NCBI RefSeq assembly: GCF_006438965.1
Contig: NZ_RCZM01000002.1
Span: 620,001 to 684,000 of the forward strand
Length of the DNA: 64,000 nucleotides
Direction: 5' to 3'
Source of the DNA: Pedococcus bigeumensis
GTDB lineage: Bacteria > Actinomycetota > Actinomycetes > Actinomycetales > Dermatophilaceae
Shown here: one piece after another, positions 1 through 64,000 of the stretch
Numbering within the stretch: the stretch's first letter is position 1
Layout: each line of letters begins with the position of its first letter
Position numbers and translations under genes: made by a program
Notes under the pieces: model-generated
Databases searched by the model: none
What the model saw: only the letters and a program-made list of their open reading frames with translations
What the model was told of the DNA's origin: nothing

Positions 1-323
1 TCGAGGTCACCGCCTCCTACGCGGGCGACTCGGGGTCGGTCTGGGCAACCCTGCGGGACGCGCTCGGCGTGGGGGCCGAGGGATCGGCCGTCGACGTGCG
101 CGGCGCCACCGGCACGGTCGAGCGGGTCGGCGAGCGTCAGGCCCTGGTCCGGCTCACCGGGCCGGTGCCCGGGATGCTCATGGCCTTTGCCCATGCCGAC
201 GGCGAGGGGAAAGCGACTGCGGTGGTCAGGGCATTCCTCTTCTCCCCTGACGCCGCCGACTACGTGCGGCGCGAGGAGCCGGGCTGGGATGCCTGGCTGC
301 GAGGGCTGTCCATCCCGGCCTGA
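1..323 (+). CDS. C-terminal part of a protein, possibly SRPBCC/START-like (5' truncated)
   Basis: The reading frame is open from the first bases of the window (codons starting at base 3) and stops with TGA at 321-323, so this is the last ~106 residues of a gene that begins outside. A GTG at 69 could be mistaken for a start, but coding-like sequence continues upstream of it. The visible part alternates short strands and ends in an amphipathic stretch followed by WDAWLRGLSIPA. The overall feel is of a C-terminal half of an SRPBCC (AHSA1-like) fold, but no diagnostic motif is present. Function is therefore not assigned. It converges on the VanZ-like gene, with 35 bases between the stops. Confidence 0.5.
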   Translation, partial: EVTASYAGDSGSVWATLRDALGVGAEGSAVDVRGATGTVERVGERQALVRLTGPVPGMLMAFAHADGEGKATAVVRAFLFSPDAADYVRREEPGWDAWLRGLSIPA

Positions 324-358
324 TCCGGGCACACCACCGCGGCGCTCTCCGCACCCAC

Positions 359-919
359 TCAGCGGGTGACTCGCTGCAGCACGACGAAGCGGTACGACAT
401 CAGCGACACCACCGAGATGATCGCCGCGAGTCCGGCCCCGGTGGCGTTGAGCAGGACGTCGTCGATCGAGGACACCCGATCCAGCCGCAGGACATACTGC
501 GCCGTCTCGATCAGGGCCGAGCCTGTCGCCGCCAACGCCGTGACCCGCGGAACCGATGCCAGCGCGGGGAACCGCAGCGGGGCCAGCAACCCGAAGGCCG
601 CGAAGATCAACAGGTTGCCGACGACCTGCACCGTCGACATCGTCTCCAGGTCGCGCAGCGGCACCAGGCTCACCGCTCCGGTGACCTCGCCCGCCCGCAT
701 CCCCGGCAGCATCGTCATCCACACCAACGGCACCGTCCCGTAGGCCATGCCCACGTCGGCGAGCGACGAGCGCCAGGCCCAACCCGGCATACTCCCCCGG
801 GCAGCTCGCCTGCGTGCCAACGCACACACTGCCTGGACCACGATGGGGAAGGCGGCCACGGTGAGGACCACGACGCCGGTGTAGGTGCCGAACAGGCCAT
901 GCCAGACACCCGTCCTCAT
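359..919 (-). CDS. VanZ-like integral membrane protein
   Basis: A 186-residue membrane protein with about five hydrophobic segments (roughly residues 8-30, 49-70, 98-116, 124-142, 154-172). It carries the VanZ-family signature pattern NLLIFAAFGLLAP around residue 100 and SIDDVLLNATGAGLA near the C-terminus, where VanZ proteins have a DD..LN..GA stretch. VanZ proteins are linked to teicoplanin tolerance and envelope homeostasis by an unclear mechanism. The start is the ATG at 919, because it forms a 4-bp ATGA overlap (916-919) with the stop of the upstream M15 D,D-carboxypeptidase gene, implying translational coupling. An in-frame upstream extension would run deep into that gene and is rejected. 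The pairing with a VanY-like peptidase and a divergent two-component system suggests a cell-wall stress role (inference). Confidence 0.85.
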   Translation of the reverse strand: MRTGVWHGLFGTYTGVVVLTVAAFPIVVQAVCALARRRAARGSMPGWAWRSSLADVGMAYGTVPLVWMTMLPGMRAGEVTGAVSLVPLRDLETMSTVQVVGNLLIFAAFGLLAPLRFPALASVPRVTALAATGSALIETAQYVLRLDRVSSIDDVLLNATGAGLAAIISVVSLMSYRFVVLQRVTR

Positions 920-1623
920 CGGTGCATCCTCGGGTCCTGCGTGGGGTCGGCGTACATGGCCGGACAGCCGTTCAACGCGGCGCCCTGACGCAGCTCGTAG
1001 TGCCAGGGCTCGTTCCGGTAGATCTGGCACAAGCCGTAGGCCGCACCATGGCGCGACAGCCAGCTCGCGGCGGACGAGGGCCCGAGGTCGACGGCGTCAC
1101 CAGACACGTGGGCCGAGGTCTCGGGGGTCGCGACCCAGCGTTCCGCCTCGTGTTTCGAGCCGTACCTGGCGATGGCTTCCCGCAGGAGCTGGCGCTGGTA
1201 TGCCGCCGAGCGCCACCCGCTGTTGACCTGGAACTCGACTCCGTCGTCACGTGCCGCTGTCGCAGCCATCCGCAGCGCACTGAGCAGACCGGGATCGAGG
1301 TTGGCCACGGCAGGGCTGCCGTCGTCGAAGACGCCGGCGCCATCCCCGCGGGTGCCTTCGCCGGGGAGGGAGGTCGGCCGGGTGGGCGGTAGGCGCCCCG
1401 GCCGACCAGCGGGGACCATCGTCGCCCGCGGCGTCGACGCCCGCGACGACGCGCCGGCACCCACTGCCGCACCGGGGTATGGCCTGTGTGTCGCCTTGTC
1501 GTGCGTGAGGTCCAGCGGCGACACCGCGACGACGACCGCCGCCGCGGCGAGGAGGGCCAGGGTGACGACGATCGGCAATGCCCTGGGCCTGGCTGGGGTG
1601 GGTGGAGGTGGTTGTCGGGTCAT
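916..1623 (-). CDS. VanY-like M15 D-alanyl-D-alanine carboxypeptidase, membrane anchored
   Basis: A 235-residue protein with a single N-terminal membrane segment (about residues 17-34), a Pro/Thr/Ala-rich linker, and an M15/VanY peptidase domain from about residue 105. The zinc site is readable as SAHVSGDAVD, giving H172 and D179, and EPWH, giving the general base E205 and third ligand H208; SGWRS (residues 135-139) is the usual substrate-side motif. Enzymes of this family remove the terminal D-Ala of muropeptides outside the membrane. Start ATG 1623 gives a clean signal anchor; an open frame continues upstream only because of GC bias. The gene overlaps the vanZ-like gene by 4 bp and is divergent, with 90 bp between starts, from a response regulator/kinase pair that probably controls it (inference). 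Confidence 0.9.
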   Translation of the reverse strand: MTRQPPPPTPARPRALPIVVTLALLAAAAVVVAVSPLDLTHDKATHRPYPGAAVGAGASSRASTPRATMVPAGRPGRLPPTRPTSLPGEGTRGDGAGVFDDGSPAVANLDPGLLSALRMAATAARDDGVEFQVNSGWRSAAYQRQLLREAIARYGSKHEAERWVATPETSAHVSGDAVDLGPSSAASWLSRHGAAYGLCQIYRNEPWHYELRQGAALNGCPAMYADPTQDPRMHR

Positions 1624-1697
1624 GCCGTTACCCAAGCCAGCCCGATGTTGTGAGGGCGTATGCGGTTTTGGATACACCGGCGATATGCCCCAACTCG

Positions 1698-1703
1698 TAG
1701 CAT
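1698..1703 (+). promoter_or_regulatory. -10 element (TAGCAT) for the OmpR-type regulator
   Basis: TAGCAT ends 10 bases before the ATG at 1714. A start of transcription about 7 bases downstream would leave a leader of only a few bases and no Shine-Dalgarno, so the mRNA would be nearly leaderless. It lies in the 90-bp divergent region shared with the M15 peptidase gene. Confidence 0.4.
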
Positions 1704-1713
1704 CGGTCTCACC

Positions 1714-2529
1714 ATGCGCGTGTTGGTCGTCGAGGACGAGCCCTACCTGGCCGAAGCCATCCGCGATGGACTGCGCCTGGAGGCGATTGCGGCCGACCTT
1801 GCCGGGGACGGCGACACAGCCTTGGAGCTGTTGAGCACCAACGCCTATGACATCGCCGTCCTCGACCGCGACATCCCGGGTCCGTCCGGCGACGAGGTGG
1901 CCAGACGCATAGTCGCCTCCGGCACCGGCACACCAATCCTCATGCTCACCGCCGCGGACCGGCTCGACGACCTGGCCACCGGCTTCGGGCTCGGTGCCGA
2001 CGACTACCTCACCAAGCCGTTCGAGCTCCGCGAGCTGGTGCTCAGGCTGAGGGCGCTGGACCGCCGGCGGGCGCAGAACAGGCCACCGGTGCTGGAGATC
2101 GCCGGCATCCGGCTCGACCCGTTCCGCCGCGAGGTCCACCGCGACGGTCGGTACGTCGCCCTCACCCGGAAGCAGTTCGCCGTGCTCGACGTGCTCGTCG
2201 CCGCAGAGGGCGGGGTCGTGAGCGCCGAGAAGCTCCTCGAGCGGGCGTGGGACGAGAACGCCGACCCGTTCACCAATGCCGTCCGCATCACGGTCTCGGC
2301 GCTGCGCAAGAGACTCGGCGAGCCGTGGGTCATCGTCACGGTGCCAGGCGTCGGCTACCGCATCGGTCCCGGGCCCACCGCTCTCGGTGGCAGTGTCGAG
2401 GGTGGCGTAGCCGACGGTGCAACAGTCGACGGTGGCGGAGCCGGCCGTGGCGGAGCCGACGGTGGCGGAGCCGGCCGTGGCGGAGCCGACGGTGGCGGAG
2501 CCGGCCGTGGCGGAGCCGGCCGTGGATAG
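1714..2529 (+). CDS. OmpR/VanR-type response regulator with a repeat-encoded Gly-rich tail
   Basis: A 271-residue regulator. The receiver domain (residues 1-115) has the acidic pocket E8/D9, phospho-acceptor D51 in VLDRDIPG, T79 and K101 in TKPF. An OmpR-type winged helix follows (about 125-225), ending in VTVPGVGYRIG. After that normal end, the protein continues for some 40 residues of Gly/Ala/Arg/Asp repeats (GGAGRGGADG pattern) encoded by a 15-bp tandem repeat. The family does not need such a tail. The start at ATG 1714 matches the usual MRVLVVEDE. It is transcribed away from the VanYZ-like pair and overlaps the kinase gene. The likely role is phosphorylation-dependent control of the divergent envelope genes (inference). 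Confidence 0.92.
   Translation: MRVLVVEDEPYLAEAIRDGLRLEAIAADLAGDGDTALELLSTNAYDIAVLDRDIPGPSGDEVARRIVASGTGTPILMLTAADRLDDLATGFGLGADDYLTKPFELRELVLRLRALDRRRAQNRPPVLEIAGIRLDPFRREVHRDGRYVALTRKQFAVLDVLVAAEGGVVSAEKLLERAWDENADPFTNAVRITVSALRKRLGEPWVIVTVPGVGYRIGPGPTALGGSVEGGVADGATVDGGGAGRGGADGGGAGRGGADGGGAGRGGAGRG
2431..2520 (+). repeat. 15-bp tandem repeat (6 units, 30-bp super-period) read in two frames
   Basis: Six 15-bp units (2431-2445, 2446-2460, 2461-2475, 2476-2490, 2491-2505, 2506-2520) alternate GGTGGCGGAGCCGGC and CGTGGCGGAGCCGAC-type sequences. In the response-regulator frame they encode the Gly-rich tail; in the kinase frame they encode VAEP(A/T) repeats. Each unit contains GGAG followed after 6 bases by the next unit's GTG (2447, 2462, 2477, 2492, 2507, 2522), i.e. 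a ribosome-binding-site/start module in frame with the kinase. Confidence 0.9.
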
Positions 2530-3613
2530 GGCGCCCGGCCTGAGTGTCCGCCTCAAGCTCACCCTCAGCTATGCCGGGTTCATCATGGTCGCTGGCGCCC
2601 TGCTGCTGGCGACTGTGTGGGTGTTCCTGCTCCGGTACGTGCCCACTAGCGCGACGTTCGGACCCGGCCCCTTCAGCCCTACCCGGCGGGACCTCCTGGA
2701 CGCTTTCGTACCCAGGGCGGGTCAGGCACTGGTGTTCCTTCTCGTGTTCGGCCTCGTCGGCGGGTGGTTCCTCGCCGGACGCATGCTCGCTCCGCTGGCC
2801 AGGATCACCGATGCCACTCGCTACGTCGGCACCGGCTCGCTCTCCCACCGGATCCGCCTCGAAGGACGCAGCGACGAGTTCCGCGAGCTCGCCGACGCCT
2901 TCGACACGATGCTGGCGCGGCTCGAAGCACGGGTCGCGGAGCAGCAGCGGTTCGCGGCCAACGCCTCCCACGAGCTGCGCACCCCGCTCGCCGTCACCCA
3001 GACCCTGCTCGACGTGGCGCGCAAGGACCCCGACGTCGACCACCGCGAGCTCGTCGACCGCCTGCGAGCCGTCAACACCCGGGCGATCGACCTCACCGAA
3101 GCCCTGCTCACCCTGAGTCGCGCCGACCAGCGGGCCTTCACCCCGGTGCCCGTCGACCTGTCGCTCCTCGCCGAGGACGCCGCGGAGACGCTCCTTCCCA
3201 TGGCAGAGAAGCGCGGTGTCACGATCGAGACCTCAGGCGCCGCGACCCCGACCGTCGGGTCGCCCACCCTCTTGCAGCAGATGACGACCAACCTCGTCCA
3301 CAACGCGGTCGTCCACAACGCGGCCGAAGGCGGCACCGTCTGGGTCACGACCAGCGCGCCCTCGGGCAGCGCCGTGCTCACCGTCGAGAACACCGGCACC
3401 CGCCTGACCCCAGCCCTCGTCGCCACCCTCGTCGAGCCGTTCCAGCGCGGGACCGGTCGCGCGCGCACCGACCACGCCGGCATCGGTCTCGGCCTGGCCA
3501 TCGTCGACAGCATCATCCGAGCGCACGGCGGGACCCTCACCCTCGCCTCGCGTCCCGCCGGGGGGCTCGGCGTCACGGTGCACCTGCCGGGGGCACCCGT
3601 ACTGGACCCATGA
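2522..3613 (+). CDS. Sensor histidine kinase (VanS/OmpR-partner type)
   Basis: A membrane sensor kinase of about 363 residues from GTG 2522. It has a first membrane segment near the N-terminus (LTLSYAGFIMVAGALLLATV), a short outside loop, a second membrane segment, then HAMP, HisKA with the H-box NASHELRTPLA, an N-box NLVHNAVVHN and a G-box GIGLGLAIVDS. It would autophosphorylate and pass phosphate to D51 of the upstream regulator. GTG 2522 (GGAG 6 bases upstream) overlaps the regulator stop by a few bases. Six more in-frame GTGs lie every 15 bp back to 2432, plus one at 2417, which would add a VAEP-repeat extension, so the true N-terminus is uncertain. The short outside loop suits sensing at or in the membrane. 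Confidence 0.88.
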   Translation: MDRAPGLSVRLKLTLSYAGFIMVAGALLLATVWVFLLRYVPTSATFGPGPFSPTRRDLLDAFVPRAGQALVFLLVFGLVGGWFLAGRMLAPLARITDATRYVGTGSLSHRIRLEGRSDEFRELADAFDTMLARLEARVAEQQRFAANASHELRTPLAVTQTLLDVARKDPDVDHRELVDRLRAVNTRAIDLTEALLTLSRADQRAFTPVPVDLSLLAEDAAETLLPMAEKRGVTIETSGAATPTVGSPTLLQQMTTNLVHNAVVHNAAEGGTVWVTTSAPSGSAVLTVENTGTRLTPALVATLVEPFQRGTGRARTDHAGIGLGLAIVDSIIRAHGGTLTLASRPAGGLGVTVHLPGAPVLDP

Positions 3614-3661
3614 GTGCGGCCATCCTCCCTGGTGGAAGGGATGCCGCAGCCATGGGTCCAG
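3602..3661 (+). terminator. Long hairpin overlapping the kinase stop codon
   Basis: Arms 3602-3620 and 3643-3661 pair over 19 bases with two mismatches (CTGGACCCATG... against its complement), with a 22-base loop that can itself pair partly. It begins inside the last codons of the kinase gene. No T-run follows, as is common for terminators in high-GC actinobacteria. Confidence 0.6.
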
Positions 3662-3742
3662 GCTGACGGATGCAGATGGTCCGGCGGTGTCCCGAAGGTC
3701 CGTCCTCACCCTCGGTGCGGGCTCACTGGCGCGGCGTGCCGC

Positions 3743-4093
3743 TTACGGCTCTTCGCCACCACCGGCGAGGAAGCCCCGGTGACCATTGCAGGAGTCGCCC
3801 GGCTGGAAGCCGGAAGCCTTGAGGTCGGCCGGAGTGGCACCCGCGGCACGCTCTGCCTGCTGGACGTGTCCCCAGTTCTGGGGCGGTGCCCCGCCGGGCC
3901 CGGGGAAGCCGGCGCCGTCGCCGTCCTCCAGTCCCGAGAAGGCGCAGATTGAGTGGGCGTGGGCCGAACCGAGGCCTTCGCCCCCGGCTGGCTTGCCATT
4001 GCCGGTGATCTCGCCGGCACTCGCCGACGACAGTCCAACCAGTACAAGAGCTCCGGCAACGGCCGGGACGACGACAAGACGCTTGAGACGCAT
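3743..4093 (-). CDS. Small secreted protein of unknown function
   Basis: A 116-residue protein with a clear Sec signal peptide: MRLKRL, a hydrophobic core to about residue 22, and cleavage expected after SSASA. The mature part is Gly-rich with ICAFSGLEDG, QNWGHVQQ and a C-terminal FQPGDSCNGH, giving two cysteines that could form a disulfide. Short secreted proteins with this ICAFSGL...QNWG...GDSC layout are familiar as hypothetical proteins of actinobacteria, but I know of no function. AGGAG lies 6 bases before ATG 4093. It stands alone, convergent with the kinase gene and downstream of the decayed frame near 4150-4430. Confidence 0.75.
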   Translation of the reverse strand: MRLKRLVVVPAVAGALVLVGLSSASAGEITGNGKPAGGEGLGSAHAHSICAFSGLEDGDGAGFPGPGGAPPQNWGHVQQAERAAGATPADLKASGFQPGDSCNGHRGFLAGGGEEP

Positions 4094-4148
4094 GGATGCT
4101 CCTTGGAGGCTCGCGGTTGGCCAACGCTGGAGGCGTGGTGGAACGACG

Positions 4149-4432
4149 CTAGGGTCTGCGTCCGCTGGACGCCTCCGCTCGGATGGCTAGGACATGTGCG
4201 GGGTACTCGGGGAGCCAGCTCGACCGGACCTCAGGCGGCACCCGCGGAGCTCGCGTGTTGACGTCGGGGATGGCCACGGCCCCGTCCGGCGCACAGTCGC
4301 CGGGCCGAAGACCTCGATCGCGCCCTGGGCTCGAACCAGCGGCCGTTGCCGAGGTTGACACCGGTCACCGACAGGTCGACCTTGGGGTGATCTGCGAGAG
4401 CCCAGCCTGAGGAGGGTGTCATGGCCAGCTCG
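4149..4432 (-). pseudogene. Possible decayed coding sequence with two frameshifts
   Basis: Reading leftwards, protein-like GC3-rich sequence passes through three frames: LADHPKVDLSVTGVNLGN... near 4405-4335, then AIEVFGPATVRR near 4325-4290, then GAVAIPDVNTRAPRVPPEV... to a stop at 4149. Each block is coherent only if the frame is shifted once at about 4328 and once at about 4285. No intact start is visible; the 5' end would run into the hcp gene on the other strand. I do not recognise the family. Alternatively this is ordinary non-coding sequence that looks coding because of high GC. Confidence 0.3.
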
Positions 4433-4903
4433 ATCTTCGCCAGGATCGGCACGATCAAGGGCGAGTCCCGCGATGCCAAGCACAAGGACGAGATCGAGGT
4501 CCTGTCCTGGTCGTGGGGCCTGGCCCAGTCCGGCAGCTCCGGTCAGGGCGGTGGGGGCGGTGCCGGGAAGGTGAGCTTCCACGAGTTCACCTTCACCCAC
4601 CACGTGGACAAGGCCTCGCCGCTGCTGATGAAGGTGTGCGCCACGGGTGAGCACCTCAAGGATGCGACGATCACCCTCCGCAAGGCAGGCAAAGGGCAGC
4701 AGGAGTACCTCGTCATCACGATGACCGACCTCCTCGTGACCAGCGTCGCCACGAGCGTCAGCGCCGAGGGTGACGCGACCATCGAGAGCGTCGGGCTCGC
4801 GTTCGCAAAGGTCGACCTCGAGTACAAGCCGCAGAAACCGGATGGGTCGCTGGACGCCGGAGTCCACTTCACGTACGACCTGAAGACGCGCAAGGTCGGC
4901 TAG
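4421..4903 (+). CDS. hcp: Hcp-family protein (type VI secretion tube-like), orphan
   Basis: A 160-residue protein covering the whole Hcp fold: KGESRDAKHKDEIEVLSWSWG near the N-terminus, a Gly-rich GGGGGAGKVSF loop, DKASPLLM, CATGEHLKDATITLRKAG, and the closing VDLEYKPQKPDGS. In Proteobacteria, Hcp hexamers stack into the type VI tube. Some Gram-positives carry isolated Hcp genes of unknown role. GAGGAGGG stands 5-6 bases before ATG 4421, a strong ribosome site. No TssB/C, VgrG, ClpV or baseplate gene is present in the window, and the neighbours are unrelated, so function as a T6SS tube is not supported here. The C-terminus ends soon after the domain with no fused effector. Confidence 0.88.
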   Translation: MASSIFARIGTIKGESRDAKHKDEIEVLSWSWGLAQSGSSGQGGGGGAGKVSFHEFTFTHHVDKASPLLMKVCATGEHLKDATITLRKAGKGQQEYLVITMTDLLVTSVATSVSAEGDATIESVGLAFAKVDLEYKPQKPDGSLDAGVHFTYDLKTRKVG

Positions 4904-4929
4904 TTGGGCCGTCGTGGCGAGCAGGTCCG

Positions 4930-6297
4930 CTACATCAGCTCTGCGAGCCTGGCCAGCCCGGGGCCGGTGTGCGTCGCCAGCCGTTCGCGGACCTCGTCCA
5001 GGGCGGCCGACTCGGGATAGCCGGGTGGGGTGCGCGCAGGGTTCAGCGACACTCCCGCTGACCACTCCTGGATGTCGGGCTCGGCCGAGAAGGTCAGGGT
5101 GTTGCGGGTGCCCAAGACGTTCATGCTCGCCCACTCCGACAGCGAGTTGCCGTACTGCGACGGCGCGCAGACCCGGTTCTTCTCGTCGTCGTCATGGCGG
5201 GTCGCCTCGACATAGCCGGTCAGGGCCGCGGCGAAGGACGGGAAGCCGGCCCGGACCGTCTGGAGCGTGATCGCCTCGGGGCTCCAGACCGGAGTCGTTC
5301 CAGGCGTCCGCAGGCCGTCCGCTGCACAGTGCACGACGACGGCGTCCGGTGCGACGGCGACCGAGCCGTCGGCGAAGTTGAGCCTTCCCTTGTCGACGGT
5401 CTGGAGGTGCCCGCGTCGGACGACGTTCTCGAGGGTGCGCAGCTGGTCGAGCTCCCAAGTGGCGAGGGTGGGTGCCTTGGCCATCGTGGGCGTGACCGTG
5501 CGGTCGATCCGGAGCATGATGTCGAGCGCCTCGAGCCGCAGGAACAGCTCGTCGAGCGAGGGCGTGTCCCGCGCTGCCTTCATCAGGTCGGCGACCATGC
5601 CCAGGAAGATCGCGGGATCGGGCTGGATCATCGCCCGGTTGAGCATCCACGGGTCGCGGGGCCGCACCCAGCAGATCGCATCCGGGTCCACGCCACGCGA
5701 GAGCAGCCAGATGCACGTGTCGGTCGCGGTCTTGCCCGACCCCACGACGACGTACTGGCTCGGCGCCTCCTCGAGTCGCGCGAGGTGGTTGACCGGCACC
5801 ACCCGGGCGTCCTTCGCCACACCGAACGGTGCCGCCGTCTCCGCAGGGATGCTCGGGGACAGGTAGTGCGCGTTGACGACCCGGCACCCCGGGCGCACCT
5901 CGAAACGGTCGCCCGAGATGCGCGAGACGAAGGTGCGGTCGCCGGCATACTCACTGTTGGGGAAGAACTCCACGCGTCCGCTCTCCACCAGGCGCTCGAG
6001 GACCCGGGCGTAGTACGCGCAGATCTCGGGCTGGGAGGCCCGCTCCTGCAGGCCCTTCTCCGGTCCGCGCTGCTGCAGCTGGCCGTCGCCGAGCAGGGTG
6101 GAGGCGACACCGTAGAACACCGAGGACTGGTGCAGCCGAACGAAGGGGTAGGCCTCCAGCCAGTGCCCGCTCACCCCGTGACGGCGGTCGACCAGGGCAA
6201 CGCGGACGTCGGCATGGTCGATGAGGGTGTCGGTGAACCCCATCCCCATGGCGCCAGCCCCCACGACGAGGTAGTCGGCTTCGACGGTGCGCGTCAC
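4930..6297 (-). CDS. FAD/NAD(P)-binding protein, flavin monooxygenase-like
   Basis: A 455-residue soluble protein. The N-terminal Rossmann motif VVGAGAMGMG (about residues 11-20) should bind FAD, and a second nucleotide site VVVGSGKTATDT lies near residue 185, as in flavin-containing monooxygenases and NAD(P)-binding oxidoreductases. The classic FMO fingerprint FxGxxxHxxxY is not obvious, so substrate and even reaction are open. It looks full length. It faces the hcp gene tail to tail, with 26 bases between stops, and is divergent, 101 bases apart, from a leaderless aminopropyltransferase-like gene. No obvious operon partner. Confidence 0.75.
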   Translation of the reverse strand: MTRTVEADYLVVGAGAMGMGFTDTLIDHADVRVALVDRRHGVSGHWLEAYPFVRLHQSSVFYGVASTLLGDGQLQQRGPEKGLQERASQPEICAYYARVLERLVESGRVEFFPNSEYAGDRTFVSRISGDRFEVRPGCRVVNAHYLSPSIPAETAAPFGVAKDARVVPVNHLARLEEAPSQYVVVGSGKTATDTCIWLLSRGVDPDAICWVRPRDPWMLNRAMIQPDPAIFLGMVADLMKAARDTPSLDELFLRLEALDIMLRIDRTVTPTMAKAPTLATWELDQLRTLENVVRRGHLQTVDKGRLNFADGSVAVAPDAVVVHCAADGLRTPGTTPVWSPEAITLQTVRAGFPSFAAALTGYVEATRHDDDEKNRVCAPSQYGNSLSEWASMNVLGTRNTLTFSAEPDIQEWSAGVSLNPARTPPGYPESAALDEVRERLATHTGPGLARLAELM

Positions 6298-6386
6298 GAA
6301 TCCACGCTGTCACCTTCCGGGCGGCGCGTCCATGGGTTCGGCTGCAGCCGCTGCACGCGGCCGGAATCGGTTGCCCACCAAGGCAC

Positions 6387-6392
6387 TAGTCT
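6387..6392 (+). promoter_or_regulatory. -10 element (TAGTCT) of a leaderless gene
   Basis: TAGTCT is separated by 6 bases from the GTG at 6399, the spacing expected if transcription starts on the G of the start codon. No Shine-Dalgarno precedes this GTG. Confidence 0.55.
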
Positions 6393-6398
6393 CGGCAG

Positions 6399-7097
6399 GT
6401 GAGGATCCAGGAGCTCGACTGGGGCGACACCCCATGGGGTGCGATCAGCCTTCGCCAGCGGTGGGACCGCATCACCGAGCGCGATGTCTACGAAGTCAAG
6501 CTCGGGGACGACTTCCTCATGTCCAGCCAGTTCACCACCGGCGAGCAGGAGCTCTCGAGGATCGGCCTCGCGGCCGCGACGGGGACGTCGCTGACGGTCC
6601 TGGTGGGCGGCCTCGGCCTCGGCTACACCGCGCTGGCTGCCCTCGAGGACGACCGGGTCACCGAGCTCACCGTGGTCGAGGCCCTGGAGATCGTCCACTC
6701 GTGGCACGAGCGCGACCTGCTGCCCGATACCGTTGGCCTGGCAGCGGATTCGCGCGTGCGGCTGGTGCTCGACGACTTCTTCGACGTGGTGCGTTCAGGT
6801 CGCGCCGACCGCACCTACGACGCCGTCCTGGTGGACATCGACCATGCACCCGACTGGCTGTTGCGCGACGACCACGGCGACCTCTACACGGTCGAGGGCT
6901 TCGCGCGGGTCGGCGCGATGCTGGCCGACGACGGGGTGTTCGCCCTGTGGTCCGACGAGCCGCCCGAGCCCGAGGTGGTGCGGCGGATGGGCGAGGCCTT
7001 CGAGCATGCCGACGCCCACGTGGTGCCGTTCCCCAACCCGCTCACGGGCGGCGAGTCGGCCAACACCGTCTACCTGGCTGTCCGTCCGCGTCGCTGA
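6399..7097 (+). CDS. Spermidine synthase-like SAM-binding protein
   Basis: A 232-residue Rossmann-fold protein. LVGGLGLGYTALAAL (about residues 68-82) is the dinucleotide/SAM-type glycine loop, VVEALEIVHSW the acidic second strand, and VDIDHAPDWLL the post-IV motif, in the order seen in polyamine aminopropyltransferases and related methyltransferases. The family's usual DE and YDVI catalytic signature is only partly visible, so it may be a methyltransferase-like relative rather than a true spermidine synthase. The GTG start at 6399 is fixed by the TAGTCT -10 six bases upstream (leaderless). No decarboxylase for polyamine supply is nearby. Confidence 0.75.
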   Translation: MRIQELDWGDTPWGAISLRQRWDRITERDVYEVKLGDDFLMSSQFTTGEQELSRIGLAAATGTSLTVLVGGLGLGYTALAALEDDRVTELTVVEALEIVHSWHERDLLPDTVGLAADSRVRLVLDDFFDVVRSGRADRTYDAVLVDIDHAPDWLLRDDHGDLYTVEGFARVGAMLADDGVFALWSDEPPEPEVVRRMGEAFEHADAHVVPFPNPLTGGESANTVYLAVRPRR

Positions 7098-7145
7098 ACA
7101 TTCCCGGGGATACCGGCCGTGCTGCGGCTTCGCGACCGTTGGCTA

Positions 7146-8258
7146 TCACGTCAGGGTCAGGTGCAGGTCACGCCCGAGGATGCCGGCCAGCCGTGCCGCC
7201 TCCGCTTCGATGGCGGCATCAGGTCGGTGCCCCTCGTCGAGCCAGCTGACCGTGAGCTCGTCACCCTTGCGCGCCCACGTCCCACACACCACCCCTCCGA
7301 CGATGACCGGGTTGGCCTTGCGGGTCACCGGTTCCCGTCGGGACGTCGGCGTGACGTGGACGTCCTTGGTCCCTGGACCGATCACCCACTGGTCGTGCCC
7401 GGGAAGCAGCCGGACCGCCTCCGATGGCTCTGCGGACTGCAGTGCGTCGACGTCCTCGCGCAGGACGTATGCCGTGCTGCCCTCGACATCGACCGCCACC
7501 AGCCGGTCTCCGAGTCCCGCGACCCAGCCGCCCAGCCGTTTGCGGCCCGCGCTCAGGCCATTACCGAGCCAGTAGTGGACATGGTCGACGGTCGCCGGAC
7601 CGTAGGTCCGGAAGTACGCGGCAACAGCCCGCGGGCCCGCGTCCTCGAGGTCAGGTATGCCGCGCCAGCGTGGGTTGGTGTCGAGACGCTGGAACGTCGC
7701 CACTCCGTCGCGTGGCGGACCGAAGCTCATGTCGCCCTGCCAGGTGAGCGGCTTGACCAGCGTGCCGGCACCCTCGTCGAAGACGGCCTTCAGGTGCCGG
7801 TAGGCGCGGTGCCCCGCGAGCACCTCGCCGAGCTCGGCAACGGTCAGGGGTCCCTCGCTCAGGGCAGCGCGTACCGCGGCCCGGAAGTCGGGCCAGTCAG
7901 CCGCAGTGAGCCGGTAGTAGTCCACCCAGCTCGGAAGCTCCCACTGCCGGCCTGCCGACCTGAGGGCGAGGTAGCTGCCGCCGTCCTCCGGGGACAGGTA
8001 GTGCATCGAACCGCGGAACGCGAACACCTTGATGACGGCCCCGTCGACCAGCGCCTGCGCGAGCTCGCCCGGACGGGAGGTCGAGCGGCGGGTCCGGACA
8101 GCCAGCTCGGCGAGCGACTCGTCCATCGACAACACGGCGCCCAGTCGGCGGACGACGCCGGCCACCGACTCGGATCCCACGGGGGCGAGCAGCTGCCGCT
8201 CCATCCGCCAGGCCAGCGCCTGGGCCCAGGTCACCGAGATCTCCGTCGACGTACTCAT
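7146..8258 (-). CDS. Winged-helix DNA-binding domain protein (AlkZ/YcaQ-like, HTH_42)
   Basis: A 370-residue protein of the winged-helix family that includes the DNA glycosylase AlkZ/YcaQ. The layout is an N-terminal WAQALAWRMERQLL block, a FRGSMHYL motif, a helical middle and a C-terminal half with RLLPGHDQWVIGPG and KANPVIVGGVVCGTWARKGD, all typical of this family. Members act on damaged or crosslinked DNA, but many actinobacterial copies are uncharacterised, so a repair role is inference. It converges on the spermidine synthase-like gene and is divergent from the DksA-like gene. No strong Shine-Dalgarno is visible. Confidence 0.8.
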   Translation of the reverse strand: MSTSTEISVTWAQALAWRMERQLLAPVGSESVAGVVRRLGAVLSMDESLAELAVRTRRSTSRPGELAQALVDGAVIKVFAFRGSMHYLSPEDGGSYLALRSAGRQWELPSWVDYYRLTAADWPDFRAAVRAALSEGPLTVAELGEVLAGHRAYRHLKAVFDEGAGTLVKPLTWQGDMSFGPPRDGVATFQRLDTNPRWRGIPDLEDAGPRAVAAYFRTYGPATVDHVHYWLGNGLSAGRKRLGGWVAGLGDRLVAVDVEGSTAYVLREDVDALQSAEPSEAVRLLPGHDQWVIGPGTKDVHVTPTSRREPVTRKANPVIVGGVVCGTWARKGDELTVSWLDEGHRPDAAIEAEAARLAGILGRDLHLTLT

Positions 8259-8280
8259 GTCGGCAGACTCGCACGGGTTG

Positions 8281-8315
8281 CGGACGAACGACGTCCTGTT
8301 GGCCGACGTCGTCCG
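8281..8315. promoter_or_regulatory. Imperfect inverted repeat in a divergent promoter region
   Basis: CGGACGAACGACGTC (8281-8295) and GACGTCGTCCG (8305-8315) are inverted copies except for a 4-base insertion in the left arm. They lie between the winged-helix gene (start 8258, leftward) and the DksA-like gene (rightward), where a regulator could act on both. Confidence 0.35.
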
Positions 8316-8374
8316 AGCTCAGAAGCAAGCGGGGTGAAGGTGTCGCCGGTGGCTTCGTGCAGGATGCTGTGGTG

Positions 8375-8785
8375 ATGTCCGGACCGCCTCAGCAGCCGTC
8401 GTTCGACGGGGCTCCTGACGCCGCGCCATCGCGCGTCGACATCGAGGTCGCAGAGCGACTGCGCGAGGAACGGGACGAGGTCCGCGCTCGACTCGCCAGC
8501 ATGACCAGGGATCTCGAGGCCCTCTTCGCCGCGTCGGCTGACTCCAACGCCGATGACGAGCACGATCCCGAGGGTCAGACGATCGCCTACGAACGGTCCC
8601 AGCTCTCGGCGCTCATCCGGGTGGCTCAGGAACACCTCGCCGGTATCGAGGCCGCCACTGCTCGACTGCACCAGGGCAGCTACGGGATCTGCGAGGTGTG
8701 CCACCAGCCGATCGCCCCTGCCCGGCTGGAGGCCAGGCCGACGGCGCGGACCTGTGTGCGTCACACCGCACCCGCCAGGCGGTGA
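8375..8785 (+). CDS. TraR/DksA family zinc-finger protein
   Basis: A 136-residue protein with a long charged helical hairpin (VAERLREERDEVRARLASM, then ADDEHDPEGQTIAYERSQL) and a C-terminal finger ICEVCHQPIAPARLEARP...TCVRH. DksA-type proteins bind the RNA polymerase secondary channel. Here the finger is C-x2-C-x17-C-x2-H, with the usual fourth cysteine replaced by histidine, which could still ligate zinc. The ATG at 8375 is preferred (AGGA 11 bases upstream); an in-frame GTG at 8357 is the alternative. It is convergent with the gamma-glutamylcyclotransferase gene. Confidence 0.82.
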   Translation: MSGPPQQPSFDGAPDAAPSRVDIEVAERLREERDEVRARLASMTRDLEALFAASADSNADDEHDPEGQTIAYERSQLSALIRVAQEHLAGIEAATARLHQGSYGICEVCHQPIAPARLEARPTARTCVRHTAPARR

Positions 8786-8819
8786 ACGGGTCTGCGGGGA
8801 ACGGGTCCGGGCCGGCGGA

Positions 8820-9149
8820 TCACTGGCGCAGGGCGTAGACGTACGCGTGCACCACCCTCCTGCTCCCGAGCCTGACGGGGGCCAGCACCCTGTCGTAGCC
8901 ATCGCCCTCGAAGAGGTCGAGACGCTCCCAGTGCTCACCCAGCTCCTCGGACCTGAACAGCAGTCCGTCGACCTCTGGCTCGTCGTCGTCGAGGACGATG
9001 GCAGGGAAGCCCGCCGCGGCGCCCCACCCCTCGGGCAGGAGCCTGCCCCTGACCGTCCCCGGCTCCCAGGTGCCGGGCACGCCCTCCAGGACATGCGCGT
9101 TGGACCGGCCCGGCGCGAGCGTTCCGTAGACGAAGAGCCGATGCGTCAT
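8820..9149 (-). CDS. Gamma-glutamylcyclotransferase-like protein
   Basis: A 109-residue protein of the GGCT/BtrG fold. The substrate loop reads LFVYGTLAPG right after the start, and FRSEELGEHWERLDLFEGDGYDR carries the usual glutamate region, ending in VHAYVY. Such enzymes release 5-oxoproline from gamma-glutamyl compounds; the actual substrate is unknown. GAGGAGG lies about 8 bases before ATG 9149, which fixes the start. An in-frame extension upstream would read through the 21-bp repeat array as GGWRQ-type heptads and is rejected. It shares a divergent promoter region carrying that array with a membrane aminopropyltransferase-like gene. Confidence 0.85.
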   Translation of the reverse strand: MTHRLFVYGTLAPGRSNAHVLEGVPGTWEPGTVRGRLLPEGWGAAAGFPAIVLDDDEPEVDGLLFRSEELGEHWERLDLFEGDGYDRVLAPVRLGSRRVVHAYVYALRQ

Positions 9150-9177
9150 CCAGGTGCCTCCTCTTCCGAGCATCCGT

Positions 9178-9240
9178 CCACCGGTTTGCCTCCAGCCGCC
9201 ACCGTTTTGCCTCCAGCCTCCACAGTTTGGCTCCAACGGT
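9178..9240. repeat. Three 21-bp direct repeats in a divergent promoter
   Basis: Units 9178-9198, 9199-9219 and 9220-9240 share the pattern CCACCG(G/T)TTTGCCTCCAG; the third is more diverged. The 21-bp period is two helical turns, so a bound protein would see all copies on one face. The array is 29 bp upstream of the cyclotransferase start (9149, leftward) and 70 bp upstream of the membrane protein start (9310, rightward). Confidence 0.75.
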
Positions 9241-9309
9241 AGGCCGCCGCGTGGCCCGCCGCGTTGCTAGGTTCGCTCCAGGTGCAGACCGGCTGACGGA
9301 GGGGACGCA

Positions 9310-11367
9310 ATGCAGCAGGAGCACGAACGTGAGCTGGCCCACGACACGGGCCCGGCGGTCGCGGCACGCAGGCTGACCGTCCCCGTCCCCGGCAACCGGG
9401 TCCGCCTCGTCCTCGCCAGCGCGCTCATGCTGTTCGTCGAGCTGGCCCTGATCCGGTGGACGTCGTCCAACAACCTCTACCTCGTCCACATGACCAACTT
9501 CGTGTTGCTGGCCAGCTTCCTCGGCATCGGGCTCGGCTTCCTGCGGGGCAGAGCTGGCCACGACCTCTTCCCGTTTGGGCCGGTCCTCCTCGCCGTGCTG
9601 ATCGCGTTCGTCCTGGTGTTCCCGGTCCGAACGGGAACAGGCCGCGGCGGCCAGTGGCAGCTGGTGGGGCTCTTCGACTGGGCGCCCCTGCCACGCTGGC
9701 TCAGCCTGGCCGTGATCTTCGTGCTCACCGCGGCGACGCTGATGGCGCTCGCTCAGGAGGTGGCCCGGACCTTCAGCACCTTCGAACCGCTCGAGGCCTA
9801 CCGGCTCGACGTGATGGGCAGCCTGGCCGGCATCGTGACCTTCGCGGCGTTGTCGTTCCTCCGGCTCCCACCACTCGGCTGGGGCCTGGTCGGCGCCGCC
9901 GTGTTCGTGGTCCTCCTTGGCCGTCGGCTGCGGATGGTGCGGCGGCTGCCGGTCCTGGCCCTCGGCGCCCTCGTGCTGATGCTGGGAGCCGAGTCGGTCG
10001 TCGGGTCCTTCCAGTGGTCGCCCTACTACAAGATCCACACCACACAGCTCTCCGGCGGGCTCTTCCGGGTCGAGGTCAACAACACTCCGCTCCAGACCGC
10101 CCTCCCGGTGTCCGACATCCGCCGCGACTCGCCCTTCTACCTGTACCCGTACACCTACGCCGGTTCGCGCGACGACGTGCTCGTCATCGGGGCGGGCACC
10201 GGCAACGACGTGGCCGTGGCGCTCGCCCAGGGCGCCAAGCGGGTCGACGCCGTGGAGATCGACCCGGCCATCATGCAGCTCGGTCGCGACCACCATCCCG
10301 ACCGGCCGTACTCCGACCCGCGCGTGACGACCCACGTCGACGACGGCCGGGCGTTCATGGAGCGCACCGACCGGCGCTACGACCTCATCCTGCTCGCGCT
10401 GCCAGACTCGGCGACCATCGTCACCGGCCAGTCGGCGCTGCGACTGGAGAACTACCTCTTCACCACCCAGGCTCTCACCCAGGCCCGTTCTCTCCTCAAG
10501 CCCGACGGCACGTTCGCCATGTACAACTACTACGAGCCGTGGCTGCTCGACCGCTACGCCAACACCGTCCGCACCGTCTACGACGCGGCGCCGTGTGTGC
10601 AGCTCGGCCCCAGCTACGGTCCGCGCCAGCAAGCGGTCCTCACCCTCCGCAAGGACGCCAGCACCGGTGGGTGCACGACGACGTGGACGCCGCGGACCAC
10701 CGCCCTCGAGCCCTCCGTCGACGACCGCCCGTTCCCCTACCTCGGGTCCCGCACGATCCCGTCCTTCTACCTCTGGATGCTCGGCCTGGTGCTGCTTGCG
10801 TCCGTCGTGGCGGTGCGTTCGGTCGCAGGACCGCTGCGCACCATGCGCCCCTATGCCGACCTGTTCTTCATGGGCACAGCGTTCCTGCTGCTGGAGACCA
10901 AGAACGTCGTCCAGTTCGCACTGCTCTTCGGCACCACCTGGGCGGTGAACGCAGCCGTCTTCGCCGGCGTGCTGCTCAGCGTCCTCGCCGCGATCGAGGT
11001 GGCCCGCCGCGTCACCATCGGTCGCCCGATCCTCCTGTATGCCGCGTTGCTCGCCGCCCTCGCGGCCGCCTGGCTGATCCCGCAGGATGCCTTGCTCGAC
11101 CTCTCCTTGGTGCCACGGTTCCTGGCCGGCGTGACCATCGCCTTCGCGCCGATCTTCATCGCCAACCTGCTCTTCGCCGTGCGGTTCAAGGGCGTCGGCT
11201 CGAGCACGGTCGCCTTCGGGGCGAACCTGCTGGGCGCCATGGTGGGCGGTGCCTTGGAGTACCTCGCACTCATCTTCGGCTTCAACGCGCTGCTCGTCGT
11301 GGTCGCGGCGCTGTACGGGCTGGCGCTGCTCACCGGGCGCAGGCACCTGGTCGTCTCCAGCACCTGA
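9310..11367 (+). CDS. Integral membrane spermidine synthase-like protein
   Basis: A 685-residue protein with an N-terminal bundle of about six membrane helices (residues ~30-220), a central aminopropyltransferase-like Rossmann domain, and another five to six helices at the C-terminus. The central domain has VLVIGAGTGNDVAVAL (SAM/MTA loop), VEIDPAIMQLGRDHHP and VDDGRAFME, then the conserved DLILLALPDS. Membrane-embedded polyamine aminopropyltransferases of this layout are common in bacteria and mostly uncharacterised. GGAGGGG stands about 6 bases before ATG 9310. Its promoter carries three 21-bp repeats shared with the divergent cyclotransferase gene. Confidence 0.85.
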   Translation: MQQEHERELAHDTGPAVAARRLTVPVPGNRVRLVLASALMLFVELALIRWTSSNNLYLVHMTNFVLLASFLGIGLGFLRGRAGHDLFPFGPVLLAVLIAFVLVFPVRTGTGRGGQWQLVGLFDWAPLPRWLSLAVIFVLTAATLMALAQEVARTFSTFEPLEAYRLDVMGSLAGIVTFAALSFLRLPPLGWGLVGAAVFVVLLGRRLRMVRRLPVLALGALVLMLGAESVVGSFQWSPYYKIHTTQLSGGLFRVEVNNTPLQTALPVSDIRRDSPFYLYPYTYAGSRDDVLVIGAGTGNDVAVALAQGAKRVDAVEIDPAIMQLGRDHHPDRPYSDPRVTTHVDDGRAFMERTDRRYDLILLALPDSATIVTGQSALRLENYLFTTQALTQARSLLKPDGTFAMYNYYEPWLLDRYANTVRTVYDAAPCVQLGPSYGPRQQAVLTLRKDASTGGCTTTWTPRTTALEPSVDDRPFPYLGSRTIPSFYLWMLGLVLLASVVAVRSVAGPLRTMRPYADLFFMGTAFLLLETKNVVQFALLFGTTWAVNAAVFAGVLLSVLAAIEVARRVTIGRPILLYAALLAALAAAWLIPQDALLDLSLVPRFLAGVTIAFAPIFIANLLFAVRFKGVGSSTVAFGANLLGAMVGGALEYLALIFGFNALLVVVAALYGLALLTGRRHLVVSST

Positions 11368-11413
11368 GGCCCTCCCGCCGGGCGGACGGACACCGCGCCG
11401 ACGGGGTGGGCGC

Positions 11414-12112
11414 TCAGGCCTCGGGGGTGTCCAGACCCTTGGCGATGGCGAAGCGCACCAGCTCGATCCGGTTGTGCAGCTGCAGCTTGCCGAGGGTGTT
11501 CTGCACGTGGTTCTGCACGGTCCGGTGCGAGATGAACAGGTCGGACCCGATCTCCTTGTAGGACATGCCGGTCGCGACGAGCTTGAGCACCTCGGTCTCG
11601 CGCTCGGTCAGCTCGGGGATGGGCCGCGACGGGTCGGTCTGCGGCTGGGTCGACATCTTGCGGAACTCTCCCAGCACCAGACCAGCAAGCCCCGGCGTGA
11701 ACACCGCGTCGCCCCGCGCGGTCGCGTGGACCGCGGCGACGATCTCCTCGCGGGACGCGGACTTCACGAGGTAGCCGGTGGCTCCCGCCTTCACCGCCTC
11801 CAGGACGTCCTGCTGCTCCCCCGACGCCGACAGGACCAGCACCCGGGTGGCCAGGGAGCCCAGCGCGGCGCACACCTCGTGGCCCCGCATGCCCGGCAGG
11901 TTGAGGTCGAGGACGAGCACGTCCGGCCGGGTGGCCTTGGTGCGGTTCACCGCAGCAGGTCCGTCGTCCGCCGTGGCCAGCACGGTCATGCCGGCCTCGG
12001 CGAGGTCGCGCGCCACGGCGTCCCGCCACAACGGGTGGTCGTCCGCGACCACCACGCTCACTGGTGCCGCATCCGGAGTCCCGGCTTCGATCTCGGTCTC
12101 GTGCTCGGTCAT
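11414..12112 (-). CDS. NarL/LuxR-type response regulator (MacS partner)
   Basis: A 232-residue regulator. Receiver domain residues ~18-135 with D24/D25 pocket, phospho-acceptor D69 in VLVLDLNLPG, and the lysine in GYLVKSAS. The LuxR-type helix-turn-helix is LTERETEVLKLVATGMSYKEIG followed by ISHRTVQNHVQNTL. ATG 12112 overlaps the upstream kinase stop by 4 bp (12109-12112), so the pair is translationally coupled. The target genes cannot be deduced from the sequence. Confidence 0.93.
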   Translation of the reverse strand: MTEHETEIEAGTPDAAPVSVVVADDHPLWRDAVARDLAEAGMTVLATADDGPAAVNRTKATRPDVLVLDLNLPGMRGHEVCAALGSLATRVLVLSASGEQQDVLEAVKAGATGYLVKSASREEIVAAVHATARGDAVFTPGLAGLVLGEFRKMSTQPQTDPSRPIPELTERETEVLKLVATGMSYKEIGSDLFISHRTVQNHVQNTLGKLQLHNRIELVRFAIAKGLDTPEA

Positions 12113-13296
12113 CGCACTCCTTGGTTGTCGCGTCCGCCATCCTTCGGCGCCCGCATCCGCACGGTCACCCCGGCACCCTCCCGGCCCGAGTACTCGGCCG
12201 TCCCGCCCAGGTCGCTCAGCCGGCCCCGGATGCTCGACGAGGCGCCCAGCCGCCCAGCGGCAGCGGCCTCGTCGAGGCGGCCAGCCGGCATACCCACGCC
12301 GTTGTCACGCACGGTCAGGGCGACCTCGCCGCCCTCGTCCTCGACGAGGACCCACGCCTGAGCCGCCTCACCCGCGTGCAGCCGCACGTTGTCCAGCGCC
12401 GCCCCCACCGCTGCCACGAGCTCACCGGCCACCCGTGGCGGCACGAGCACCGGGTCGGCCGGGGCCACCAGGTGCACCCGTCCCCCGGCGAACCTCCCGA
12501 GCTGCTGGCGCAAGTCGAGGTCGCCGGTCACGGTGGCTTCGGTGTCGGCCGACGAGGTGCCGCTGACGAGGGCGCGCAGCAGTCGCTCCTGGTCAGCCGC
12601 CATGCCCCCGAGCTCAGCAGCCTCGCCGCCCAGCTGGGTGCCGCGGCGGTTGATGAAGGCCAGGGTCTGCAGGACGCCGTCGTGCACGGTGCGGGCCAGC
12701 CGCTCGCGTTCGCGCACCTGCGCCTCCAGCGCCAGCGCCTCGCGCAGCTTGGCGTGGCCCTCCCGGGCCAGGTCGCAGGCGTAGCCGATCAGGGTGCCGA
12801 TGAGCACCAGCAGCACGATGTTGTTGACCGTGTTGGGCGTTGCCTTGCCGACCTCGACCACGTCGACGATGCCGATGAAGACGGCGGCCAGCAGGCCACC
12901 CTTGCGGCCGAACAGCACCGCCGCCGACACGACGCCGGCCGCTGGCCAGATGGTGGGAAGGGTGCGTGACCCCTCCTCGATGGCCGTGGCTGTGTCGACC
13001 AGGAGAGTGGCCATGATCGCGGCGGCGCCGAGCAGCAGCTCGACCACGACCAGCCAGAGCCGCCGCCGCCGGTAGAAGACCAGGAAGACGGTCCAGACAC
13101 CGAGCAGGCCGAGCACCGCCCAGCCGAGGGCGGGTCGCGCCAGGTCGTGCGGACGGTCCGCGAGGGAGTAGGCGGCATACGCCAGCGCAATCGGGCGGAA
13201 GGCGTCGATGCCCTTCCAGAAGGCCGACACGACTTCGGGCTGGGAGTCCGGTGCCGCGATGGCCCGGCGCGCGGACAGGCTCAGGTGCCGCGCCAC
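12109..13296 (-). CDS. MacS-family sensor histidine kinase
   Basis: A 395-residue kinase from GTG 13296. Five to six membrane segments (roughly residues 30-175) are followed by a coiled linker (AREGHAKLREALALEAQVRERERLAR, beyond residue 180), the phospho-acceptor box RTVHDGVLQTLAF, and a HATPase domain with VGAALDNVRLHA and VRDNGVGMP. This layout matches the MacS group of actinobacterial kinases that pair with a LuxR regulator. GTG 13296 has GAGGG upstream and avoids running into plsC, whose stop is at 13310; longer in-frame starts exist but would overlap plsC by 150 bp. It ends in a 4-bp overlap with its regulator. Confidence 0.9.
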   Translation of the reverse strand: MARHLSLSARRAIAAPDSQPEVVSAFWKGIDAFRPIALAYAAYSLADRPHDLARPALGWAVLGLLGVWTVFLVFYRRRRLWLVVVELLLGAAAIMATLLVDTATAIEEGSRTLPTIWPAAGVVSAAVLFGRKGGLLAAVFIGIVDVVEVGKATPNTVNNIVLLVLIGTLIGYACDLAREGHAKLREALALEAQVRERERLARTVHDGVLQTLAFINRRGTQLGGEAAELGGMAADQERLLRALVSGTSSADTEATVTGDLDLRQQLGRFAGGRVHLVAPADPVLVPPRVAGELVAAVGAALDNVRLHAGEAAQAWVLVEDEGGEVALTVRDNGVGMPAGRLDEAAAAGRLGASSSIRGRLSDLGGTAEYSGREGAGVTVRMRAPKDGGRDNQGVR

Positions 13297-13309
13297 TGCG
13301 AAGGTGCCC

Positions 13310-14269
13310 TCAGCTCGCCGCGCGGGCGCCCGGGGGGACCTCACCGGACGCGTCCCCGGCGTCGACGCGGACACCCTCCTCGACCACGACCTGTCCGCGG
13401 TCGAGCGAACGGTCGTCGTCGTCGCTCTCGGTGTCCTCGTCGATGTCACCGGCGGCGTCGTCGACGCTGGGGCGCACCTTGAGGGCGGTCTCGTCGTCGC
13501 CGGCGTCGAGGGCCTCCTCGAGCTCCTTGGCGGCCGAGCCCGGCAGGGCAGCCTCCTGGAGCTCGCGGGCCTTGGTCTTGGCAGCGGCGAGGATGCGGTC
13601 CTTCATCGACGTGGCGTACATGTCGACGTACTCCTGGCCGGACAGCAGCATCAGCTCGTACATGATCTCGTCGGTGATCGAACGCAGGACGAAGCGGTCG
13701 TCCTCCATGCCCTCGTAGCGAGAGAAGTCCAGCGGCTTGCCGATCTTGACGCCGATCCGGATCAGCTTGGGGATCTTGGTGCCGGTCGGCTGGGCCTTGT
13801 CGGTGCCGATCATCGCGACGGGCAGCACCTTGACGTGACCCTCGAGGGCCATCCGGGCGACGCCGGTGCGACCGCGGTACAGCCGGCCGTCGGGGCTGCG
13901 GGTGCCCTCGGGGTAGATGCCGAGCAGCTCGTCGCGGCGCAGCACCTTCAGGCCCGAGCGCAGCGCCGCCTCACCGGCGCGACCGCCGGACCGGTCCACC
14001 GGGAGCTGACCGACGCCGCGGAAGAATGCTGCCGTCATCCGGCCCTTGATGCCTCGCCCGGTGAAGTAGTCCGACTTCGCCAGGAAGGTCATCCGGCGCG
14101 GGATCACCAGCGGGAGGAAGATCGAGTCCGAGAAGGACAGGTGGTTGCTCGCGAAGATGGCCGCGCCGTCGTCGGGAATGTTCTCCTCGCCCTCGACCCA
14201 CGGGCGAAAGAGCAGCTTGAGGATCGGGCCAAGAACGACCGTCTTGAGCACCCAGTAGAACACCAGCAC
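13310..14269 (-). CDS. plsC: PlsC-type 1-acyl-sn-glycerol-3-phosphate acyltransferase
   Basis: A 319-residue acyltransferase that should add the second acyl chain to lysophosphatidic acid at the membrane. The HX4D box is NHLSFSD (H43, D48), followed by FRGVGQLPVDRSGG and GIYPEGTRS. An N-terminal hydrophobic stretch precedes it. The C-terminal ~70 residues are a highly acidic tail (DEDTESDDDDRSLD...) absent from the core family. GGAGGTG lies 6-7 bases before ATG 14269. It is the first gene of a leftward unit with the MacS kinase and regulator, 13 bases upstream of the kinase start. Confidence 0.88.
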   Translation of the reverse strand: MLVFYWVLKTVVLGPILKLLFRPWVEGEENIPDDGAAIFASNHLSFSDSIFLPLVIPRRMTFLAKSDYFTGRGIKGRMTAAFFRGVGQLPVDRSGGRAGEAALRSGLKVLRRDELLGIYPEGTRSPDGRLYRGRTGVARMALEGHVKVLPVAMIGTDKAQPTGTKIPKLIRIGVKIGKPLDFSRYEGMEDDRFVLRSITDEIMYELMLLSGQEYVDMYATSMKDRILAAAKTKARELQEAALPGSAAKELEEALDAGDDETALKVRPSVDDAAGDIDEDTESDDDDRSLDRGQVVVEEGVRVDAGDASGEVPPGARAAS

Positions 14270-14349
14270 ACCTCCGAAGTGACGCGGTGAACTCTACGGT
14301 ACCCAAGGGGCTGTCGTGGCCCGTGCGAGAATGCGCCACCCCCAGATCT

Positions 14350-14374
14350 GTTCAAGTGTTCAGTGCGTTCAAGT
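14350..14374. repeat. Direct repeat GTTCAAGT, possible operator
   Basis: GTTCAAGT occurs at 14350-14357 and 14367-14374, 17 bp apart, with a related ATCAAG a few bases further. The copies lie in the 153-bp region between divergent plsC and an alpha/beta hydrolase gene, about 50 bases upstream of the hydrolase start. Confidence 0.35.
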
Positions 14375-14422
14375 ATCTGATCAAGCACCCGTCTGTTTCG
14401 GCACCCGCCCCAGGAGTCCCCC

Positions 14423-15166
14423 TTGTCCGTGCTGCCCGGCGCTGAGCCCTACTCCCACGACGGATCCGACACCGGAGTCCTGCTGGTCCACGGCTTCACG
14501 GGCACGCCGCAGAGCATGCGTCCGTGGGGTGAGCACCTCGTCGAGCGGGGCTACACGGTCCGCGTGCCTCGGCTGCCCGGGCACGGGACCACGTGGCAGG
14601 AGATGAACCGGACCCGCTGGGACGACTGGTATGCGGTCGTCGACGCCGCGTTCCGCGAGCTGCACGAACGCTGTGCCCGGGTCTTCGTCGGTGGGCTCTC
14701 GATGGGTGGGGCGCTCGCCCTCGCCCTCGCGCAGGAGCACGGCCCGCGCGTCTCCGGACTGGTCCTGGTCAACCCGGCCGTGAAGTTCGAGGACTGGCGG
14801 GTCCGGCTGGTCCCGGTCCTCAAGTACGTCATGCCCAGCGCGGCCGCCATCGCCAGCGACATCAAGAAGCCCGGAGTCGTCGAGCTCGCCTACGACCGGT
14901 CGCCGGTGCACGCCGCGCACTCCCAGTTCACGGCGTGGAAGAACGTCATCCGCGACCTGCCCGAGGTGACCCAGCCGGTGCTCCTGCTGCACTCGCCGGA
15001 GGACCACGTGGTGCCGGCGTCGAGCTCCGAGCTGGTCCTTGCCCGCATCTCCAGCGAGGACTCCACCGAGATCCTGCTCCACGACAGCTACCACGTGGCT
15101 ACCCTCGACAACGATGCGCCACGTATCTTTGAGGAGTCGGTGCAGTTCATCGAGCGACTGAGCTAG
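14423..15166 (+). CDS. Alpha/beta hydrolase (carboxylesterase / monoacylglycerol lipase type)
   Basis: A 247-residue hydrolase. HGFTGTPQSM gives the oxyanion hole, GLSMGG the nucleophile elbow with S93, LLHSPEDHVVP the acid region and DSYHVATLD the catalytic histidine. The short cap and overall size match esterases active on acyl esters of glycerol or xenobiotics. The start is TTG 14423 with CAGGAG about 7 bases upstream. Being divergent from plsC suggests a lipid context (inference). A hairpin at 15178-15199 follows the stop. Confidence 0.88.
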   Translation: MSVLPGAEPYSHDGSDTGVLLVHGFTGTPQSMRPWGEHLVERGYTVRVPRLPGHGTTWQEMNRTRWDDWYAVVDAAFRELHERCARVFVGGLSMGGALALALAQEHGPRVSGLVLVNPAVKFEDWRVRLVPVLKYVMPSAAAIASDIKKPGVVELAYDRSPVHAAHSQFTAWKNVIRDLPEVTQPVLLLHSPEDHVVPASSSELVLARISSEDSTEILLHDSYHVATLDNDAPRIFEESVQFIERLS

Positions 15167-15177
15167 TCCGAGTCCGC

Positions 15178-15199
15178 CCGAAGCTCGTCCGAGCTTCGG
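15178..15199 (+). terminator. Hairpin terminator after the alpha/beta hydrolase
   Basis: CCGAAGCTC (15178-15186), loop GTCC, GAGCTTCGG (15191-15199): a perfect 9-bp stem 12 bases after the hydrolase stop. Confidence 0.65.
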
Positions 15200-15247
15200 C
15201 GGGGGCTGGTCCGAGCCAGCCACTCGATCAAGACCAAGGGGCATTCC

Positions 15248-15841
15248 ATGAGCGACCGCGACGTCGACGCCGAGTTCGCGGACATCATCGCGCGCTGGGA
15301 CGAGGTTGCCTCGCTCCCCGACGCCCCGGAGTCCACCGCCTCAGGCAGTGGGGCCGACACGGACCTGGACGCTGGCTCGGAGACCCGCGCGGGCAACGAC
15401 AGCGCCGACGGTCCCCCGTCCGAGGGCTCCGGATCGCGCGCCACCGGGGTCAACCCGCCGTTGCAGCCGCGCACCAACCCGCCGCCCACCCGGCCGTTCG
15501 TGGTGTGGCGCGGTGCCGAGCAGCCCGACCCCGCCGAGGCCGAGCAGGTTCCCGACCCGGTCGAGCTAAGGGACCTGCGGGACGAGGACGACGACGAGCA
15601 CTTCCAGCCCGGACCGACCGCCCCGCTCCCGCCACAGGAGGACCTGCAGTTCTGGGGGATCATCGTCGGCCTCGTCGCCGGACCCCTGGTGCTGCTCTGG
15701 CTGGTGCTGTTCCGCCCCAACGTCAGTGACTGGTGGACGCTCGGTGCCCTGGGGTTGACCGTCATGGGGTTCGTCCTGCTCGTGATGCGCCAGCCGCACG
15801 ACCGCAACGAGGACGACCCCGACAACGGCGCCCGGGTCTAG
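15248..15841 (+). CDS. Membrane protein of unknown function with acidic N-terminal domain
   Basis: A 197-residue protein: about 130 residues of Ser/Asp/Glu/Pro-rich low-complexity sequence, then two membrane helices (FWGIIVGLVAGPLVLLWLVLF and WWTLGALGLTVMGFVLLVM) and a short charged tail. The N-terminal part therefore lies on one side with both ends together, probably the cytoplasm. I recognise no domain. ATG 15248 has AAGGGG about 5 bases upstream. It converges on the EEP hydrolase gene, and the two stop codons sit in one hairpin. Confidence 0.75.
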   Translation: MSDRDVDAEFADIIARWDEVASLPDAPESTASGSGADTDLDAGSETRAGNDSADGPPSEGSGSRATGVNPPLQPRTNPPPTRPFVVWRGAEQPDPAEAEQVPDPVELRDLRDEDDDEHFQPGPTAPLPPQEDLQFWGIIVGLVAGPLVLLWLVLFRPNVSDWWTLGALGLTVMGFVLLVMRQPHDRNEDDPDNGARV

Positions 15842-15860
15842 CCGGTCCAGCCCCGGCTAG
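15838..15860. terminator. Bidirectional hairpin containing both stop codons
   Basis: CTAGCCGG (15838-15845) pairs with CCGGCTAG (15853-15860) around a 7-base loop. The left arm includes the TAG of the rightward gene and the right arm the TAG of the leftward gene. Confidence 0.55.
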
Positions 15861-16639
15861 CTCGCAGACTCGTTCCCTGCCGCGTCCTCGGCAGCCGCCT
15901 CGGCCTGCTCGACGGTGGACTCCGACACCGCCGGACCCGTCTCGGTCTCGGCCGTCGGGACCACCTGCGGGTCGAGGTCCACGTCGACCCACGTCGGGCG
16001 GTGGTCGCTCGCCGCCACCAGGTCATCGACCGACAGCGCGACCTCGCGATGCGGCAGCACGGTCAGGTCGGGCGAGGCGAAGATGACGTCGAGCACCTTG
16101 CGCGGGGCCTTGGCCGGATAGGTCGGGATGGACGCCGAGATGAGGCGCAACGGCGAGGCGAACAGCCGCCAGGCCTTGCCGGTCTCCCCCTCGTTGAGGT
16201 CGCCGGCCAGCAGCACCGGTCCGCCCCCCGACACCCGCTTGAGGATCTGCACAGCGTGCCGCTCACGTTCGTCGGCATCGAGGCTGAGGTGCACCGAGGC
16301 CACCACGAGCGGCTGGTGGCCGGCGGGTCCGACGCGCAGCACGGCATACCCGCGGGTGCGTTGGAGGGCAGCCACCCGCAGCCGGTAGTGGCGCGACTCG
16401 GGCACCTGCACGCGCAACGAGGTGAAGACCGTCGTGCCGCCGCTGCCCCGGTGCCGGCCGGACCAGAACATCCCGCACTCCTGCGCGAAGTCGGACACCC
16501 GCCACGTGGAGAACAGCCGGCGCGGCACCTCCTGGAGGCACAGCACGTCGGGGTCGATGGCGCGGATGACGCGCGCCGCCGCGTGGCGGTCGAGGGTGAA
16601 GTCCTTGAGGTTGTAGGACGCCACCCGCATGGTGCTCAT
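15857..16639 (-). CDS. Endonuclease/exonuclease/phosphatase (EEP) family hydrolase
   Basis: A 260-residue metal-dependent phosphoesterase fold. VASYNLKD opens the domain, CLQEVPRR supplies the metal-binding glutamate, LAGDLNEGE the Asp/Asn pair, VLDVIFASPDL and ASDHRPTWVDV the closing Asp-His. The substrate may be DNA, a phospholipid or an inositol phosphate; no localisation signal is present. ATG 16639 overlaps the stop of the upstream ROK kinase by 4 bp, making this the last gene of a coupled leftward operon. The last ~35 residues are an acidic Ala/Glu tail. Confidence 0.88.
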   Translation of the reverse strand: MSTMRVASYNLKDFTLDRHAAARVIRAIDPDVLCLQEVPRRLFSTWRVSDFAQECGMFWSGRHRGSGGTTVFTSLRVQVPESRHYRLRVAALQRTRGYAVLRVGPAGHQPLVVASVHLSLDADERERHAVQILKRVSGGGPVLLAGDLNEGETGKAWRLFASPLRLISASIPTYPAKAPRKVLDVIFASPDLTVLPHREVALSVDDLVAASDHRPTWVDVDLDPQVVPTAETETGPAVSESTVEQAEAAAEDAAGNESAS

Positions 16640-17628
16640 GCGCCCTCGGCGCCCGCGCGTCCCAGTGCGTCCCGTCGGGCCAGGTCCGCGGCCCCGATCA
16701 GCCCGGCCTCGTTGCCCAGCGCGGCCGCGACGATCCGCGCCTCGGGTCGGTAGCCGCGACCCGTGAGGTGGCGCCGGAACGTGGTGCGCGCCGGCTCGAG
16801 CAAGAGATCCCCTGCCGCGCTCACACCGCCACCGATGACGAAGACGCCCGGGTCGAAGGCGGCGGCCAGGTTGGCGATGCCGACCCCGAGCCACTGCCCG
16901 ATCTCGCCGAGCAGCTCGGTGGCCGTCGGGTCGCCGTCGCGCGCGGCCTCGGTGATCATCGGTCCGGTCAGCGCCGACGGGTCGCCGTCGGCGAGGGCCA
17001 GCAGGTCGGTGGCCATCGGGCTGTTCGCCGTCATCATCGAGCGCGCCTCGCGCACGAGCGCGTTCCCCGACGCGTACTGCTCCCAGCAGCCCTTGTTGCC
17101 GCACTCGCAGCGCTGACCACCCGGCACCACCTGCATGTGGCCGAACTCCCCCGCGATCCCGTAGCGGCCGCGGATGATCTGCCCGTCCATGATGATCGCG
17201 CCACCGATACCGGTGCCGAGGTTGACCATGACGACGTGCGAGTCCCCTTGTGCCGCACCGAATCTCCACTCCGCCCATGCAGCCGCGTTGGCGTCGTTGT
17301 CGACCGAGATCGGCACCGGGACGCGGCGCTGCAGGTTGGCTTCGAGGGGTTCGTCGCGCCAGGACAGGTGGGGGGCGAAGACGACGGTGGCCCGGTCTGC
17401 GGCCACGAACCCCGCTGCCCCGATACCGACCGCGACCACGTCGTCACCGGCGATGTCGATGAGCTCGGCGACCACGTCCACGATGGTGTCCTCGACCACG
17501 GCCGGTCGCGTGGAGCGGTGCGGGGTGTCGCGTCTGGCCCTGGCGACGACGGTGCCATCGGCGTCGACGACTCCCCCAGCCACTTTGGTGCCGCCGATGT
17601 CGATGCCGACGGCCAGCCCGGAGCTCAT
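16636..17628 (-). CDS. ROK-family glucokinase (copy 1)
   Basis: A 330-residue sugar kinase. The ATP-binding DIGGTKVAGGVV starts at residue 10, DNDANAAAWAE holds the catalytic aspartate, LGTGIGGAI and GEFGHMQV follow, and the ROK zinc motif is CECGNKGCWEQY. It phosphorylates glucose or a related hexose with ATP or polyphosphate. The start overlaps the next upstream gene's stop by 4 bp. It is a clear paralogue of the neighbouring copy, with the same motif spacing, and the pair probably arose by tandem duplication. Both copies keep all motifs, so neither looks dead. Confidence 0.92.
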   Translation of the reverse strand: MSSGLAVGIDIGGTKVAGGVVDADGTVVARARRDTPHRSTRPAVVEDTIVDVVAELIDIAGDDVVAVGIGAAGFVAADRATVVFAPHLSWRDEPLEANLQRRVPVPISVDNDANAAAWAEWRFGAAQGDSHVVMVNLGTGIGGAIIMDGQIIRGRYGIAGEFGHMQVVPGGQRCECGNKGCWEQYASGNALVREARSMMTANSPMATDLLALADGDPSALTGPMITEAARDGDPTATELLGEIGQWLGVGIANLAAAFDPGVFVIGGGVSAAGDLLLEPARTTFRRHLTGRGYRPEARIVAAALGNEAGLIGAADLARRDALGRAGAEGA

Positions 17629-18581
17629 GAGCCGACGCCTTCGGCGGCGAGTGCTGCCGCGCCGATCAGGCCCGCGTCGTTGCCGAGCCGGGCCGGCACC
17701 ATGTCGGCGACCGGTCGGTGGCCGCGCCCCGTGAGATTGCGTGCGTATGCCGCGTGGGCGGGTCCGATGAGCAGGTCACCGGCCGCGACGACGCCGCCAC
17801 CGATGACGATGAGCTCGGGGTCGAGGATGGCGGAGACAGATGCGGCACCCTCGCCCACCCAGCGGCCGAGGTCGGCGAGCAGCTCGACCGACGCCGAGTC
17901 GCCGGCCTGGGCGGCAGCGGTGATGTCGTCGCCCTTGAGGGCCGCAGGGTCGCCACCGCAGGCCTCGGCGAGGGCGGCGGCGCTGAGCGCACCTGACGCG
18001 ACCAGCTCGCGCGCCTCGCGGACGAGCGCGTTGCCGGAGGCGTAGACCTCCCAGCAACCGCGGTTCCCGCAGCCGCAACGGATCCCGTCCGGGACGACCC
18101 TCATGTGGCCGAGCTCGCCGCCGACGCCGTAGGCCCCGCGCAGCAGCCGCGAGTCGACCACGACACCGCCACCGATCCCGGTGCCCACCGTGATGAGCAC
18201 CATGTCGTCGGCCTCGGTGGCAGCTCCGTACCGGAACTCACCCCACGCCGCGGCGTTGGCGTCGTTCTCGATGGTGACGGGCTGGTCGACGAGGGCCTCG
18301 AGCCGCATCTTGAGCGGTTCGTCGCGCCACGCGAGGTTGGGGGCGAACAGCACCGTGGAGCCGGTGCGATCGATGAACCCCGCGCAGGCCACCCCGACGC
18401 CGCGCACGTCGCTGCGATCGGCGGCGAGCTCGGTGACGAGGTCCGCGACGTCGTGGGCGATCTGGTCCGGGTCCTGGGCCGGCGTGTCCCGACGGGCGCG
18501 CGCCAGGATCTCGCCGGTCGCGGACACGACGCCCGCGGCGATCTTCGTGCCGCCGATGTCAACACCGATGGTCACACTCAT
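17625..18581 (-). CDS. ROK-family glucokinase (copy 2)
   Basis: A 318-residue paralogue of the preceding kinase. DIGGTKIAAGVV, ENDANAAAWGE, VGTGIGGGVV, GELGHMRV and the zinc motif CGCGNRGCWEVY are all intact. Differences cluster in the sugar-proximal region (DRTGSTVLFAPNLAWRDEPL against ADRATVVFAPHLSWRDEPL), which could change sugar preference, though this is a guess. ATG 18581 overlaps the upstream gene's stop by 4 bp, and its own stop overlaps copy 1 by 4 bp. Confidence 0.92.
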   Translation of the reverse strand: MSVTIGVDIGGTKIAAGVVSATGEILARARRDTPAQDPDQIAHDVADLVTELAADRSDVRGVGVACAGFIDRTGSTVLFAPNLAWRDEPLKMRLEALVDQPVTIENDANAAAWGEFRYGAATEADDMVLITVGTGIGGGVVVDSRLLRGAYGVGGELGHMRVVPDGIRCGCGNRGCWEVYASGNALVREARELVASGALSAAALAEACGGDPAALKGDDITAAAQAGDSASVELLADLGRWVGEGAASVSAILDPELIVIGGGVVAAGDLLIGPAHAAYARNLTGRGHRPVADMVPARLGNDAGLIGAAALAAEGVGS

Positions 18582-19099
18582 GAGGTGGCGCTCCCCGCTG
18601 TGCCGGGGTGCTCGTCCTCGTCGTCCACGACGATGTCCTGCACCCGGGTCCGGGAGGCTTGGTGCGACGACTTCTTGGTCGGCGGATCGCCCGCATCGGC
18701 GCGACGCTGGCCGGCCATGTCGCGCAGGGTGGCCGCGAGCGCACCGGCGAGGTCAGCCAGCCGGTCCACCGTCTCGGGTCGCACCGAGCGCAGCAGCCCG
18801 ATGCCCTGGCAGACCGGGCACAGCTGACAGGTGACGGCCTGCCCCACGCCGTTCTCCGCACCACAGGACTCGCACCGGGACGCGTGACCGTCCGCGTGCG
18901 GGGCCGAGGCGTTCTCGGTCGAGCCGTTCCCGCCCGAGCCGGCCGCCTCTGGAGCACCCTCGTCGGGCGACGCCGGGCTGGGAGTCGTCCTCGCGGCATA
19001 CCCGGCCTGGGTGCTGCTCGCCCACCCGCCGAGGGCGTCGAGCAGCCGGGCGGCCTCCTCGGCCACCGTGCCCACGGCAGGGCGTTCGTCGTCAGCCAC
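18578..19099 (-). CDS. Cys-rich (zinc-ribbon-like) protein of unknown function
   Basis: A 173-residue acidic protein from GTG 19099. A possible zinc ribbon lies near the middle: CESCGAENGVGQAVTCQLCPVCQG gives CxxC...CxxCxxC. A helical stretch follows (ETVDRLADLAGALAATLRDMA) and the C-terminus is disordered. I know similar proteins only as unnamed neighbours of ArsA-like and ROK genes in actinobacteria. The start overlaps the end of the ArsA-like gene by 8 bp and its stop overlaps the ROK copy 2 start by 4 bp, so all are likely co-translated. Confidence 0.75.
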   Translation of the reverse strand: MADDERPAVGTVAEEAARLLDALGGWASSTQAGYAARTTPSPASPDEGAPEAAGSGGNGSTENASAPHADGHASRCESCGAENGVGQAVTCQLCPVCQGIGLLRSVRPETVDRLADLAGALAATLRDMAGQRRADAGDPPTKKSSHQASRTRVQDIVVDDEDEHPGTAGSATS

Positions 19100-20306
19100 G
19101 CGGCCAGACCTCCTCGTCGGGGACGAAGCGCACCCGCAGCAGACCATCGCGCACGGAGGCACCTTCGACCACGCATCGTTGCAGAGCGGCCGGAAGGGTG
19201 AGCACCCGGCGGTGCTCCCCCACCGTGACGACCAGCTCGTCGTCACGGCGTTGCAGGCCGAGGTCGGCCGCGTGCGCGAGGGGCAGCGGCAGAGTCATCA
19301 CGAAACCCTCGTCGGTCTGCTCGACGGTCAGTCCCCGGTGGGTGACCGGCGACAGGACGTCGGCGCCACCCTCCTGCGCCGCGGCGAGGTCGGCCAGCGC
19401 GTCGGCCCCGATCGGCTCGGACGGCAGATAGGGGGTCACGACGACGGGCAGCCCAGCGAAGGACTCCCGGACCTCGACCAGACCCTCCTGCTGCGCGGCG
19501 TTCCACGAGGCGCGCCAGGCGTCGGGGGTGTGCGGACCGGCCTCGGCCGCGGCGTCCGGGAAGACCCGGTTGACGACCACGGCGTCGACGACGAACCCGT
19601 AGAGCGACAACGACGTCCAGGTGCGCCGGGACTCGGCGATGACCACCCGCTCCGGGGTGAGGACCAGGCGCACCGAGGTCTGGTCGCCGGTGAGGATGCG
19701 GTGCACGTCGCGCATCTGGCGCTGCCACCCAGTCACTGCCTCGACCACCGCCACGTCGGGAAGCGGCACGCCGGCAGCCGCGGCGGCGGCCGGGCGCAAC
19801 GTCCGGATCAGCCCGCGCTGGGCCGGGAGCAGCCGCTCGAGGTGCCAGGCGAGGGCTTCGGGCAGGGCCAGCAACCGGAGCGTCTCGGCGGTGGGCGCGC
19901 AGTCGACGACGACGAGATCCCACGGACCGGACTCGACCTGCGAACGCAGCTCGAGCAGCGCCGCGATCTCCTCGGCACCTGGCAGCCGGGTCAGCTCCTC
20001 GGCCACCACCGGGTCGATGCCGACCGTGTCCAGCACCGAGAGCAGGTAGTCCTGCACCACCCGCCAGGACTCGCCCAGCAGGTGCGGTGGGCTGATCTGG
20101 AGGGCGGACAGGCCTGGTTCGACCTCCACCGGGGCGCCACTGCTCGCCCCGCCGAGGCCCACGCCCAGCGCGTCACCGAGCGAGTGCGCCGCATCGGTCG
20201 ACATGACCAGCGTCTTGACGCCGGCCCGAGCGGCGTGGACGGCCGTGGCCGCGGCCGTGGTGGTCTTGCCGACACCACCCTTGCCGGTGAAGAGGATGAC
20301 TCGCAT
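19092..20306 (-). CDS. ArsA/GET3-family ATPase
   Basis: A 404-residue deviant-Walker ATPase: FTGKGGVGKTT (P-loop, residues 6-16), STDAAHSLGDALG (switch I) and VVVDCAPTAETLRLL (switch II), followed by a helical middle and the C-terminal beta domain found in ArsA/GET3 relatives of actinobacteria. Such proteins use ATP to move a hydrophobic or metalloid cargo. No arsenite permease is near, so arsenic export is not supported. It begins 31 bases downstream of the SRPBCC gene and overlaps the Cys-rich gene. Confidence 0.88.
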   Translation of the reverse strand: MRVILFTGKGGVGKTTTAAATAVHAARAGVKTLVMSTDAAHSLGDALGVGLGGASSGAPVEVEPGLSALQISPPHLLGESWRVVQDYLLSVLDTVGIDPVVAEELTRLPGAEEIAALLELRSQVESGPWDLVVVDCAPTAETLRLLALPEALAWHLERLLPAQRGLIRTLRPAAAAAAGVPLPDVAVVEAVTGWQRQMRDVHRILTGDQTSVRLVLTPERVVIAESRRTWTSLSLYGFVVDAVVVNRVFPDAAAEAGPHTPDAWRASWNAAQQEGLVEVRESFAGLPVVVTPYLPSEPIGADALADLAAAQEGGADVLSPVTHRGLTVEQTDEGFVMTLPLPLAHAADLGLQRRDDELVVTVGEHRRVLTLPAALQRCVVEGASVRDGLLRVRFVPDEEVWPRG

Positions 20307-20337
20307 GGCTATCGGCGCCCTGGGGCGACGACCTGCC

Positions 20338-20784
20338 TCAACCCTCCACCCGCTTCTTCAGCGACTTCAGCGCGGTGTCGATGATGACCTTCTCGGCCTT
20401 TCGCTTGAGCATGCCGAGCATCGGGATCTTGACGTCGACCGCGAGCCGGTAGGTCACCGTCGTGGCGTCCTTGCCCTTGGCCGCCAAGGTGTACGAGCCG
20501 TTCATGGCCTTGAGGACGGTCGCCTCCACCAGGCTCCACGAGACGACACCGGTGCCGTTCTTGGCCACGTCCCACTCGTAGTCGAGGGTGTAGGTGTCCT
20601 TGATCGCTCCGGCGTCGAGGGTGAACTGGACCTGGTCGGCCCAGCCGTCGCCCTCCTCGGTGAGGATGGTGACGTTCTTGACCTCGGTCGCCCACTGCGG
20701 ATAGCTCTCGAAGTCGGCGATGACGTCCAGGACCTCACCCGGCTTGGCGTCGATGTCGATGCTGGATTCGGTGCGGTCGGCCAT
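20338..20784 (-). CDS. SRPBCC-family lipid/hydrophobic-ligand protein
   Basis: A 148-residue SRPBCC (START-like, polyketide cyclase type) protein: SSIDIDAKPGEVLDVIADFESYPQW opens the fold and VDVKIPMLGMLKRKAEKVI forms the long C-terminal helix that closes the cavity. The ligand is unknown. The next gene is an ArsA/GET3-like ATPase and a second SRPBCC gene lies just upstream, so these could share a hydrophobic cargo (inference). The start is supported by a TAGCCT -10 seven bases upstream (leaderless). First gene of the leftward operon running to 15857. Confidence 0.88.
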   Translation of the reverse strand: MADRTESSIDIDAKPGEVLDVIADFESYPQWATEVKNVTILTEEGDGWADQVQFTLDAGAIKDTYTLDYEWDVAKNGTGVVSWSLVEATVLKAMNGSYTLAAKGKDATTVTYRLAVDVKIPMLGMLKRKAEKVIIDTALKSLKKRVEG

Positions 20785-20791
20785 GCGCCGA

Positions 20792-20797
20792 AGGCTA
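20792..20797 (-). promoter_or_regulatory. -10 element (TAGCCT), leaderless SRPBCC/ArsA operon
   Basis: On the minus strand TAGCCT is followed by 7 bases and the ATG at 20784; no Shine-Dalgarno intervenes. Confidence 0.55.
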
Positions 20798-20827
20798 CAA
20801 CGCCCAGCCTTTCCCCGACGACCGCGA

Positions 20828-21187
20828 CTAGCCGTTCGCCGCCGTACCGCCTTCGAGCCGGTCCTTCAGCTCGTGCACCGCCCGCTTCCACCGCAAGGTA
20901 TGCCGCGTGGCCACGTCCCGCGGGGCCCGTGGCCCGCGCGTGCCACGCACGTAGTGGTGCACGACCACCCCGTCCCGGTACGGCTCGAGCCAGACCTCCA
21001 TCTCACCGACGACCTGACCGGTCACGCTCCATCGCACCCCTTTCACGCCGCGGTCCCTGAGGACCGCACGGGTCAGGTGCGGCCAGATCTGCGCCGTCCA
21101 CCTCTCGTCGTCGAGGCTGTCGCGGACGACCTCGGGGGCAGCCCGGATGAACGTCTCGTCGACGATGTCGATCCTGGGGTCCCGCAC
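20828..21187 (-). CDS. Second SRPBCC-family protein
   Basis: A protein of about 119 residues from GTG 21187, with IDIVDETFIRAAPEVVRDSLDDERW at the start, central strands (VRWSVTGQVVGEMEVWLEPYRDGVVVHHYV) and a closing helix TLRWKRAVHELKDRLEGG. It fits the polyketide-cyclase/SRPBCC fold and is distinct in sequence from the SRPBCC protein 44 bases downstream. Start choice is uncertain: a GTG 15 bases further upstream also lies in frame, and a perfect 7-1-7 palindrome sits immediately before GTG 21187. Ligand unknown. Confidence 0.7.
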   Translation of the reverse strand: MRDPRIDIVDETFIRAAPEVVRDSLDDERWTAQIWPHLTRAVLRDRGVKGVRWSVTGQVVGEMEVWLEPYRDGVVVHHYVRGTRGPRAPRDVATRHTLRWKRAVHELKDRLEGGTAANG

Positions 21188-21202
21188 CGGAACAGTGTTC
21201 CG
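21188..21202. promoter_or_regulatory. Perfect palindrome CGGAACAGTGTTCCG
   Basis: A 7-1-7 perfect inverted repeat directly abutting the GTG start of the leftward SRPBCC gene and 118 bases upstream of the rightward acyl-CoA ligase gene. Its size and symmetry suit a dimeric repressor. Confidence 0.45.
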
Positions 21203-21264
21203 CACGTCACGCCGGGATGTAGACGGGCACTCCCCCAGCACCCCTACCCACCGGTAGTCTGTGC

Positions 21265-21294
21265 GTCACTGAGGCACTGCTGTCACTGAGGCAC
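21265..21294. repeat. 13-bp direct repeat upstream of the acyl-CoA ligase
   Basis: GTCACTGAGGCAC occurs at 21265-21277 and 21282-21294, 17 bp start to start, 26-55 bases upstream of the ligase start. The position overlaps where a promoter would be. Confidence 0.55.
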
Positions 21295-21319
21295 AGATGC
21301 CGTCGTCAAAGGAGACTCT

Positions 21320-23122
21320 GTGCAGGAACACGTCGCACCCCCACTCGTGCCGCCCACGACCGAGGGGAGCCTTGCCGATCTCCCGGGCCGTAACGCAGTC
21401 TCGAACCCCTCGCGCGTGGCGTTCTCCCGCAAGGAGGGGAGCCGCTGGATCGACGTGACCGCAGCCGAGTTCGACCAGGACGTCCAGGGCGTCGCCAAGG
21501 GCCTGGTCGCCGCAGGGATCGCCCCCGGCGACCGCGTGGCCATCATGTGCAAGACCCGCTACGAGTGGACCCTCACGGACTTCGCGATCTGGACCGCCGG
21601 TGCGGTCACGGTCCCGATCTACGAGACCTCGTCCGCCGAGCAGGTCAGCTGGATCCTCACCGACTCGGGCGCCAAGGGCATCATGCTCGAGACCCCGGCC
21701 CACGCGGCCACCCTCGCCGAGATCCGCGACCAGGTGCCCGACCTGGCGCACGCGTGGCAGGTCGACGACGGCGCCATCGCCGAGCTCAAGACCGCAGGCG
21801 AGACCGTGAGCGACAGCGACCTCGAGGCCGCCAAGGGCGCGCTCAACCGGGCGAGCATCGCGACCATCATCTACACCTCCGGCACCACGGGTCGCCCCAA
21901 GGGCGTGCAGCTCACGCACGACAACTTCCTGGCGCTGTCCGAGAACGCCATCACCAAGCTCAAGTCCGTGGTCAAGGCCGAGGGCGCCTCGACCCTGCTG
22001 TTCCTGCCGCTGGCGCACGTCTTCGCGCGGTTCATCCAGGTCCTGTGCGTGACGGGCGAGGCCAAGATGGGCCACAGCGCCGACATCAAGAACCTGCTGG
22101 CCGACTTCGCGGAGTTCAAGCCGACCTTCATCCTGTCCGTCCCGCGCGTCTTCGAGAAGATCTACAACTCGGCCGAGGCCAAGGCGACCGCCGAGGGCAA
22201 GGGCAAGATCTTCGCCACCGCCGCCGACACCGCCATCGCGTGGTCGAGCGCCCAGGACACCGGTGGGGCCGGCCTCGGGCTCAAGGTGCGCCACACCGTC
22301 TTCGACAAGCTCGTCTACTCCAAGCTGCGCGATGCCATGGGCGGCCAGGTCATGTATGCCGTGTCCGGCGGCGCCCCGCTCGGCACTCGCCTCGGCCACT
22401 TCTTCCGCGGCATCGGCGTCACCGTCCTCGAGGGCTACGGCCTCACCGAGACCACGGCCCCCGCCACCGTCAACGTCCCGGACCGGGTCAAGATCGGCAC
22501 CGTCGGCGCCCCCCTGCCCGGCGTGGGCATCCGGATCGCCGACGACGGCGAGATCCTCATCCAGGGCAACAACGTCTTCGCGTCCTACAACAACAACGCC
22601 GAGGCCACCGCGGGTGCGGTGCTCGACGGGTGGTTCCACACCGGCGACATCGGCGAGCTCGACGAGGACGGCTACCTCAAGATCACCGGCCGCAAGAAGG
22701 AGCTGCTCGTCACCGCCGGCGGCAAGAACGTCGCACCGGCCGGCCTCGAGGACCGGCTCAGGGCGCACCCGCTCATCTCCCAGTGCATCGTCGTCGGCGA
22801 CCAGAAGCCGTTCATTGGCGCCCTGCTGACCCTGGACGAGGAGATGTACCCCGGCTGGGCCAAGAACAACGGCCTGGCGGGAGTCACCTTCGAGCAGGCC
22901 CGCACCAACGAGACGGTGCTGGCCGAGCTCCAGAAGGCCGTCGACGACGCCAACAAGTCGGTGTCCAAAGCCGAGTCGATCCGCAAGTTCGCGGTGCTGC
23001 CGGGCGACTTCACCGAGGAGAACGGCTACCTCACGCCGAGCCTGAAGCTCAAGCGCAACATCGTCATGAAGGACTTCCACGACGAGGTGGAGTCCCTCTA
23101 CGCCGGCGGCGGCAAGGAGTAG
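21320..23122 (+). CDS. Long-chain fatty acid--CoA ligase (FadD15-type)
   Basis: A 600-residue AMP-forming synthetase. The P-loop-like A3 motif is YTSGTTGRPKGVQL, followed by LFLPLAHVFAR, GYGLTETTAPATVN (A5), DGWFHTGDIGELDEDGYLKITGRKKEL (A7-A8) and the C-terminal LKLKRNIVMK with the catalytic lysine. It activates fatty acids to acyl-CoA through acyl-AMP, at the inner face of the membrane. The GTG start has GGAG about 10 bases upstream. Two 13-bp repeats and a palindrome lie in the upstream region, suggesting regulation by a fatty-acid or envelope signal (inference). Confidence 0.93.
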   Translation: MQEHVAPPLVPPTTEGSLADLPGRNAVSNPSRVAFSRKEGSRWIDVTAAEFDQDVQGVAKGLVAAGIAPGDRVAIMCKTRYEWTLTDFAIWTAGAVTVPIYETSSAEQVSWILTDSGAKGIMLETPAHAATLAEIRDQVPDLAHAWQVDDGAIAELKTAGETVSDSDLEAAKGALNRASIATIIYTSGTTGRPKGVQLTHDNFLALSENAITKLKSVVKAEGASTLLFLPLAHVFARFIQVLCVTGEAKMGHSADIKNLLADFAEFKPTFILSVPRVFEKIYNSAEAKATAEGKGKIFATAADTAIAWSSAQDTGGAGLGLKVRHTVFDKLVYSKLRDAMGGQVMYAVSGGAPLGTRLGHFFRGIGVTVLEGYGLTETTAPATVNVPDRVKIGTVGAPLPGVGIRIADDGEILIQGNNVFASYNNNAEATAGAVLDGWFHTGDIGELDEDGYLKITGRKKELLVTAGGKNVAPAGLEDRLRAHPLISQCIVVGDQKPFIGALLTLDEEMYPGWAKNNGLAGVTFEQARTNETVLAELQKAVDDANKSVSKAESIRKFAVLPGDFTEENGYLTPSLKLKRNIVMKDFHDEVESLYAGGGKE

Positions 23123-23134
23123 TCGGCCGCCCCG

Positions 23135-23140
23135 TAGGGT
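23135..23140 (+). promoter_or_regulatory. -10 element (TAGGGT), leaderless gene
   Basis: TAGGGT lies 6 bases before ATG 23147, just after the stop of the acyl-CoA ligase; no Shine-Dalgarno is seen. Confidence 0.55.
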
Positions 23141-23146
23141 CTAGCC

Positions 23147-24568
23147 ATGCGTAGCCACCGCCTCGGACCGTCCACCCGGTCCGGGGCGGTGTCCGCTTTC
23201 CTGTTCGCCCTGGGGTGGCTGCTGTTCTTCACCGCGCTGCAGTGGAGCGTGGTGCGCTACCGCATCCCCATCGTGGCCACCCTGACGGCGGCCACCGCGG
23301 CCCTGGCGCTGTGGCAGTGGCTCGGGTGGCGGGTCCGGCTGACCCGCCCGGCGGTGGCGGTCATGCTGGCCGGTTCGGCGCTCGCCACCCTCGCAGTCCC
23401 CCTGTTCAGCTACCTCGCACCGACCGGAATCGCGCTGGCCACCACCCTGCTCGTCGTCGCACCGCTGGTGGCCGCAGTCCTGTTGTGCACCAACGGTCCT
23501 CGAGCCGCGTGGGCTGCCGGGATCGTCGCCGTCACCGGGTATGCCGCGTGCGCGGCCATCGCCGTCGTCTCCTCACCGCGGCCACGCATCGACGTCTGGG
23601 TCACCCTGCAACAGGCAGCCGACGGCCTTGCCCGCGGGGAGAACTTCTACGCCATGAACTGGACCGGCTCCCCCGGCATCCAGGACGCCTTCACCTACCT
23701 GCCCTGGACCGCCGTCCTGCTCGCGCCGGGACGCTGGCTGTTCGGCGACGTCCGCTGGGCGCTGGCGTTCTGGACCCTCGTGGCGGTGGCCGGGGTCTGG
23801 CTGCTCGCGCGCAGCCCTGCACGACGGCATACCGGGTCGGGTGCCCAGCCCGGCTGGGGCTGGACGGCAGCGGCGGTGACGGCGCTGCTGGTCTTCGCAC
23901 CCGGGACCCTCACCCAGCTCGACCAGGCTTGGACTGAACCCCTGCTGCTCGCCGGCATCATCGGCTGGGCCGTCCTGGTGCAGCGCGACCGGGCCTGGTG
24001 GGCCGTCATCCCACTGGCCCTGGCGTGCGCCAGCAAGCAGCACCTCGCGCTGTTGCTCCCGGTCCTGCTGCTGTGGCGCCCATTCGGGTGGAAGCGGAGC
24101 ATCGCGACGGGCGCGCTGACTGGCATCCTCATCGCACCGTGGTTCCTCGCGAGCCCGCCTGACTTCGTCCACGACACGATCAGCCTGCTGGTGGGCTTCC
24201 ACCCGATCAAGTTCGCCAACACGCTCTACCTGTTGGCCCTCAACACCTTTGGCGTGACGCTGCCCCTCGCCGTGACAGGGATCGCCGTGCTCGGCACGCT
24301 CGCCGCCGTCTGCTGGACGGTGTGGCGCCGCCAGCCTCCGCTGGCCGACGTGCTGCGCTGGCTCGCGCTGGTGCTGCTCGTGGCCAACCTTGTCAACAAG
24401 CAGGCCTTCTACAACCAGTTCTGGCTGGTCGGCGCGCTGGTCGTCGTCTCTTTGGGCGTGGCGGAGCTGACGCGGAACACGCCGGACACGGGGAGCGCGT
24501 CGGACGCGGGGAGCGCGCCCGCCGACACGGACGGGCGCGCTCCTGCGCGACTGGGCGGACCCAGCTGA
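23147..24568 (+). CDS. GT87-like polyprenyl-linked glycosyltransferase, multi-pass membrane protein
   Basis: A 473-residue protein with about ten membrane helices and a conserved loop WVTLQQAADGLARGENFYA...YLPWTAVLLAPGRW, the pattern of GT-C/GT87 (DUF2029) mannosyl- or arabinosyltransferases, which use a lipid-linked sugar on the outer face of the membrane. The acidic catalytic residue after the first helix is not certain. SKQHLALLLPVLLLW in the middle is typical of the family. The last ~35 residues are a soluble Thr/Ala/Asp tail. It has its own leaderless promoter. Confidence 0.75.
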   Translation: MRSHRLGPSTRSGAVSAFLFALGWLLFFTALQWSVVRYRIPIVATLTAATAALALWQWLGWRVRLTRPAVAVMLAGSALATLAVPLFSYLAPTGIALATTLLVVAPLVAAVLLCTNGPRAAWAAGIVAVTGYAACAAIAVVSSPRPRIDVWVTLQQAADGLARGENFYAMNWTGSPGIQDAFTYLPWTAVLLAPGRWLFGDVRWALAFWTLVAVAGVWLLARSPARRHTGSGAQPGWGWTAAAVTALLVFAPGTLTQLDQAWTEPLLLAGIIGWAVLVQRDRAWWAVIPLALACASKQHLALLLPVLLLWRPFGWKRSIATGALTGILIAPWFLASPPDFVHDTISLLVGFHPIKFANTLYLLALNTFGVTLPLAVTGIAVLGTLAAVCWTVWRRQPPLADVLRWLALVLLVANLVNKQAFYNQFWLVGALVVVSLGVAELTRNTPDTGSASDAGSAPADTDGRAPARLGGPS

Positions 24569-24578
24569 GACCGGGCTG

Positions 24579-25286
24579 TCAGCCGACCTTGGAGAACGTG
24601 CCCGAGGCAGCAAACCCGTTGCGCCACAGTGTGTCCACCTCAGAGGCCTCCACCGAGTCCGGGTAGGGGTTGGTGCACGACGGGCCGGGGCCGCCACCGG
24701 ACATCAGCTTGGAGCACGGCTGGGTGTAGCGGTCCGGCAGGCCGAGCGCGTGCCCCGTCTCGTGGGTGACGATGCGCAGCGGTGCATAGACATTCGCCTG
24801 GTCGTAGTCCAGGAAGACGTAGCCGCTGCCGTGCCCGTCGCCGTAGTAGTACGAGCCGCTGGGGTCGGTCCCCTCGTAGTAGCTCAGGCTGGCGTTCGAC
24901 GAGTTTCCCTCGACCAGCCGCACGTTCGTCACACGGGAGTTCCAGATGGCCGCCCCCTGGTCGATCAGCGAGTCGAAGGACGGCGCCTGCGAGTCGTCGT
25001 AGTACACCGTCACGGCAGCCGCGAGCGGCTTGCGCTGACCGCTGGCCTGCTCCTTGGCGGCCTGCGCGATGGCGGTGTCGAGGTTCTTCTGGAGCCGGGC
25101 GTTCTGCGCCTTCTCGCGCTGGTTCGGCAGGTAGCTGCTGCCCCGCGCCTGGCCTGGTTGCTCGCTCTGCTGCGTCCACGAGTGCTCCGTCGGTGCGGCG
25201 TCGGTGCTCGCCGGCGCTGCGGCGAGGGTGGTGGCGGCGAGCGCCGCGGTGCTGGCGGCGATGAGGGTCAGTCGGGCTTTCGACAT
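24579..25286 (-). CDS. snpA: Snapalysin-type secreted zinc metalloprotease (M7)
   Basis: A 235-residue preproprotein with a Sec signal ([26 protein letters not shown]), a short propeptide rich in charged residues, and a mature domain starting near [10 protein letters not shown]. The M7 zinc site [11 protein letters not shown] (HExxHxxGxxD) is complete, followed by [14 protein letters not shown], where the two cysteines can pair. Snapalysin is the small neutral protease of streptomycetes. GGGAGCAGGA lies before ATG 25286. It is convergent with the GT87-like gene and 218 bases downstream of the HETTH lipoprotein gene. Confidence 0.9.
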
Positions 25287-25412
25287 GTCCTGCTCCCTTG
25301 GAGATGGTCGGTGTCAGGTCGGGTGCCGCGACGGGTGCCGCGGCACTGCCTTCCTTCCTAACCGCGGTGAGGTCGGGCGTTCGCAGGGTCCGGGTCAGGT
25401 CTTGGCCAAGTC

Positions 25413-25474
25413 CCGACAGGTCGGTGTATGCCGCGTGTGCAGCACGTCTGGAACGTCTGGACCCGACAGGTCGG
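25413..25474. promoter_or_regulatory. Two identical CCGACAGGTCGG palindromes, 50 bp apart
   Basis: CCGACAGGTCGG (CCGAC-N2-GTCGG) occurs at 25413-25424 and 25463-25474 in the 218-bp gap upstream of the snapalysin gene and downstream of the lipoprotein gene. The 2-base centre is too short for a hairpin loop, so operators are likelier than terminators. A GTATGCCG octamer lies between them at 25426. Confidence 0.45.
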
Positions 25475-25504
25475 CGCGCGTCCAGCGGTCGACAGAGTCG
25501 CCGG

Positions 25505-26857
25505 TCAGCGCGCGGCCAGGGACCTCAGGTAGGACAGCCACTCCTTGGTGAAGGCGGCCGGTGAGGTGCGCAGGACCGTCCTGAAGGCGGCGGCGACGTT
25601 CGCGTCGGGGTCGCTGGTCGCGCTCGATGACGGGTCGGTGGTGGTGGCCGCCGCGAGGTAGAAGCGGATCAGGGCCGCCGAGCCGTAGCGGTCGACGATG
25701 CGGTTGACCGCCAGCCAGGCGGCGTTGTAGCTCGGTGCGATGGTGGTGTGCGCCGGGTCGAAGTCACCGGCAGTCGGCAGGGTCTTGGGGCCCTTGCCGG
25801 CACGGACGCGGTCTAGCAGGGCGGCGGCGACCTGGGTGCGTGTCGCGCCGATGTCCCGGTAGCCGACGTAGTCGGCCATGCCCTCGGACAGCCACAGGGG
25901 CACGGGCCGGTTGGTCGTGGCGCGGATGGCGACGTGGGTCGTCTCGTGGGTCACGACGACCTGCTTGCCACGGGTCTGGAGGTTCGCGAAGGCACCGGGG
26001 TTGACCACCACCCGGTCGGCACCGGCACGGCCCTGGAGGTCGAACGGACCGTCCGTGACGGCTGCGACCTGTCCGACACCGTCCTTGTCCGCACCGACCT
26101 GCTCGGCCATCTGGGTGGCTGTCCCCGGGACGACGAGGACCAGCCGCTTGTTCCAGGGCGCGGTCCAGACCGCATCGACCCGCTTGACGGCGAGGTTGCC
26201 CAGCGTCAGGTACGGACGTAGCCGGCTCGCCGGACCGGAACCGACGACCAACGTCGTCGCGCTGCGCACCACGGTGAACTTCGGCAGGTCCCACAGCTGC
26301 ACCTGCGTGCCACCGTCAGTGTCGTCGATGAGCCGCCACTCGTCCCCACGCCTGACCACGGTGAAGTAGGACTCGAAGTCCCGCGTCGCGGTGTCGAAAC
26401 CCGCGAGGCTGTAGCGGCCGGCCACCCGCGAGACCCAGGCGTCCGGCCCGAGCTGGGCCACCCGTTCGACGCTCAGGGCCGGTGCCGGCTCAGGGGTGCC
26501 GTAGCTGAAGGTGCCCAGCGGGAGCTGGGCGAGGGCGTCGTACTGGGCGAGCTGACGCAGCCCGAACCCCGAGGAAGGGTCGTCGAGGGTGGCCGAGAAC
26601 GCCCTCCGGTCATGGTCGCGGACCGCGGCGGCCCGCTGGGCGAGCAACGTCGCGAGCGCGTCCTCGCGGACGGTCGAGGGCTGCGGCGCGTTCTGCTGTG
26701 AGGAGGGCGACCAGGTCGTCGAGGACCCGTCCGGCCCGGGCGCCTTGCTCGGCGAGCAGCCGACCAGTCCGAGGCCGAGGACCAGCACGCCGACCAGCAC
26801 CGCTCCCGCCACCCCGCGGTCCGGGCGACCGCCGCGGGACGTGGTGGGCCGGCTCAT
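25505..26857 (-). CDS. Lipoprotein with HETTH zinc-peptidase-like domain
   Basis: A 450-residue exported lipoprotein. The lipobox LGLGLVGC puts the lipidated Cys near residue 34. The C-terminal half has VVVTHETTHVAIRATTNRPVPLWLSEGMADYVGY, an HExxH motif with a downstream glutamate (EGMADY), the gluzincin pattern. The N-terminal half looks like a SnoaL/NTF2-type domain (YDALAQLPLGTFSYG, VVRRGDEWRLID). Together this suggests a surface zinc hydrolase, but the substrate is unknown. ATG 26857 is preceded by TACGAT at 6 bases (leaderless). Downstream on the same strand is snapalysin, also a secreted zinc protease. Confidence 0.8.
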   Translation of the reverse strand: MSRPTTSRGGRPDRGVAGAVLVGVLVLGLGLVGCSPSKAPGPDGSSTTWSPSSQQNAPQPSTVREDALATLLAQRAAAVRDHDRRAFSATLDDPSSGFGLRQLAQYDALAQLPLGTFSYGTPEPAPALSVERVAQLGPDAWVSRVAGRYSLAGFDTATRDFESYFTVVRRGDEWRLIDDTDGGTQVQLWDLPKFTVVRSATTLVVGSGPASRLRPYLTLGNLAVKRVDAVWTAPWNKRLVLVVPGTATQMAEQVGADKDGVGQVAAVTDGPFDLQGRAGADRVVVNPGAFANLQTRGKQVVVTHETTHVAIRATTNRPVPLWLSEGMADYVGYRDIGATRTQVAAALLDRVRAGKGPKTLPTAGDFDPAHTTIAPSYNAAWLAVNRIVDRYGSAALIRFYLAAATTTDPSSSATSDPDANVAAAFRTVLRTSPAAFTKEWLSYLRSLAAR

Positions 26858-26863
26858 CCAGCC

Positions 26864-26869
26864 ATCGTA
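26864..26869 (-). promoter_or_regulatory. -10 element (TACGAT), leaderless lipoprotein gene
   Basis: Minus-strand TACGAT, 6 bases before ATG 26857. Confidence 0.55.
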
Positions 26870-26877
26870 GGAGCCGC

Positions 26878-27099
26878 TCAGCCGACGGCGCGGATGTGGG
26901 CGGCCCACGGCTCGCGCCGGGCGCTGGCCGAGGTGGCTTCGTGGGCAGTGACCAGCCCGGCCTCGGCGAACCGCGTGACGGCCGCCCGCTCGGCGGCATC
27001 GAGGGGCAGCTGCGCCCCCTGGGGCACCAGCAGGGCCGTGACCATGCAGTCGGCGCAGTGCAGGTCGCGCACCGGGCAGCTCTGGCAATCGATGATCAT
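26878..27099 (-). CDS. Small double-CxxC protein of unknown function
   Basis: A 73-residue protein beginning MIIDCQSCPVRDLHCADC: C5, C8, C15 and C18 form CxxC-x6-CxxC, enough for a zinc ribbon or a redox-active knuckle. The rest is an amphipathic region (LPLDAAERAAVTRFAEAGLV) resembling a short winged-helix end. I know it only as a conserved small actinobacterial protein. GAGGTGG lies 6 bases before ATG 27099. It is 20 bases upstream of the lipoprotein gene's start on the same strand. Confidence 0.75.
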   Translation of the reverse strand: MIIDCQSCPVRDLHCADCMVTALLVPQGAQLPLDAAERAAVTRFAEAGLVTAHEATSASARREPWAAHIRAVG

Positions 27100-27310
27100 C
27101 GCGACCACCTCGCTCTCTGTCGGGACACTTCTGTGGAGAAGTACGGTTGATGGTTTCTCACCTGACGACGACGCTAGGTGAGGGCACTGACAACGCCGGC
27201 AACGCGGCATACCGAGCACTGGTCTGCGCCCCGGCCCGAGCCCTGACGGCCGGACACGGAACTGACCCGAGGCAAGGGCGCGCCTGCCGCCGGCTGTCAC
27301 ACCACCGGCC

Positions 27311-27316
27311 TACCGT
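27311..27316 (+). promoter_or_regulatory. -10 element (TACCGT), leaderless exonuclease gene
   Basis: TACCGT lies 7 bases before ATG 27324. The 224-bp gap upstream (27100-27323) also has a weak inverted repeat CTCACCT/AGGTGAG at 27157-27182 and a CGGCATAC octamer at 27205. Confidence 0.5.
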
Positions 27317-27323
27317 CGGGTCC

Positions 27324-29057
27324 ATGCAGATGGCCGGCGACCAGATGGTGCAAGGCACCTTCGACGACTTGGGCACGGCGCTGGCCGATGTCACGTTCGT
27401 CGTCGTCGACCTCGAGACCACCGGTGGCAGCCCGGCTGACTCCGCCATCACCGAGATCGGCGCGGTCAAGGTGCGCGGCGGTGAGGTGCTGGGCGAGTTC
27501 CAGACGCTGGTCAACCCGCACCTGCCGATCCCGCCGTTCATCCAGTCGCTCACCGGCATCACCACGTCGATGGTGGCCGACGCGCCACGCATCGAGTCCG
27601 CGCTGCCGGCGTTCCTCGAGTTCGCCCAGGGCGCGGTGCTGGTCGCCCACAACGCCGGGTTCGACGTCGGGTTCCTCAAGATGGCGGCGCGCGACCAGGG
27701 CATCGAGTGGCCCCGGCACGCGGTCCTCGACACCGTCCACCTCGCGCGCCAGCTGGTCAGCCGGGACGAGGCACGCAACCACAAGCTCTCGACGCTGGCC
27801 GCCCTGTTCGGCGCGACCACGACGCCCGACCACCGCGCGCTGCACGACGCCCAGGCGACGGTCGACGTGCTGCACGCCCTCATCGGCCGGGTGGGCAGCC
27901 TCGGGGTGCACACCTTCGAGGAGCTCGCGAGCTACACGTCGCGGGTCAGCCCCGCCCAGCGACGCAAGCGCTGGCTGGCCGACGGCCTCCCCAGCGAGCC
28001 GGGGGTCTACCTGTTCAAGGACTCCGACGGCCGGGTCCTCTACGTCGGCACCTCGGTCAACATCCGCACCCGGGTGCGCAGCTACTTCACCGCGTCCGAG
28101 CAGCGCACCCGGATGGCCGAGATGGTGCGGCTGGCCGAGTCGGTCACCCCGATCGTCTGCGCCACCACGCTCGAGGCCGAGGTCCGCGAGCTGCGCCTCA
28201 TCGCCGAGCACAAGCCGCGCTACAACCGCCGTTCCAAGTTCCCCGAGCGGGCCACCTGGGTCAAGCTGACCGTCGAGGCGTTCCCGAGGCTGTCGATCGT
28301 GCGTGAGGTGCGCGGCGACGGCGCCCGCTACATCGGTCCGTTCGGCAGCCGTGGGTCCGCCGAGGCGGCCGTCGCCGCGGTCCACGAGGTCATCCCGCTG
28401 CGTCAGTGCGTGCAGCGGCTGAGCCCCACCCGCCCGGTCGGTTCGTGCGTGCTCGCCGACATGGGTCGCTGCGGCGCTCCCTGCACCGGCGCCCAGAGCG
28501 TGCAGGAGTATGCCGCCGTGGTGCAGGACGCCGTCCACGCGCTGGCCGGTGACTCCCGCAGCGTGGTCACCGCGCTGCGCACCCGGATGGGGTCGCTCGC
28601 CGACCAGGAGCGGTTCGAGGACGCCGGCACGCTGCGCGACCGCATGCTGGCGCTGGTACGCGGCATGGCCCGCGCGCAGCGGATCGCACCCCTGGCCGCC
28701 AGCCCCGAGATCATCGCCGCCCGGCCCGCCGTGCCAGGTGGGTGGGAGGTCGTCGTCGTCCGGCACGGACGCCTCGCTGCGAGCACCATCTCGCCGCGAG
28801 GTGCCGATCCGATGCCCTACGTCGACGCCGTGCGCACCAGCGCCGAGGTCGTGCTCCCGGCCCACTGGCCGGCCCCTGCGGCCACACCGGAGGAGACCGA
28901 GAAGATCCTGCGCTGGCTGGAGTCCCCCGGCGTCCGCATCGTCGACCTCGACGGCGAGTGGACCTGCCCCGTCGGTGGCGCCGGCGGTGCCCGCGCCGAG
29001 CTCGAACCCCAGGCGGTCGCCCGGCACGCGGTGGCCGGCTTCGTCGCCGCGTCCTGA
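27324..29057 (+). CDS. DEDD exonuclease / GIY-YIG / UvrC-like fusion (Cho-like nuclease)
   Basis: A 577-residue fusion. Residues ~20-190 are a DnaQ/PolC-type 3'-5' exonuclease: VVVDLETTGGSP (Exo I), AHNAGFDVGFL (Exo II) and DHRALHDAQATVD (Exo III). Residues ~220-310 are a GIY-YIG nuclease (EPGVYLFKDSDGRVLYVG...RTRVRSYF) as in UvrC and Cho. The C-terminal part keeps UvrC-like MGRCGAPC and a UVR-type helix pair (SLADQERFEDAGTLRDRML). It probably works in nucleotide excision repair or damage processing. ATG 27324 is chosen for its leaderless -10 and for matching the usual N-terminus; an open frame continues to 27147 without support. Confidence 0.9.
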   Translation: MQMAGDQMVQGTFDDLGTALADVTFVVVDLETTGGSPADSAITEIGAVKVRGGEVLGEFQTLVNPHLPIPPFIQSLTGITTSMVADAPRIESALPAFLEFAQGAVLVAHNAGFDVGFLKMAARDQGIEWPRHAVLDTVHLARQLVSRDEARNHKLSTLAALFGATTTPDHRALHDAQATVDVLHALIGRVGSLGVHTFEELASYTSRVSPAQRRKRWLADGLPSEPGVYLFKDSDGRVLYVGTSVNIRTRVRSYFTASEQRTRMAEMVRLAESVTPIVCATTLEAEVRELRLIAEHKPRYNRRSKFPERATWVKLTVEAFPRLSIVREVRGDGARYIGPFGSRGSAEAAVAAVHEVIPLRQCVQRLSPTRPVGSCVLADMGRCGAPCTGAQSVQEYAAVVQDAVHALAGDSRSVVTALRTRMGSLADQERFEDAGTLRDRMLALVRGMARAQRIAPLAASPEIIAARPAVPGGWEVVVVRHGRLAASTISPRGADPMPYVDAVRTSAEVVLPAHWPAPAATPEETEKILRWLESPGVRIVDLDGEWTCPVGGAGGARAELEPQAVARHAVAGFVAAS

Positions 29058-29070
29058 CCAGGCGGCTCAG

Positions 29071-29604
29071 TCAGGCAAGCTGCCGGGTCTCGGCCGGTGC
29101 CAGGGCCACGGCGAGGTCCACCGCCAGGAGCAGCAGCACCACTCCGGCCGCGAACCGCTCGGCGCCCAGCCCGGCGAGTCGGTAGTGCTCGGGGCTCACA
29201 CAGAGCACATGTCCCCGGGACACAAGCGGATACGGACAGCCTGGCCTGGCGTCCGCAGGCGTCCCACCCGGCGCAAGCCTGAGACCCGACCATGCCGCGA
29301 GCAGCCCTGCCACGGCAATGAGGGCCAGGGCCGCTCCTCCGGGCGAGGCGAACGCACGCGCCAGCCGTCCGACGCTGACCCGGCTACGGGCGCGGCTGGT
29401 CAGCCGCAACCTGCCGGCCACACCCACCTGACCGGCGAGCAGCAGCAGGACAGCCGGCACGACCAGTACCGGACTGGCGGGCAGGGCTTCGGGCTGCGTG
29501 CAGGTCCACGCGACGACCGCGGCCGAGCCCAGCACACCCACCCCGAGGGCAAGGGGCAGGACGCGCAGCCCCTGCTGCGGCACCACGGTCCCCGTCTGGC
29601 CCAC
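29071..29604 (-). CDS. Small multi-pass membrane protein of unknown function
   Basis: A protein of about 177 residues from GTG 29604 with four hydrophobic segments (LRVLPLALGVGVLGSAAVV, LVVPAVLLLLAGQVGVAG, ALALIAVAGLLAAWSGL and FAAGVVLLLLAVDLAVALA). An outside loop between segments 3 and 4 has two cysteines (RPGCPYPLVSRGHVLCVSPE) that could form a disulfide. I recognise no family. The start is uncertain (ATG 29664 is in frame), but the shorter form keeps more distance from the divergent Lrp-type gene. Confidence 0.65.
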   Translation of the reverse strand: MGQTGTVVPQQGLRVLPLALGVGVLGSAAVVAWTCTQPEALPASPVLVVPAVLLLLAGQVGVAGRLRLTSRARSRVSVGRLARAFASPGGAALALIAVAGLLAAWSGLRLAPGGTPADARPGCPYPLVSRGHVLCVSPEHYRLAGLGAERFAAGVVLLLLAVDLAVALAPAETRQLA

Positions 29605-29684
29605 CCGGACATGATGATCCAGGACTGCCCGAGATGTGCCGCGTTCGGCAACAGATCCCCCCACGCGGCGTGCGGCAGCGCCGA

Positions 29685-29690
29685 TACAGT
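29685..29690 (+). promoter_or_regulatory. -10 element (TACAGT), leaderless RAM-domain gene
   Basis: TACAGT lies 6 bases before GTG 29697. Confidence 0.6.
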
Positions 29691-29696
29691 GACCCT

Positions 29697-29981
29697 GTGA
29701 TCTCCGCCATCGTGCTCATCAACGCCGAAGTCGACCGCATCCCCGAGGTGGCCCAGGCCATCGCCGAGCTCGAAGGTGTCACCGAGGTCTACTCGGTCGC
29801 CGGTGACGCCGACCTGATCGCGATGATCCGGGTCAAGGAGCACGAGCAGCTCAACGACGTCATCGCCGACCGGCTCAACAAGGTGCAGGGCGTCATCGGC
29901 ACCAACACGCACATCGCGTTCCGCACCTACTCCAAGCACGACCTCGAGGCGGCCTTCAGCCTCGGCCTCGACGGGGGCTGA
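29697..29981 (+). CDS. Lrp/AsnC ligand-binding (RAM) domain protein without HTH
   Basis: A 94-residue stand-alone RAM domain: ISAIVLINAEVDRIPEVAQAIAELEGVTEVYSVAGDADLIAMIRV is the beta-alpha-beta-beta core that in Lrp/AsnC regulators binds amino acids and forms octamers. No helix-turn-helix precedes it, so it cannot bind DNA alone; such stand-alone domains are widespread in actinobacteria near trpD and ctaE. The GTG start is fixed by the TACAGT -10 at 6 bases. An 8-bp hairpin follows the stop. Confidence 0.9.
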   Translation: MISAIVLINAEVDRIPEVAQAIAELEGVTEVYSVAGDADLIAMIRVKEHEQLNDVIADRLNKVQGVIGTNTHIAFRTYSKHDLEAAFSLGLDGG

Positions 29982-29990
29982 CCAGCCGCA

Positions 29991-30010
29991 CCTGCAGCGA
30001 CAGCTGCAGG
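29991..30010 (+). terminator. Hairpin terminator after the RAM-domain gene
   Basis: CCTGCAGC (29991-29998), loop GACA, GCTGCAGG (30003-30010): perfect 8-bp stem, 9 bases after the stop. Confidence 0.6.
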
Positions 30011-30143
30011 ACCTGACACCTCCCCGCGGGCCTGCCTCGGCCGCCCGGCCGATCTGAGTAGCAACGCGCATTCGCGACACCCCTGCTGACCGGCACACTC
30101 GGACCACCGAGCGCTGCCGCGCCTGCACCCCCCCGGAGGACCG

Positions 30144-32630
30144 ATGTCGCCGATCCCCTGCCCCGCCTGTAGCCGCTTCCTGCCCGAGTCACCGACCTCG
30201 TGCCCCGGCTGCCACCTGCCGCTCACCGGCCCCGACGCCGCCCGCCTCTGGCAGGTCGACCAGAGCCTGGCGGCCCTGCAGGTCGAGCGCACCTCGCTCA
30301 TCGCCGCGCTGCGCAACCAGGCCACCTCGGCCGCGGGCGCCGTCGCTGCGTCCACCGAGGCCTCCCCGACCCTCCCGGCGCAGGTCCCTGGCCTGTCGAC
30401 CATGGCCGCCCCTGCGCCGCGCCGCAGCTGGACCACCCAGCAGACCCTGCTCGCCGTCGGTGTCCTGCTGGTCCTCGTCGCCGCCTCGATCGCGCTGGCC
30501 ATCGCCTGGTTCCTCATCGGCCGGACCGGCCAGCTGGTGGTGATGGGTGGTTTCACCGCCGCGGCCGTCGTCGCCGCCCTCCAGCTCTCGAAGCGAGAGC
30601 TGCCCAGCAGCGCCGAAGCCCTGGCCGTCGTCTCGGGTGGCCTCCTGCTCCTGGACGTCAGTGCCGCCCGGCGGTTCGGGCTAGCTGACCTCGACTCCCT
30701 CGACGGCCGCACGTATGCCGCGATCACCGGCCTGCTCGTCGCCGCCCTCCTCGCGGCCCTGCACCGCCGGGACCGGCGGATCGCCGGCTTCGCGCTCCTG
30801 TCGCTGACGGCCGCCTCGGTCGGCTGGGCGGGGATCGTGGCCTTCGCCGACACCGCCGCCGGCGTCGCCGGCCTGTCCCTTGCCGGTGCCGTGCTCTTCG
30901 GCCTGGCCCACCTGGTCATCCCCGCCTCGTTCGGGTTGACCCGGCGCGCCGCGACCGGGCCAGCGGCAGGCTGGATTGCCGTGACGTTCGCCAGCGCTGT
31001 GGTCGGTGCCCTGGCGGCCTCGACCGACGCGCTGGGTGCCACGACCGGTTCCCGACTCGGCGACCTGACGGTCGACGGCATGGCGTGCGTCGCCATCCTG
31101 GTCACCCTGGCCACCGCCGGTGCCCTCACGACCCGGCGGGTCGTGGCGCTGCGGACGGTCCGGATCGGCAGCCGCGCCGCGGTGCGGGCCGACTGGAGCG
31201 GCCGCCCGGTCTCCGGGGACTGGCGGGCCCTGGGCGTCATCGCCCTCGTCGCCTCCTTGGCGGCACCGACAGCGGTACTCACCCTGGCCCTGCAGCTCGG
31301 CGCGTTCTGGACCGCCGTCCTGGCCGTCCTCACCGCCATCCTCGCGACCGTACTGGCCGTCTCACGCGTCCGGACGACATCGGTGGGCACTGCCTGGTGT
31401 GAGGCCCAGACGGGAGTCGCACTCGCCGTCCTCGTCCTCGTCAGCGTGGCCCAGGACTCACGACCGGCGACGATCACCGCCCTCACCGCGACGGCACTCG
31501 CAGCCACGACGGCTGCGGTGAACCGTCCGACCTGGCGGGTGCCCGCCACCGCGGTGGCCTCGGCCGCCTTGGTGACCGCGGTGACGCTCGGCGGAGGCCT
31601 GCTGTCCCCGAACGTCGAGGTGCTGGCCGCCGCCGCCACCGGGGCCGCCTTCGTCGCCGTCGCACTGATCCGGCGCTCGCTGCCCGAGGAAGCTCCCCTC
31701 GTGGTCGTCGGCTACCTCAGCCTCGCGGGAGCCCTGCTCCGTGCGCTGGAGGGTGGTCGACCCGACGGCGTCGTCATCGCCGTCCTGGCGGCCATCGCCG
31801 TAGCTGCAGCCGCCACTGCCGTCCTGCGGCCCGTCCTGCGCGCCGGTGCTGCGGGCGTCGCCGCCCTGGCGGCAGCCTGGGCGCTGTGGCTGACTGGCGG
31901 CCTGGTCGGCGTCCAGACCCAGTGGGCCCTGCTGGTCGCCGCGGCGCTGGCCCTGGCTGCCCTCGCCCGGTGGCGGCGCACCGAACCCGAGGAGATCGTC
32001 CTCGGCGTCCTCGCCTGCCTCGTCGGCCTCACCACCGTCCTCGTCGCAGTCGACCGCTCCTGGCCACACGCCGCTGCCGGCGCCGCCGCGGCCTACGGGC
32101 TCATCGCCGTCGGGTATGCCGCCCTCCCGCGCCGTCGCGCGGTGGTCGCCCTCGCGGTGGTGGCGCTCACGTCGGCCACCTGGCTCGAGCTCGCCCACGC
32201 CGACGTGACGACGCTCGAGGCCTGGACCCTTCCGCTGGCCGGCCTGCTCCTCGCCGCAGGGCTGTGGTCGCACCGCGAGCTGGGTGACCACACCTGGCTG
32301 ACCACGGGCCCCGGCCTCGCGGTGGCGCTGCTCCCCTCGGCGCTGTTCACGACCGTCGACGACGGCCTGCTGCGCCCCCTGGTCACCGTTGTCGCGGCCG
32401 TGCTGGTCCTCGTCGCCGGGGCGCAGCGTCGCTGGCAGGCGCTCGTCGTGCTCGGCGCGGTCGCCACCATCGTCATCGCGCTCACCCAGCTCGGGCCCTA
32501 TGCGGTCCAGCTGCCGCGCTACCTCACCCTCGGCACACTCGGCGTCGCGCTGCTGGCCGTCGGGGCCAGGTACGAAGAGCGCCGGGCCGACGCCCGCCAG
32601 GCGGTGAGCTGGCTGGCCTCCATGTCCTAG
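30144..32630 (+). CDS. Large polytopic membrane protein with N-terminal zinc ribbon (SCO7613-type)
   Basis: An 828-residue protein. The first 30 residues hold CPAC...CPGC, a likely zinc ribbon on the cytoplasmic side, followed by a charged helix (AARLWQVDQSLAALQVERTSLIAAL). From about residue 95 there are some 24-26 closely spaced hydrophobic helices with almost no loops, the pattern of the SCO7613/DUF2157-type membrane proteins of actinobacteria. No transport or catalytic motif is evident, and the function is unknown. GGAGGA precedes ATG 30144. It stands alone on the strand before the PLP decarboxylase. Confidence 0.8.
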   Translation: MSPIPCPACSRFLPESPTSCPGCHLPLTGPDAARLWQVDQSLAALQVERTSLIAALRNQATSAAGAVAASTEASPTLPAQVPGLSTMAAPAPRRSWTTQQTLLAVGVLLVLVAASIALAIAWFLIGRTGQLVVMGGFTAAAVVAALQLSKRELPSSAEALAVVSGGLLLLDVSAARRFGLADLDSLDGRTYAAITGLLVAALLAALHRRDRRIAGFALLSLTAASVGWAGIVAFADTAAGVAGLSLAGAVLFGLAHLVIPASFGLTRRAATGPAAGWIAVTFASAVVGALAASTDALGATTGSRLGDLTVDGMACVAILVTLATAGALTTRRVVALRTVRIGSRAAVRADWSGRPVSGDWRALGVIALVASLAAPTAVLTLALQLGAFWTAVLAVLTAILATVLAVSRVRTTSVGTAWCEAQTGVALAVLVLVSVAQDSRPATITALTATALAATTAAVNRPTWRVPATAVASAALVTAVTLGGGLLSPNVEVLAAAATGAAFVAVALIRRSLPEEAPLVVVGYLSLAGALLRALEGGRPDGVVIAVLAAIAVAAAATAVLRPVLRAGAAGVAALAAAWALWLTGGLVGVQTQWALLVAAALALAALARWRRTEPEEIVLGVLACLVGLTTVLVAVDRSWPHAAAGAAAAYGLIAVGYAALPRRRAVVALAVVALTSATWLELAHADVTTLEAWTLPLAGLLLAAGLWSHRELGDHTWLTTGPGLAVALLPSALFTTVDDGLLRPLVTVVAAVLVLVAGAQRRWQALVVLGAVATIVIALTQLGPYAVQLPRYLTLGTLGVALLAVGARYEERRADARQAVSWLASMS

Positions 32631-32688
32631 CGCGTCCCCGGCCGACGTCTCATCCCGGCGGCGGAGGCTGTCAGGGCAGGGGCGGGCG

Positions 32689-32694
32689 TACCTT
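32689..32694 (+). promoter_or_regulatory. -10 element (TACCTT), leaderless decarboxylase gene
   Basis: TACCTT lies 7 bases before ATG 32702; no Shine-Dalgarno. Confidence 0.5.
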
Positions 32695-32701
32695 CGCGGA
32701 C

Positions 32702-34099
32702 ATGGATGATCTGACCCTCCTCTTCCAGCGGGCGGCCGAACTCGCCGCGCAGCACCGGTCAGGACTGGCCGAGGCACCCGTGCGTGCAGCCGTCGACGCG
32801 GCCACCCTGCGCCAGCGCGTGGACACCGCCATCCGGGACGCCCCCACACCGGCGGGTGCGGTGCTCGAGGAGCTCGTCTCGGCTTTCACGCCCGGGCTGG
32901 TCGCGACGCCGGGGCCGCGGTTCTTCGGCTTCGTCATCGGCGGCGCCCTGCCTGCCGCCAGTGCTGCCGACGTCGTGGCGGTCGGCTGGGACCAGTGCGC
33001 CTTCAACGCGGTCCTGTCCCCCGCAGCCGCAGTCGCCGAGGAGGTGGCCGGCGGCTGGCTGAAGGAGCTGGTGGGCCTGCCCGCCGACGCGTCGGTCGGC
33101 TTCGTGACCGGCGCCCAGGGCGCCAACACGGTCAGCCTGGCCACGGCGCGGCACCACGTCCTCGCGGCGGCCGGGTGGGACGTCGAACGGGACGGTTTGC
33201 CCGGCGCTCCCGTCGTGCGCGTGGTTGCCAGCGTCGAGCGACACGCGACCATCGACCGCGCCCTGCGACTGCTCGGGTTCGGCACGTCCGCCGTCGAGGA
33301 GGTGGCGGCGGACCGCAACGGCGCGATCGACGTCGCCGACCTCGAGGCGGTCCTGGGTCGGGGTGAGCCGGGGCCGACGATCGTCTGCCTGCAGGCGGGC
33401 AACGTCAACACCGGGGCGTGCGACGACCTCCGCGCGGGCACGGCGCTGGCCCGGCGTCACGACGCGTGGGTGCACGTGGACGGCGCCTTCGGTCTCTGGG
33501 CGGGCGCCTCCCCCAGCAAGGCCCACCTCGTCGATGGCGTCGCCCTCGCCGACTCGTGGTCGTGCGACGGCCACAAGTGGCTCAATGTGCCCTACGACTG
33601 CGGTTTCGCGATCTGCGCGCACCCCCAAGTGCACGCCGGATCGCTGTCCTACACCGCGTCCTACCTCACCGGTCAAGGTGGCCCGACGCCTGCCCTCGGT
33701 GACCTTGTCCCTGAATCCTCAAGGAGGGCAAGGGGTTTCACTGTCTGGGCTGCCCTGCGCGAGCTCGGCCGAGAGGGCGTCGCCGATCTCGTCGACCGGT
33801 GCTGCACCCTGGCGCAGCGGTTCGCCGACGGGCTCGGGGCCGGCAGCGTCGAGGTCGTCAACGACGTCGTCCTCAACCAAGTGCTCGTCAGCTTCGGCAG
33901 CGACGCGAGGACCGACCGGATCATCGACGGCGTGCAGCGCGACGGCACCTGCTGGCTCGGTGGCACGACCTGGCGTGGACGGCGGTTGATGCGGGTGTCG
34001 GTGTCGAACTGGTCCACCACGGAGGCCGATGTGGACCGCTCGGTCGCGGCGATCCTGCGGGTGGCCGCGGCAGATGCGGAGCAGACGCCGGCAGACTGA
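32702..34099 (+). CDS. Pyridoxal-dependent decarboxylase (group II, aromatic/glutamate type)
   Basis: A 465-residue fold-type I enzyme. FVTGAQGANTVSL is the phosphate-binding loop, HVDGAFGLWAG the aspartate that contacts the pyridine nitrogen, and DGHKWLNVPYD the Schiff-base lysine, in the order seen in group II amino-acid decarboxylases. The early TPGPRFFGFVIGG matches the NHPRFFGFV region of the family. The substrate could be an aromatic amino acid or aspartate/glutamate and cannot be told here. Its own leaderless promoter and the convergent trpD downstream make it a single-gene unit. Confidence 0.88.
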   Translation: MDDLTLLFQRAAELAAQHRSGLAEAPVRAAVDAATLRQRVDTAIRDAPTPAGAVLEELVSAFTPGLVATPGPRFFGFVIGGALPAASAADVVAVGWDQCAFNAVLSPAAAVAEEVAGGWLKELVGLPADASVGFVTGAQGANTVSLATARHHVLAAAGWDVERDGLPGAPVVRVVASVERHATIDRALRLLGFGTSAVEEVAADRNGAIDVADLEAVLGRGEPGPTIVCLQAGNVNTGACDDLRAGTALARRHDAWVHVDGAFGLWAGASPSKAHLVDGVALADSWSCDGHKWLNVPYDCGFAICAHPQVHAGSLSYTASYLTGQGGPTPALGDLVPESSRRARGFTVWAALRELGREGVADLVDRCCTLAQRFADGLGAGSVEVVNDVVLNQVLVSFGSDARTDRIIDGVQRDGTCWLGGTTWRGRRLMRVSVSNWSTTEADVDRSVAAILRVAAADAEQTPAD

Positions 34100-34118
34100 C
34101 CGCCGGGTGGCGGCGGAC

Positions 34119-35258
34119 CTAGGCGGAGTCGGTGCGCTGCGTCGCTGCGGCCCAGCGCTCCAGCTGTGCCGCCGCAGCGCCGGTGTCCAGCGCAGCCTCG
34201 GCGCGGTCCATGCCGACCCGCACCGCCGCGGCGAAGGCCTCGTCGGAGAGGTCGTGCTCGATCCGGTCGCCCGCCGCGCGCTCGGTGGCTCCGAGGTCCG
34301 GCCCGGCCAGCGCCAGGGCCATTCCGGCGTTGAGCACGACCGCGTCACGGACCGCGCCGCGGTGGCCGTCGAACAGGTCTCGCGCGACCTGGGCGTTGTG
34401 CGTGGCGTCAGCGCCACGAAGGGCTTCGATGGGCTGCCGCTGGAGGCCGACGTGGAGGGGGTCGAAGGTGCGCTCGGTGACCTCGCCACCCCGCACCCAC
34501 CAGATCGACGAGGTGGTGCTGAGGGTGAGCTCGTCGAGCCCGTCGTCGCCCCGGAAGACCACCGCGTCCTTGCCACGGCCGGCGAACACCCCGGCCATGA
34601 GCGGTGCCATGCGGGGGTCGGCAACTCCGACCACGGCATACGTGGGCTGTGCCGGGTTGGTGAGCGGACCGAGGACGTTGAAGGCGGTGCCGACCCCGAG
34701 CCCGCTACGGGCCACGGCCGCGTGCCGCATCGCGGGGTGGAACGCCTGGGCGAAGCAGAAGGTGATGCCGGCCTCCGAGGCCACCTCCGCCACCCGTTGG
34801 GGGGTCAGCGTGAGGTTGACGCCGAGGGCCTCGAGCACGTCCGCCGAACCAGAGGCCGACGACGCGGCGCGGTTGCCGTGCTTGACCACGCGGATCCCGC
34901 TGGCCGCGATGACGATCGAGGCCATCGTCGAGATGTTGACCGTGTTGGACCGGTCGGCGCCGGTGCCCACGATGTCCAGGCTCGGGCCGGGGACCTCGAT
35001 CCGGTTGGCGTGCGCCAGCATGACGTCGGCGAGGCCGCGCAGCTCCTCGACGCCCTCGCCCTTGGCCCGCAGCGCGACGAGGAAACCGGCCACCTGCACC
35101 GGTGACGCCTCGCCACGCATGATCTGGTCCATCGCCCAGGCGGCCTGGTCGGTGGACAGGTGGTTGCGCGCGATCAGCAGGGTGAGCAGGTCCGGCCAGG
35201 TGTAGGCGGCGGGGTCCGGTGCAGCCACCGGATCAGGAGACGCTGGGGCGTCCGCCAC
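34119..35258 (-). CDS. trpD: Anthranilate phosphoribosyltransferase
   Basis: A 379-residue enzyme that joins anthranilate to PRPP in tryptophan synthesis. [22 protein letters not shown] binds the PRPP phosphates, [21 protein letters not shown] is the second signature, and [18 protein letters not shown] the anthranilate side. The N-terminal ~30 residues ([20 protein letters not shown]) are an Ala/Pro extension. GTG 35258 overlaps the end of the receiver-domain gene by 26 bases, suggesting co-transcription. TrpD next to ctaE and the cytochrome bcc genes is a familiar actinobacterial order. Confidence 0.95.
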
Positions 35259-35685
35259 GACCCAGCTCGGCCACGGCGGAGGCCAGGGCGATCGGGTCGA
35301 GGGGGTGCGGGACCGCCTGGTCGGCCAGCGACCACGTCGCGAGCCAGCCGTCCTGAGGTCGCCCGGTGAGGACCAGGATGGGCGGGCAGTCGAAGATCTC
35401 GCTCTTGAGCTGGCGACACAGGCCCAGGCCACCCATCGGCGCCGCCTCACCGTCGAGGATGAGGACGTCGAAGGCGGCGTTCTCCACGGCCTCGATGACG
35501 GCGGCCGCGGTCGCGCACTCACGCCACGACACGACCTCCACGTCACGGGCCGGACGACGTCCCACGGTGACCCTGACGGCGTCCCTCGTGGTCTTGTCAT
35601 CGCTGTACAGCAGCACCGAGATCTGGCGGCCCGAGGACCCCGACGAGGTCGGTGCGTCGGCGGCGGTCGCGTGCGAAGCGGTCAT
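35233..35685 (-). CDS. Stand-alone receiver-domain-like protein
   Basis: A 150-residue single receiver domain. [18 protein letters not shown] supplies the acidic pair, [15 protein letters not shown] the phospho-acceptor aspartate, and [12 protein letters not shown] the Thr switch. Where true receivers have KP, this has HPLDP, so the conserved lysine is a histidine and phosphoryl signalling may be altered or lost. There is no output domain. The ATG is backed by TAGCAT 7 bases upstream (leaderless), divergent from the ctaE promoter 96 bases away, and it overlaps trpD downstream. Confidence 0.82.
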
Positions 35686-35692
35686 GTCGCAG

Positions 35693-35698
35693 ATGCTA
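35693..35698 (-). promoter_or_regulatory. -10 element (TAGCAT) for the receiver-domain/trpD unit
   Basis: Minus-strand TAGCAT, 7 bases before ATG 35685; leaderless. Confidence 0.55.
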
Positions 35699-35768
35699 CC
35701 GGTGCGGTGATCTGCGGCGTCCATCCACCCATCGGGGGGTCGACGGTGTGCCGCGTCGTGAATATGGC

Positions 35769-35774
35769 TAATCT
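35769..35774 (+). promoter_or_regulatory. -10 element (TAATCT) for ctaE-qcrCAB
   Basis: TAATCT lies 7 bases before GTG 35782 and decides the ctaE start; a start at ATG 35764 would lie upstream of this -10. Confidence 0.6.
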
Positions 35775-35781
35775 GGCGGAC

Positions 35782-36447
35782 GTGGCGACCGCATCCCCTG
35801 TGACTTCTGAACCCGCCCGTTCGGCCGGCAGCATCCCCGGCCACGGGCCGGTGTCCCGACCCAACATGGTGTCGGTGGGCACCATCGTGTGGCTGGCCAG
35901 CGAGCTGATGTTCTTCGCGGGCCTGTTCGCGATGTACTTCACGATCCGCTCGGTCGAGCCGGAGCTGTGGAAGCAGTCGACGGGCGTCCTCAACGTGCCG
36001 TTCGCCTCGGCCAACACCCTCATCCTCGTGATCTCCTCGGTGTGGTGCCAGCTCGGCGTCCACGCGGCCGAGCACGGCAAGGCGCACCGCGGTGACGCAA
36101 GCCTCCTGTCGGTCCCCAGCTGGGGCATGCGCGAGTGGTACGTCCTGACCTACATCTTCGGCGCGATCTTCGTATCGGGGCAGGTGCTGGAGTACTCCGA
36201 GCTGGTCCACGAGGGCATCACCCTCTCCTCGACGGCCTACGGCTCGGTCTTCTACCTCACGACCGGGTTCCACGCCATGCACGTCACCGGTGGCCTGCTG
36301 GCCTTCCTGCTGATCATCGGCCGCACGTTCACGACCCGGCACTACAGCCACGCGCAGGCTGCCGGCGCCGTGGTGACCTCCTACTACTGGCACTTCGTCG
36401 ACGTGGTGTGGATCGCGCTGTTCGCGACGATCTACCTGCTGAAGTGA
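35782..36447 (+). CDS. ctaE: Cytochrome c oxidase subunit III
   Basis: A 221-residue CtaE with five to six membrane helices: [56 protein letters not shown] (with the conserved Glu), [26 protein letters not shown], and the closing [21 protein letters not shown]. It is part of the aa3 oxidase of the actinobacterial bcc-aa3 supercomplex. GTG 35782 is chosen because of the leaderless TAATCT; the alternative ATG at 35764 adds six residues. First gene of a rightward unit with qcrC, qcrA and qcrB. Confidence 0.95.
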
Positions 36448-36502
36448 CCAGCACGATGTCCTCCCAGCCCGCCCTGCCCGCCTCCATCGACAGGACCGCA
36501 CT

Positions 36503-37288
36503 GTGAACGCCTTGGCCGCCCGCCGCCGTCACCCGGCCGCGATCGCCCTGCTCCTGCTCCTCGGCCTGATCCTCACCGGGGTCGCCTACTCGGCCCTGGC
36601 GCCCAAGCAGGCCGACGCCGCGAGCACCGCCGCCAGCTCCGTCGAGGACGGCAAGAAGCTCTTCCTCGCCAACTGCGCGACCTGCCACGGCCTGCAGGCC
36701 CAGGGCACCAAGGCGGCCCCGAGCCTTGCTGGGGTCGGCGCCGCAGCCGTGGACTTCCAGATGGGCACCGGCCGGATGCCGATGGCTGCCCCGAACATCC
36801 AGGCTCCCCGGGCCGACGAGGTCCGGTTCACCCAGGAGCAGATCTCCTCGGTCGCCGCCTACATCGCGTCGCTGGCCCCCGGACCCGCCGTCCCCGAAGC
36901 CGAGTACACCACCGGCCAGGGTGGCGACGTCGCCCTCGGTGCCGAGCTGTTCCGCGTCAACTGCGCCATGTGCCACAACTTCGCCGGCTCCGGCGGCGCC
37001 CTGACCCGCGGCAAGTACGCCCCGAGCCTGCGGGACGTCGAGGGCAAGCACATCTACGAGGCCATGGTCAGCGGCCCGCAGTCGATGCCCGTCTTCAGCG
37101 ACGACAACATCTCCCCCGACGCGAAGAACGACATCGTCGCGTACCTGCACGAGGTGGACAAGCAGGAGAACGTCGGCGGGATGGCCCTGGGCAACCTCGG
37201 CCCGGTGTCCGAAGGCCTGTTCGTCTGGATCTTCGGCCTCGGCATCATGGTCGGCTTCGCCGTCTGGCTCGGCAAGAAGGCCGCCTGA
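36503..37288 (+). CDS. qcrC: Diheme cytochrome c subunit of the bcc complex
   Basis: A 261-residue QcrC. The N-terminal membrane anchor (AIALLLLLGLILTGVAYSAL) is followed by two cytochrome c domains with heme sites CATCH (C58, C61, H62) and CAMCH (C154, C157, H158), and a C-terminal membrane helix (GLFVWIFGLGIMVGFAVWLG). The diheme protein passes electrons from the Rieske centre straight to the CuA of CtaC, replacing a soluble cytochrome c. GTG start with CAGGA upstream, 55 bases after ctaE. Confidence 0.95.
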   Translation: MNALAARRRHPAAIALLLLLGLILTGVAYSALAPKQADAASTAASSVEDGKKLFLANCATCHGLQAQGTKAAPSLAGVGAAAVDFQMGTGRMPMAAPNIQAPRADEVRFTQEQISSVAAYIASLAPGPAVPEAEYTTGQGGDVALGAELFRVNCAMCHNFAGSGGALTRGKYAPSLRDVEGKHIYEAMVSGPQSMPVFSDDNISPDAKNDIVAYLHEVDKQENVGGMALGNLGPVSEGLFVWIFGLGIMVGFAVWLGKKAA

Positions 37289-37382
37289 TGTCCGTGATGT
37301 CTCGGTCACACCCGTTGGCCGAAGCCACCACCTGGGGCGACACTGGAACTGACCACCGCGACTCGACAGGATCGACGACACG

Positions 37383-38510
37383 ATGAGCGAACACGACACG
37401 CCGCACGGCGAGGTCGTCGGCACGAGCGACGGCCACGGGAATGGCCACAGCGACGGGCACAGCGACGGCTACGGCTCGACCGCGGTCCGGCTCGACCAGG
37501 GTCACGTGGAGGGTTCGGGCGGGCTCCCGGAGCGCTTCGCGAACCCGGGACTGCCCCCGCACGTCCCGCGGATGTCAGACCTGGACGAGAAGGGCGCCAA
37601 GCGCGCCGAGAAACAGGTCGCAGCCCTCTTCGGCCTGTCCAGCCTGGCCACCGTGCTGTTCATCGTCGCCTACTTCGCGATCGACCCCGAGCAGTCCGGC
37701 TACATCCCCGGCATCGGCAACGCGAGCCTCTACAACGTCGCGCTCGGCGTGACCATGGCCCTGGCCCTGCTGGGCTGCGGCGTCGGAGCCGTGCACTGGG
37801 CCAAGACCCTGATGCCCGACACCGAGTCGGTCGAGGAGCGCCACCCGCAGCGCGCCAAGGACGAGGACCGCCAGCGGGTGGTCAGCGAGCTGATGGGTGG
37901 TGGCGAGAGGGCCCAGCTCGGCCGTCGCCCGCTCATCAAGTTCTCGCTCGCCGGTGCGCTCGCCCTGCCGCCGCTGGCGATCCTGCTGCCGCTGGTCGGC
38001 GGACTCGGCCCAATGCCGAAGGACACGCTCTCCACGACCATGTGGAAGAAGGGCGACCGACTGGTCCGCGACCCGGAGCGCACGCCGATCCGCGCCGACC
38101 AGGTGACGATCGGTTCGGTGTTCCACGTGCTGCCCGAGTCGATCAAGGACTCCGAGCACGTCCTGGAGGACAAGGCCAAGGCCGCCGTGCTCCTCATGCG
38201 CCTCAACCCCGACGACATCAAGCCCCAGAAAGAGCGTGACTGGGGCCACGAGGGCATCGTCGCCTACTCGAAGATCTGCACCCACGTCGGATGCCCGGTG
38301 GGCCTCTACGAGCAGCAGACGCACCACCTGCTCTGTCCCTGCCACCAGTCGACCTTCGACGTGACGCAGGACTGCAAGGTCATCTTCGGGCCGGCCCACC
38401 GCCCGTTGCCGCAGCTGAAGATCACCGTTGACTCACAGGGTTACCTGATCGCCGACGCCCCCTTCCGCGAGGCCGTCGGTCCGAGCTTCTGGGAGCGTGG
38501 TTCCGCATGA
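37383..38510 (+). CDS. qcrA: Rieske iron-sulfur subunit of the bcc complex
   Basis: A 375-residue QcrA. Three membrane helices (SSLATVLFIVAYFAI, NVALGVTMALALLGCGVGAV and LAGALALPPLAILLPLVGGL), as usual for actinobacteria, precede the Rieske domain with CTHVGCPVG and CPCHQSTFD, which hold the [2Fe-2S] cluster with two His and two Cys. The first ~40 residues are His/Gly/Asp rich (HGNGHSDGHSDGYG), an unusual possible metal-binding tail. The stop overlaps qcrB by 4 bp (38507-38510). Confidence 0.95.
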   Translation: MSEHDTPHGEVVGTSDGHGNGHSDGHSDGYGSTAVRLDQGHVEGSGGLPERFANPGLPPHVPRMSDLDEKGAKRAEKQVAALFGLSSLATVLFIVAYFAIDPEQSGYIPGIGNASLYNVALGVTMALALLGCGVGAVHWAKTLMPDTESVEERHPQRAKDEDRQRVVSELMGGGERAQLGRRPLIKFSLAGALALPPLAILLPLVGGLGPMPKDTLSTTMWKKGDRLVRDPERTPIRADQVTIGSVFHVLPESIKDSEHVLEDKAKAAVLLMRLNPDDIKPQKERDWGHEGIVAYSKICTHVGCPVGLYEQQTHHLLCPCHQSTFDVTQDCKVIFGPAHRPLPQLKITVDSQGYLIADAPFREAVGPSFWERGSA

Positions 38511-40270
38511 GCACCGACCGCACCGTGTCCGGCGCCGACCCGATCGGGCGCCTGCGCAAGGACGACGCTGAGCCCGAGGCCCCCACGAATCCCGGCCTGA
38601 AGGCCGTCGGTGGCGTCGCGGGCTGGCTCGACGATCGCACCGGAGCCGCCAAGCCGGTCGGCTACCTCATGAAGAAGGTCTTCCCCGACCACTGGTCCTT
38701 CATGCTTGGTGAAGTCGCCATGTACTCCATGATCATCTGCCTGCTCTCGGGCACTTTCCTCACGTTCTGGTTCGTCCCCAGCGCCGGTCAGGTCGTCTAC
38801 GACGGCTCCTACCTGCCGCTGCGTGGCATCACGATGTCCGAGGCGTTCCGCTCGACCGTCGACATCTCCTTCGACATCCGGGGCGGCCTACTGATCCGCC
38901 AGATCCACCACTGGGCCGCACTGATGTTCATCGTCGCGCTCTCCGTGCACATGCTTCGCGTGTTCTTCACCGGCGCGTTCCGCAAGCCGCGCGAGATCAA
39001 CTGGGTCATCGGCACGATCCTGTCGATGCTGGCCCTGATCGAGGGCTTTGCCGGCTACTCCCTGCCGGACGACCTGCTCTCCGGCACCGGGCTGCGCGCC
39101 GCCGAGGGCTTCATGCGCTCGGTGCCCGTGCTCGGGTCCTACCTGTCCTTCGCCCTGTTCGACGGACCGTTCCCGGGTGAGGCAATCATCCCCCGCCTCT
39201 TCTCGATCCACGTGCTGCTGCTGCCGGCCATCCTGGTCGGCCTGTTCACGGCCCACATCGGCCTGGTGTTCGTGCACAAGCACACCCAGTTCCCCGGGCC
39301 GGGTCGTACCAACGACAACGTCGTCGGCTTCCCGGTCATGCCGGTCTACGCGGCGAAGGCCGGTGGCTTCTTCTTCATCGTCTTCGGCGTCATCTCGCTC
39401 ATCTCGGGCCTGGTCACGATCAACCCGATCTGGGCCTACGGTCCCTACGACCCCTCACCGGTCACGGCGGGCTCCCAGCCAGACTGGTACATGGGCTTCG
39501 CCGACGGTGCGTTGCGCCTGCTGCCCGGGTGGCTGGAGTTCACCGCCTTCGGCTTCACGTTCTCGTTCAACGTGATGATCGGCGCCATCCTTCTGATCCC
39601 CGCCATGTACGGCCTGATGGGCGCCTACCCGTTCCTGGAGAAGTGGGTGACCGGCGACAACCGGGAACACCACCTGCTCGACCGGCCGCGCAACAACCCG
39701 ACCCGCACGGGGCTGGGGGTGGCCGCGCTCACCTGGTACGGCATCCTGCTCTTCGCCTCCGGCAACGACCTGATGGCGATCAAGCTGCACCTGTCGATCA
39801 ACGACCTCACCAACATCTTCCGGCTCGGCATCTTCGTGTTTCCGCCGCTCGCCTTCTGGGTCACCAAGCGGATCTGCCTGTCCCTGCAGCGCAAGGACCG
39901 CGACCTGGTCCTGCACGGTCGCGAGACGGGGCGCATCGTGCGCACGGCCGACGGGAAGTTCTTCGAGCAGCACGAGCCGCTCGACGAGTTCACCCGATGG
40001 AACCTCGTGCAGCACGACCGACACGACGTCCTCACGCTAGAGGCGGGCACCGACCAGCACGGGGTGGTCTCCCCGACGGCGCGCAAGGAGAAGGCTCGCT
40101 CGGCGTTGTCGCGGTTCTACTTCACCGACAGCATCAACCCGGTCACCCCGGGCGAGCTCGCGGCTGCGCACCACGACGGCCAGGGCCACGAGGCGATCGA
40201 GGCCGCGCCGAGCAGCGAGAGCCGCCCGGCCCTGGAGAGCTCGCGCAGGGAGCCCCCCAAGCGCCCCTGA
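38507..40270 (+). CDS. qcrB: Cytochrome b subunit of the bcc complex
   Basis: A 587-residue QcrB with eight to nine membrane helices. Heme-b histidines lie in LIRQIHHWAALMFIVALSVHML and IPRLFSIHVLLLPAILVGLF...HIGLVFVHKH; the quinol-site loop is in the NPIWAYGPYDPSPV region. The protein oxidises menaquinol and bifurcates electrons to the Rieske and b hemes. The C-terminal ~130 residues are a soluble charged tail, common in actinobacterial QcrB. It is translationally coupled to qcrA. Confidence 0.96.
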   Translation: MSTDRTVSGADPIGRLRKDDAEPEAPTNPGLKAVGGVAGWLDDRTGAAKPVGYLMKKVFPDHWSFMLGEVAMYSMIICLLSGTFLTFWFVPSAGQVVYDGSYLPLRGITMSEAFRSTVDISFDIRGGLLIRQIHHWAALMFIVALSVHMLRVFFTGAFRKPREINWVIGTILSMLALIEGFAGYSLPDDLLSGTGLRAAEGFMRSVPVLGSYLSFALFDGPFPGEAIIPRLFSIHVLLLPAILVGLFTAHIGLVFVHKHTQFPGPGRTNDNVVGFPVMPVYAAKAGGFFFIVFGVISLISGLVTINPIWAYGPYDPSPVTAGSQPDWYMGFADGALRLLPGWLEFTAFGFTFSFNVMIGAILLIPAMYGLMGAYPFLEKWVTGDNREHHLLDRPRNNPTRTGLGVAALTWYGILLFASGNDLMAIKLHLSINDLTNIFRLGIFVFPPLAFWVTKRICLSLQRKDRDLVLHGRETGRIVRTADGKFFEQHEPLDEFTRWNLVQHDRHDVLTLEAGTDQHGVVSPTARKEKARSALSRFYFTDSINPVTPGELAAAHHDGQGHEAIEAAPSSESRPALESSRREPPKRP

Positions 40271-40360
40271 GCCACCACCTCGACCTCTATGCCGCCCACT
40301 CCACCGAGTGGGCGGCATACGGCGTTCTGGGGCCCGTTGGTGACATGGCAGGCTGGGCGC

Positions 40361-40711
40361 GTGGTCGAGATGGAGGCAGCCGAGTTCGAGGAGGCGGTGG
40401 GTGATGCCCTCGACGCTGTGCCGGCGGAGCTGATGGCGCTGCTCGACAACGTCGTCTTCTTCGTGGCGGACGAGCCACCACCGGGCGACCCCGACCTGCT
40501 GGGCGTCTACGACGGCACGCCGATCACCGAGCGGGGTGACGGCTGGGCCGGCGCGCTCCCGGACCGGATCACGATCTTCCGTGGGCCGCTGACCCGGATG
40601 TGCGCGGACCGGGACGACCTGCTGGACGAGATCGCCGTGACCGTGGTGCACGAGATCGCCCACCACTTCGGGATCGATGACGCCCGGCTGCACGACCTCG
40701 GCTGGGGCTGA
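40361..40711 (+). CDS. Zincin-like metallopeptidase family protein
   Basis: A 116-residue protein from GTG 40361 (MVEM...), with VVHEIAHHFGIDDARLHDLG at the C-terminus. HEIAHHFGI gives HExxHxxG, a compact zinc site, with the final aspartates as possible third ligand. This small family (COG3824-type) is widely conserved next to respiratory or envelope genes and has no firm function. GTG 40361 is chosen over ATG 40370 because the family starts MVEM. A perfect 10-bp hairpin follows the stop at 40717. Confidence 0.85.
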   Translation: MVEMEAAEFEEAVGDALDAVPAELMALLDNVVFFVADEPPPGDPDLLGVYDGTPITERGDGWAGALPDRITIFRGPLTRMCADRDDLLDEIAVTVVHEIAHHFGIDDARLHDLGWG

Positions 40712-40716
40712 ACCAG

Positions 40717-40782
40717 GCCGCCGCCCCGGACGGGCGGCGGCGACGCACGGGTGCCGTGCCCCGATGTCCGGGACACGGCACC
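40717..40782. terminator. Two hairpins between convergent genes
   Basis: Hairpin 1: GCCGCCGCCC (40717-40726), loop CGGAC, GGGCGGCGGC (40732-40741), perfect. Hairpin 2: arms 40750-40763 and 40769-40782, 14 bp with one mismatch, loop 5. They lie between the metallopeptidase stop (40711) and the stop of the leftward secreted-protein gene (40809) and probably serve one gene each. Confidence 0.7.
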
Positions 40783-40808
40783 TGTCGTGCTTGCTGCTAC
40801 AGCGGTTG

Positions 40809-41624
40809 CTACTTCTTGGCGCCGCTCAGCTGGACCGTCTGCTCGGTATAGCCCACTGCGCACTCGAAGGTGCCGCAGGCGAAGGCGAAGGTCACGTTCG
40901 CTCCCTTGCCGCCCTTGAAGACACCGTTGTCGGTGAACGCCGTCCCGGACCAGCTGTGGGTGGCCCTGTCACACTGGATCGGGTTGACGAAGAACGAGCC
41001 GTTGATCTTCACCCGGCCGACCTGCTGGGTGAGGGAGCCCTCGATGTCGCTGAAGAAGTCGTCGGCGTTGCTGCACGAGTAGGTCCCGCTCAGGGTCGCC
41101 GAGCCGTCCTTGTTCGCGACTCCCCTGGGGTTGACCGTCACGGTCGCCTCCGGCGGCGGCGGGGCGTTGTCGAAGGTGACCACCAGGTTGCCGCCCTGGG
41201 TGGCGGTGTCGCTGAAGGCGACCACGTAGTAGGTCTGCCCAGCCGTGGTCGCGAACCCGACCGTGGTGGGACCGCACGCGATGAGGTTGCCGCCGGCCGG
41301 GTCGCCCTCGGTGACCAGGAAGCCGCCGGTGTAGCTCGAGGCCGACATGTCGGCGATGACCCCGCCGTCAGCGCTGGCGGTGTAGCGGAACCAGACGCTG
41401 GCGTTGGTGAACGGTGCCCCGCACTGCGCGTTGAGCGCGGCATCGGTCGCATCGGTCGTGGCGCCGGTGGTGTCCTGCTCGATCGTGCTGGGCAGTGCCG
41501 AGACGACGGTCGCCGTGGCGGCGGTGTCGTTCGGGGCGGGTGCCGCGCTGGCGGCGGTGGCGAGCAGCGGCACCAGGATCAGTGCGGCCGCCGCTGACAG
41601 GGCAGTGCGCTTCATCAACAACAT
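40809..41624 (-). CDS. Secreted protein of unknown function
   Basis: A 271-residue exported protein with a signal peptide (MLLMKRTALSAAAALILVPLLATAASAAP). The first half of the mature part (NDTAATATVVSALPSTIEQDTTGAT...VWFRYTA...GQTYYVVAFSD) resembles the pre-peptidase C-terminal/CARDB-type beta domains of secreted proteins. The second half (VTVNPRGVANKDGSATLSGTYSCS...) is a second beta domain with paired cysteines. ATG 41624 has GGGGG 6 bases upstream. I assign no function. Terminator hairpins follow the stop. Confidence 0.78.
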   Translation of the reverse strand: MLLMKRTALSAAAALILVPLLATAASAAPAPNDTAATATVVSALPSTIEQDTTGATTDATDAALNAQCGAPFTNASVWFRYTASADGGVIADMSASSYTGGFLVTEGDPAGGNLIACGPTTVGFATTAGQTYYVVAFSDTATQGGNLVVTFDNAPPPPEATVTVNPRGVANKDGSATLSGTYSCSNADDFFSDIEGSLTQQVGRVKINGSFFVNPIQCDRATHSWSGTAFTDNGVFKGGKGANVTFAFACGTFECAVGYTEQTVQLSGAKK

Positions 41625-41759
41625 GTGAATCCCCCAGCTGTGTGATGGGCCATCCCCCGTTGGATGGTCACACCCGGATTGACTCCGGCAAGCGGTCCCG
41701 AGGTTGCTTCGTTGACCAAGAAATGGGCCAAGGGCTACCAAGCCTGTGCCGGCGCTCGG

Positions 41760-42761
41760 TCAGGGCAGCGGGAGGTCGAAGGCCGTGGCCATCGACGCTG
41801 CCTTCGCCCCGTGCCCGAGCGGGGCCGTCCCGGTGACCTCGGCGTAGAGCCGGGTGAGCGAGTAGTGGTCGAGCCGGGTCGTGACCACGGCGCCGTGCTG
41901 GCTGGGGTGCACCACGACCGTCAGCACCCTGTTGCCCGCGGACCTGTCGTCCTCGTCCGCGGTGAGCACCACCAGCAGGTGACCCGACCTCCAGTCCGGG
42001 CCGGCCTGGATCCTGGTCATCCAGTCCTTGAACCAGGCGTCGGCGGTCGAGAGGCGGCAGTCGTGCGCGTCGTGGCACAGGTCCGGGACGACCATGCCCG
42101 CGTCGGGCAGTGACCCGGCGGTGATGTCGGCCGCCAGGGCGCTCATCGGCAGGTCGTGCTGGCGGCACAGGGCACGCTCGTCGACGAAGTACGGCCACGG
42201 GTTGTGCTTCACGGCGTACCGCCCGGAGGGAGTCAGGGCGCACGGCTGTGGCATGGCGTCGGCATACACCCCCGCGGTCCGACCTGCCGCGATGGCGCGG
42301 CCGAACACCGACTCCCCGGTGACGGGGACGTTGTCCCCAGGCGCCGCGTCCGTGGTGACGCCGTGGGTGCTGCCCGACGCGATCGCGAGGTAGTTGGGCA
42401 GCGAGGGGTGCCGGGTGGCGAAGTAGCTGGTCGCGTAGCCGTAGGTCCTGGCCAACCGGTAGGTGTAAGGCATGCCGGCCTTCATCTGGGCCAGGGAGTG
42501 GTTCTCGACCACGAAGACGAGCAGCTTGGTGACCGGTGTGCGCACCGTGCTCGGCACCGCGGTGGTCGTCGTCGTTCCGGCGGTCGTACCGGTCGCCGTC
42601 CCGCTCGGCGGGAGGGCGGGAGTCGACGACGACGCGGCACTGGTCGTGCCGCGCTGGCCGGAGACGCCGTCCGGCGTCGAGGTCGCGCACCCGCTCAGGG
42701 CAACGACCAGGCCCACCGCTGCGAGGAGCAGCCCACGGCAACGGGTTGTCGTGGACACCAC
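41760..42761 (-). CDS. Phosphoesterase-family lipoprotein (phospholipase C / acid phosphatase-like)
   Basis: A 333-residue exported lipoprotein; the lipobox GLVVALSGC places the lipidated Cys near residue 24, followed by a Ser/Thr-rich linker. The catalytic domain begins VTKLLVFVVENHSLAQM, the ENHS entry motif of the PF04185 phosphoesterase family (bacterial phospholipase C and AcpA), with SLPNYLAIASG, MVVPDLCHDAHDC and VLTADEDD as later metal-site candidates. Substrate unknown; it would act on the outer membrane face. GTG 42761 has GAGGTGGTGAG just upstream. It is followed at 42801 by the L,D-transpeptidase gene on the same strand. Confidence 0.82.
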   Translation of the reverse strand: MVSTTTRCRGLLLAAVGLVVALSGCATSTPDGVSGQRGTTSAASSSTPALPPSGTATGTTAGTTTTTAVPSTVRTPVTKLLVFVVENHSLAQMKAGMPYTYRLARTYGYATSYFATRHPSLPNYLAIASGSTHGVTTDAAPGDNVPVTGESVFGRAIAAGRTAGVYADAMPQPCALTPSGRYAVKHNPWPYFVDERALCRQHDLPMSALAADITAGSLPDAGMVVPDLCHDAHDCRLSTADAWFKDWMTRIQAGPDWRSGHLLVVLTADEDDRSAGNRVLTVVVHPSQHGAVVTTRLDHYSLTRLYAEVTGTAPLGHGAKAASMATAFDLPLP

Positions 42762-42800
42762 GAACTCACCACCTCAGGCTTGCCGTGGGGCGACCCACCA

Positions 42801-44030
42801 TCAGACGAGGGCGCTCTGCGCCTTCCAGTTCGCGAACGAGTACTGCCAGACGCCGATGCCCTCGGAGGGCTGGAACACGCGGGACGAGCCGGTGAACTTC
42901 ACGATGTCGCCGGCCTTGGAGTTGGCGTACATCCAGGCAGCGTTCGCCGGGGACATGTTGACGCAGCCGTGGCTGACGTTGGCGCTGCCCTGGGAACCGA
43001 CCGACCACGGAGCGGAGTGGAGGTACTCGCCCGTCCAGGTCACGCGCATGGCCGACTGGGTGGTGATCTTGTAGTAGCCGGGCTGGCCCTTCTTGATCCC
43101 GATGGTGGTGGAGTCCATGACCACGGTGCCCTCCTTGCGGATGATCACCTTGATGCCGGAACGGGTCTCCGTCTTCGGACCGGGACGTCCGGCGCTGATC
43201 GGGATGGTGTTGATCACCTTGCCACCGCGGGTGACGGTCATGACGTGGCGCTTGATGTCGACCGTGGAGATCATCGAGGAGCCGATGGTGAAGCTGGCGC
43301 TGTCGTCGTTGCCGATCCACTTGCCCTCACCCGTCTGCACGCCCGTGAGCGGCGCACTGATGGTGACCTTGGTGCCGGGCTGCCAGTAGCTCACGGGGCG
43401 CCACATGAGCTGGCGGTTGTCCAGCCAGCCCCACGCGCCGGGCTGCTTGGGCGAGGTGCTGACCTTGACCAGCCTCTCGACCTCGCCGCGCAGCTTCGCG
43501 GTGGCGACGGGCGAGTCGAACTGGATGCTCGCCGGCATACCGACGCCCACGGTCTCACCTGAGTTGAGGATGCCGTAGGTGGCGGTGACCTTGGGCTTGA
43601 GGGTCGAGAAGGTGGAGGTGGTCGTCGAGGGCGTGCCGTCCGGACCGGTCGCGGTCGCGGTGACGGTGTATGCCGCACTGGGCGCCAGGCGCGCGCTGGA
43701 GGTCCACGATCCATCGCTGCCGAGGTCGCCGGTGACCTTGCGGCCCTTCGCGTCGGCCACGGTGACCTCGCCGAGCGTGCCGGTGGTGGCCTTGACCACG
43801 ACGGACTCGCTGGGCAGGACGTCGGTGGCGTCCTTGGCCGGGCTGATGGTGAGCTCGGCGGGCGTCGCCGTCGCGGAGGACGAGGATGACGAGGAGCTGC
43901 TGCTGGAGCCGGCAGCGACGTTGTCGGTCGCCGGGCTGTCCACGCTGCCTGAGCACGCCGCCAGCAGGGTCACGGCGGTCAACGCTGCCACGGTCATGGC
44001 CAGTCGTGACCCTTGTGTCCTACCCACCAC
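42801..44030 (-). CDS. L,D-transpeptidase lipoprotein with Ig-like domains
   Basis: A 409-residue peptidoglycan 3-3 crosslinking enzyme. The lipobox LTAVTLLAACSG is followed by a run of eleven serines, two Ig-like domains (about residues 60-250) and a YkuD domain with the active site SHGCVNMSPANAAW. The layout matches the mycobacterial LdtMt2 type. GTG 44030 has AGGAG 8 bases upstream, fixing the start; a longer open frame has no support. Two palindromes (44050-44064 and 44104-44118) lie just upstream and may be operators. An L,D-transpeptidase and the VanYZ-like genes in the same window both point to cell-wall remodelling. Confidence 0.92.
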   Translation of the reverse strand: MVGRTQGSRLAMTVAALTAVTLLAACSGSVDSPATDNVAAGSSSSSSSSSSSATATPAELTISPAKDATDVLPSESVVVKATTGTLGEVTVADAKGRKVTGDLGSDGSWTSSARLAPSAAYTVTATATGPDGTPSTTTSTFSTLKPKVTATYGILNSGETVGVGMPASIQFDSPVATAKLRGEVERLVKVSTSPKQPGAWGWLDNRQLMWRPVSYWQPGTKVTISAPLTGVQTGEGKWIGNDDSASFTIGSSMISTVDIKRHVMTVTRGGKVINTIPISAGRPGPKTETRSGIKVIIRKEGTVVMDSTTIGIKKGQPGYYKITTQSAMRVTWTGEYLHSAPWSVGSQGSANVSHGCVNMSPANAAWMYANSKAGDIVKFTGSSRVFQPSEGIGVWQYSFANWKAQSALV

Positions 44031-44283
44031 GTGTGTGCTCCTGTGCTCTGCGCCACCGTGGCGCCCTGTGCGTGAAATGTCTCGTGTCTGCCGGCTGGAC
44101 CGGTCGGACGGTGTCCGATGAAGTCCATCACCCGAACAGACGCCGGGCAGCCGTGATTGGTTGGCTATGCAACTGTGTCCGGCCGGGCGATCACGATTTC
44201 GCGCCAGGCCCCCTGAAGGCCCGCCCCTGCGCGGACCTGACCCCAGTCTACCTGCTCGGCGTGGATGCCCCGTCACGACGAAC
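44031..44283. other. Gene-free region with two palindromes upstream of the L,D-transpeptidase
   Basis: With the terminator at 44284-44323 this 313-bp gap contains no supported gene. It holds GCGCCACCGTGGCGC (44050-44064, 7-1-7, perfect) and TCGGACGGTGTCCGA (44104-44118, 6-3-6, perfect), both upstream of the L,D-transpeptidase start. I looked for a riboswitch-like fold and a -10 and saw none convincing. Confidence 0.5.
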
Positions 44284-44323
44284 AGCCGGGCGCGTCACCC
44301 CGGGTGGGGTGACGCGCCCGGCT
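44284..44323 (-). terminator. Strong terminator of the cta operon
   Basis: AGCCGGGCGCGTCACCCC (44284-44301), loop GGGT, and its exact complement (44306-44323): a perfect 18-bp stem 21 bases after the ctaF stop. Confidence 0.8.
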
Positions 44324-44343
44324 GGGCGATCTGCGAGCCGTCC

Positions 44344-44745
44344 TCAGACGGCGTGCGGGCCCTTGAAGTACTCGAACGTCCAGCCCACGAGGGCGACGAC
44401 GCCGAAGGCCGCACCGATGATGAACAGCCACATTCCGACCGCCAGGCCGAGGAAGCACACGGCAGCGGTGGCGGCGAGGGCCAGCGGCCACCAGGAGTGC
44501 GGGCTGAAGAAGCCGTACTCGCCCTCCTGCTCGGCGATCTCACCGCTCGGGTTGTCTTCCGGACGCTCCGGAAGACGTCGGGCAGTGGCCCACAGGTAGA
44601 AGGCGATCATCGCGCCGAGCCCAGCGGACAGGAACAGCCCGGCCGGGCCGACCGGCTCCTTCCAGTGGGTGAAGATGCCGTAGACGACCCCGACGGGGGC
44701 GAAGAAGGCAGCCAGGATGACGAAGAGCTTGTACTCGATCTTCAC
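44344..44745 (-). CDS. ctaF: Cytochrome c oxidase subunit IV (actinobacterial type)
   Basis: A 133-residue CtaF: MKIEYKLFVILAAFFAPVGVVYG, then the segment LFLSAGLGAMIAFYLWATARR, and after an acidic loop (EDNPSGEIAEQEGEYGFFSPHSWWPLALA) two further helices to FEYFKGPH. The FSPHSWWPL element is the family hallmark. It stabilises the aa3 oxidase. ATG 44745 is 3 bases after the ctaD stop. Last gene of ctaC-ctaD-ctaF, followed by an 18-bp-stem terminator. Confidence 0.93.
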   Translation of the reverse strand: MKIEYKLFVILAAFFAPVGVVYGIFTHWKEPVGPAGLFLSAGLGAMIAFYLWATARRLPERPEDNPSGEIAEQEGEYGFFSPHSWWPLALAATAAVCFLGLAVGMWLFIIGAAFGVVALVGWTFEYFKGPHAV

Positions 44746-44748
44746 GGG

Positions 44749-46545
44749 TCAGTCACGCTCCTCGTGGAACCGCGGGTGCTTGTCATGGTCGAGCTCGCCC
44801 GTCGCGTGGTGCTCGGACGAACGGGTCTCGGCCATGATCCGGGTCAGGGTGTCCGGGTCTGCGTAGACCCCACCGAGCTCGGATGCCTCGGGGTGGTGCA
44901 GGTCGAAGGCCGGGCGTTCCGAGCGGATCCGCGGGAGGGTGTCGAAGTTGTGCCGCGGCGGCGGGCAGGACGTGGCCCACTCGAGCGAGGCGCCGTAACC
45001 CCAAGGGTCGTCGGTCTCGACCAGGGGCGCGGTGCGCCAGGTCTTCCAGACGTTGTAGAGGAACGGCAGGGTGGACGCGGCAAGCAGGAACGCACCGGCC
45101 GTCGACACCTGGTTCATCCAGGTGAAGCCGTCCTCGGGCAGGTAGTCGGCGTACCGACGCGGCATGCCGTCCACGCCCAGCACGTGCTGGATAAGGAAGG
45201 TGGTGTGGAACCCGATGAACAGCATCCAGAAGTGGATCTTGCCGAGCGTCTCGTCGAGCATCCGCCCGGTGAACTTGGGCCACCAGAAGTAGAAGCCGGC
45301 GAACATCGCGAACACCACGGTGCCGAAGACGACGTAGTGGAAGTGAGCCACGACGAAGTAGCTGTCGGACAGGTGGAAGTCCAGGGCCGGGCTGGACAGG
45401 ATGATGCCGGTCAGGCCACCGAACAGGAAGGTGACGAGGAAGCCGATCGCCCAGAGCATCGGCGTCTCGAAGGACAGCTTGCCGCCCCACATCGTGCCGA
45501 TCCAGTTGAAGAACTTCACGCCGGTCGGGACCGCGATCAGCATGGTCATCACCGCGAAGAACGGCAGCAGCACCTGGCCGGTGGCGTACATGTGGTGGGC
45601 CCACACGGTCACCGAGAGGGCGGCGATGCCGATGGTCGCGAAGACCAGCGTCTTGTAGCCGAAGATCGGCTTGCGCGAGAACACCGGCAGGATCTCGGAG
45701 ATGATGCCGAAGAACGGCAGCGCGATGATGTAGACCTCGGGGTGGCCGAAGAACCAGAACAGGTGTTGCCAGAGCATTGGCCCACCGTTGTCGGCCTCGA
45801 AGATCTGCGCCCCGAACTTGCGGTCGGCACCGAGCGCGAGCAGCGCCGACGCCAGCACCGGGAAGGCCATCAGCACGAGCAGGCTCGTGACCAGGATGGT
45901 CCAGGTGAAGATCGGCATCCGGAACATCGTCATGCCGGGCGCGCGCATGCAGATGATCGTGGTGATGAAGTTGACGGCACCCAGGATGGTTCCGAAACCA
46001 CCGAGCGCCAGGCCGAAGACCCAGAGGTCACCGCCGAGGCCCGGGGTGTTGGACGCGTCCGACAGCGGGGAGTACGCGAACCAGCCGAACGACGCGGCAC
46101 CCGTGGGGGTGAGGAAGCCGGCGGAGGCGATCAGCCCGCCGAACAGGTAGAGCCAGTAGGCGAACATGTTCAGCCGCGGGAAGGCGACGTCGGGGGCACC
46201 GATCTGGATCGGCATGAGCGCGTTGGCGAAGCCGGCGAACAGCGGCGTCGCGAACAGCAGCAGCATGATCGTGCCGTGCATCGTGAACAGCTGGTTGAAC
46301 TGGTCGGGGTTGTCCACGACCTGCAGCCCCGGCTGGAACAGCTCGGCTCGGATCAGCAGGGCGAGGATGCCGCCGAAGATGAAGAAGATGAACGAGGTGA
46401 TGAAGTAGAGGTTGCCGATCACCTTGTGGTCGGTCGTCGACGCCCACTTCACGAAGGTCTGGCCCTTGGTGAGGCGACGGGTCGCCGTGGCCTCGGTGGA
46501 GCGGTAGTACATCCCCGCCGAGGTGGACTCGGTTGCCGCTGCCAT
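44749..46545 (-). CDS. ctaD: Cytochrome c oxidase subunit I
   Basis: A 598-residue heme-copper oxidase subunit with about twelve membrane helices. It has [19 protein letters not shown], the CuB/Tyr loop; HHMYATGQ, the CuB His pair; and further conserved [28 protein letters not shown] with the heme a3/a histidines. It reduces O2 and pumps protons. The start is ATG 46545, which overlaps the ctaC stop by one base (TGATG) with GGGAGC upstream; a longer open frame into ctaC is a shadow. The acidic C-terminal tail is short. Confidence 0.96.
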
Positions 46546-47474
46546 CAGTTGCTCCCTGCACTCGGAAGAAGGCCTTGGTCTTCGTCCATGACCTTCGAGG
46601 GGTTCAGGCTGTTGTCCAGCTGACCGGTGTTGCCCTGGGCCTTGAGCTCCGCGATGTGCTGCTCGTAGGCCGCCTGGTCGACGACCTTGACGTTGAACAG
46701 CATCTGGGAGTGGTAGGCGCCGCAGAGCTCGGCACACTTGCCCTTGAAGTCGCCGGTCTCGGTCGGGAACACCTGGAACTTGTTGACCCGCCCGGGGATC
46801 ATGTCGAGCTTCTGCAGGAACGCCGGCACCCAGAACGAGTGGATGACGTCCCGCGAGGTGAGCACGAACTCGGTCCGCTTGTTGACGGGCAGGTAGAGGG
46901 TCGGGAGGTTCTTCTCGGCGCCCGGCTTCCCCGTCAGCTCGGCCTGCGTGCCGCTCTCGAAGGTCTGCTCGTTGACGTAGTTGAAGTCCCAGCTCCACTT
47001 CTTGCCGACGACGTTGACCACGACGTCGGGGTGCTTGGAGGTGTCCAGCAGGGCCGCCTCGTCACGCGCGGTGTAGTAGAAGAGCACCGCGATCATGAAG
47101 ACCGGGACGATCGTGTAGAGGATCTCCATCGGCACGTTGTAGCGCAGCTGCACTGGCAGGGTGGTGTCGTCCTTCTTGCGGCGGTAGGCCACGACGCACC
47201 AGCCGATCAGGCCCCAGACGATGACGCCGACGATGAGCGCGGCGATCCAGGCTCCGTTCCAGAGCGTGGTCACCCGCTCCCCGCCCTGGGTCACCGCGCG
47301 GGGCAGGAAACCGTCCTGCACGCGGCCGGCACACCCCGAGAGGGTGAGGGCCACGAGCGACAGCCCTAGAGCCGTGGTCGTGCTCCTGCTGAGGGGCCGC
47401 CGCCGGTGTGGGCGCGGCGCAGAGACGTCGTGCTGACGCAACGGTGCACCTTCTTCGAAACAGTGATGGGCCAT
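46545..47474 (-). CDS. ctaC: Cytochrome c oxidase subunit II (lipoprotein)
   Basis: A 309-residue CtaC. Signal peptide with lipobox LVALTLSGC, two membrane helices ([21 protein letters not shown] and [20 protein letters not shown]) and the periplasmic-side cupredoxin domain with the CuA site HSFWVPAF...[12 protein letters not shown]. It receives electrons from QcrC. ATG 47474 gives a long leader before the lipobox; a TTG at about 47445 with GAAGGTG upstream is an alternative. A TAGGGT -10 sits 8 bases before ATG 47474. It starts the leftward ctaC-D-F operon, divergent from the NifS-like gene. Confidence 0.94.
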
Positions 47475-47524
47475 CGCGCCAAACCCTACTCCAGAGGGTG
47501 CCTGCCGTCCGGTCAGGGTGGGAC

Positions 47525-47530
47525 TAACGT
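47525..47530 (+). promoter_or_regulatory. -10 element (TAACGT), leaderless NifS-like/TusA operon
   Basis: TAACGT lies 6 bases before GTG 47537, 62 bases from the divergent ctaC start. Confidence 0.6.
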
Positions 47531-47536
47531 CGAGGT

Positions 47537-48754
47537 GTGGCGAACCCCTCCCCGGACATCGATTTGAACAGCCGAAATGACCGTTCTTTTCAGCGCACGC
47601 TCCTGGACGCCGCGCCCGGCCCGATGCACCCTCGCGCGAGGGACACCTTGGTCGCGGCCATCGACGCCGGATGGGCCGATCCGCGACGCCTGCACAGCGA
47701 GGCGAGGACGGCCCGCCGGCTGCTGGACCAGGCCCGGGAGGTGCTCGCGACCGGCCTGCAGGTGCGCCCCTCCGAGGTCTCCTTCGCGCCGGACGGCCCG
47801 ACCGCGGTCCGCTGGGTGGTCGACGGCCTCCGGTATGCCGCCCGCCGCCGCGGAGCGCGCGTCGTCGCCTCCGCGGTCGAGCACTCCTCGGTGCTGGTGC
47901 CCGGGCGGCACGCTGCCGACTCCTCGGGGGAGTCGACGGCCTTTGCGACCGTCGCGGTGGACCGGACGGGCCGGGTCGACCTCGGGGCGTGGGCGCAGGC
48001 CGTGACCGGTCCCGGCACCGTCGGGGCAGCCCTCCAGCACGCCAACGGTGAGGTCGGGACGGTGCAGCCGCTCGAGGAGGCCTGGGCCGTCTGCCGGGCT
48101 GCCGGTGTGCCGCTCGGCGTGGACGCCCAGGCATCGCTGGGCCGGACCGTCTCCCCCACCTCCTACGACGTCCTCGCGGGTGACGCCCAGTCGTGGGGCG
48201 GACCCGGCGGCCTGGGGCTGGTCGTCCTCCCCGAGCGGACCAGGTGGCTGCTTCCGGGCGCGCCGGACCCGGACGCTGCGCTGAGCGGTCCGACCCGGCA
48301 CACGCCCTGGATCCCCCTGGCCCTCGCCGCGGCCGAGGCCTGGCAGCAGACCGAGGCGACCCGCGAGGCAGACGCGCTGGAGGCGTTCGCCCTCGTGGAC
48401 CGGATCCGCGCCGCAGCGGCCGCCGTCGCCGATGTCGAGGTCGTGGGCGACCCGGTCGACCGGCTCCCCCACGTCGTGACCTTCTCGGCCCTCTACGCCG
48501 ACGGTGAGGCCCTCGTCCGCGAGCTCGACCGCCGGGGCTTCGGGGTGGCCTCCGGCTCGGCCTGCACGGCCAGCACCCTCGAACCCAGCCACGTCCTCGC
48601 GGCCATGGGCGCCCTGACCCACGGCAACATCCGCGTCACCCTCCCCCTCGGGGCGGTGGCCCCCGACCGCGCGGCGCAGGTGGCGGCCTTCTGCTCGGTC
48701 ATCGCCGAGGTGGTGGCCTCGGTCCGGGCCGAGCTGGGCGCGCACCGGCTGTGA
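47537..48754 (+). CDS. Cysteine desulfurase-like (class V aminotransferase fold) protein lacking the PLP lysine
   Basis: A 405-residue NifS/IscS-like protein. Recognisable are AVEHSSVL, HANGEVGTVQPL, GVPLGVDAQASLG, and the flexible active-site loop ASGSACTAS with its cysteine near residue 340. However, where cysteine desulfurases have (S/T)(A/G)HK followed by GGP(K/S)G, this has DAQSWGGPGGLG: the His that stacks on PLP is Gln and the Schiff-base lysine is Ser. I find no lysine anywhere in the protein, so a covalent PLP aldimine is impossible. It could be a PLP-free sulfur acceptor or scaffold. Leaderless start; overlaps the TusA-like gene by 4 bp (GTGA). Confidence 0.85.
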   Translation: MANPSPDIDLNSRNDRSFQRTLLDAAPGPMHPRARDTLVAAIDAGWADPRRLHSEARTARRLLDQAREVLATGLQVRPSEVSFAPDGPTAVRWVVDGLRYAARRRGARVVASAVEHSSVLVPGRHAADSSGESTAFATVAVDRTGRVDLGAWAQAVTGPGTVGAALQHANGEVGTVQPLEEAWAVCRAAGVPLGVDAQASLGRTVSPTSYDVLAGDAQSWGGPGGLGLVVLPERTRWLLPGAPDPDAALSGPTRHTPWIPLALAAAEAWQQTEATREADALEAFALVDRIRAAAAAVADVEVVGDPVDRLPHVVTFSALYADGEALVRELDRRGFGVASGSACTASTLEPSHVLAAMGALTHGNIRVTLPLGAVAPDRAAQVAAFCSVIAEVVASVRAELGAHRL

Positions 48755-49014
48755 GCCCGACCTTCGAGGCAGGCGACGGCCAGTCCGCGCCCATCGTCGT
48801 CGACGCCCGCGGGCTGCGGTGCCCGCTCCCCGTCATCCGACTGGCCCAGACCGCCCGCGATGCCGCAGTGGGAGCCGTCATCGAGGTGTGGGCGACCGAC
48901 CCTGCGGCCAGGGCCGACATCCCGGCGTGGTGCCGGATGCGCGGCCAGGACTTCCTCGGTGAGGTGCCCGCGGACGGCGGGCACGCGGCATACCGGGTGC
49001 GCACTGTCGGCTGA
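48751..49014 (+). CDS. TusA/SirA-like sulfurtransferase
   Basis: An 87-residue sulfur-carrier protein. VVDARGLRCPLPVIRLAQTAR is the TusA core with the persulfide cysteine of the CPxP motif; a second Cys sits in IPAWCRMRGQ, as in many TusA proteins. TusA receives sulfane sulfur from a desulfurase and passes it on, for tRNA thiolation or cofactor synthesis. GTG 48751 overlaps the preceding stop by 4 bp (GTGA), so the NifS-like protein and this carrier are made together. No TusBCD or TusE is present. Confidence 0.9.
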   Translation: MSPTFEAGDGQSAPIVVDARGLRCPLPVIRLAQTARDAAVGAVIEVWATDPAARADIPAWCRMRGQDFLGEVPADGGHAAYRVRTVG

Positions 49015-49027
49015 GGCTCAGCCTCAG
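49011..49027. terminator. Hairpin containing both stop codons of convergent genes
   Basis: CTGAGGC (49011-49017), loop TCA, GCCTCAG (49021-49027). The left arm holds the TGA of the TusA-like gene and the right arm the complement of the aat stop, so one hairpin can serve both directions. Confidence 0.55.
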
Positions 49028-49713
49028 GAACCCGCGTCGAAGGTCGGGGGCGCCAGGTCGACGGCATCCTTGAGCAGGCTCAGGTAGTCCGGCCGCGACA
49101 CCGTCACCACGCCCAGGCTGCGCAGGTGGTCGGTGGCCCACTGCACGTCGATGAGCCGCCGCGGGTCGCCGTCGGCGAAGACGTAGGCCGCGGTGGCGAC
49201 CACGGCTGCCTTCGACGCGTCGGTCACCCGGTGGAACATCGACTCCCCGGCGAACAGCCCGCCCACGTTGATCCCGTACAACCCACCGACGAGCTCGCCG
49301 TCCTGCCACGTCTCGATGCTGTGCGCCCAGCCCAGCGCGTGCATCTCCGTGTAGGCGTCGGCGATCTCCTCGGTGATCCAGCGCCCGTCGCGGCTCGGGT
49401 CGGCGCAGGCGTCGACGACGTCGCGGAACGCCGTGTCGACCCGCATCTCGAAGCGCCGCAACGACTTCTGCAGCGAGCGGCTGGCATGCACCCGACCCGG
49501 CAGCAGCACGCCGCGCGGGTCCGGCGACCACCAGGCGAGCGGCCGGGCGCCGTGCTCGCCCAAGCCCATCGGGAAGACCCCGCTGCGGTAGGCCTCCACG
49601 AGGGTGCCGGCCCGCAGGTCGCCACCCACCGCGACCATGTCCTCGCCGTCATCGACCTCACTGACGTCGAACACCCACGTCGTCGGCAGGGGCTCGACCG
49701 GTTCGGTCACCAC
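49024..49713 (-). CDS. aat: Leucyl/phenylalanyl-tRNA--protein transferase
   Basis: A 229-residue Aat: WVFDVSEVDDGEDMVAVGGDL at the start, then AYRSGVFPMG, LAWWSPDPRGVL, DGRWITEEIADAY, GGLYGINVGGLFAGESMF and DVQWATDHLRSLGVV, all hallmark segments. It adds Leu or Phe from tRNA to proteins with N-terminal Lys or Arg, marking them for ClpS-ClpAP-type degradation. Start GTG 49713 or the adjacent GTG 49710. It is 18 bases downstream of the PfkB kinase gene on the same strand. Confidence 0.94.
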   Translation of the reverse strand: MVTEPVEPLPTTWVFDVSEVDDGEDMVAVGGDLRAGTLVEAYRSGVFPMGLGEHGARPLAWWSPDPRGVLLPGRVHASRSLQKSLRRFEMRVDTAFRDVVDACADPSRDGRWITEEIADAYTEMHALGWAHSIETWQDGELVGGLYGINVGGLFAGESMFHRVTDASKAAVVATAAYVFADGDPRRLIDVQWATDHLRSLGVVTVSRPDYLSLLKDAVDLAPPTFDAGS

Positions 49714-49731
49714 GGGGTGTGCGCCCGGTCC

Positions 49732-50718
49732 CTAGGGCGCGACGCAGGCGATGTGGGGTTCGATGGCGTCGGCCGATGCCTGGCCGTAGGCCTCCGCCAG
49801 ACGCTGCAGGAAGCTCGCCTTGCCGAGGGTGTACTCCTGCGTGCCGACCGTCTCGATGACGTAGGTCGCCAGCATGGATCCGAGCTCGGCGCTGTGCCGA
49901 AGGCCCAGGTCTGCCGCGAGGCCGGTGAGGAACCCCGCGCGGAACGCGTCGCCGACCCCGGTCGGGTCGGCGCGGCGGACCTCGCGGGCCACCGACACCT
50001 CGATGGGGTCCTCCCCCTTGCGCTCGATGGTGACGCCGTCCTTGCCCTTGGTGACCACCCGGGTGTTCACGCGGTCGGCGATCTCCGCGGCGCTCCACCC
50101 GGTCTTCTGCTCGGTCAGGGCGGCTTCGTACTCGTTGGTGAGCAGGAAGTCGGCGCCGTCGATGAGCTGGCGGATGGTCGCGCCGTCGGCGAAGGCCAGC
50201 TGCTGGCTCGGGTCCGCGGCGAACGGGATGCCGCGCGAGCGGCACTCGCGGGTGTGGCGCAGCATCGCCTCGGGGTCGTTGGCGCCGACGAGCACCAGGT
50301 CGAGACCGCCGACGCGCTCGGCGATCGGGCCGAGCTCGATGGCCCGCGCCTCACTCATCGCACCCGCGTAGAAGGTGGCGATCTGCGCCATGTCCTCGTC
50401 GGTCGTGCAGACGAAGCGAGCGGTGTGCTTGGACTCGGACGTGTGCACCGAGGCGCAGTCGACGCCGTGGCGCTCCAGCCAGCTCCGGTAGTCGCCGAAG
50501 TCCTCACCGACCGCCCCGACGAGGATCGGTCGCTGTCCGAGGTTGGCCATGCCGAACGCGATGTTGGCGGCCACCCCTCCCCGGCGGACCTCGAGGTCGT
50601 CCGCGAGGAACGACAGCGAGACCTTGTCGAGCTGCTCGACGACGAGGCTGTCGCGGAACCTGCCCTTGAAGGTCATCAGGTGGTCGGTGGCAATGGATCC
50701 CGTGATGGCTATCTGCAC
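49732..50718 (-). CDS. PfkB-family carbohydrate/nucleoside kinase
   Basis: A 328-residue ribokinase-fold enzyme: ITGSIATDHLM, RRGGVAANIAFGMANLG, GANDPEAMLRHTREC and the anion-hole/catalytic motif DPTGVGDAFRAGFL, where D is the base. The family includes ribokinase, fructokinase and adenosine kinase; the GRFRDSLV and LSFLADDLE segments resemble adenosine-kinase-like members of actinobacteria. The GTG start is supported by TAGGTT 7 bases upstream (leaderless). A PfkB gene in this position next to cta genes is common in actinobacteria. Confidence 0.92.
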   Translation of the reverse strand: MQIAITGSIATDHLMTFKGRFRDSLVVEQLDKVSLSFLADDLEVRRGGVAANIAFGMANLGQRPILVGAVGEDFGDYRSWLERHGVDCASVHTSESKHTARFVCTTDEDMAQIATFYAGAMSEARAIELGPIAERVGGLDLVLVGANDPEAMLRHTRECRSRGIPFAADPSQQLAFADGATIRQLIDGADFLLTNEYEAALTEQKTGWSAAEIADRVNTRVVTKGKDGVTIERKGEDPIEVSVAREVRRADPTGVGDAFRAGFLTGLAADLGLRHSAELGSMLATYVIETVGTQEYTLGKASFLQRLAEAYGQASADAIEPHIACVAP

Positions 50719-50725
50719 GGTGGAA

Positions 50726-50731
50726 AACCTA
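50726..50731 (-). promoter_or_regulatory. -10 element (TAGGTT), leaderless PfkB kinase gene
   Basis: Minus-strand TAGGTT, 7 bases before GTG 50718. Confidence 0.5.
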
Positions 50732-50803
50732 CCCCGTGGGCGCGACGTGCGGCATCGCAGGGAGTTACCTCCTGGTAGCGGCGTGTCCCCGACAGGTCCG
50801 GCC

Positions 50804-50809
50804 TAGCGT
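50804..50809 (+). promoter_or_regulatory. -10 element (TAGCGT), leaderless small gene
   Basis: TAGCGT lies 6 bases before ATG 50816, and is the main support for the small gene that follows. Confidence 0.5.
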
Positions 50810-50815
50810 GGGTGC

Positions 50816-51046
50816 ATGACCCCGCGCCGGATGGTCCCCGCAGCCCGCCACGCTGCCATTCCGGGGCCCTTCCCCGGGCCGCGTGACGCCCTCGACAGCG
50901 GCAGCGTCTCCGAGCTGGTCGAGGACGGCCGCGGCGTGCAGCTGACCGTCGCCCGGGCGCGTCCCTGGCCGGTCCAGCACCACGACATCGTCGTCCCGAC
51001 CGGCGCGCCCTCGCTGCTGGACGGTCTCGGGAGCTACGGCTCCTGA
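50816..51046 (+). CDS. Small hypothetical protein
   Basis: A 76-residue reading frame in the gap between divergent pfkB and the flavodoxin gene. It has an Arg-rich N-terminus, SELVEDGRGVQLTVARARPWPVQHHD and a C-terminal SLLDGLGSYGS. I recognise no family. The main arguments for it are a well-placed leaderless -10 (TAGCGT, 6 bases before ATG), normal codon use and a good fit to the gap. A short open frame by chance at this GC content remains possible. Confidence 0.5.
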   Translation: MTPRRMVPAARHAAIPGPFPGPRDALDSGSVSELVEDGRGVQLTVARARPWPVQHHDIVVPTGAPSLLDGLGSYGS

Positions 51047-51166
51047 GCCGCCTCGGCGCACGCCGCTCGTGCGGACCTGCCAGCTGGCCGCCTGCCGCCT
51101 GCCGTCTGCCGAATGACCGCCTCGTGACGCTTGCCGGGGACCGGCCGAGCGGGCACAGTCGGTCGC

Positions 51167-51892
51167 ATGAGTGATCCCGAGATCAGCGCCTTCGACTTCA
51201 GCGGCCTGCGCGCGACCTTCGTCAACTGCACGCTCAAGCGGTCGCCGGAGCCGAGCAACACCCAGGGCCTGGTCGACATCAGCGCCGCCATCATGCGCAA
51301 GCACGGGGTCGACGTCCAGGTGATCCGGGCGGTCGACCACGACATCGCCACCGGTGTCTACCTCGACATGACCGAGCACGGCTGGGAGCGCGACGAGTGG
51401 CCGACCCTGTTCGCGCGGATCATCGACTCCGACATCCTGGTCGTCGCCGGACCGATCTGGCTGGGCGACAACGCCAGCATCACCAAGCAGGTCATCGAGC
51501 GCCTCTACGCCGGGTCGTCGATGACGAACGCGTCGGGCCAGTACGTCTACTACGGCAAGGTCGGCGGAGCGATCATCACCGGCAACGAGGACGGCATCAA
51601 GCACTGCTCGTCCAACATCCTCTACAGCCTGCAGCACATCGGCTACGCCATCCCGCCTGCCGCCGACGCCGGGTGGATCGGTGAGGCCGGACCCGGCCCG
51701 TCCTACCTCGACCCGGGCAGCGGGGGCCCGGAGAACGAGTTCACCCAGCGCAACACCACGTTCATGACGTGGAACCTGATGCACCTGGCTGCCCTGCTCA
51801 AGGCCGCCGGCGGCTTCCCCGTCGGCGGCAACCAGCGCACCGAGTGGGATGCCGGCGCCCGGTTCGACTACCCCAACCCCGAGTACCGCTGA
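51167..51892 (+). CDS. Flavodoxin-family / NAD(P)H-dependent FMN reductase-like protein
   Basis: A 241-residue flavodoxin-like fold: ATFVNCTLKRSPEPSNTQGL matches the phosphate-binding first loop of the FMN reductase family, DILVVAGPIWLGDNASITKQVIERLY the second, and YYGKVGGAIITGNEDGIKHCSS the third. The long C-terminal part, with GGPENEFTQRNTTFMTWNLMHLA, is specific to this subgroup. Redox partner unknown. ATG 51167 is preceded by CACAGT at 7 bases, a weak leaderless -10. A 25-bp-stem terminator follows. Confidence 0.85.
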   Translation: MSDPEISAFDFSGLRATFVNCTLKRSPEPSNTQGLVDISAAIMRKHGVDVQVIRAVDHDIATGVYLDMTEHGWERDEWPTLFARIIDSDILVVAGPIWLGDNASITKQVIERLYAGSSMTNASGQYVYYGKVGGAIITGNEDGIKHCSSNILYSLQHIGYAIPPAADAGWIGEAGPGPSYLDPGSGGPENEFTQRNTTFMTWNLMHLAALLKAAGGFPVGGNQRTEWDAGARFDYPNPEYR

Positions 51893-51925
51893 CCGACGTC
51901 CCACGACGGAGGCGGGGCACGCCCC

Positions 51926-51977
51926 GGAACGCACGTGGCCGGCATACCCCGAGGGGTGTGCCGGCCACGTGCGTTCC
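51926..51977. terminator. 25-bp-stem hairpin between convergent genes
   Basis: Arms 51926-51950 and 51953-51977 are complementary over 25 bases with a single T-G pair and a 2-base tip. It lies 33 bases after the flavodoxin stop and 49 before the stop of the leftward erpA gene, and would terminate both. The left arm contains a CGGCATAC octamer. Confidence 0.75.
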
Positions 51978-52026
51978 CTGGGTGCGATGCCCAGGTCAGT
52001 CTTGGTCGATCAGCTGCCGTGCTTGC

Positions 52027-52419
52027 TCAGCTGAACGAGTCCCCGCAGGCGCACGAGCTGCCGGCGTTGGGGTTGTCGATCGTGAAGCCCTGCTTCTCGA
52101 TGGTGTCGGCGAAGTCGATGCTCGCGTCCACGAGGTACGGGGCGCTCATCCGGTCCACCACGACCTCGACACCGTCGAAGTCGCGCACGAGGTCACCGTC
52201 GAGGGTGCGCTCGTCGAAGTAGAGCTGGTAGATGAGGCCGGAGCAGCCACCGGGCTGGACTCCGACGCGCAGGCGCAGGTCGTCACGCCCCTCCTGCTCG
52301 AGCAGGGACTTGACCTTGGCAGCCGCAACATCGGAGAGGAGCACGCCGTGCGTGGTCTCGGCAGGCGCCGCGGTCGCGTCGGCGGTGGTCGCCGTAGCGG
52401 TCTGGTCCTGAACACTCAT
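52027..52419 (-). CDS. erpA: Iron-sulfur cluster insertion protein (IscA/ErpA family)
   Basis: A 130-residue A-type carrier: a disordered Ala/Thr N-terminus, then GVLLSDVAAAKVKSLLEQEG and the three cluster cysteines in GGCSGLIYQL and SSCACGDSF. It delivers Fe-S clusters to apoproteins. In this neighbourhood likely clients are NadA and the Rieske protein QcrA (inference). AAGGACTC precedes ATG 52419. It is convergent with the flavodoxin gene across a strong terminator. Confidence 0.9.
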   Translation of the reverse strand: MSVQDQTATATTADATAAPAETTHGVLLSDVAAAKVKSLLEQEGRDDLRLRVGVQPGGCSGLIYQLYFDERTLDGDLVRDFDGVEVVVDRMSAPYLVDASIDFADTIEKQGFTIDNPNAGSSCACGDSFS

Positions 52420-52514
52420 GGGATGAGTCCTTCATGTCGGTGGAGGTTGGCCACCAGTGCCAACCTGCGGTTCTCGCGAAATGTTCCCCGCGCACCTCCC
52501 ACTGTACGACCTGG

Positions 52515-53681
52515 TCAGCTCCGAGGGGACCAGGTGGCCGCCACCCGGGCAGCGCGCGCCGCCAGGGTGCCCACCGGATCGGACATCGCGGCCTCGACCT
52601 GGGCGGGCGTTTCGGCCACCGCATAGCTGCCCGACAGACCGAGCGTCATCGCCTCACGACGCCCCACGGTGGCCTGCCCGGCGATGACCACGCTGGGCGT
52701 CGCGGTCTCGAGGGCCAGCCCGGCCACGCCGGCCACGACCTTGCCCTGCAGGGACTGCCAGTCGAAGCAGCCCTCCCCCGTGACCACCAGGTCCGCCGCG
52801 CGGAGCAGCTCGCGCAACCCGACCGCCTCGAGCACCTCCGACACGCCGCTGACCCGGACGCCTCCGAGGAGGGCCAGGCCGTAGCCGAGACCACCCGCGG
52901 CACCTGCCCCGGGTGTCTTGTCGATCCGGCGAGCGGTACCGGTCAGCAGGTCGGTGTGCTCCGGAACCGTGCGACGGACCACCTCGACGAACCGCCCGAG
53001 CGCCCCCTCCAGAGCCTGGGCGACCTCTGGCGAGGCGCCCTTCTGTGGGCTGAACACGGCACTGGCGCCCTGCAGCCCCAGCAGCGGCGACTCCACATCG
53101 GTGGCAAGCACCAGCTCGACCCCGGCGAAGCGCTCGCGGGTCGTCGCGAGTCCCGGCAGGGCCGCGTCGGAGATGTCGGCCAGGGCCAGCCCACCCCGCG
53201 CGAGGTCCTTCGGTGCGCCGGCTCCCAGCGCCGCGAGCATCCCTGCGCCGGCGTCGTTGGTGGCGCTGCCACCGAGACCGACGACGATGCGGGTGGCCCC
53301 TTCGGCCAGGGCCGCCTCCACGAGCTGACCCACCCCCCAGGTGCTGGTGACGGCCGGGTTGCGCTCGTCGGCGGCGAGCAGGTGCAGCCCCGCTGCCTGC
53401 GCCGACTCGACGTATGCCGTGCGGTCGCCTTCCGCACCGACCACCAGCAGGGCGGCGGGCACGTCGCGACCGAGCGGGTCTGCCACGGTGACCGCGAGGG
53501 TCTGCGCGTCCGGGAGCGCTGAGGCGAGGACGTCGAGGAACCCCGGGCCGCCGTCCGAGAGCGGACGCAGGGTCAGCAGGTCGTGCGGCGCGCTGGCGGC
53601 CCACCCCTGGGCGATGGCCTGGGCGGCCTGCTGGGCGGTGAGGGTGCCGGTGAAGCAGTCCGGCGCGATGACGACGTGCAC
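52515..53681 (-). CDS. Glycerate kinase
   Basis: A 388-residue glycerate kinase of the GlxK/GarK type. APDCFTGTLTAQQAAQAIAQGW at the start, LSDGGPGFLDVL, VGLGGSATNDAGAGMLAALGA (nucleotide loop), KTPGAGAAGGLGYGL and VVTGEGCFDWQSLQGKVV are the family signatures. The family usually has PDSFKG at the start; here it is PDCFTG, so the lysine is a threonine. It phosphorylates D-glycerate in glyoxylate and serine breakdown. GTG 53681 has AAAGGATG about 8 bases upstream. Confidence 0.9.
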   Translation of the reverse strand: MHVVIAPDCFTGTLTAQQAAQAIAQGWAASAPHDLLTLRPLSDGGPGFLDVLASALPDAQTLAVTVADPLGRDVPAALLVVGAEGDRTAYVESAQAAGLHLLAADERNPAVTSTWGVGQLVEAALAEGATRIVVGLGGSATNDAGAGMLAALGAGAPKDLARGGLALADISDAALPGLATTRERFAGVELVLATDVESPLLGLQGASAVFSPQKGASPEVAQALEGALGRFVEVVRRTVPEHTDLLTGTARRIDKTPGAGAAGGLGYGLALLGGVRVSGVSEVLEAVGLRELLRAADLVVTGEGCFDWQSLQGKVVAGVAGLALETATPSVVIAGQATVGRREAMTLGLSGSYAVAETPAQVEAAMSDPVGTLAARAARVAATWSPRS

Positions 53682-53807
53682 GCGGTCATCCTTTCAGCCT
53701 TCGCGCCCGGCGCCACGGCGGGTTTCTTCCGTGCTCCTGAGCACGGGCGCGCCGGAATCCGCATCGCGGTGGAGGCCGCAGGGGCAAAACAGGTCCACAA
53801 TGGATGG

Positions 53808-54029
53808 ATGCGCCCCCGCCAGCCCGCCAAGAAGCCGCATCTGCCTAACAGCCCGTTCCGGGCCGCTCCGGTGCCCGACATCCCGGACTTCGCCGTGAAC
53901 GACCGCGTGACCCACGACCGGCACGGGCTCGGATCGGTCGTCCGGATCACCGGCGACCGGATCCACGTGAAGTTCGGTGAGAACACCGTCAGCGTGGCGA
54001 TGTCCAGCAGCAAGATCCACCCGCTCTAG
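53808..54029 (+). CDS. Small conserved protein with a KOW/CarD-like basic domain
   Basis: A 73-residue protein: an Arg/Pro-rich start (MRPRQPAKKPHLPN), then FAVNDRVTHDRHGLGSVVRITGDRIHVKFGENTVSVAMSSSKIHPL. The DRVTHDRHGLGSVV stretch resembles the small SH3-like barrels at the end of UvrD/PcrA and in CarD proteins, which contact nucleic acid or RNA polymerase. Function unknown. CACAAT at 6 bases before ATG 53808 may be a leaderless -10. It is divergent from glycerate kinase and convergent with the mycothiol-type gene. Confidence 0.72.
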   Translation: MRPRQPAKKPHLPNSPFRAAPVPDIPDFAVNDRVTHDRHGLGSVVRITGDRIHVKFGENTVSVAMSSSKIHPL

Positions 54030-54050
54030 ACCTACCCGCCCCACGGTCCG

Positions 54051-54830
54051 CTAGGGCACCAGAGCAGCAGCAAGGAGCCGACGGGCGGCAGCCTCGTCAC
54101 CGTCGGTCACGAGCACCGCTGAGTCCGCGCGGTGCCACAGCGCAAGGTAGAGGTGGGACGCCGGTCCCCTGACCCGGGCGACCGCCTCCTGCGCCACGCT
54201 GTCGATGACGCGAACCGCTCCGTCGACCACCCCTACGGTCCACGAGGCGTCGGTGTCCGTGCACGCGAAGGCGATCGGTTCCCCGGCCGGGACCACCTCC
54301 AGCGGCGGACGGTCCGCGTGCCGGACCAGGCTGCGCGGGGCCATCACCTCGAAGACCTCCGTGACGCCGTCGGCAGCCTGCTCCGTCGTCATTCCGGGGA
54401 TGCGGTCAACGAGCCCGGTCGTGGGCAGCAGACCGCCTGCCTGCAGCGCGTCGACGTGGTGGACCGTCGTCTCGTGGAGCTGGCGACGCCGCCAGAACCG
54501 GACGTCCTGGTGACCCGGCACGGCGGAGAAGCTCCACGACGGGTGGTCGGGCGACAGCTCGGCCAAGGTGCCCACGACCGTGTCGGCGGTTGCGGCATAC
54601 CAGTCGGGCAGCGGCTGCTCGCGGTCACGACGCGGGTAGGGATCGGGCGGTGCGCCGTGGCGTGCGCAGTGCGCCGCCCACAGGTGCACCCGGCCGAGGT
54701 GGTCGACGAGGTCGGTCACGCTCCAGCCCGGGCAGGCCGGGACCGGTGCGTGCGGGTCGGCACCTCGGACGGTGGCTCCCATCGCGGCGGTGGCCGTCCG
54801 CAGGGCTCTCACGAGGCTCTCGTCGTCCAT
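54051..54830 (-). CDS. Maleylpyruvate isomerase family (mycothiol-dependent, DinB-like) protein
   Basis: A 259-residue protein of the MDMPI/TIGR03083 type. The N-terminal DinB-like four-helix domain has PVPACPGWSVTDLVDHLGRVHLWAAH and later WRRRQLHETTVHHVDAL, which together hold the three metal-binding histidines (in HLGRVH and HETTVHH). A C-terminal SCP-like domain follows. Such enzymes use mycothiol, consistent with an actinobacterial host. ATG 54830 is preceded by TAGGGT at 7 bases (leaderless). It is divergent from nadA, 98 bases apart. Confidence 0.88.
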   Translation of the reverse strand: MDDESLVRALRTATAAMGATVRGADPHAPVPACPGWSVTDLVDHLGRVHLWAAHCARHGAPPDPYPRRDREQPLPDWYAATADTVVGTLAELSPDHPSWSFSAVPGHQDVRFWRRRQLHETTVHHVDALQAGGLLPTTGLVDRIPGMTTEQAADGVTEVFEVMAPRSLVRHADRPPLEVVPAGEPIAFACTDTDASWTVGVVDGAVRVIDSVAQEAVARVRGPASHLYLALWHRADSAVLVTDGDEAAARRLLAAALVP

Positions 54831-54837
54831 GGCCGCG

Positions 54838-54843
54838 ACCCTA
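54838..54843 (-). promoter_or_regulatory. -10 element (TAGGGT), leaderless MDMPI gene
   Basis: Minus-strand TAGGGT, 7 bases before ATG 54830. Confidence 0.55.
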
Positions 54844-54915
54844 GGGCACCGGACGGGGGCCAGGTCGGCCGTCGACGACCACTGGGCGCTGGCAGTGCTC
54901 CGGTTGCCCACGGCA

Positions 54916-54921
54916 TACGAT
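54916..54921 (+). promoter_or_regulatory. -10 element (TACGAT), leaderless nadA
   Basis: TACGAT lies 7 bases before GTG 54929 and overlaps a CGGCATAC octamer (54911-54918). Confidence 0.6.
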
Positions 54922-54928
54922 CGAGGAC

Positions 54929-56134
54929 GTGAGCACCCCTGTGACGCAGTCGGACTCCCGGCCCACCACTCCCCTGCCGTTGCTCGTCCTCGGACGCGGC
55001 ACGGAGCTGCACACCGAGCGCGGGGTCGAGTGCCCGGGTGATCTGCCGGCACCCTCCGACCCCGGGCTGGTCGACCGCGCTCGCGCGGCCAAGGCCGCCC
55101 TGGGAGACCAGGTGTTCGTGCTCGGGCACCACTACCAGCGCGACGAGGTCATCGAGTTCGCCGACGTGACCGGTGACTCCTTCAAGCTGGCCAAGGACGC
55201 TGCTGCCCGGCCCGACGCGCCGTACATCGTGTTCTGCGGCGTGCACTTCATGGCCGAGTCGGCCGACATCCTCACGGCCGAGAACCAGACCGTGATCCTC
55301 CCCGACCTCGCGGCCGGGTGCTCGATGGCCGACATGGCCGCCATCCGCCAGGTCGAGGACTGCTGGGACGACCTGGTCGAGGCGGGGGTCGCCGACGTGA
55401 CCGTTCCGGTGACCTACATGAACTCCTCCGCCGCCATCAAGGCCTTCACGGGTCGGCACGGCGGCACCATCTGCACGTCGTCCAACGCCAAGACGGCACT
55501 GACGTGGGCGCTGGACCAGGTGGGCGCCGGCGGCAAGGTGCTGTTCCTGCCGGACCAGCACCTGGGGCGCAACACCTTCGTCCGTGACCTCGGCGGCTCG
55601 CTCGACGGCTGCGTGGTGTTCGACCCGCACAAGCCGATGGGTGGGCTGACCAAGCAGGAGCTCCAGGACGCGACGATGATCCTGTGGCGCGGTCACTGCT
55701 CGGTGCACGGCCGGTTCAGCCTCGCGGCCGTCGAACAGGCCCGCCGCGAGATCCCGGACGTCAAGGTGATCGTCCACCCCGAGTGCCAGCACGAGGTCGT
55801 CGAGGCCGCTGACGAGGTCGGCTCGACCGAGAAGATCATCCAGACCATCGCGGCCGCTCCCGATGGCACGAAGTGGGTGGTCGGGACCGAGCTCAACCTG
55901 GTGCGGCGACTCGGGACACTGTTCCCGCGCCAGCAGATCTCGTTCCTGGAGAAGAACGTCTGCTACTGCTCGACGATGAACCGCATCGACCTGCCGCACC
56001 TCGTCTGGACCCTCGAGTCGCTCGTGGCCGGCCGCGTGGTCAACGCGATCAAGGTCGACGACGAGGTGGCCCACTTCGCGCGCCTCGCCCTCGACCAGAT
56101 GCTGGCGCTGCCGGGCGAGACCTCGAAGGACTAG
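54929..56134 (+). CDS. nadA: Quinolinate synthase
   Basis: A 401-residue NadA, which condenses iminoaspartate and dihydroxyacetone phosphate to quinolinate using a [4Fe-4S] cluster. The cluster cysteines lie in VFCGVHFMAES, one of HPECQHEV or GTICTSSNA, and KNVCYCSTMNRI. GHHYQRDEVIEFAD, MNSSAAIKAF and FLPDQHLGRNTF are substrate-side signatures. GTG 54929 is set by a leaderless TACGAT. It stands alone without nadB or nadC in the window. The ErpA protein 2.5 kb away could supply its cluster (inference). Confidence 0.95.
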   Translation: MSTPVTQSDSRPTTPLPLLVLGRGTELHTERGVECPGDLPAPSDPGLVDRARAAKAALGDQVFVLGHHYQRDEVIEFADVTGDSFKLAKDAAARPDAPYIVFCGVHFMAESADILTAENQTVILPDLAAGCSMADMAAIRQVEDCWDDLVEAGVADVTVPVTYMNSSAAIKAFTGRHGGTICTSSNAKTALTWALDQVGAGGKVLFLPDQHLGRNTFVRDLGGSLDGCVVFDPHKPMGGLTKQELQDATMILWRGHCSVHGRFSLAAVEQARREIPDVKVIVHPECQHEVVEAADEVGSTEKIIQTIAAAPDGTKWVVGTELNLVRRLGTLFPRQQISFLEKNVCYCSTMNRIDLPHLVWTLESLVAGRVVNAIKVDDEVAHFARLALDQMLALPGETSKD

Positions 56135-56217
56135 TCCTGCTGGCGGAGGCCACCGCAGGCCAGCCCCCGCAGACTGATTGGTTTGCAGGGGTCCGCAACC
56201 CGCCAGGAGGATCACCC

Positions 56218-57372
56218 ATGGTTCGCATCGTCGACCCACGAGGACGAGGACGTCGCACCCTACTCACGTTGACCGCCACGGTGGCTCTGGTCGCCGCCGC
56301 AGTGGCTCCCGCCCAGGCCCACAGCAGCCACGGACACCCCACTCCGCCGCCGACGAGGGTGGCCAGCGGCCTGGACAACCCGCGGCAGCTCATCGTCAAC
56401 GGCCACGGCGACCTGTATGTCGCCGAAGCCGGACGGGGCGGCAGCACCCTCTGCATCACGGGCCCGGAGGGTGACGACATCTGTCTCGGGTCGACCGGCG
56501 CGGTGACGCGGGTGACCCGGAAGGGCACGCAGTCGCGGGTCGTCACCGGACTGCCGTCGCTCGCGGCTCCCGACGGCTCAGCAGCCATCGGACCCTCGGA
56601 CGTCGAGTGGCTGGGCGGGCGTCAGCTCGCTGTGCTCATCGGGCTCGGCGCCGACCCAGCGGCCCGCGACGCAATGCCTGCTGAGGGCTCCCGCCTGGCG
56701 ACGTTGCAGCTCGCCAAGGTCGGCTCCACGCACACCCGGACCATCGCCGACCTGGGCGCCTACGAGGCCAAGGCCAACCCGATCCACGACCCGGACAGCA
56801 ACCCGAGCTCGTTGATCCGGGTCGGCGACAAGTTCGTCATCACCGACGCCGGGGGCAACGACCTCGTCAGGACGGGACGTCATGGCCTGTCGACGGTGGC
56901 CGTGTTCGACGACCAGATGGCCGACGCCCCGCCATTCCTGGGCCTACCTCCCGGTACCCAGATCCCGGCTCAGGCCGTGCCCACAGCGGTCGTTCGCGGA
57001 CCTGACGGCGCGTACTACGTCAGCCAGCTCACCGGCTTCCCGTTCCAGCCCGGCCTGGCGAACATCTACCGCGTCGTGCCCGGACACGCCCCGACCGTGT
57101 GGGCCTCTGGGCTGACCAACGTCACCTCCCTGGCGTTCGACTCACGTGGTTCGTTGTATGCCGTCCAGCTCGCCAAGGACGGTTTGCTCAACGCGCCGCC
57201 GGACGCGCCGCCGGTCGGTTCGCTCGTCAAGGTGTCGCGCAGCGGCGCCCACACGGTCGTTGCCGACAACCTGGTCGCGCCGTACGGCATGGCCATCAGC
57301 GGGCACCAGGCCTACGTGTCGACCTGCTCGGTCTGCCCAGGTGGCGGGGAGGTGTGGCGAATCACGTTGTAG
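56218..57372 (+). CDS. ScyD/ScyE-family secreted beta-propeller-like protein
   Basis: A 384-residue exported protein. Signal peptide MVRIVDPRGRGRRTLLTLTATVALVAAAVAPAQA, then an NHL-like propeller beginning PTRVASGLDNPRQLIVNGHGDLYVAEAG, with repeated IRVGDKFVITDAGGNDLV and SLAFDSRGSLYAVQLA blades. This matches the ScyD/ScyE family, named after the cyanobacterial scytonemin cluster but widespread as secreted proteins of unknown role in actinobacteria. The single disulfide candidate is STCSVCPGG near the end. CAGGAGG lies 6-7 bases before ATG 56218. Confidence 0.85.
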   Translation: MVRIVDPRGRGRRTLLTLTATVALVAAAVAPAQAHSSHGHPTPPPTRVASGLDNPRQLIVNGHGDLYVAEAGRGGSTLCITGPEGDDICLGSTGAVTRVTRKGTQSRVVTGLPSLAAPDGSAAIGPSDVEWLGGRQLAVLIGLGADPAARDAMPAEGSRLATLQLAKVGSTHTRTIADLGAYEAKANPIHDPDSNPSSLIRVGDKFVITDAGGNDLVRTGRHGLSTVAVFDDQMADAPPFLGLPPGTQIPAQAVPTAVVRGPDGAYYVSQLTGFPFQPGLANIYRVVPGHAPTVWASGLTNVTSLAFDSRGSLYAVQLAKDGLLNAPPDAPPVGSLVKVSRSGAHTVVADNLVAPYGMAISGHQAYVSTCSVCPGGGEVWRITL

Positions 57373-57414
57373 GAGAAACTGGTCCTGGACCAGCTGGATT
57401 CCGTGGGCGAGCGA

Positions 57415-57443
57415 CCCGACCGTGAGTTTCAGGGGCGGTCGGG
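57415..57443. terminator. Hairpin at the convergent ends of the ScyD/E-like and reductase genes
   Basis: CCCGACCG (57415-57422) pairs with CGGTCGGG (57436-57443), loop 13, enclosing the stop of the leftward reductase gene (57429). Confidence 0.45.
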
Positions 57444-58682
57444 CAGCTCGTCCACGGTCAGCGTGAAGGCCTGCGCGCGGAGTCGCTCCACGAGCGCGTC
57501 GCCCATCGCGGTGGCGGGAGTGAGCACTCCCGCCGCCTCGGGCAGCTTCTCGCCGTCCAGGGCGAGGCACAGAGCGGACTCGCCGAGCATGACTGCCGTC
57601 GCGGCATACCCCGGGTCCCCCTGGGCGGACACCGTCGCGAGGTAGCGTCGCCCGGTCTCCGTGGTCGTGCGGATCTTCATCGCGAACCAGCCGGAGCGCC
57701 GGTTCTGCTCGCTGGGACCCTCGCCGGGCGACGGCGCGAGCCGGTCGAAGATCGGCCGCGTGCGGGGGTTGGCCAGGCCGGCGATGGCCAGACCCATCAC
57801 ACCGGTGAAGACGGTCGCCTGGCGACGTCCACGCAGTCCACGGCCGTAGGCGCTGACCTCGCGGTAGCGGAACCGGCGTCCATAGGCGTGGTCGCGCAAC
57901 GCGTTGCTCCGCCTGACGATTCGCGTGTTGAAGCCAGCCATGATGAACGGTCCGACCCACTCGCCCGTCTCGGCGTCGGCGAAGACCGACCTGACGTCGC
58001 GCTCCTTGCCCAGGTCGGGCTCCGCGACCCGGTCGGGGCTCAAGGCGTAGGGGTCGAAGATGACCTTGCTCAGCGCCTTGTCCTCGCTGACCGCCTCGAG
58101 CTGGGCCCTCGACGAGTCGATGGTACCGCCGCTCAGGCCACCCTTGGACTTGGCGTGCAGGGTGGTGTCGAGCAGACCACCGGCGGCGTCGGCGACCGCG
58201 CGCTCGTGCAGCAGCAGGACCCCGAGGTCGGAGGGGATCGAGTCGTAGCCGCACGCCGTCACGATGCGCGCGCCGGTCTCCTTTGCCCTGGCGTCGACGG
58301 CGTCGATCGCCCTGCGCACGAACAGGACCTCGCCGGTGAGGTCGGCGTAGTGGGTGCCTGCCTCCGCGCACGCCTGCACGACGGGCAGGCCGTAGCGGAG
58401 GTAGGGGCCGACGGTGGAGGCCACGGCGGTTGTCGACTCGGCAAGCGCACGCAGCGAGCTCGGATCGGCCACGTCGGCGACGACCAGGGGCCAGTCCCGG
58501 GCGCGCGGCGGCAGCGTGGCGCGGACCTGCACGAGGCGCTCGCGCGACCGGCCGGCCAGGGCGACCCGGACGCCATCGGGGGCGTGCTCGGCGAGGTACT
58601 CCGCCACGAGCCGGCCGACGAAGCCGGTCGCCCCGAAGATGACGACGTCGTGGGGGCGGGTGGGGTTGGTGGCTGCACTCAT
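57429..58682 (-). CDS. Saccharopine dehydrogenase-like / trans-acting enoyl reductase family protein
   Basis: A 417-residue NAD(P)-binding protein: DVVIFGATGFVGRLVAEYLAEH is the Rossmann loop, followed by VALAGRSRERLVQVR, VVADVADPSSLRAL and the mid-domain GEVLFVRRAIDAVDARAKETGARIVTACGYDSIPSDLG. The family includes the mycobacterial trans-acting enoyl reductase (Rv2953-like) for phthiocerol lipids, as well as saccharopine dehydrogenase-like oxidoreductases. No polyketide synthase is near, so the substrate is open. ATG 58682 overlaps the stop of the upstream beta-glucosidase by 4 bp. Confidence 0.88.
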   Translation of the reverse strand: MSAATNPTRPHDVVIFGATGFVGRLVAEYLAEHAPDGVRVALAGRSRERLVQVRATLPPRARDWPLVVADVADPSSLRALAESTTAVASTVGPYLRYGLPVVQACAEAGTHYADLTGEVLFVRRAIDAVDARAKETGARIVTACGYDSIPSDLGVLLLHERAVADAAGGLLDTTLHAKSKGGLSGGTIDSSRAQLEAVSEDKALSKVIFDPYALSPDRVAEPDLGKERDVRSVFADAETGEWVGPFIMAGFNTRIVRRSNALRDHAYGRRFRYREVSAYGRGLRGRRQATVFTGVMGLAIAGLANPRTRPIFDRLAPSPGEGPSEQNRRSGWFAMKIRTTTETGRRYLATVSAQGDPGYAATAVMLGESALCLALDGEKLPEAAGVLTPATAMGDALVERLRAQAFTLTVDELPDRP

Positions 58683-60064
58683 GATGGCGATCCGTTCGCT
58701 CGGGTGTGCGCGATCAGGTCGCGGTACCAGTGGTAGGAGTCCTTCGGCGTGCGGACCTGCGTGTCGTAGTCGACGTGAACCAGGCCGAACCGCTCGGCGT
58801 AGCCAGCAGCCCACTCGAAGTTGTCGGTCGCTGACCAGGCGAAGTATCCCCTGACATCGACGCCGTCGGCGATCTCGGCCGCGATGGCCCGGAGGTGGGC
58901 GTCGTGGTAGGCGACGCGTCGCGGGTCGGCAACGTGGCCGTCGACGGGGTCCGCGTCATGGAAGGAGCACCCACTCTCGGTGATGTAGACGGGCGGCAGC
59001 GAGTCGCCGTAGCGCTCGCGAAAGGTCCGCACGATCTGGGCAAGACCCTCGGGCACGATCGGCCAGTCGAAGTCGGTGCGCTGGTAGCCCTCGATCCGGC
59101 GGTTCTCGAAAGGCAGCCCCGGCGGGAGCTCGGCACCGTCGAGCTGGGAGCTGTCCTGGCCGGCGCCGGGCGCCCCGATCAGCGCAGGGTTGTAGTAGTT
59201 GATCCCGAACCAGTCCAGCGGCTGCGCGATGGTGGCGAGGTCTCCGTCCCGGTAGGTGGGAAAGCCCTGCTCGGTCCCCTCGACGGGGTAGCGACCGAGC
59301 AGCACCGGGTCGGCGAACATCCAGTTCCACAGGTTGTCGTACACCTGCGCCGCCTCTTGGTCCTCGGGTGACGTGGATGCGGGCCAGACGGGCGAGTGGT
59401 TGCTGGCGATCCCGATCTCACGGCAGCCAGCGGCGCGCAACGCCTGGGTCGCGAGCCCGTGACCGAGCAGGAGGTGGTGGGCGACGGGGAGCGCCTCGAA
59501 CCCGAGCGACCTTCCGGGCGCGTGGTTGCCGATCGCGTACCCGAGCATGGTGACGACGTTCGGCTCGTTGAGCGGCACCCAGCGCGCGACCCGGTCCCCG
59601 AGCCGCTCACCCACGATGCCGGCGTATGCCGCGAAGTGCTCGGTGATCTCGCGGCCGGTCCAGCCGCCGAGGTCCTCGAGTGCCTGAGGAGTGTCCCAGT
59701 GGAACAGGGTCGCGGTCGGGGCGATCCCGGCTTCGAGCAGCTCGTCGACGAGGCGGTCGTAGAAGTCGAGACCTGCTTCGTTCACCGCACCGGCGCCGGT
59801 GGGCAGGATGCGCGGCCAGGCGATCGAGAACCGGTAGCTGTCGACGCCGAGCTCCTCGAGCAGGGCGACGTCCTCACGGTGGCGGTGGTAGTGGTCGCAG
59901 GCCACGGCACCGCTCGCGCCGCCGACGATGGCGCCGGGGCGGTCGCAGAAGGTGTCCCAGACCGACCTGCCGCGTCCGTCTTCAGTGACGGCGCCCTCGA
60001 CCTGGTAGGAGGCGGACGCCACGCCGAAGGTGAAGTCCCTTGGGAGAGTGGGGAACTCGGTCAC
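58679..60064 (-). CDS. GH1 beta-glucosidase
   Basis: A 461-residue GH1 enzyme. FTFGVASASYQVEGAV opens the barrel, TLFHWDTPQALEDLGGW and VPLNEPNVVTMLGY (acid/base E in NEP) follow, and VYITESGCSFHDA carries the nucleophile E. It hydrolyses beta-glucosides or cellobiose in the cytoplasm; no signal peptide is seen. The 5' region (60065-60140) has CAGGTG-containing repeats that may be the binding site of a LacI-type regulator, usual for such genes (inference). It is translationally coupled to the reductase gene downstream. Confidence 0.93.
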   Translation of the reverse strand: MTEFPTLPRDFTFGVASASYQVEGAVTEDGRGRSVWDTFCDRPGAIVGGASGAVACDHYHRHREDVALLEELGVDSYRFSIAWPRILPTGAGAVNEAGLDFYDRLVDELLEAGIAPTATLFHWDTPQALEDLGGWTGREITEHFAAYAGIVGERLGDRVARWVPLNEPNVVTMLGYAIGNHAPGRSLGFEALPVAHHLLLGHGLATQALRAAGCREIGIASNHSPVWPASTSPEDQEAAQVYDNLWNWMFADPVLLGRYPVEGTEQGFPTYRDGDLATIAQPLDWFGINYYNPALIGAPGAGQDSSQLDGAELPPGLPFENRRIEGYQRTDFDWPIVPEGLAQIVRTFRERYGDSLPPVYITESGCSFHDADPVDGHVADPRRVAYHDAHLRAIAAEIADGVDVRGYFAWSATDNFEWAAGYAERFGLVHVDYDTQVRTPKDSYHWYRDLIAHTRANGSPS

Positions 60065-60079
60065 AACCGCCTCCTCAGG

Positions 60080-60140
60080 CAGGTGTCTGTGTGCGTCAGG
60101 CAGGTGTCGTTTCGTCCAGCAGGTGCCGCTTCGGCAGGTG
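60080..60140. repeat. Four CAGGTG direct repeats upstream of the beta-glucosidase
   Basis: CAGGTG occurs at 60080-60085, 60101-60106, 60120-60125 and 60135-60140, the first two inside longer copies of CAGGCAGGTGTC. Spacing shrinks from 21 to 19 to 15 bp. The array lies within 76 bases upstream of the beta-glucosidase start. Confidence 0.45.
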
Positions 60141-60185
60141 CGCTTCCAGCGAGGCCGTCATCGGGCGGGCGGGAGCCGCTGGCGG

Positions 60186-61550
60186 TCAGCGAGGCATGGC
60201 GCCGAGCCGTGCGAGCAGCACCGCCTCGGCGACGCAGACCTTCTCGAACTCGCCCAGGTGCAACGACTCGTTGGCGCCGTGGGCTCGGGTGTCGGGGTCT
60301 TCGACGCCGGTGACGAGGATCGCGGCATCGGGGAACTTCTCGGCGAACGACGCCACGAACGGGATGGATCCGCCCACACCGATGTCGACCGGCTCGACGC
60401 CCCACGCGTCCGTGAACGCAGCGCGCGCCTGGTCGTAGACCGGCCCGTCGGCGTCGGCGTCGAAGCCCGCGCCCTGGTCGTCGAGGTGCACCTCGACCCT
60501 GGCACCCCAGGGGATGTTGGCTTCGATGTGTCGCTGCATCGCGGCATACGCGTCCATCGGCACCTCGTCGGGGGCCAGCCGGATGGACACCTTCGCGCTG
60601 GCAGTGGGGACCAGGGTGTTGGAGGACTTGGCGACCGAGGGCGCGTCGATGCCGATGACGGTGGCAGTCGGCTTGGCCCAGATCCGGTCGAGGAGGCTGC
60701 CGGTGCCGATCACCTCGACGCCGTCGAGCAGACCGGACTCTTCGCGCAGCCGTGCCTCGTCGAAGGCCAGGTCGCTGGCTTTGCCTGACTTGAGGCCCGC
60801 GATCGCGACGTCACCGGCGTCGTCGTGCAGTGTCGCGAGGATGCGGATGAGCGGGGTGATCGCGTCGGGGACGGCACCGCCGAACATGCCCGAGTGGACC
60901 CCGTGGTCCAGCGTCGTGACCGTGACGACGACCCGGATCAGGCCACGCAGCGTGGTGGTGAGGGCGGGCTCCCCGATGGCCCAGTTGGTGGAGTCGGCCA
61001 GGACGATGGCGTCGGCGCGCAGCTTCTCGCCGTGCTTCTCCAGCAGGGTCGGAAGGGAGTCGGAGCCGATCTCCTCCTCGCCCTCGACGAAGACGGTCAC
61101 TCCCACGGGCAGGTTGCCGGCGTGGGCACGCAGCGCAGCGAGGTGGGCCATGATGCCCGCCTTGTCGTCAGCGGCACCGCGGCCGTAGAGGCGACCGTCC
61201 CGCTCGGTCGGCTCGAACGGCGGGCTGTCCCAGTCCTTGTCGTCACCGGGGGGCTGCACGTCGTGGTGGGCGTAGAGCATCACGGTGGGTGCGCCCTCGG
61301 GCCCGTCGATGTGCCCGATGACCGCGGGACGACCTCCCTCGCGGACGATCTCGACGTCGAGACCCTCGGCGCGCAGCAGCGCAGCGGTGGCTTCGGCACT
61401 GGCTTCGACGTGGGCCTGGTCGAACGCGTCGAGGCTCACGCTGGGGATACGGGTGAGGTCCTCGAGGTCCTTGCGCAGGCCGGGCATCAGGCCCGCGACG
61501 GTGGTCTTGAGGGCGGAGATCTGGTCGGTGGTCAGCACGTCGTCAGTCAC
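60186..61550 (-). CDS. M20-family metallopeptidase (dipeptidase)
   Basis: A 454-residue M20 enzyme. MLYAHHDVQPPGDD holds the first metal His/Asp, GRGAADDKAGIMAHL the bridging Asp, EGEEEIGSDSL the catalytic Glu and metal Glu. A dimerisation domain interrupts the catalytic fold, and HGANESLHLGEFEKVC near the end provides the last His. It cleaves dipeptides in the cytoplasm (CNDP-like). GTG 61550 is set by a TAGGCT 7 bases upstream (leaderless). A longer in-frame start would run through the promoter region and is rejected. Confidence 0.92.
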   Translation of the reverse strand: MTDDVLTTDQISALKTTVAGLMPGLRKDLEDLTRIPSVSLDAFDQAHVEASAEATAALLRAEGLDVEIVREGGRPAVIGHIDGPEGAPTVMLYAHHDVQPPGDDKDWDSPPFEPTERDGRLYGRGAADDKAGIMAHLAALRAHAGNLPVGVTVFVEGEEEIGSDSLPTLLEKHGEKLRADAIVLADSTNWAIGEPALTTTLRGLIRVVVTVTTLDHGVHSGMFGGAVPDAITPLIRILATLHDDAGDVAIAGLKSGKASDLAFDEARLREESGLLDGVEVIGTGSLLDRIWAKPTATVIGIDAPSVAKSSNTLVPTASAKVSIRLAPDEVPMDAYAAMQRHIEANIPWGARVEVHLDDQGAGFDADADGPVYDQARAAFTDAWGVEPVDIGVGGSIPFVASFAEKFPDAAILVTGVEDPDTRAHGANESLHLGEFEKVCVAEAVLLARLGAMPR

Positions 61551-61557
61551 GTCGGCG

Positions 61558-61563
61558 AGCCTA
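61558..61563 (-). promoter_or_regulatory. -10 element (TAGGCT), leaderless M20 gene
   Basis: Minus-strand TAGGCT, 7 bases before GTG 61550. Confidence 0.55.
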
Positions 61564-61737
61564 ACGCGTGGCTCCGCCACGACCTCGAGGTATGCCGCGT
61601 GGCCAGCGTGACTGCCCACAAAGGAGGCGCAAGACGCCTGGCTGGCAGTGCGGGCGGCGGCCTTGTGGCTACCACATGGCACCGACATCGGATGTTCGAA
61701 TTCCGTTTACTGTCAACACTATTCGTTCCCCTGGGTC

Positions 61738-61766
61738 TTGCACTGATGTTCGAACAGGTGTACGAT
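61738..61766 (+). promoter_or_regulatory. Promoter with overlapping LexA (SOS) box
   Basis: TTGCAC (61738-61743), 17 bases, TACGAT (61761-61766), then 6 bases to ATG 61773. Between and over the -10 lies TCGAAC-AGGT-GTACGA (61750-61765), one mismatch from the actinobacterial SOS consensus TCGAAC-N4-GTTCGA. GATGTTCGAA also occurs at 61691-61700 and 61745-61754. LexA bound here would block the promoter, so the gene is probably DNA-damage inducible. Confidence 0.7.
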
Positions 61767-61772
61767 TGAGAC

Positions 61773-63281
61773 ATGTCCATCACCGCCGCAGCTGTCGTCG
61801 CTCACGAGGCGACGACCAACTCCCTGTGGGAGCGGGCTGCGCAGGTCGCCGGCAGGTTGAACCTGGCACACGGCGAGCTCGTGGACATCGCGGCCGAGCT
61901 GGTCGAGGGCGGCCACTGGGGCGATGGCGGCTTCAGCTCGCCAGAGCACCTCCTCGTGGTTCGCGCCGGCCTGTCCCCCGCCCAGGCGGGCGACGTGGTG
62001 CGGATCGCGCGCCGCCGTGCCGAGCTCCCCGATGCCGTGGCCGCCCTCGCCGCAGGTGAGCTCTCGATCGGCCAGGCCGCCGTCGTGGCCAGGCATGGCC
62101 GCGCCGACCACCAGGCCGGCATCGCCAAGTTCGCCCGCACCGCGACCGTCCCCCAGCTGAGGCGGGCGCTGTCGACGTCGGTGTTCCTCGACCCCGACAC
62201 AGGACTGCCCTCGACCGCGCCCGCGCCCGATGGCACCGACTCAGCCACGGGCGACGATGCGCACAGGGACGTGTCCGACGGGGTCGTTCAGGAAGCGACC
62301 AGGCAGCACGATCCACTCGCAGCCCTCCGTGCTGCGGAGGCACAACGGATCGCTGACAGGGCATGCGCGCGCCCCGACCTGTCCATGCACTTCGACGAGT
62401 CCGGTCGATTCCACCTGCGGTACTCCGCGCCCGCCGAGATCGGGGCTCTCGTCGAGCAAGCCGTCAAGGAAGCCAGGGATGCCTTGTTCACGGCAGCGTC
62501 CGGCGCCGACGGGGCCTCACCTGCCCAGGGCGCTCAGTCTGGCGACCTGCTCACAGGTGTGACGTCGTCGCGACCGAGCTACGCCGGCGCGATCGCGGAG
62601 ATCGCCAGCCGATCCCTTTCCACCATCAGCTCCACCAGCCGGGCCAGCCACTACCGCGTCTACCTCCACCTCGACACCAACGGCGGCTGGGTCAACGGCG
62701 GCGGCGCCATCACGCCGCGGATGGCTGCACGGTTCAGCTGCGACGGCACCATCACCCCACTCTGGGAGACCGAGGGACGTCCGATCTCGGTCGGCCGCGA
62801 CCAGCGGATCCTCCCGGCCCGCACCCGTCGCCTCATCGAGGACCGCGACCGGGGCTGTCGCATCCCCGGGTGCAGCACCACCCGGTTTGTCGAGATCCAC
62901 CACCTCGACCACTGGGCCGACGGCGGCGCCACCGACTACGACACCCAGGTCAGCCTCTGCCCCTTCCACCATGACGCCCACCACCGCGGTGACCTCACCA
63001 TCACTGGCGACCCGACGAGACCGGACGGGCTGACCGTCAGCAACCGCTATGGCATTCCCATCCGACCGCCCGCAGCGGCCGAGCTCGTGCCGGCCGACCC
63101 TGGTGCGGCTGCAGCTGATCCTCCTGGGTGCGGGCCGTACCCCAGTCCCAGCGGCGGACCGATGCGTGCCCGCGACATCGAGTTCGTCCCCGACGCCTGG
63201 CAACGCTGGCGAGAGCCCGCCGTGGAAGGTCAACCCGCGCCGCTTCGCCTCGTCCGCCGGGATCTGAAGTCTGGCGTCTGA
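61773..63281 (+). CDS. 13E12-type DUF222/HNH endonuclease-family protein
   Basis: A 502-residue protein with an N-terminal DUF222 region (ELVEGGHWGDGGFSSPEHLLVVRAGLSPAQAGDVVRIA...) and a C-terminal HNH nuclease motif DRGCRIPGCSTTRFVEIHHLDHWADGGATDYDTQVSLCPFHHDAHH, with CxxC zinc and HH/N/H residues intact. These 13E12/REP-family proteins are abundant, often multi-copy, in actinobacteria, and LexA boxes have been described at mycobacterial members. The function (mobile or repair nuclease) is unsettled. Leaderless start at ATG 61773 under an SOS-type promoter. Only one copy is present in this window. Confidence 0.9.
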   Translation: MSITAAAVVAHEATTNSLWERAAQVAGRLNLAHGELVDIAAELVEGGHWGDGGFSSPEHLLVVRAGLSPAQAGDVVRIARRRAELPDAVAALAAGELSIGQAAVVARHGRADHQAGIAKFARTATVPQLRRALSTSVFLDPDTGLPSTAPAPDGTDSATGDDAHRDVSDGVVQEATRQHDPLAALRAAEAQRIADRACARPDLSMHFDESGRFHLRYSAPAEIGALVEQAVKEARDALFTAASGADGASPAQGAQSGDLLTGVTSSRPSYAGAIAEIASRSLSTISSTSRASHYRVYLHLDTNGGWVNGGGAITPRMAARFSCDGTITPLWETEGRPISVGRDQRILPARTRRLIEDRDRGCRIPGCSTTRFVEIHHLDHWADGGATDYDTQVSLCPFHHDAHHRGDLTITGDPTRPDGLTVSNRYGIPIRPPAAAELVPADPGAAAADPPGCGPYPSPSGGPMRARDIEFVPDAWQRWREPAVEGQPAPLRLVRRDLKSGV

Positions 63282-63340
63282 ACGCCCGTTGCCTCGAGTA
63301 GCCAGGAGCTCGCGATTCAAGGGATGGCTGCCACACGGCA

Positions 63341-63346
63341 TACAGT
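63341..63346 (+). promoter_or_regulatory. -10 element (TACAGT), leaderless DUF3043 gene
   Basis: TACAGT lies 6 bases before GTG 63353 and overlaps a CGGCATAC octamer (63336-63343). Confidence 0.6.
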
Positions 63347-63352
63347 GAGGTC

Positions 63353-63934
63353 GTGTTTGGACGCAACAAGACCTTGAACGAGCAGCAGGCCGAAGCGGTC
63401 GGGCATGCGCCCCGTGAGGGTGCCAAGAACCGGCCCACGCCCAAGCGCAAGGACCAGGAGGCAGCCAACCGGCGTCCGCTGGTCGTCACCGACCGCAAGG
63501 CGGCCCGTGACACCGACAAGGTCAAGCGTCGCGAGGCACAGCTCAAGCAGCGTGCCGCGATGGCCACAGGTGACGACGCCCACCTGCCCGCTCGTGACAA
63601 GGGACCGGTGCGGCGCTACATCCGCGACTACATCGACGCCCGCTGGAACCTCGGCGAGTTCATGCTGCCGGTGATGATCGTGGTGCTGGCGCTGTCGTTC
63701 ATCCGCATCCCTGCGCTGTTCGCCATCGTCTCGATCTCCGTCTATGGCCTCCTGCTGGCGGCAGCGGTTGACGGTTTCCTCATGTGGCGCCGCCTCAAGA
63801 AGCAGCTCATCGCGAAGTTCGGCGAGGACAAGGTCGGTCGCGGACTGGCGATGTACGCCGTGATGCGCGGTTTCCAGATCCGTCGCTCGCGGATGCCCAA
63901 GGCCCTCGCCAAGCGCGGCGACTACCCCACCTGA
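63353..63934 (+). CDS. DUF3043 membrane protein
   Basis: A 193-residue protein: a long, very basic N-terminal region (NRPTPKRKDQEAANRRPLVV...KVKRREAQLKQR), then PVRRYIRDYIDARWNLGEF followed by two membrane helices (MLPVMIVVLALSFI and FAIVSISVYGLLLAAAVDGFL) and a basic tail. This is the actinobacterial DUF3043 layout; no function is known. GTG 63353 is fixed by a leaderless -10. Confidence 0.9.
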   Translation: MFGRNKTLNEQQAEAVGHAPREGAKNRPTPKRKDQEAANRRPLVVTDRKAARDTDKVKRREAQLKQRAAMATGDDAHLPARDKGPVRRYIRDYIDARWNLGEFMLPVMIVVLALSFIRIPALFAIVSISVYGLLLAAAVDGFLMWRRLKKQLIAKFGEDKVGRGLAMYAVMRGFQIRRSRMPKALAKRGDYPT

Positions 63935-63951
63935 CCGGGCGTTCGGCGCCC

Positions 63952-64000
63952 TACTCGGCCGCGCGCAGGCTCATCGGCCCGTACACGAGGGCACCCTCGT
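63952..64000 (-). CDS. C-terminal end of a gene running off the window
   Basis: On the minus strand the last ~15 codons of an open frame end in ...EGALVYGPMSLRAAE at a TAG (complement at 63952-63954). It is convergent with the DUF3043 gene, 17 bases apart. Too short to name; the sequence reads like a real protein end rather than chance. Confidence 0.4.

Follow-up and report, generated by a model that had tools for sequence, protein, structure and literature searches.

A NifS/IscS-like protein without the PLP lysine and its TusA partner in an actinobacterial order

What does a cysteine desulfurase-like protein do when the lysine that holds its PLP is absent? The question is raised by a gene in the window, by which we mean the whole 64,000-nucleotide stretch of Pedococcus bigeumensis DNA that was analysed. 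The gene (47537..48754, + strand) encodes a NifS/IscS-like protein of 405 residues, none of which is lysine, and it is followed directly by a gene for a TusA-like sulfur carrier.

Cofactor-site residues of the window protein

The NifS/IscS-like gene starts with GTG, an uncertain start codon given that the match in most relatives begins near residue 15-20. The protein matches Pfam Aminotran_5 (8e-23; 81.4 bits against a cut-off of 21.5; profile positions 6-357 of 371). Its NCBIfam NifS score of 149 falls below the cut-off of 531 bits. The NCBIfam cut-offs are not decisive, since they also exclude orthologues that keep the lysine and the IscS-type paralogue encoded elsewhere in this genome. Sequence matches in the PDB reach 1.8e-32, and the best are the IscS-type chains 4r5f and 4eb5, both of which we take to be A. 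fulgidus IscS.

IscS from the E. coli genome, aligned with the window protein, served as the reference for site numbering. In this alignment Ser219 (48191..48193, + strand) occupies the position of Lys206, the Schiff-base lysine, and the former lysine site reads GDAQSWGGPGG. Gln183 is replaced by Ala199, Ser203 by Asp216, His205 by Gln218 and Thr76 by Pro88; Ser203, His205 and Thr76 are presumably the phosphate contacts of PLP. His104 (His116), Asp180 (Asp196) and Arg354 (Arg366) are kept. So is the persulfide cysteine Cys328 (Cys343; 48563..48565, + strand), which lies in an intact loop, VASGSACTAS, of IscS length, and the EHSSV and QHANGEVG motifs are also present. The open reading frame and this alignment confirm the initial annotation's account of a lysine-free NifS-type protein of 405 residues with Q-S at the cofactor site and an intact cysteine loop. 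Overall, the window protein shares with E. coli IscS the class-V aminotransferase family, the length of the cysteine loop, the Asp180 and Arg354 equivalents and a TusA partner, but it lacks Lys206, Gln183 and His205 and has Asp for Ser203.

In the available text of a mutational study of E. coli IscS (PMC9978102), the H104Q, D180G, Q183E, K206A and C328S variants lost activity and R354K kept it. On this evidence, desulfurase activity is not expected of the window protein. It can no longer make an internal aldimine, and release of sulfur from cysteine is very improbable. The fold family, a cysteine loop of IscS length and, usually, TusA have been retained. The initial annotation had suspected a true desulfurase elsewhere in the genome, and two candidates are indeed encoded there: SufS, which scores over its cut-off, and a lysine-bearing paralogue of the IscS type. 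The window protein is 31-33% identical to this paralogue.

The lysine position across the order and beyond

An orthologue (E below 1e-60) was found in 29 of 58 relative genomes, the window's own included. A sweep of 396 genomes of the order gave matches at E<=1e-60 in 111. Eight of these scored under 225 bits and were read as non-orthologues, so that by score 103 of the 396 sampled genomes have an orthologue and the majority are without one. We read 99 order-sweep loci (L150-L248), each scoring above 250 bits; genomes read before recur among them. The site lysine was present in 0 of the 99, and the loop cysteine and a long open frame in every one. One stop inside the match was flagged in eight order matches, most of which still yielded long open frames.

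These 99 loci and 64 lysine-less rows from a tree set gave, once deduplicated by removing repeats (L006, L039 and L040) and identical sequences, 146 distinct lysine-less sequences. L037, which is partial, and L095, whose extracted domain missed the site (Ser there), lie outside this count. The lysine position is occupied by Asp in 72 of the 146, Ser in 53, Thr in 10, Ala in 8, and Val, Gly and Glu in 1 each. Equivalents of Gln183 and His205 occur in none, that of Ser203 in 8 (Asp in 113) and that of His104 in 52. The Cys328 equivalent is present in 146/146. Part of the old PLP pocket remains, since the Asp180 and Arg354 equivalents are also each present in 146/146 and that of Thr76 in 39/146. 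The N155 equivalent is His in 41 of the 42 lysine-keeping rows; lysine-less rows have Gly, His or another residue there. The T243 equivalent, which is Phe in 34 of the 42, carries no information.

With the site lysine in 0/146 distinct order orthologues, loss in a single strain is ruled out, as is the sequencing error that the initial annotation had named as a possible refutation. That annotation had also raised the prospect of a Q-S pair conserved in synteny with TusA. Loss of the lysine proved general in the order and pairing with TusA widespread; the Q-S itself varies, with Asp (72/146) or Ser (53/146) predominating at the site, and several lineages are without an adjacent TusA.

The complete absence of lysine from the window protein had seemed a signal of its own. 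Among the 146 order sequences, total lysine is zero in 99 and 1-4 in the rest. Over the matched region of the tree set, the 42 lysine-keeping rows have 1-5 lysines and the 64 lysine-less rows none (51) or one (13), and the lysine share of eight other window genes compared is 1-5%. Because the lysine-keeping orthologues also carry few lysines, we rejected depletion as a separate signal and read it mostly as a family trait, which weakens this part of the earlier description. As a side observation, genome G573 has two diverged lysine-less copies (L246 and L247), one with the loop GCTC instead of GSAC.

Forty-two orthologues in the tree set keep the lysine. A sweep of the class matched 183 of 394 genomes at E<=1e-100, and 87 loci were read, 27 of them new and 60 from selected families among the matches listed, with some repeats. 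Among these loci the site lysine, mostly within SA(H/R)K-WGGP, is present in 82 of the 84 that lie outside the order. The orthologues of family f21, which is probably Streptomyces, keep SAHKWGGP; together with 0/146 in the order, this supports the lineage-specific loss that had been proposed. Beyond the order, lysine-less orthologues occur as three single cases, with His in L126 (Nocardioides AX2bis), Gln in L299 (family f24, which we take as Nocardioidaceae) and Ala in L317 (family f109). Ten Nocardioides rows, such as L136, keep the lysine and have Ala at the Gln183 equivalent, which suggests stepwise decay; such loci may represent a half-way stage.

Both of our trees were quick searches. 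The first groups all 64 lysine-less order rows in a single clade (SH-aLRT 99) that is nested within lysine-keeping families. The second, built by a quick method from 87 rows (30 from the order) with the site columns left out, places the order rows in two clades that form a trichotomy with Nocardioidaceae, and three changes are needed. If the lysine was never regained, four or more losses would be needed. Parsimony would also allow a single loss followed by a regain in Nocardioides, but this seems improbable, as it would require the remaining site residues to be restored as well. The comparison shows that the cofactor site was lost from an ancestral PLP enzyme, mainly in one lineage and in three single cases, and that the PLP pocket decayed in the lineage of the order.

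The gene is under purifying selection in lysine-less genera. Its median dN/dS is 0.23 for the window's genus; two further lysine-less genera give 0.13 and 0.25, and two genera that keep the lysine 0.15-0.17. Measured against CtaD, CtaC, CbhK and ErpA, the rate of evolution is about 1.5-2.1 times higher in lysine-less than in lysine-keeping proteins (276 and 210 pairs used; loci lacking any of the five genes were skipped), which indicates that constraint has been relaxed.

TusA and the conserved neighbourhood

The TusA-like gene (48751..49014, + strand) encodes 87 residues and starts with a GTG inside the stop of the NifS-like gene, to which it is joined by a 4-base overlap (GTGA). Its product matches Pfam TusA over the cut-off (9.4e-19), and it is the only TusA match in the genome. 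Cys24 of its CPLP motif (48820..48822, + strand) is equivalent to E. coli TusA Cys19, so the overlap with an intact CPxP protein stands as first described. The window TusA is like E. coli TusA in this cysteine and in the Asp45 and Asp51 equivalents, but it scores 47.9 against a cut-off of 78 for the NCBIfam equivalog and differs at Glu21, Met25 and Arg27. These are IscS-contact residues, and on the other side IscS Trp45 and Glu49 are likewise not kept. Equivalents of Cys19, Asp45 and Asp51 are found in 61/61 lysine-less pairs and 42/42 lysine pairs. A further cysteine, Cys61 (48931-48933; the equivalent of E. coli Cys56), occurs in 42/42 lysine-keeping pairs and has been lost in 25 of 61 lysine-less ones.

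TusA adjoins or is fused to the NifS-like gene in 27 of the 29 relatives with an orthologue. The two exceptions are G044, where the sole TusA match lies inside a 909-residue frame elsewhere, and G047, where the gene is cut by a contig end and TusA matches lie in an 826-residue frame and at a contig end. Of the 29 relatives that lack the orthologue, five (G018, G023, G037, G041 and G053) have TusA, each time beside a YeeE-type gene, and this appears to be a separate TusA context. We rejected a YeeE-type transporter as the sulfur donor, as it is over the cut-off in just 2 of the 29 genomes with an orthologue.

Across the order the pairing is less complete. TusA was found by tblastn, within flanks of about 1.2-1.5 kb, beside 68 of the 99 order-sweep loci, and no TusA lies beside the gene in 3 of the 64 lysine-less tree rows. 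Adjacent TusA is missing from parts of families f10 and f9 and from Janibacter. Thirty-five genomes were without TusA in a motif scan, and 34 of them (G462 being left out) were searched again. A match was present somewhere in 27, at times inside a large frame, and none was found in 7. In G532, G559, G573, G585 and G674 the match adjoins the gene and had been missed by the motif scan. Since only 68 of 99 loci have TusA adjacent and 7 of 34 genomes gave no match, TusA cannot be the sole reason for retention of the gene.

TusA is also found within the same polypeptide. In the six f21 proteins whose tails were examined, TusA forms the C-terminal domain of an orthologue of the window protein. Unlike the window protein, this fusion keeps SAHK-WGGP and is probably an active desulfurase. 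Fusions in which the lysine is lost occur at L027, L091 and L096, which come from Nostocoides (one genome represented twice) and from an Intrasporangiaceae bacterium.

Upstream and divergent lies a CtaC-like gene (46545..47444, - strand; 5' end approximate), presumably for cytochrome oxidase subunit II. Two further genes often belong to the conserved neighbourhood: a pfkB-type kinase (49732..50718, - strand), presumably CbhK, and a gene (52027..52419, - strand) presumably for an Fe-S carrier of the ErpA/HesB type. Within flanks of about 1.2-1.5 kb, tblastn placed a CtaC-like gene at 97 of the 99 order-sweep loci and an ErpA-like gene at 66. In a comparison of the best 80 of at least 574 candidate loci, lysine-keeping Streptosporangiaceae, Catellatospora and Nocardioides had CtaC divergent and TusA next, followed by CbhK and ErpA. 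The ctaC neighbourhood, which could be taken as a sign of the service to the cytochrome oxidase that the initial annotation had considered, may thus be an old gene order, as it is conserved in lysine-keeping orthologues also. Formate dehydrogenase and the molybdenum cofactor were considered as obvious clients and rejected for want of a clear association: FdhD occurs in 26/29 genomes with the orthologue and 19/29 without, MoaE in 29/29 with and 25/29 without.

Candidate functions of the lysine-less protein

The best explanation, to which we give roughly an even chance, is that the window protein is a PLP-free cysteine relay or docking protein that passes persulfide to TusA. Its ancestor would have been a PLP-dependent cysteine desulfurase paired with a dedicated TusA. 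The loop cysteine, Cys343, would take a persulfide made elsewhere, supplied by SufS or the IscS-type paralogue, both encoded in this genome, or by a small persulfide, and would hand it to the TusA cysteine, with the protein serving as both relay and docking platform. In the available text on the IscS-TusA complex, Cys328 is placed about 4 Å from TusA Cys19 (PMC2854127). That loop is equally long in the window protein, with differences at several contact residues. A relay receiving its sulfur from SufS or the IscS-type paralogue is the simplest reading. Both the relay or persulfide acceptor and the partner of a true desulfurase put forward in the initial annotation would be compatible with these data. 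Another acceptor would have to replace TusA in lineages that are without it. If the relay reading is true, the production of sulfane sulfur and its transfer, both tasks of one desulfurase, would have been separated, and these proteins would offer natural intermediates for asking whether the cysteine loop works without PLP.

We propose more tentatively that this desulfurase family repeatedly became cofactor-free relays, which kept the loop cysteine and a fused or adjacent TusA and received their sulfur in trans. The stages would then run from the full site in lysine-keeping orders to full loss in this order, with Nocardioides, in which Gln183 is lost and the lysine kept, as the intermediate.

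The main rival is a metal or Fe-S ligand scaffold, in which the loop cysteine ligates a cluster with a partner, possibly ErpA or another carrier. The best PDB matches, 4r5f and 4eb5, are in its favour, 4eb5 carrying Asp at the lysine position, the residue found there in 72 of 146 order sequences, and A. fulgidus IscS, in the available text of PMC7585200, is inactive through a Lys-to-Asp change and contributes a cysteine as ligand. The presence of an ErpA-like gene near 66 of 99 order-sweep loci fits as well, and the reading gains from the persistence of the gene without TusA in several groups. However, linkage to ErpA and CtaC is also found in lysine-keeping orthologues and may be inherited gene order, no IscU-like gene was noticed by eye beside the NifS-like gene in the window's list of open reading frames, and the gene that fuses with the NifS-like gene is TusA, not a scaffold. 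We consider this reading rather unlikely. It is improbable that the protein instead pairs with SufS or the IscS-type paralogue, as a heterodimer or within a complex, and directs their sulfur to TusA. Both enzymes are encoded in the genome, and the Cys328 loop of the IscS-TusA complex is contributed by the other dimer subunit (available text of PMC2854127), but identity to the IscS-type paralogue is just 31-33%.

Binding of PLP or PMP without a Schiff base, or of another small ligand, with continued action on an amino acid, is very improbable. The Asp180 and Arg354 equivalents in 146/146 would suit such binding, and the K206A variant of E. coli IscS retains some PLP (available text of PMC9978102). 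Against this stand the Gln183 and His205 equivalents (0/146), Ser203 (8/146) and His104 (52/146). We think it highly improbable that the gene is a functionless, decaying remnant that travels with ctaC. Faster evolution than in lysine-keeping relatives, the absence of TusA from some lineages, an orthologue in just 103 of 396 order genomes and the single stops flagged in eight order matches all point that way, but the cysteine is kept in 146/146, dN/dS is well below 1 and long open frames were found at 99/99 order-sweep loci.

Lysine-less IscS proteins of the kind described here are already known and so are not new in themselves. Like the window protein, A. fulgidus IscS and Methanosarcina IscS1 have lost the lysine (available text of PMC7585200). 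A. fulgidus IscS has Asp at the site, as in 72 of 146 order sequences, and a loop cysteine is kept in both; these proteins are described there with IscU, whereas the partner gene of the window protein is TusA. What is new, within the literature searched, is a large family in actinobacteria whose loss of the lysine can be followed by comparison with syntenic orthologues that keep it and have a TusA partner. In open PMC, covered mostly at the level of search results, no work on a lysine-less NifS-like/TusA pair was noticed, and none on the f21 NifS-TusA fusion was found; in the available text of a paper on the Streptomyces oxidase (PMC7931247), no desulfurase was found under the terms for the pair. 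Genes of the lysine-less kind would easily be mistaken for cysteine desulfurases, and the catalytic lysine is absent throughout the order orthologues read. Compared with the Archaeoglobus and Methanosarcina case, loss of the lysine is traceable here among syntenic orthologues, and the Archaeoglobus exception gains a large, traceable bacterial counterpart.
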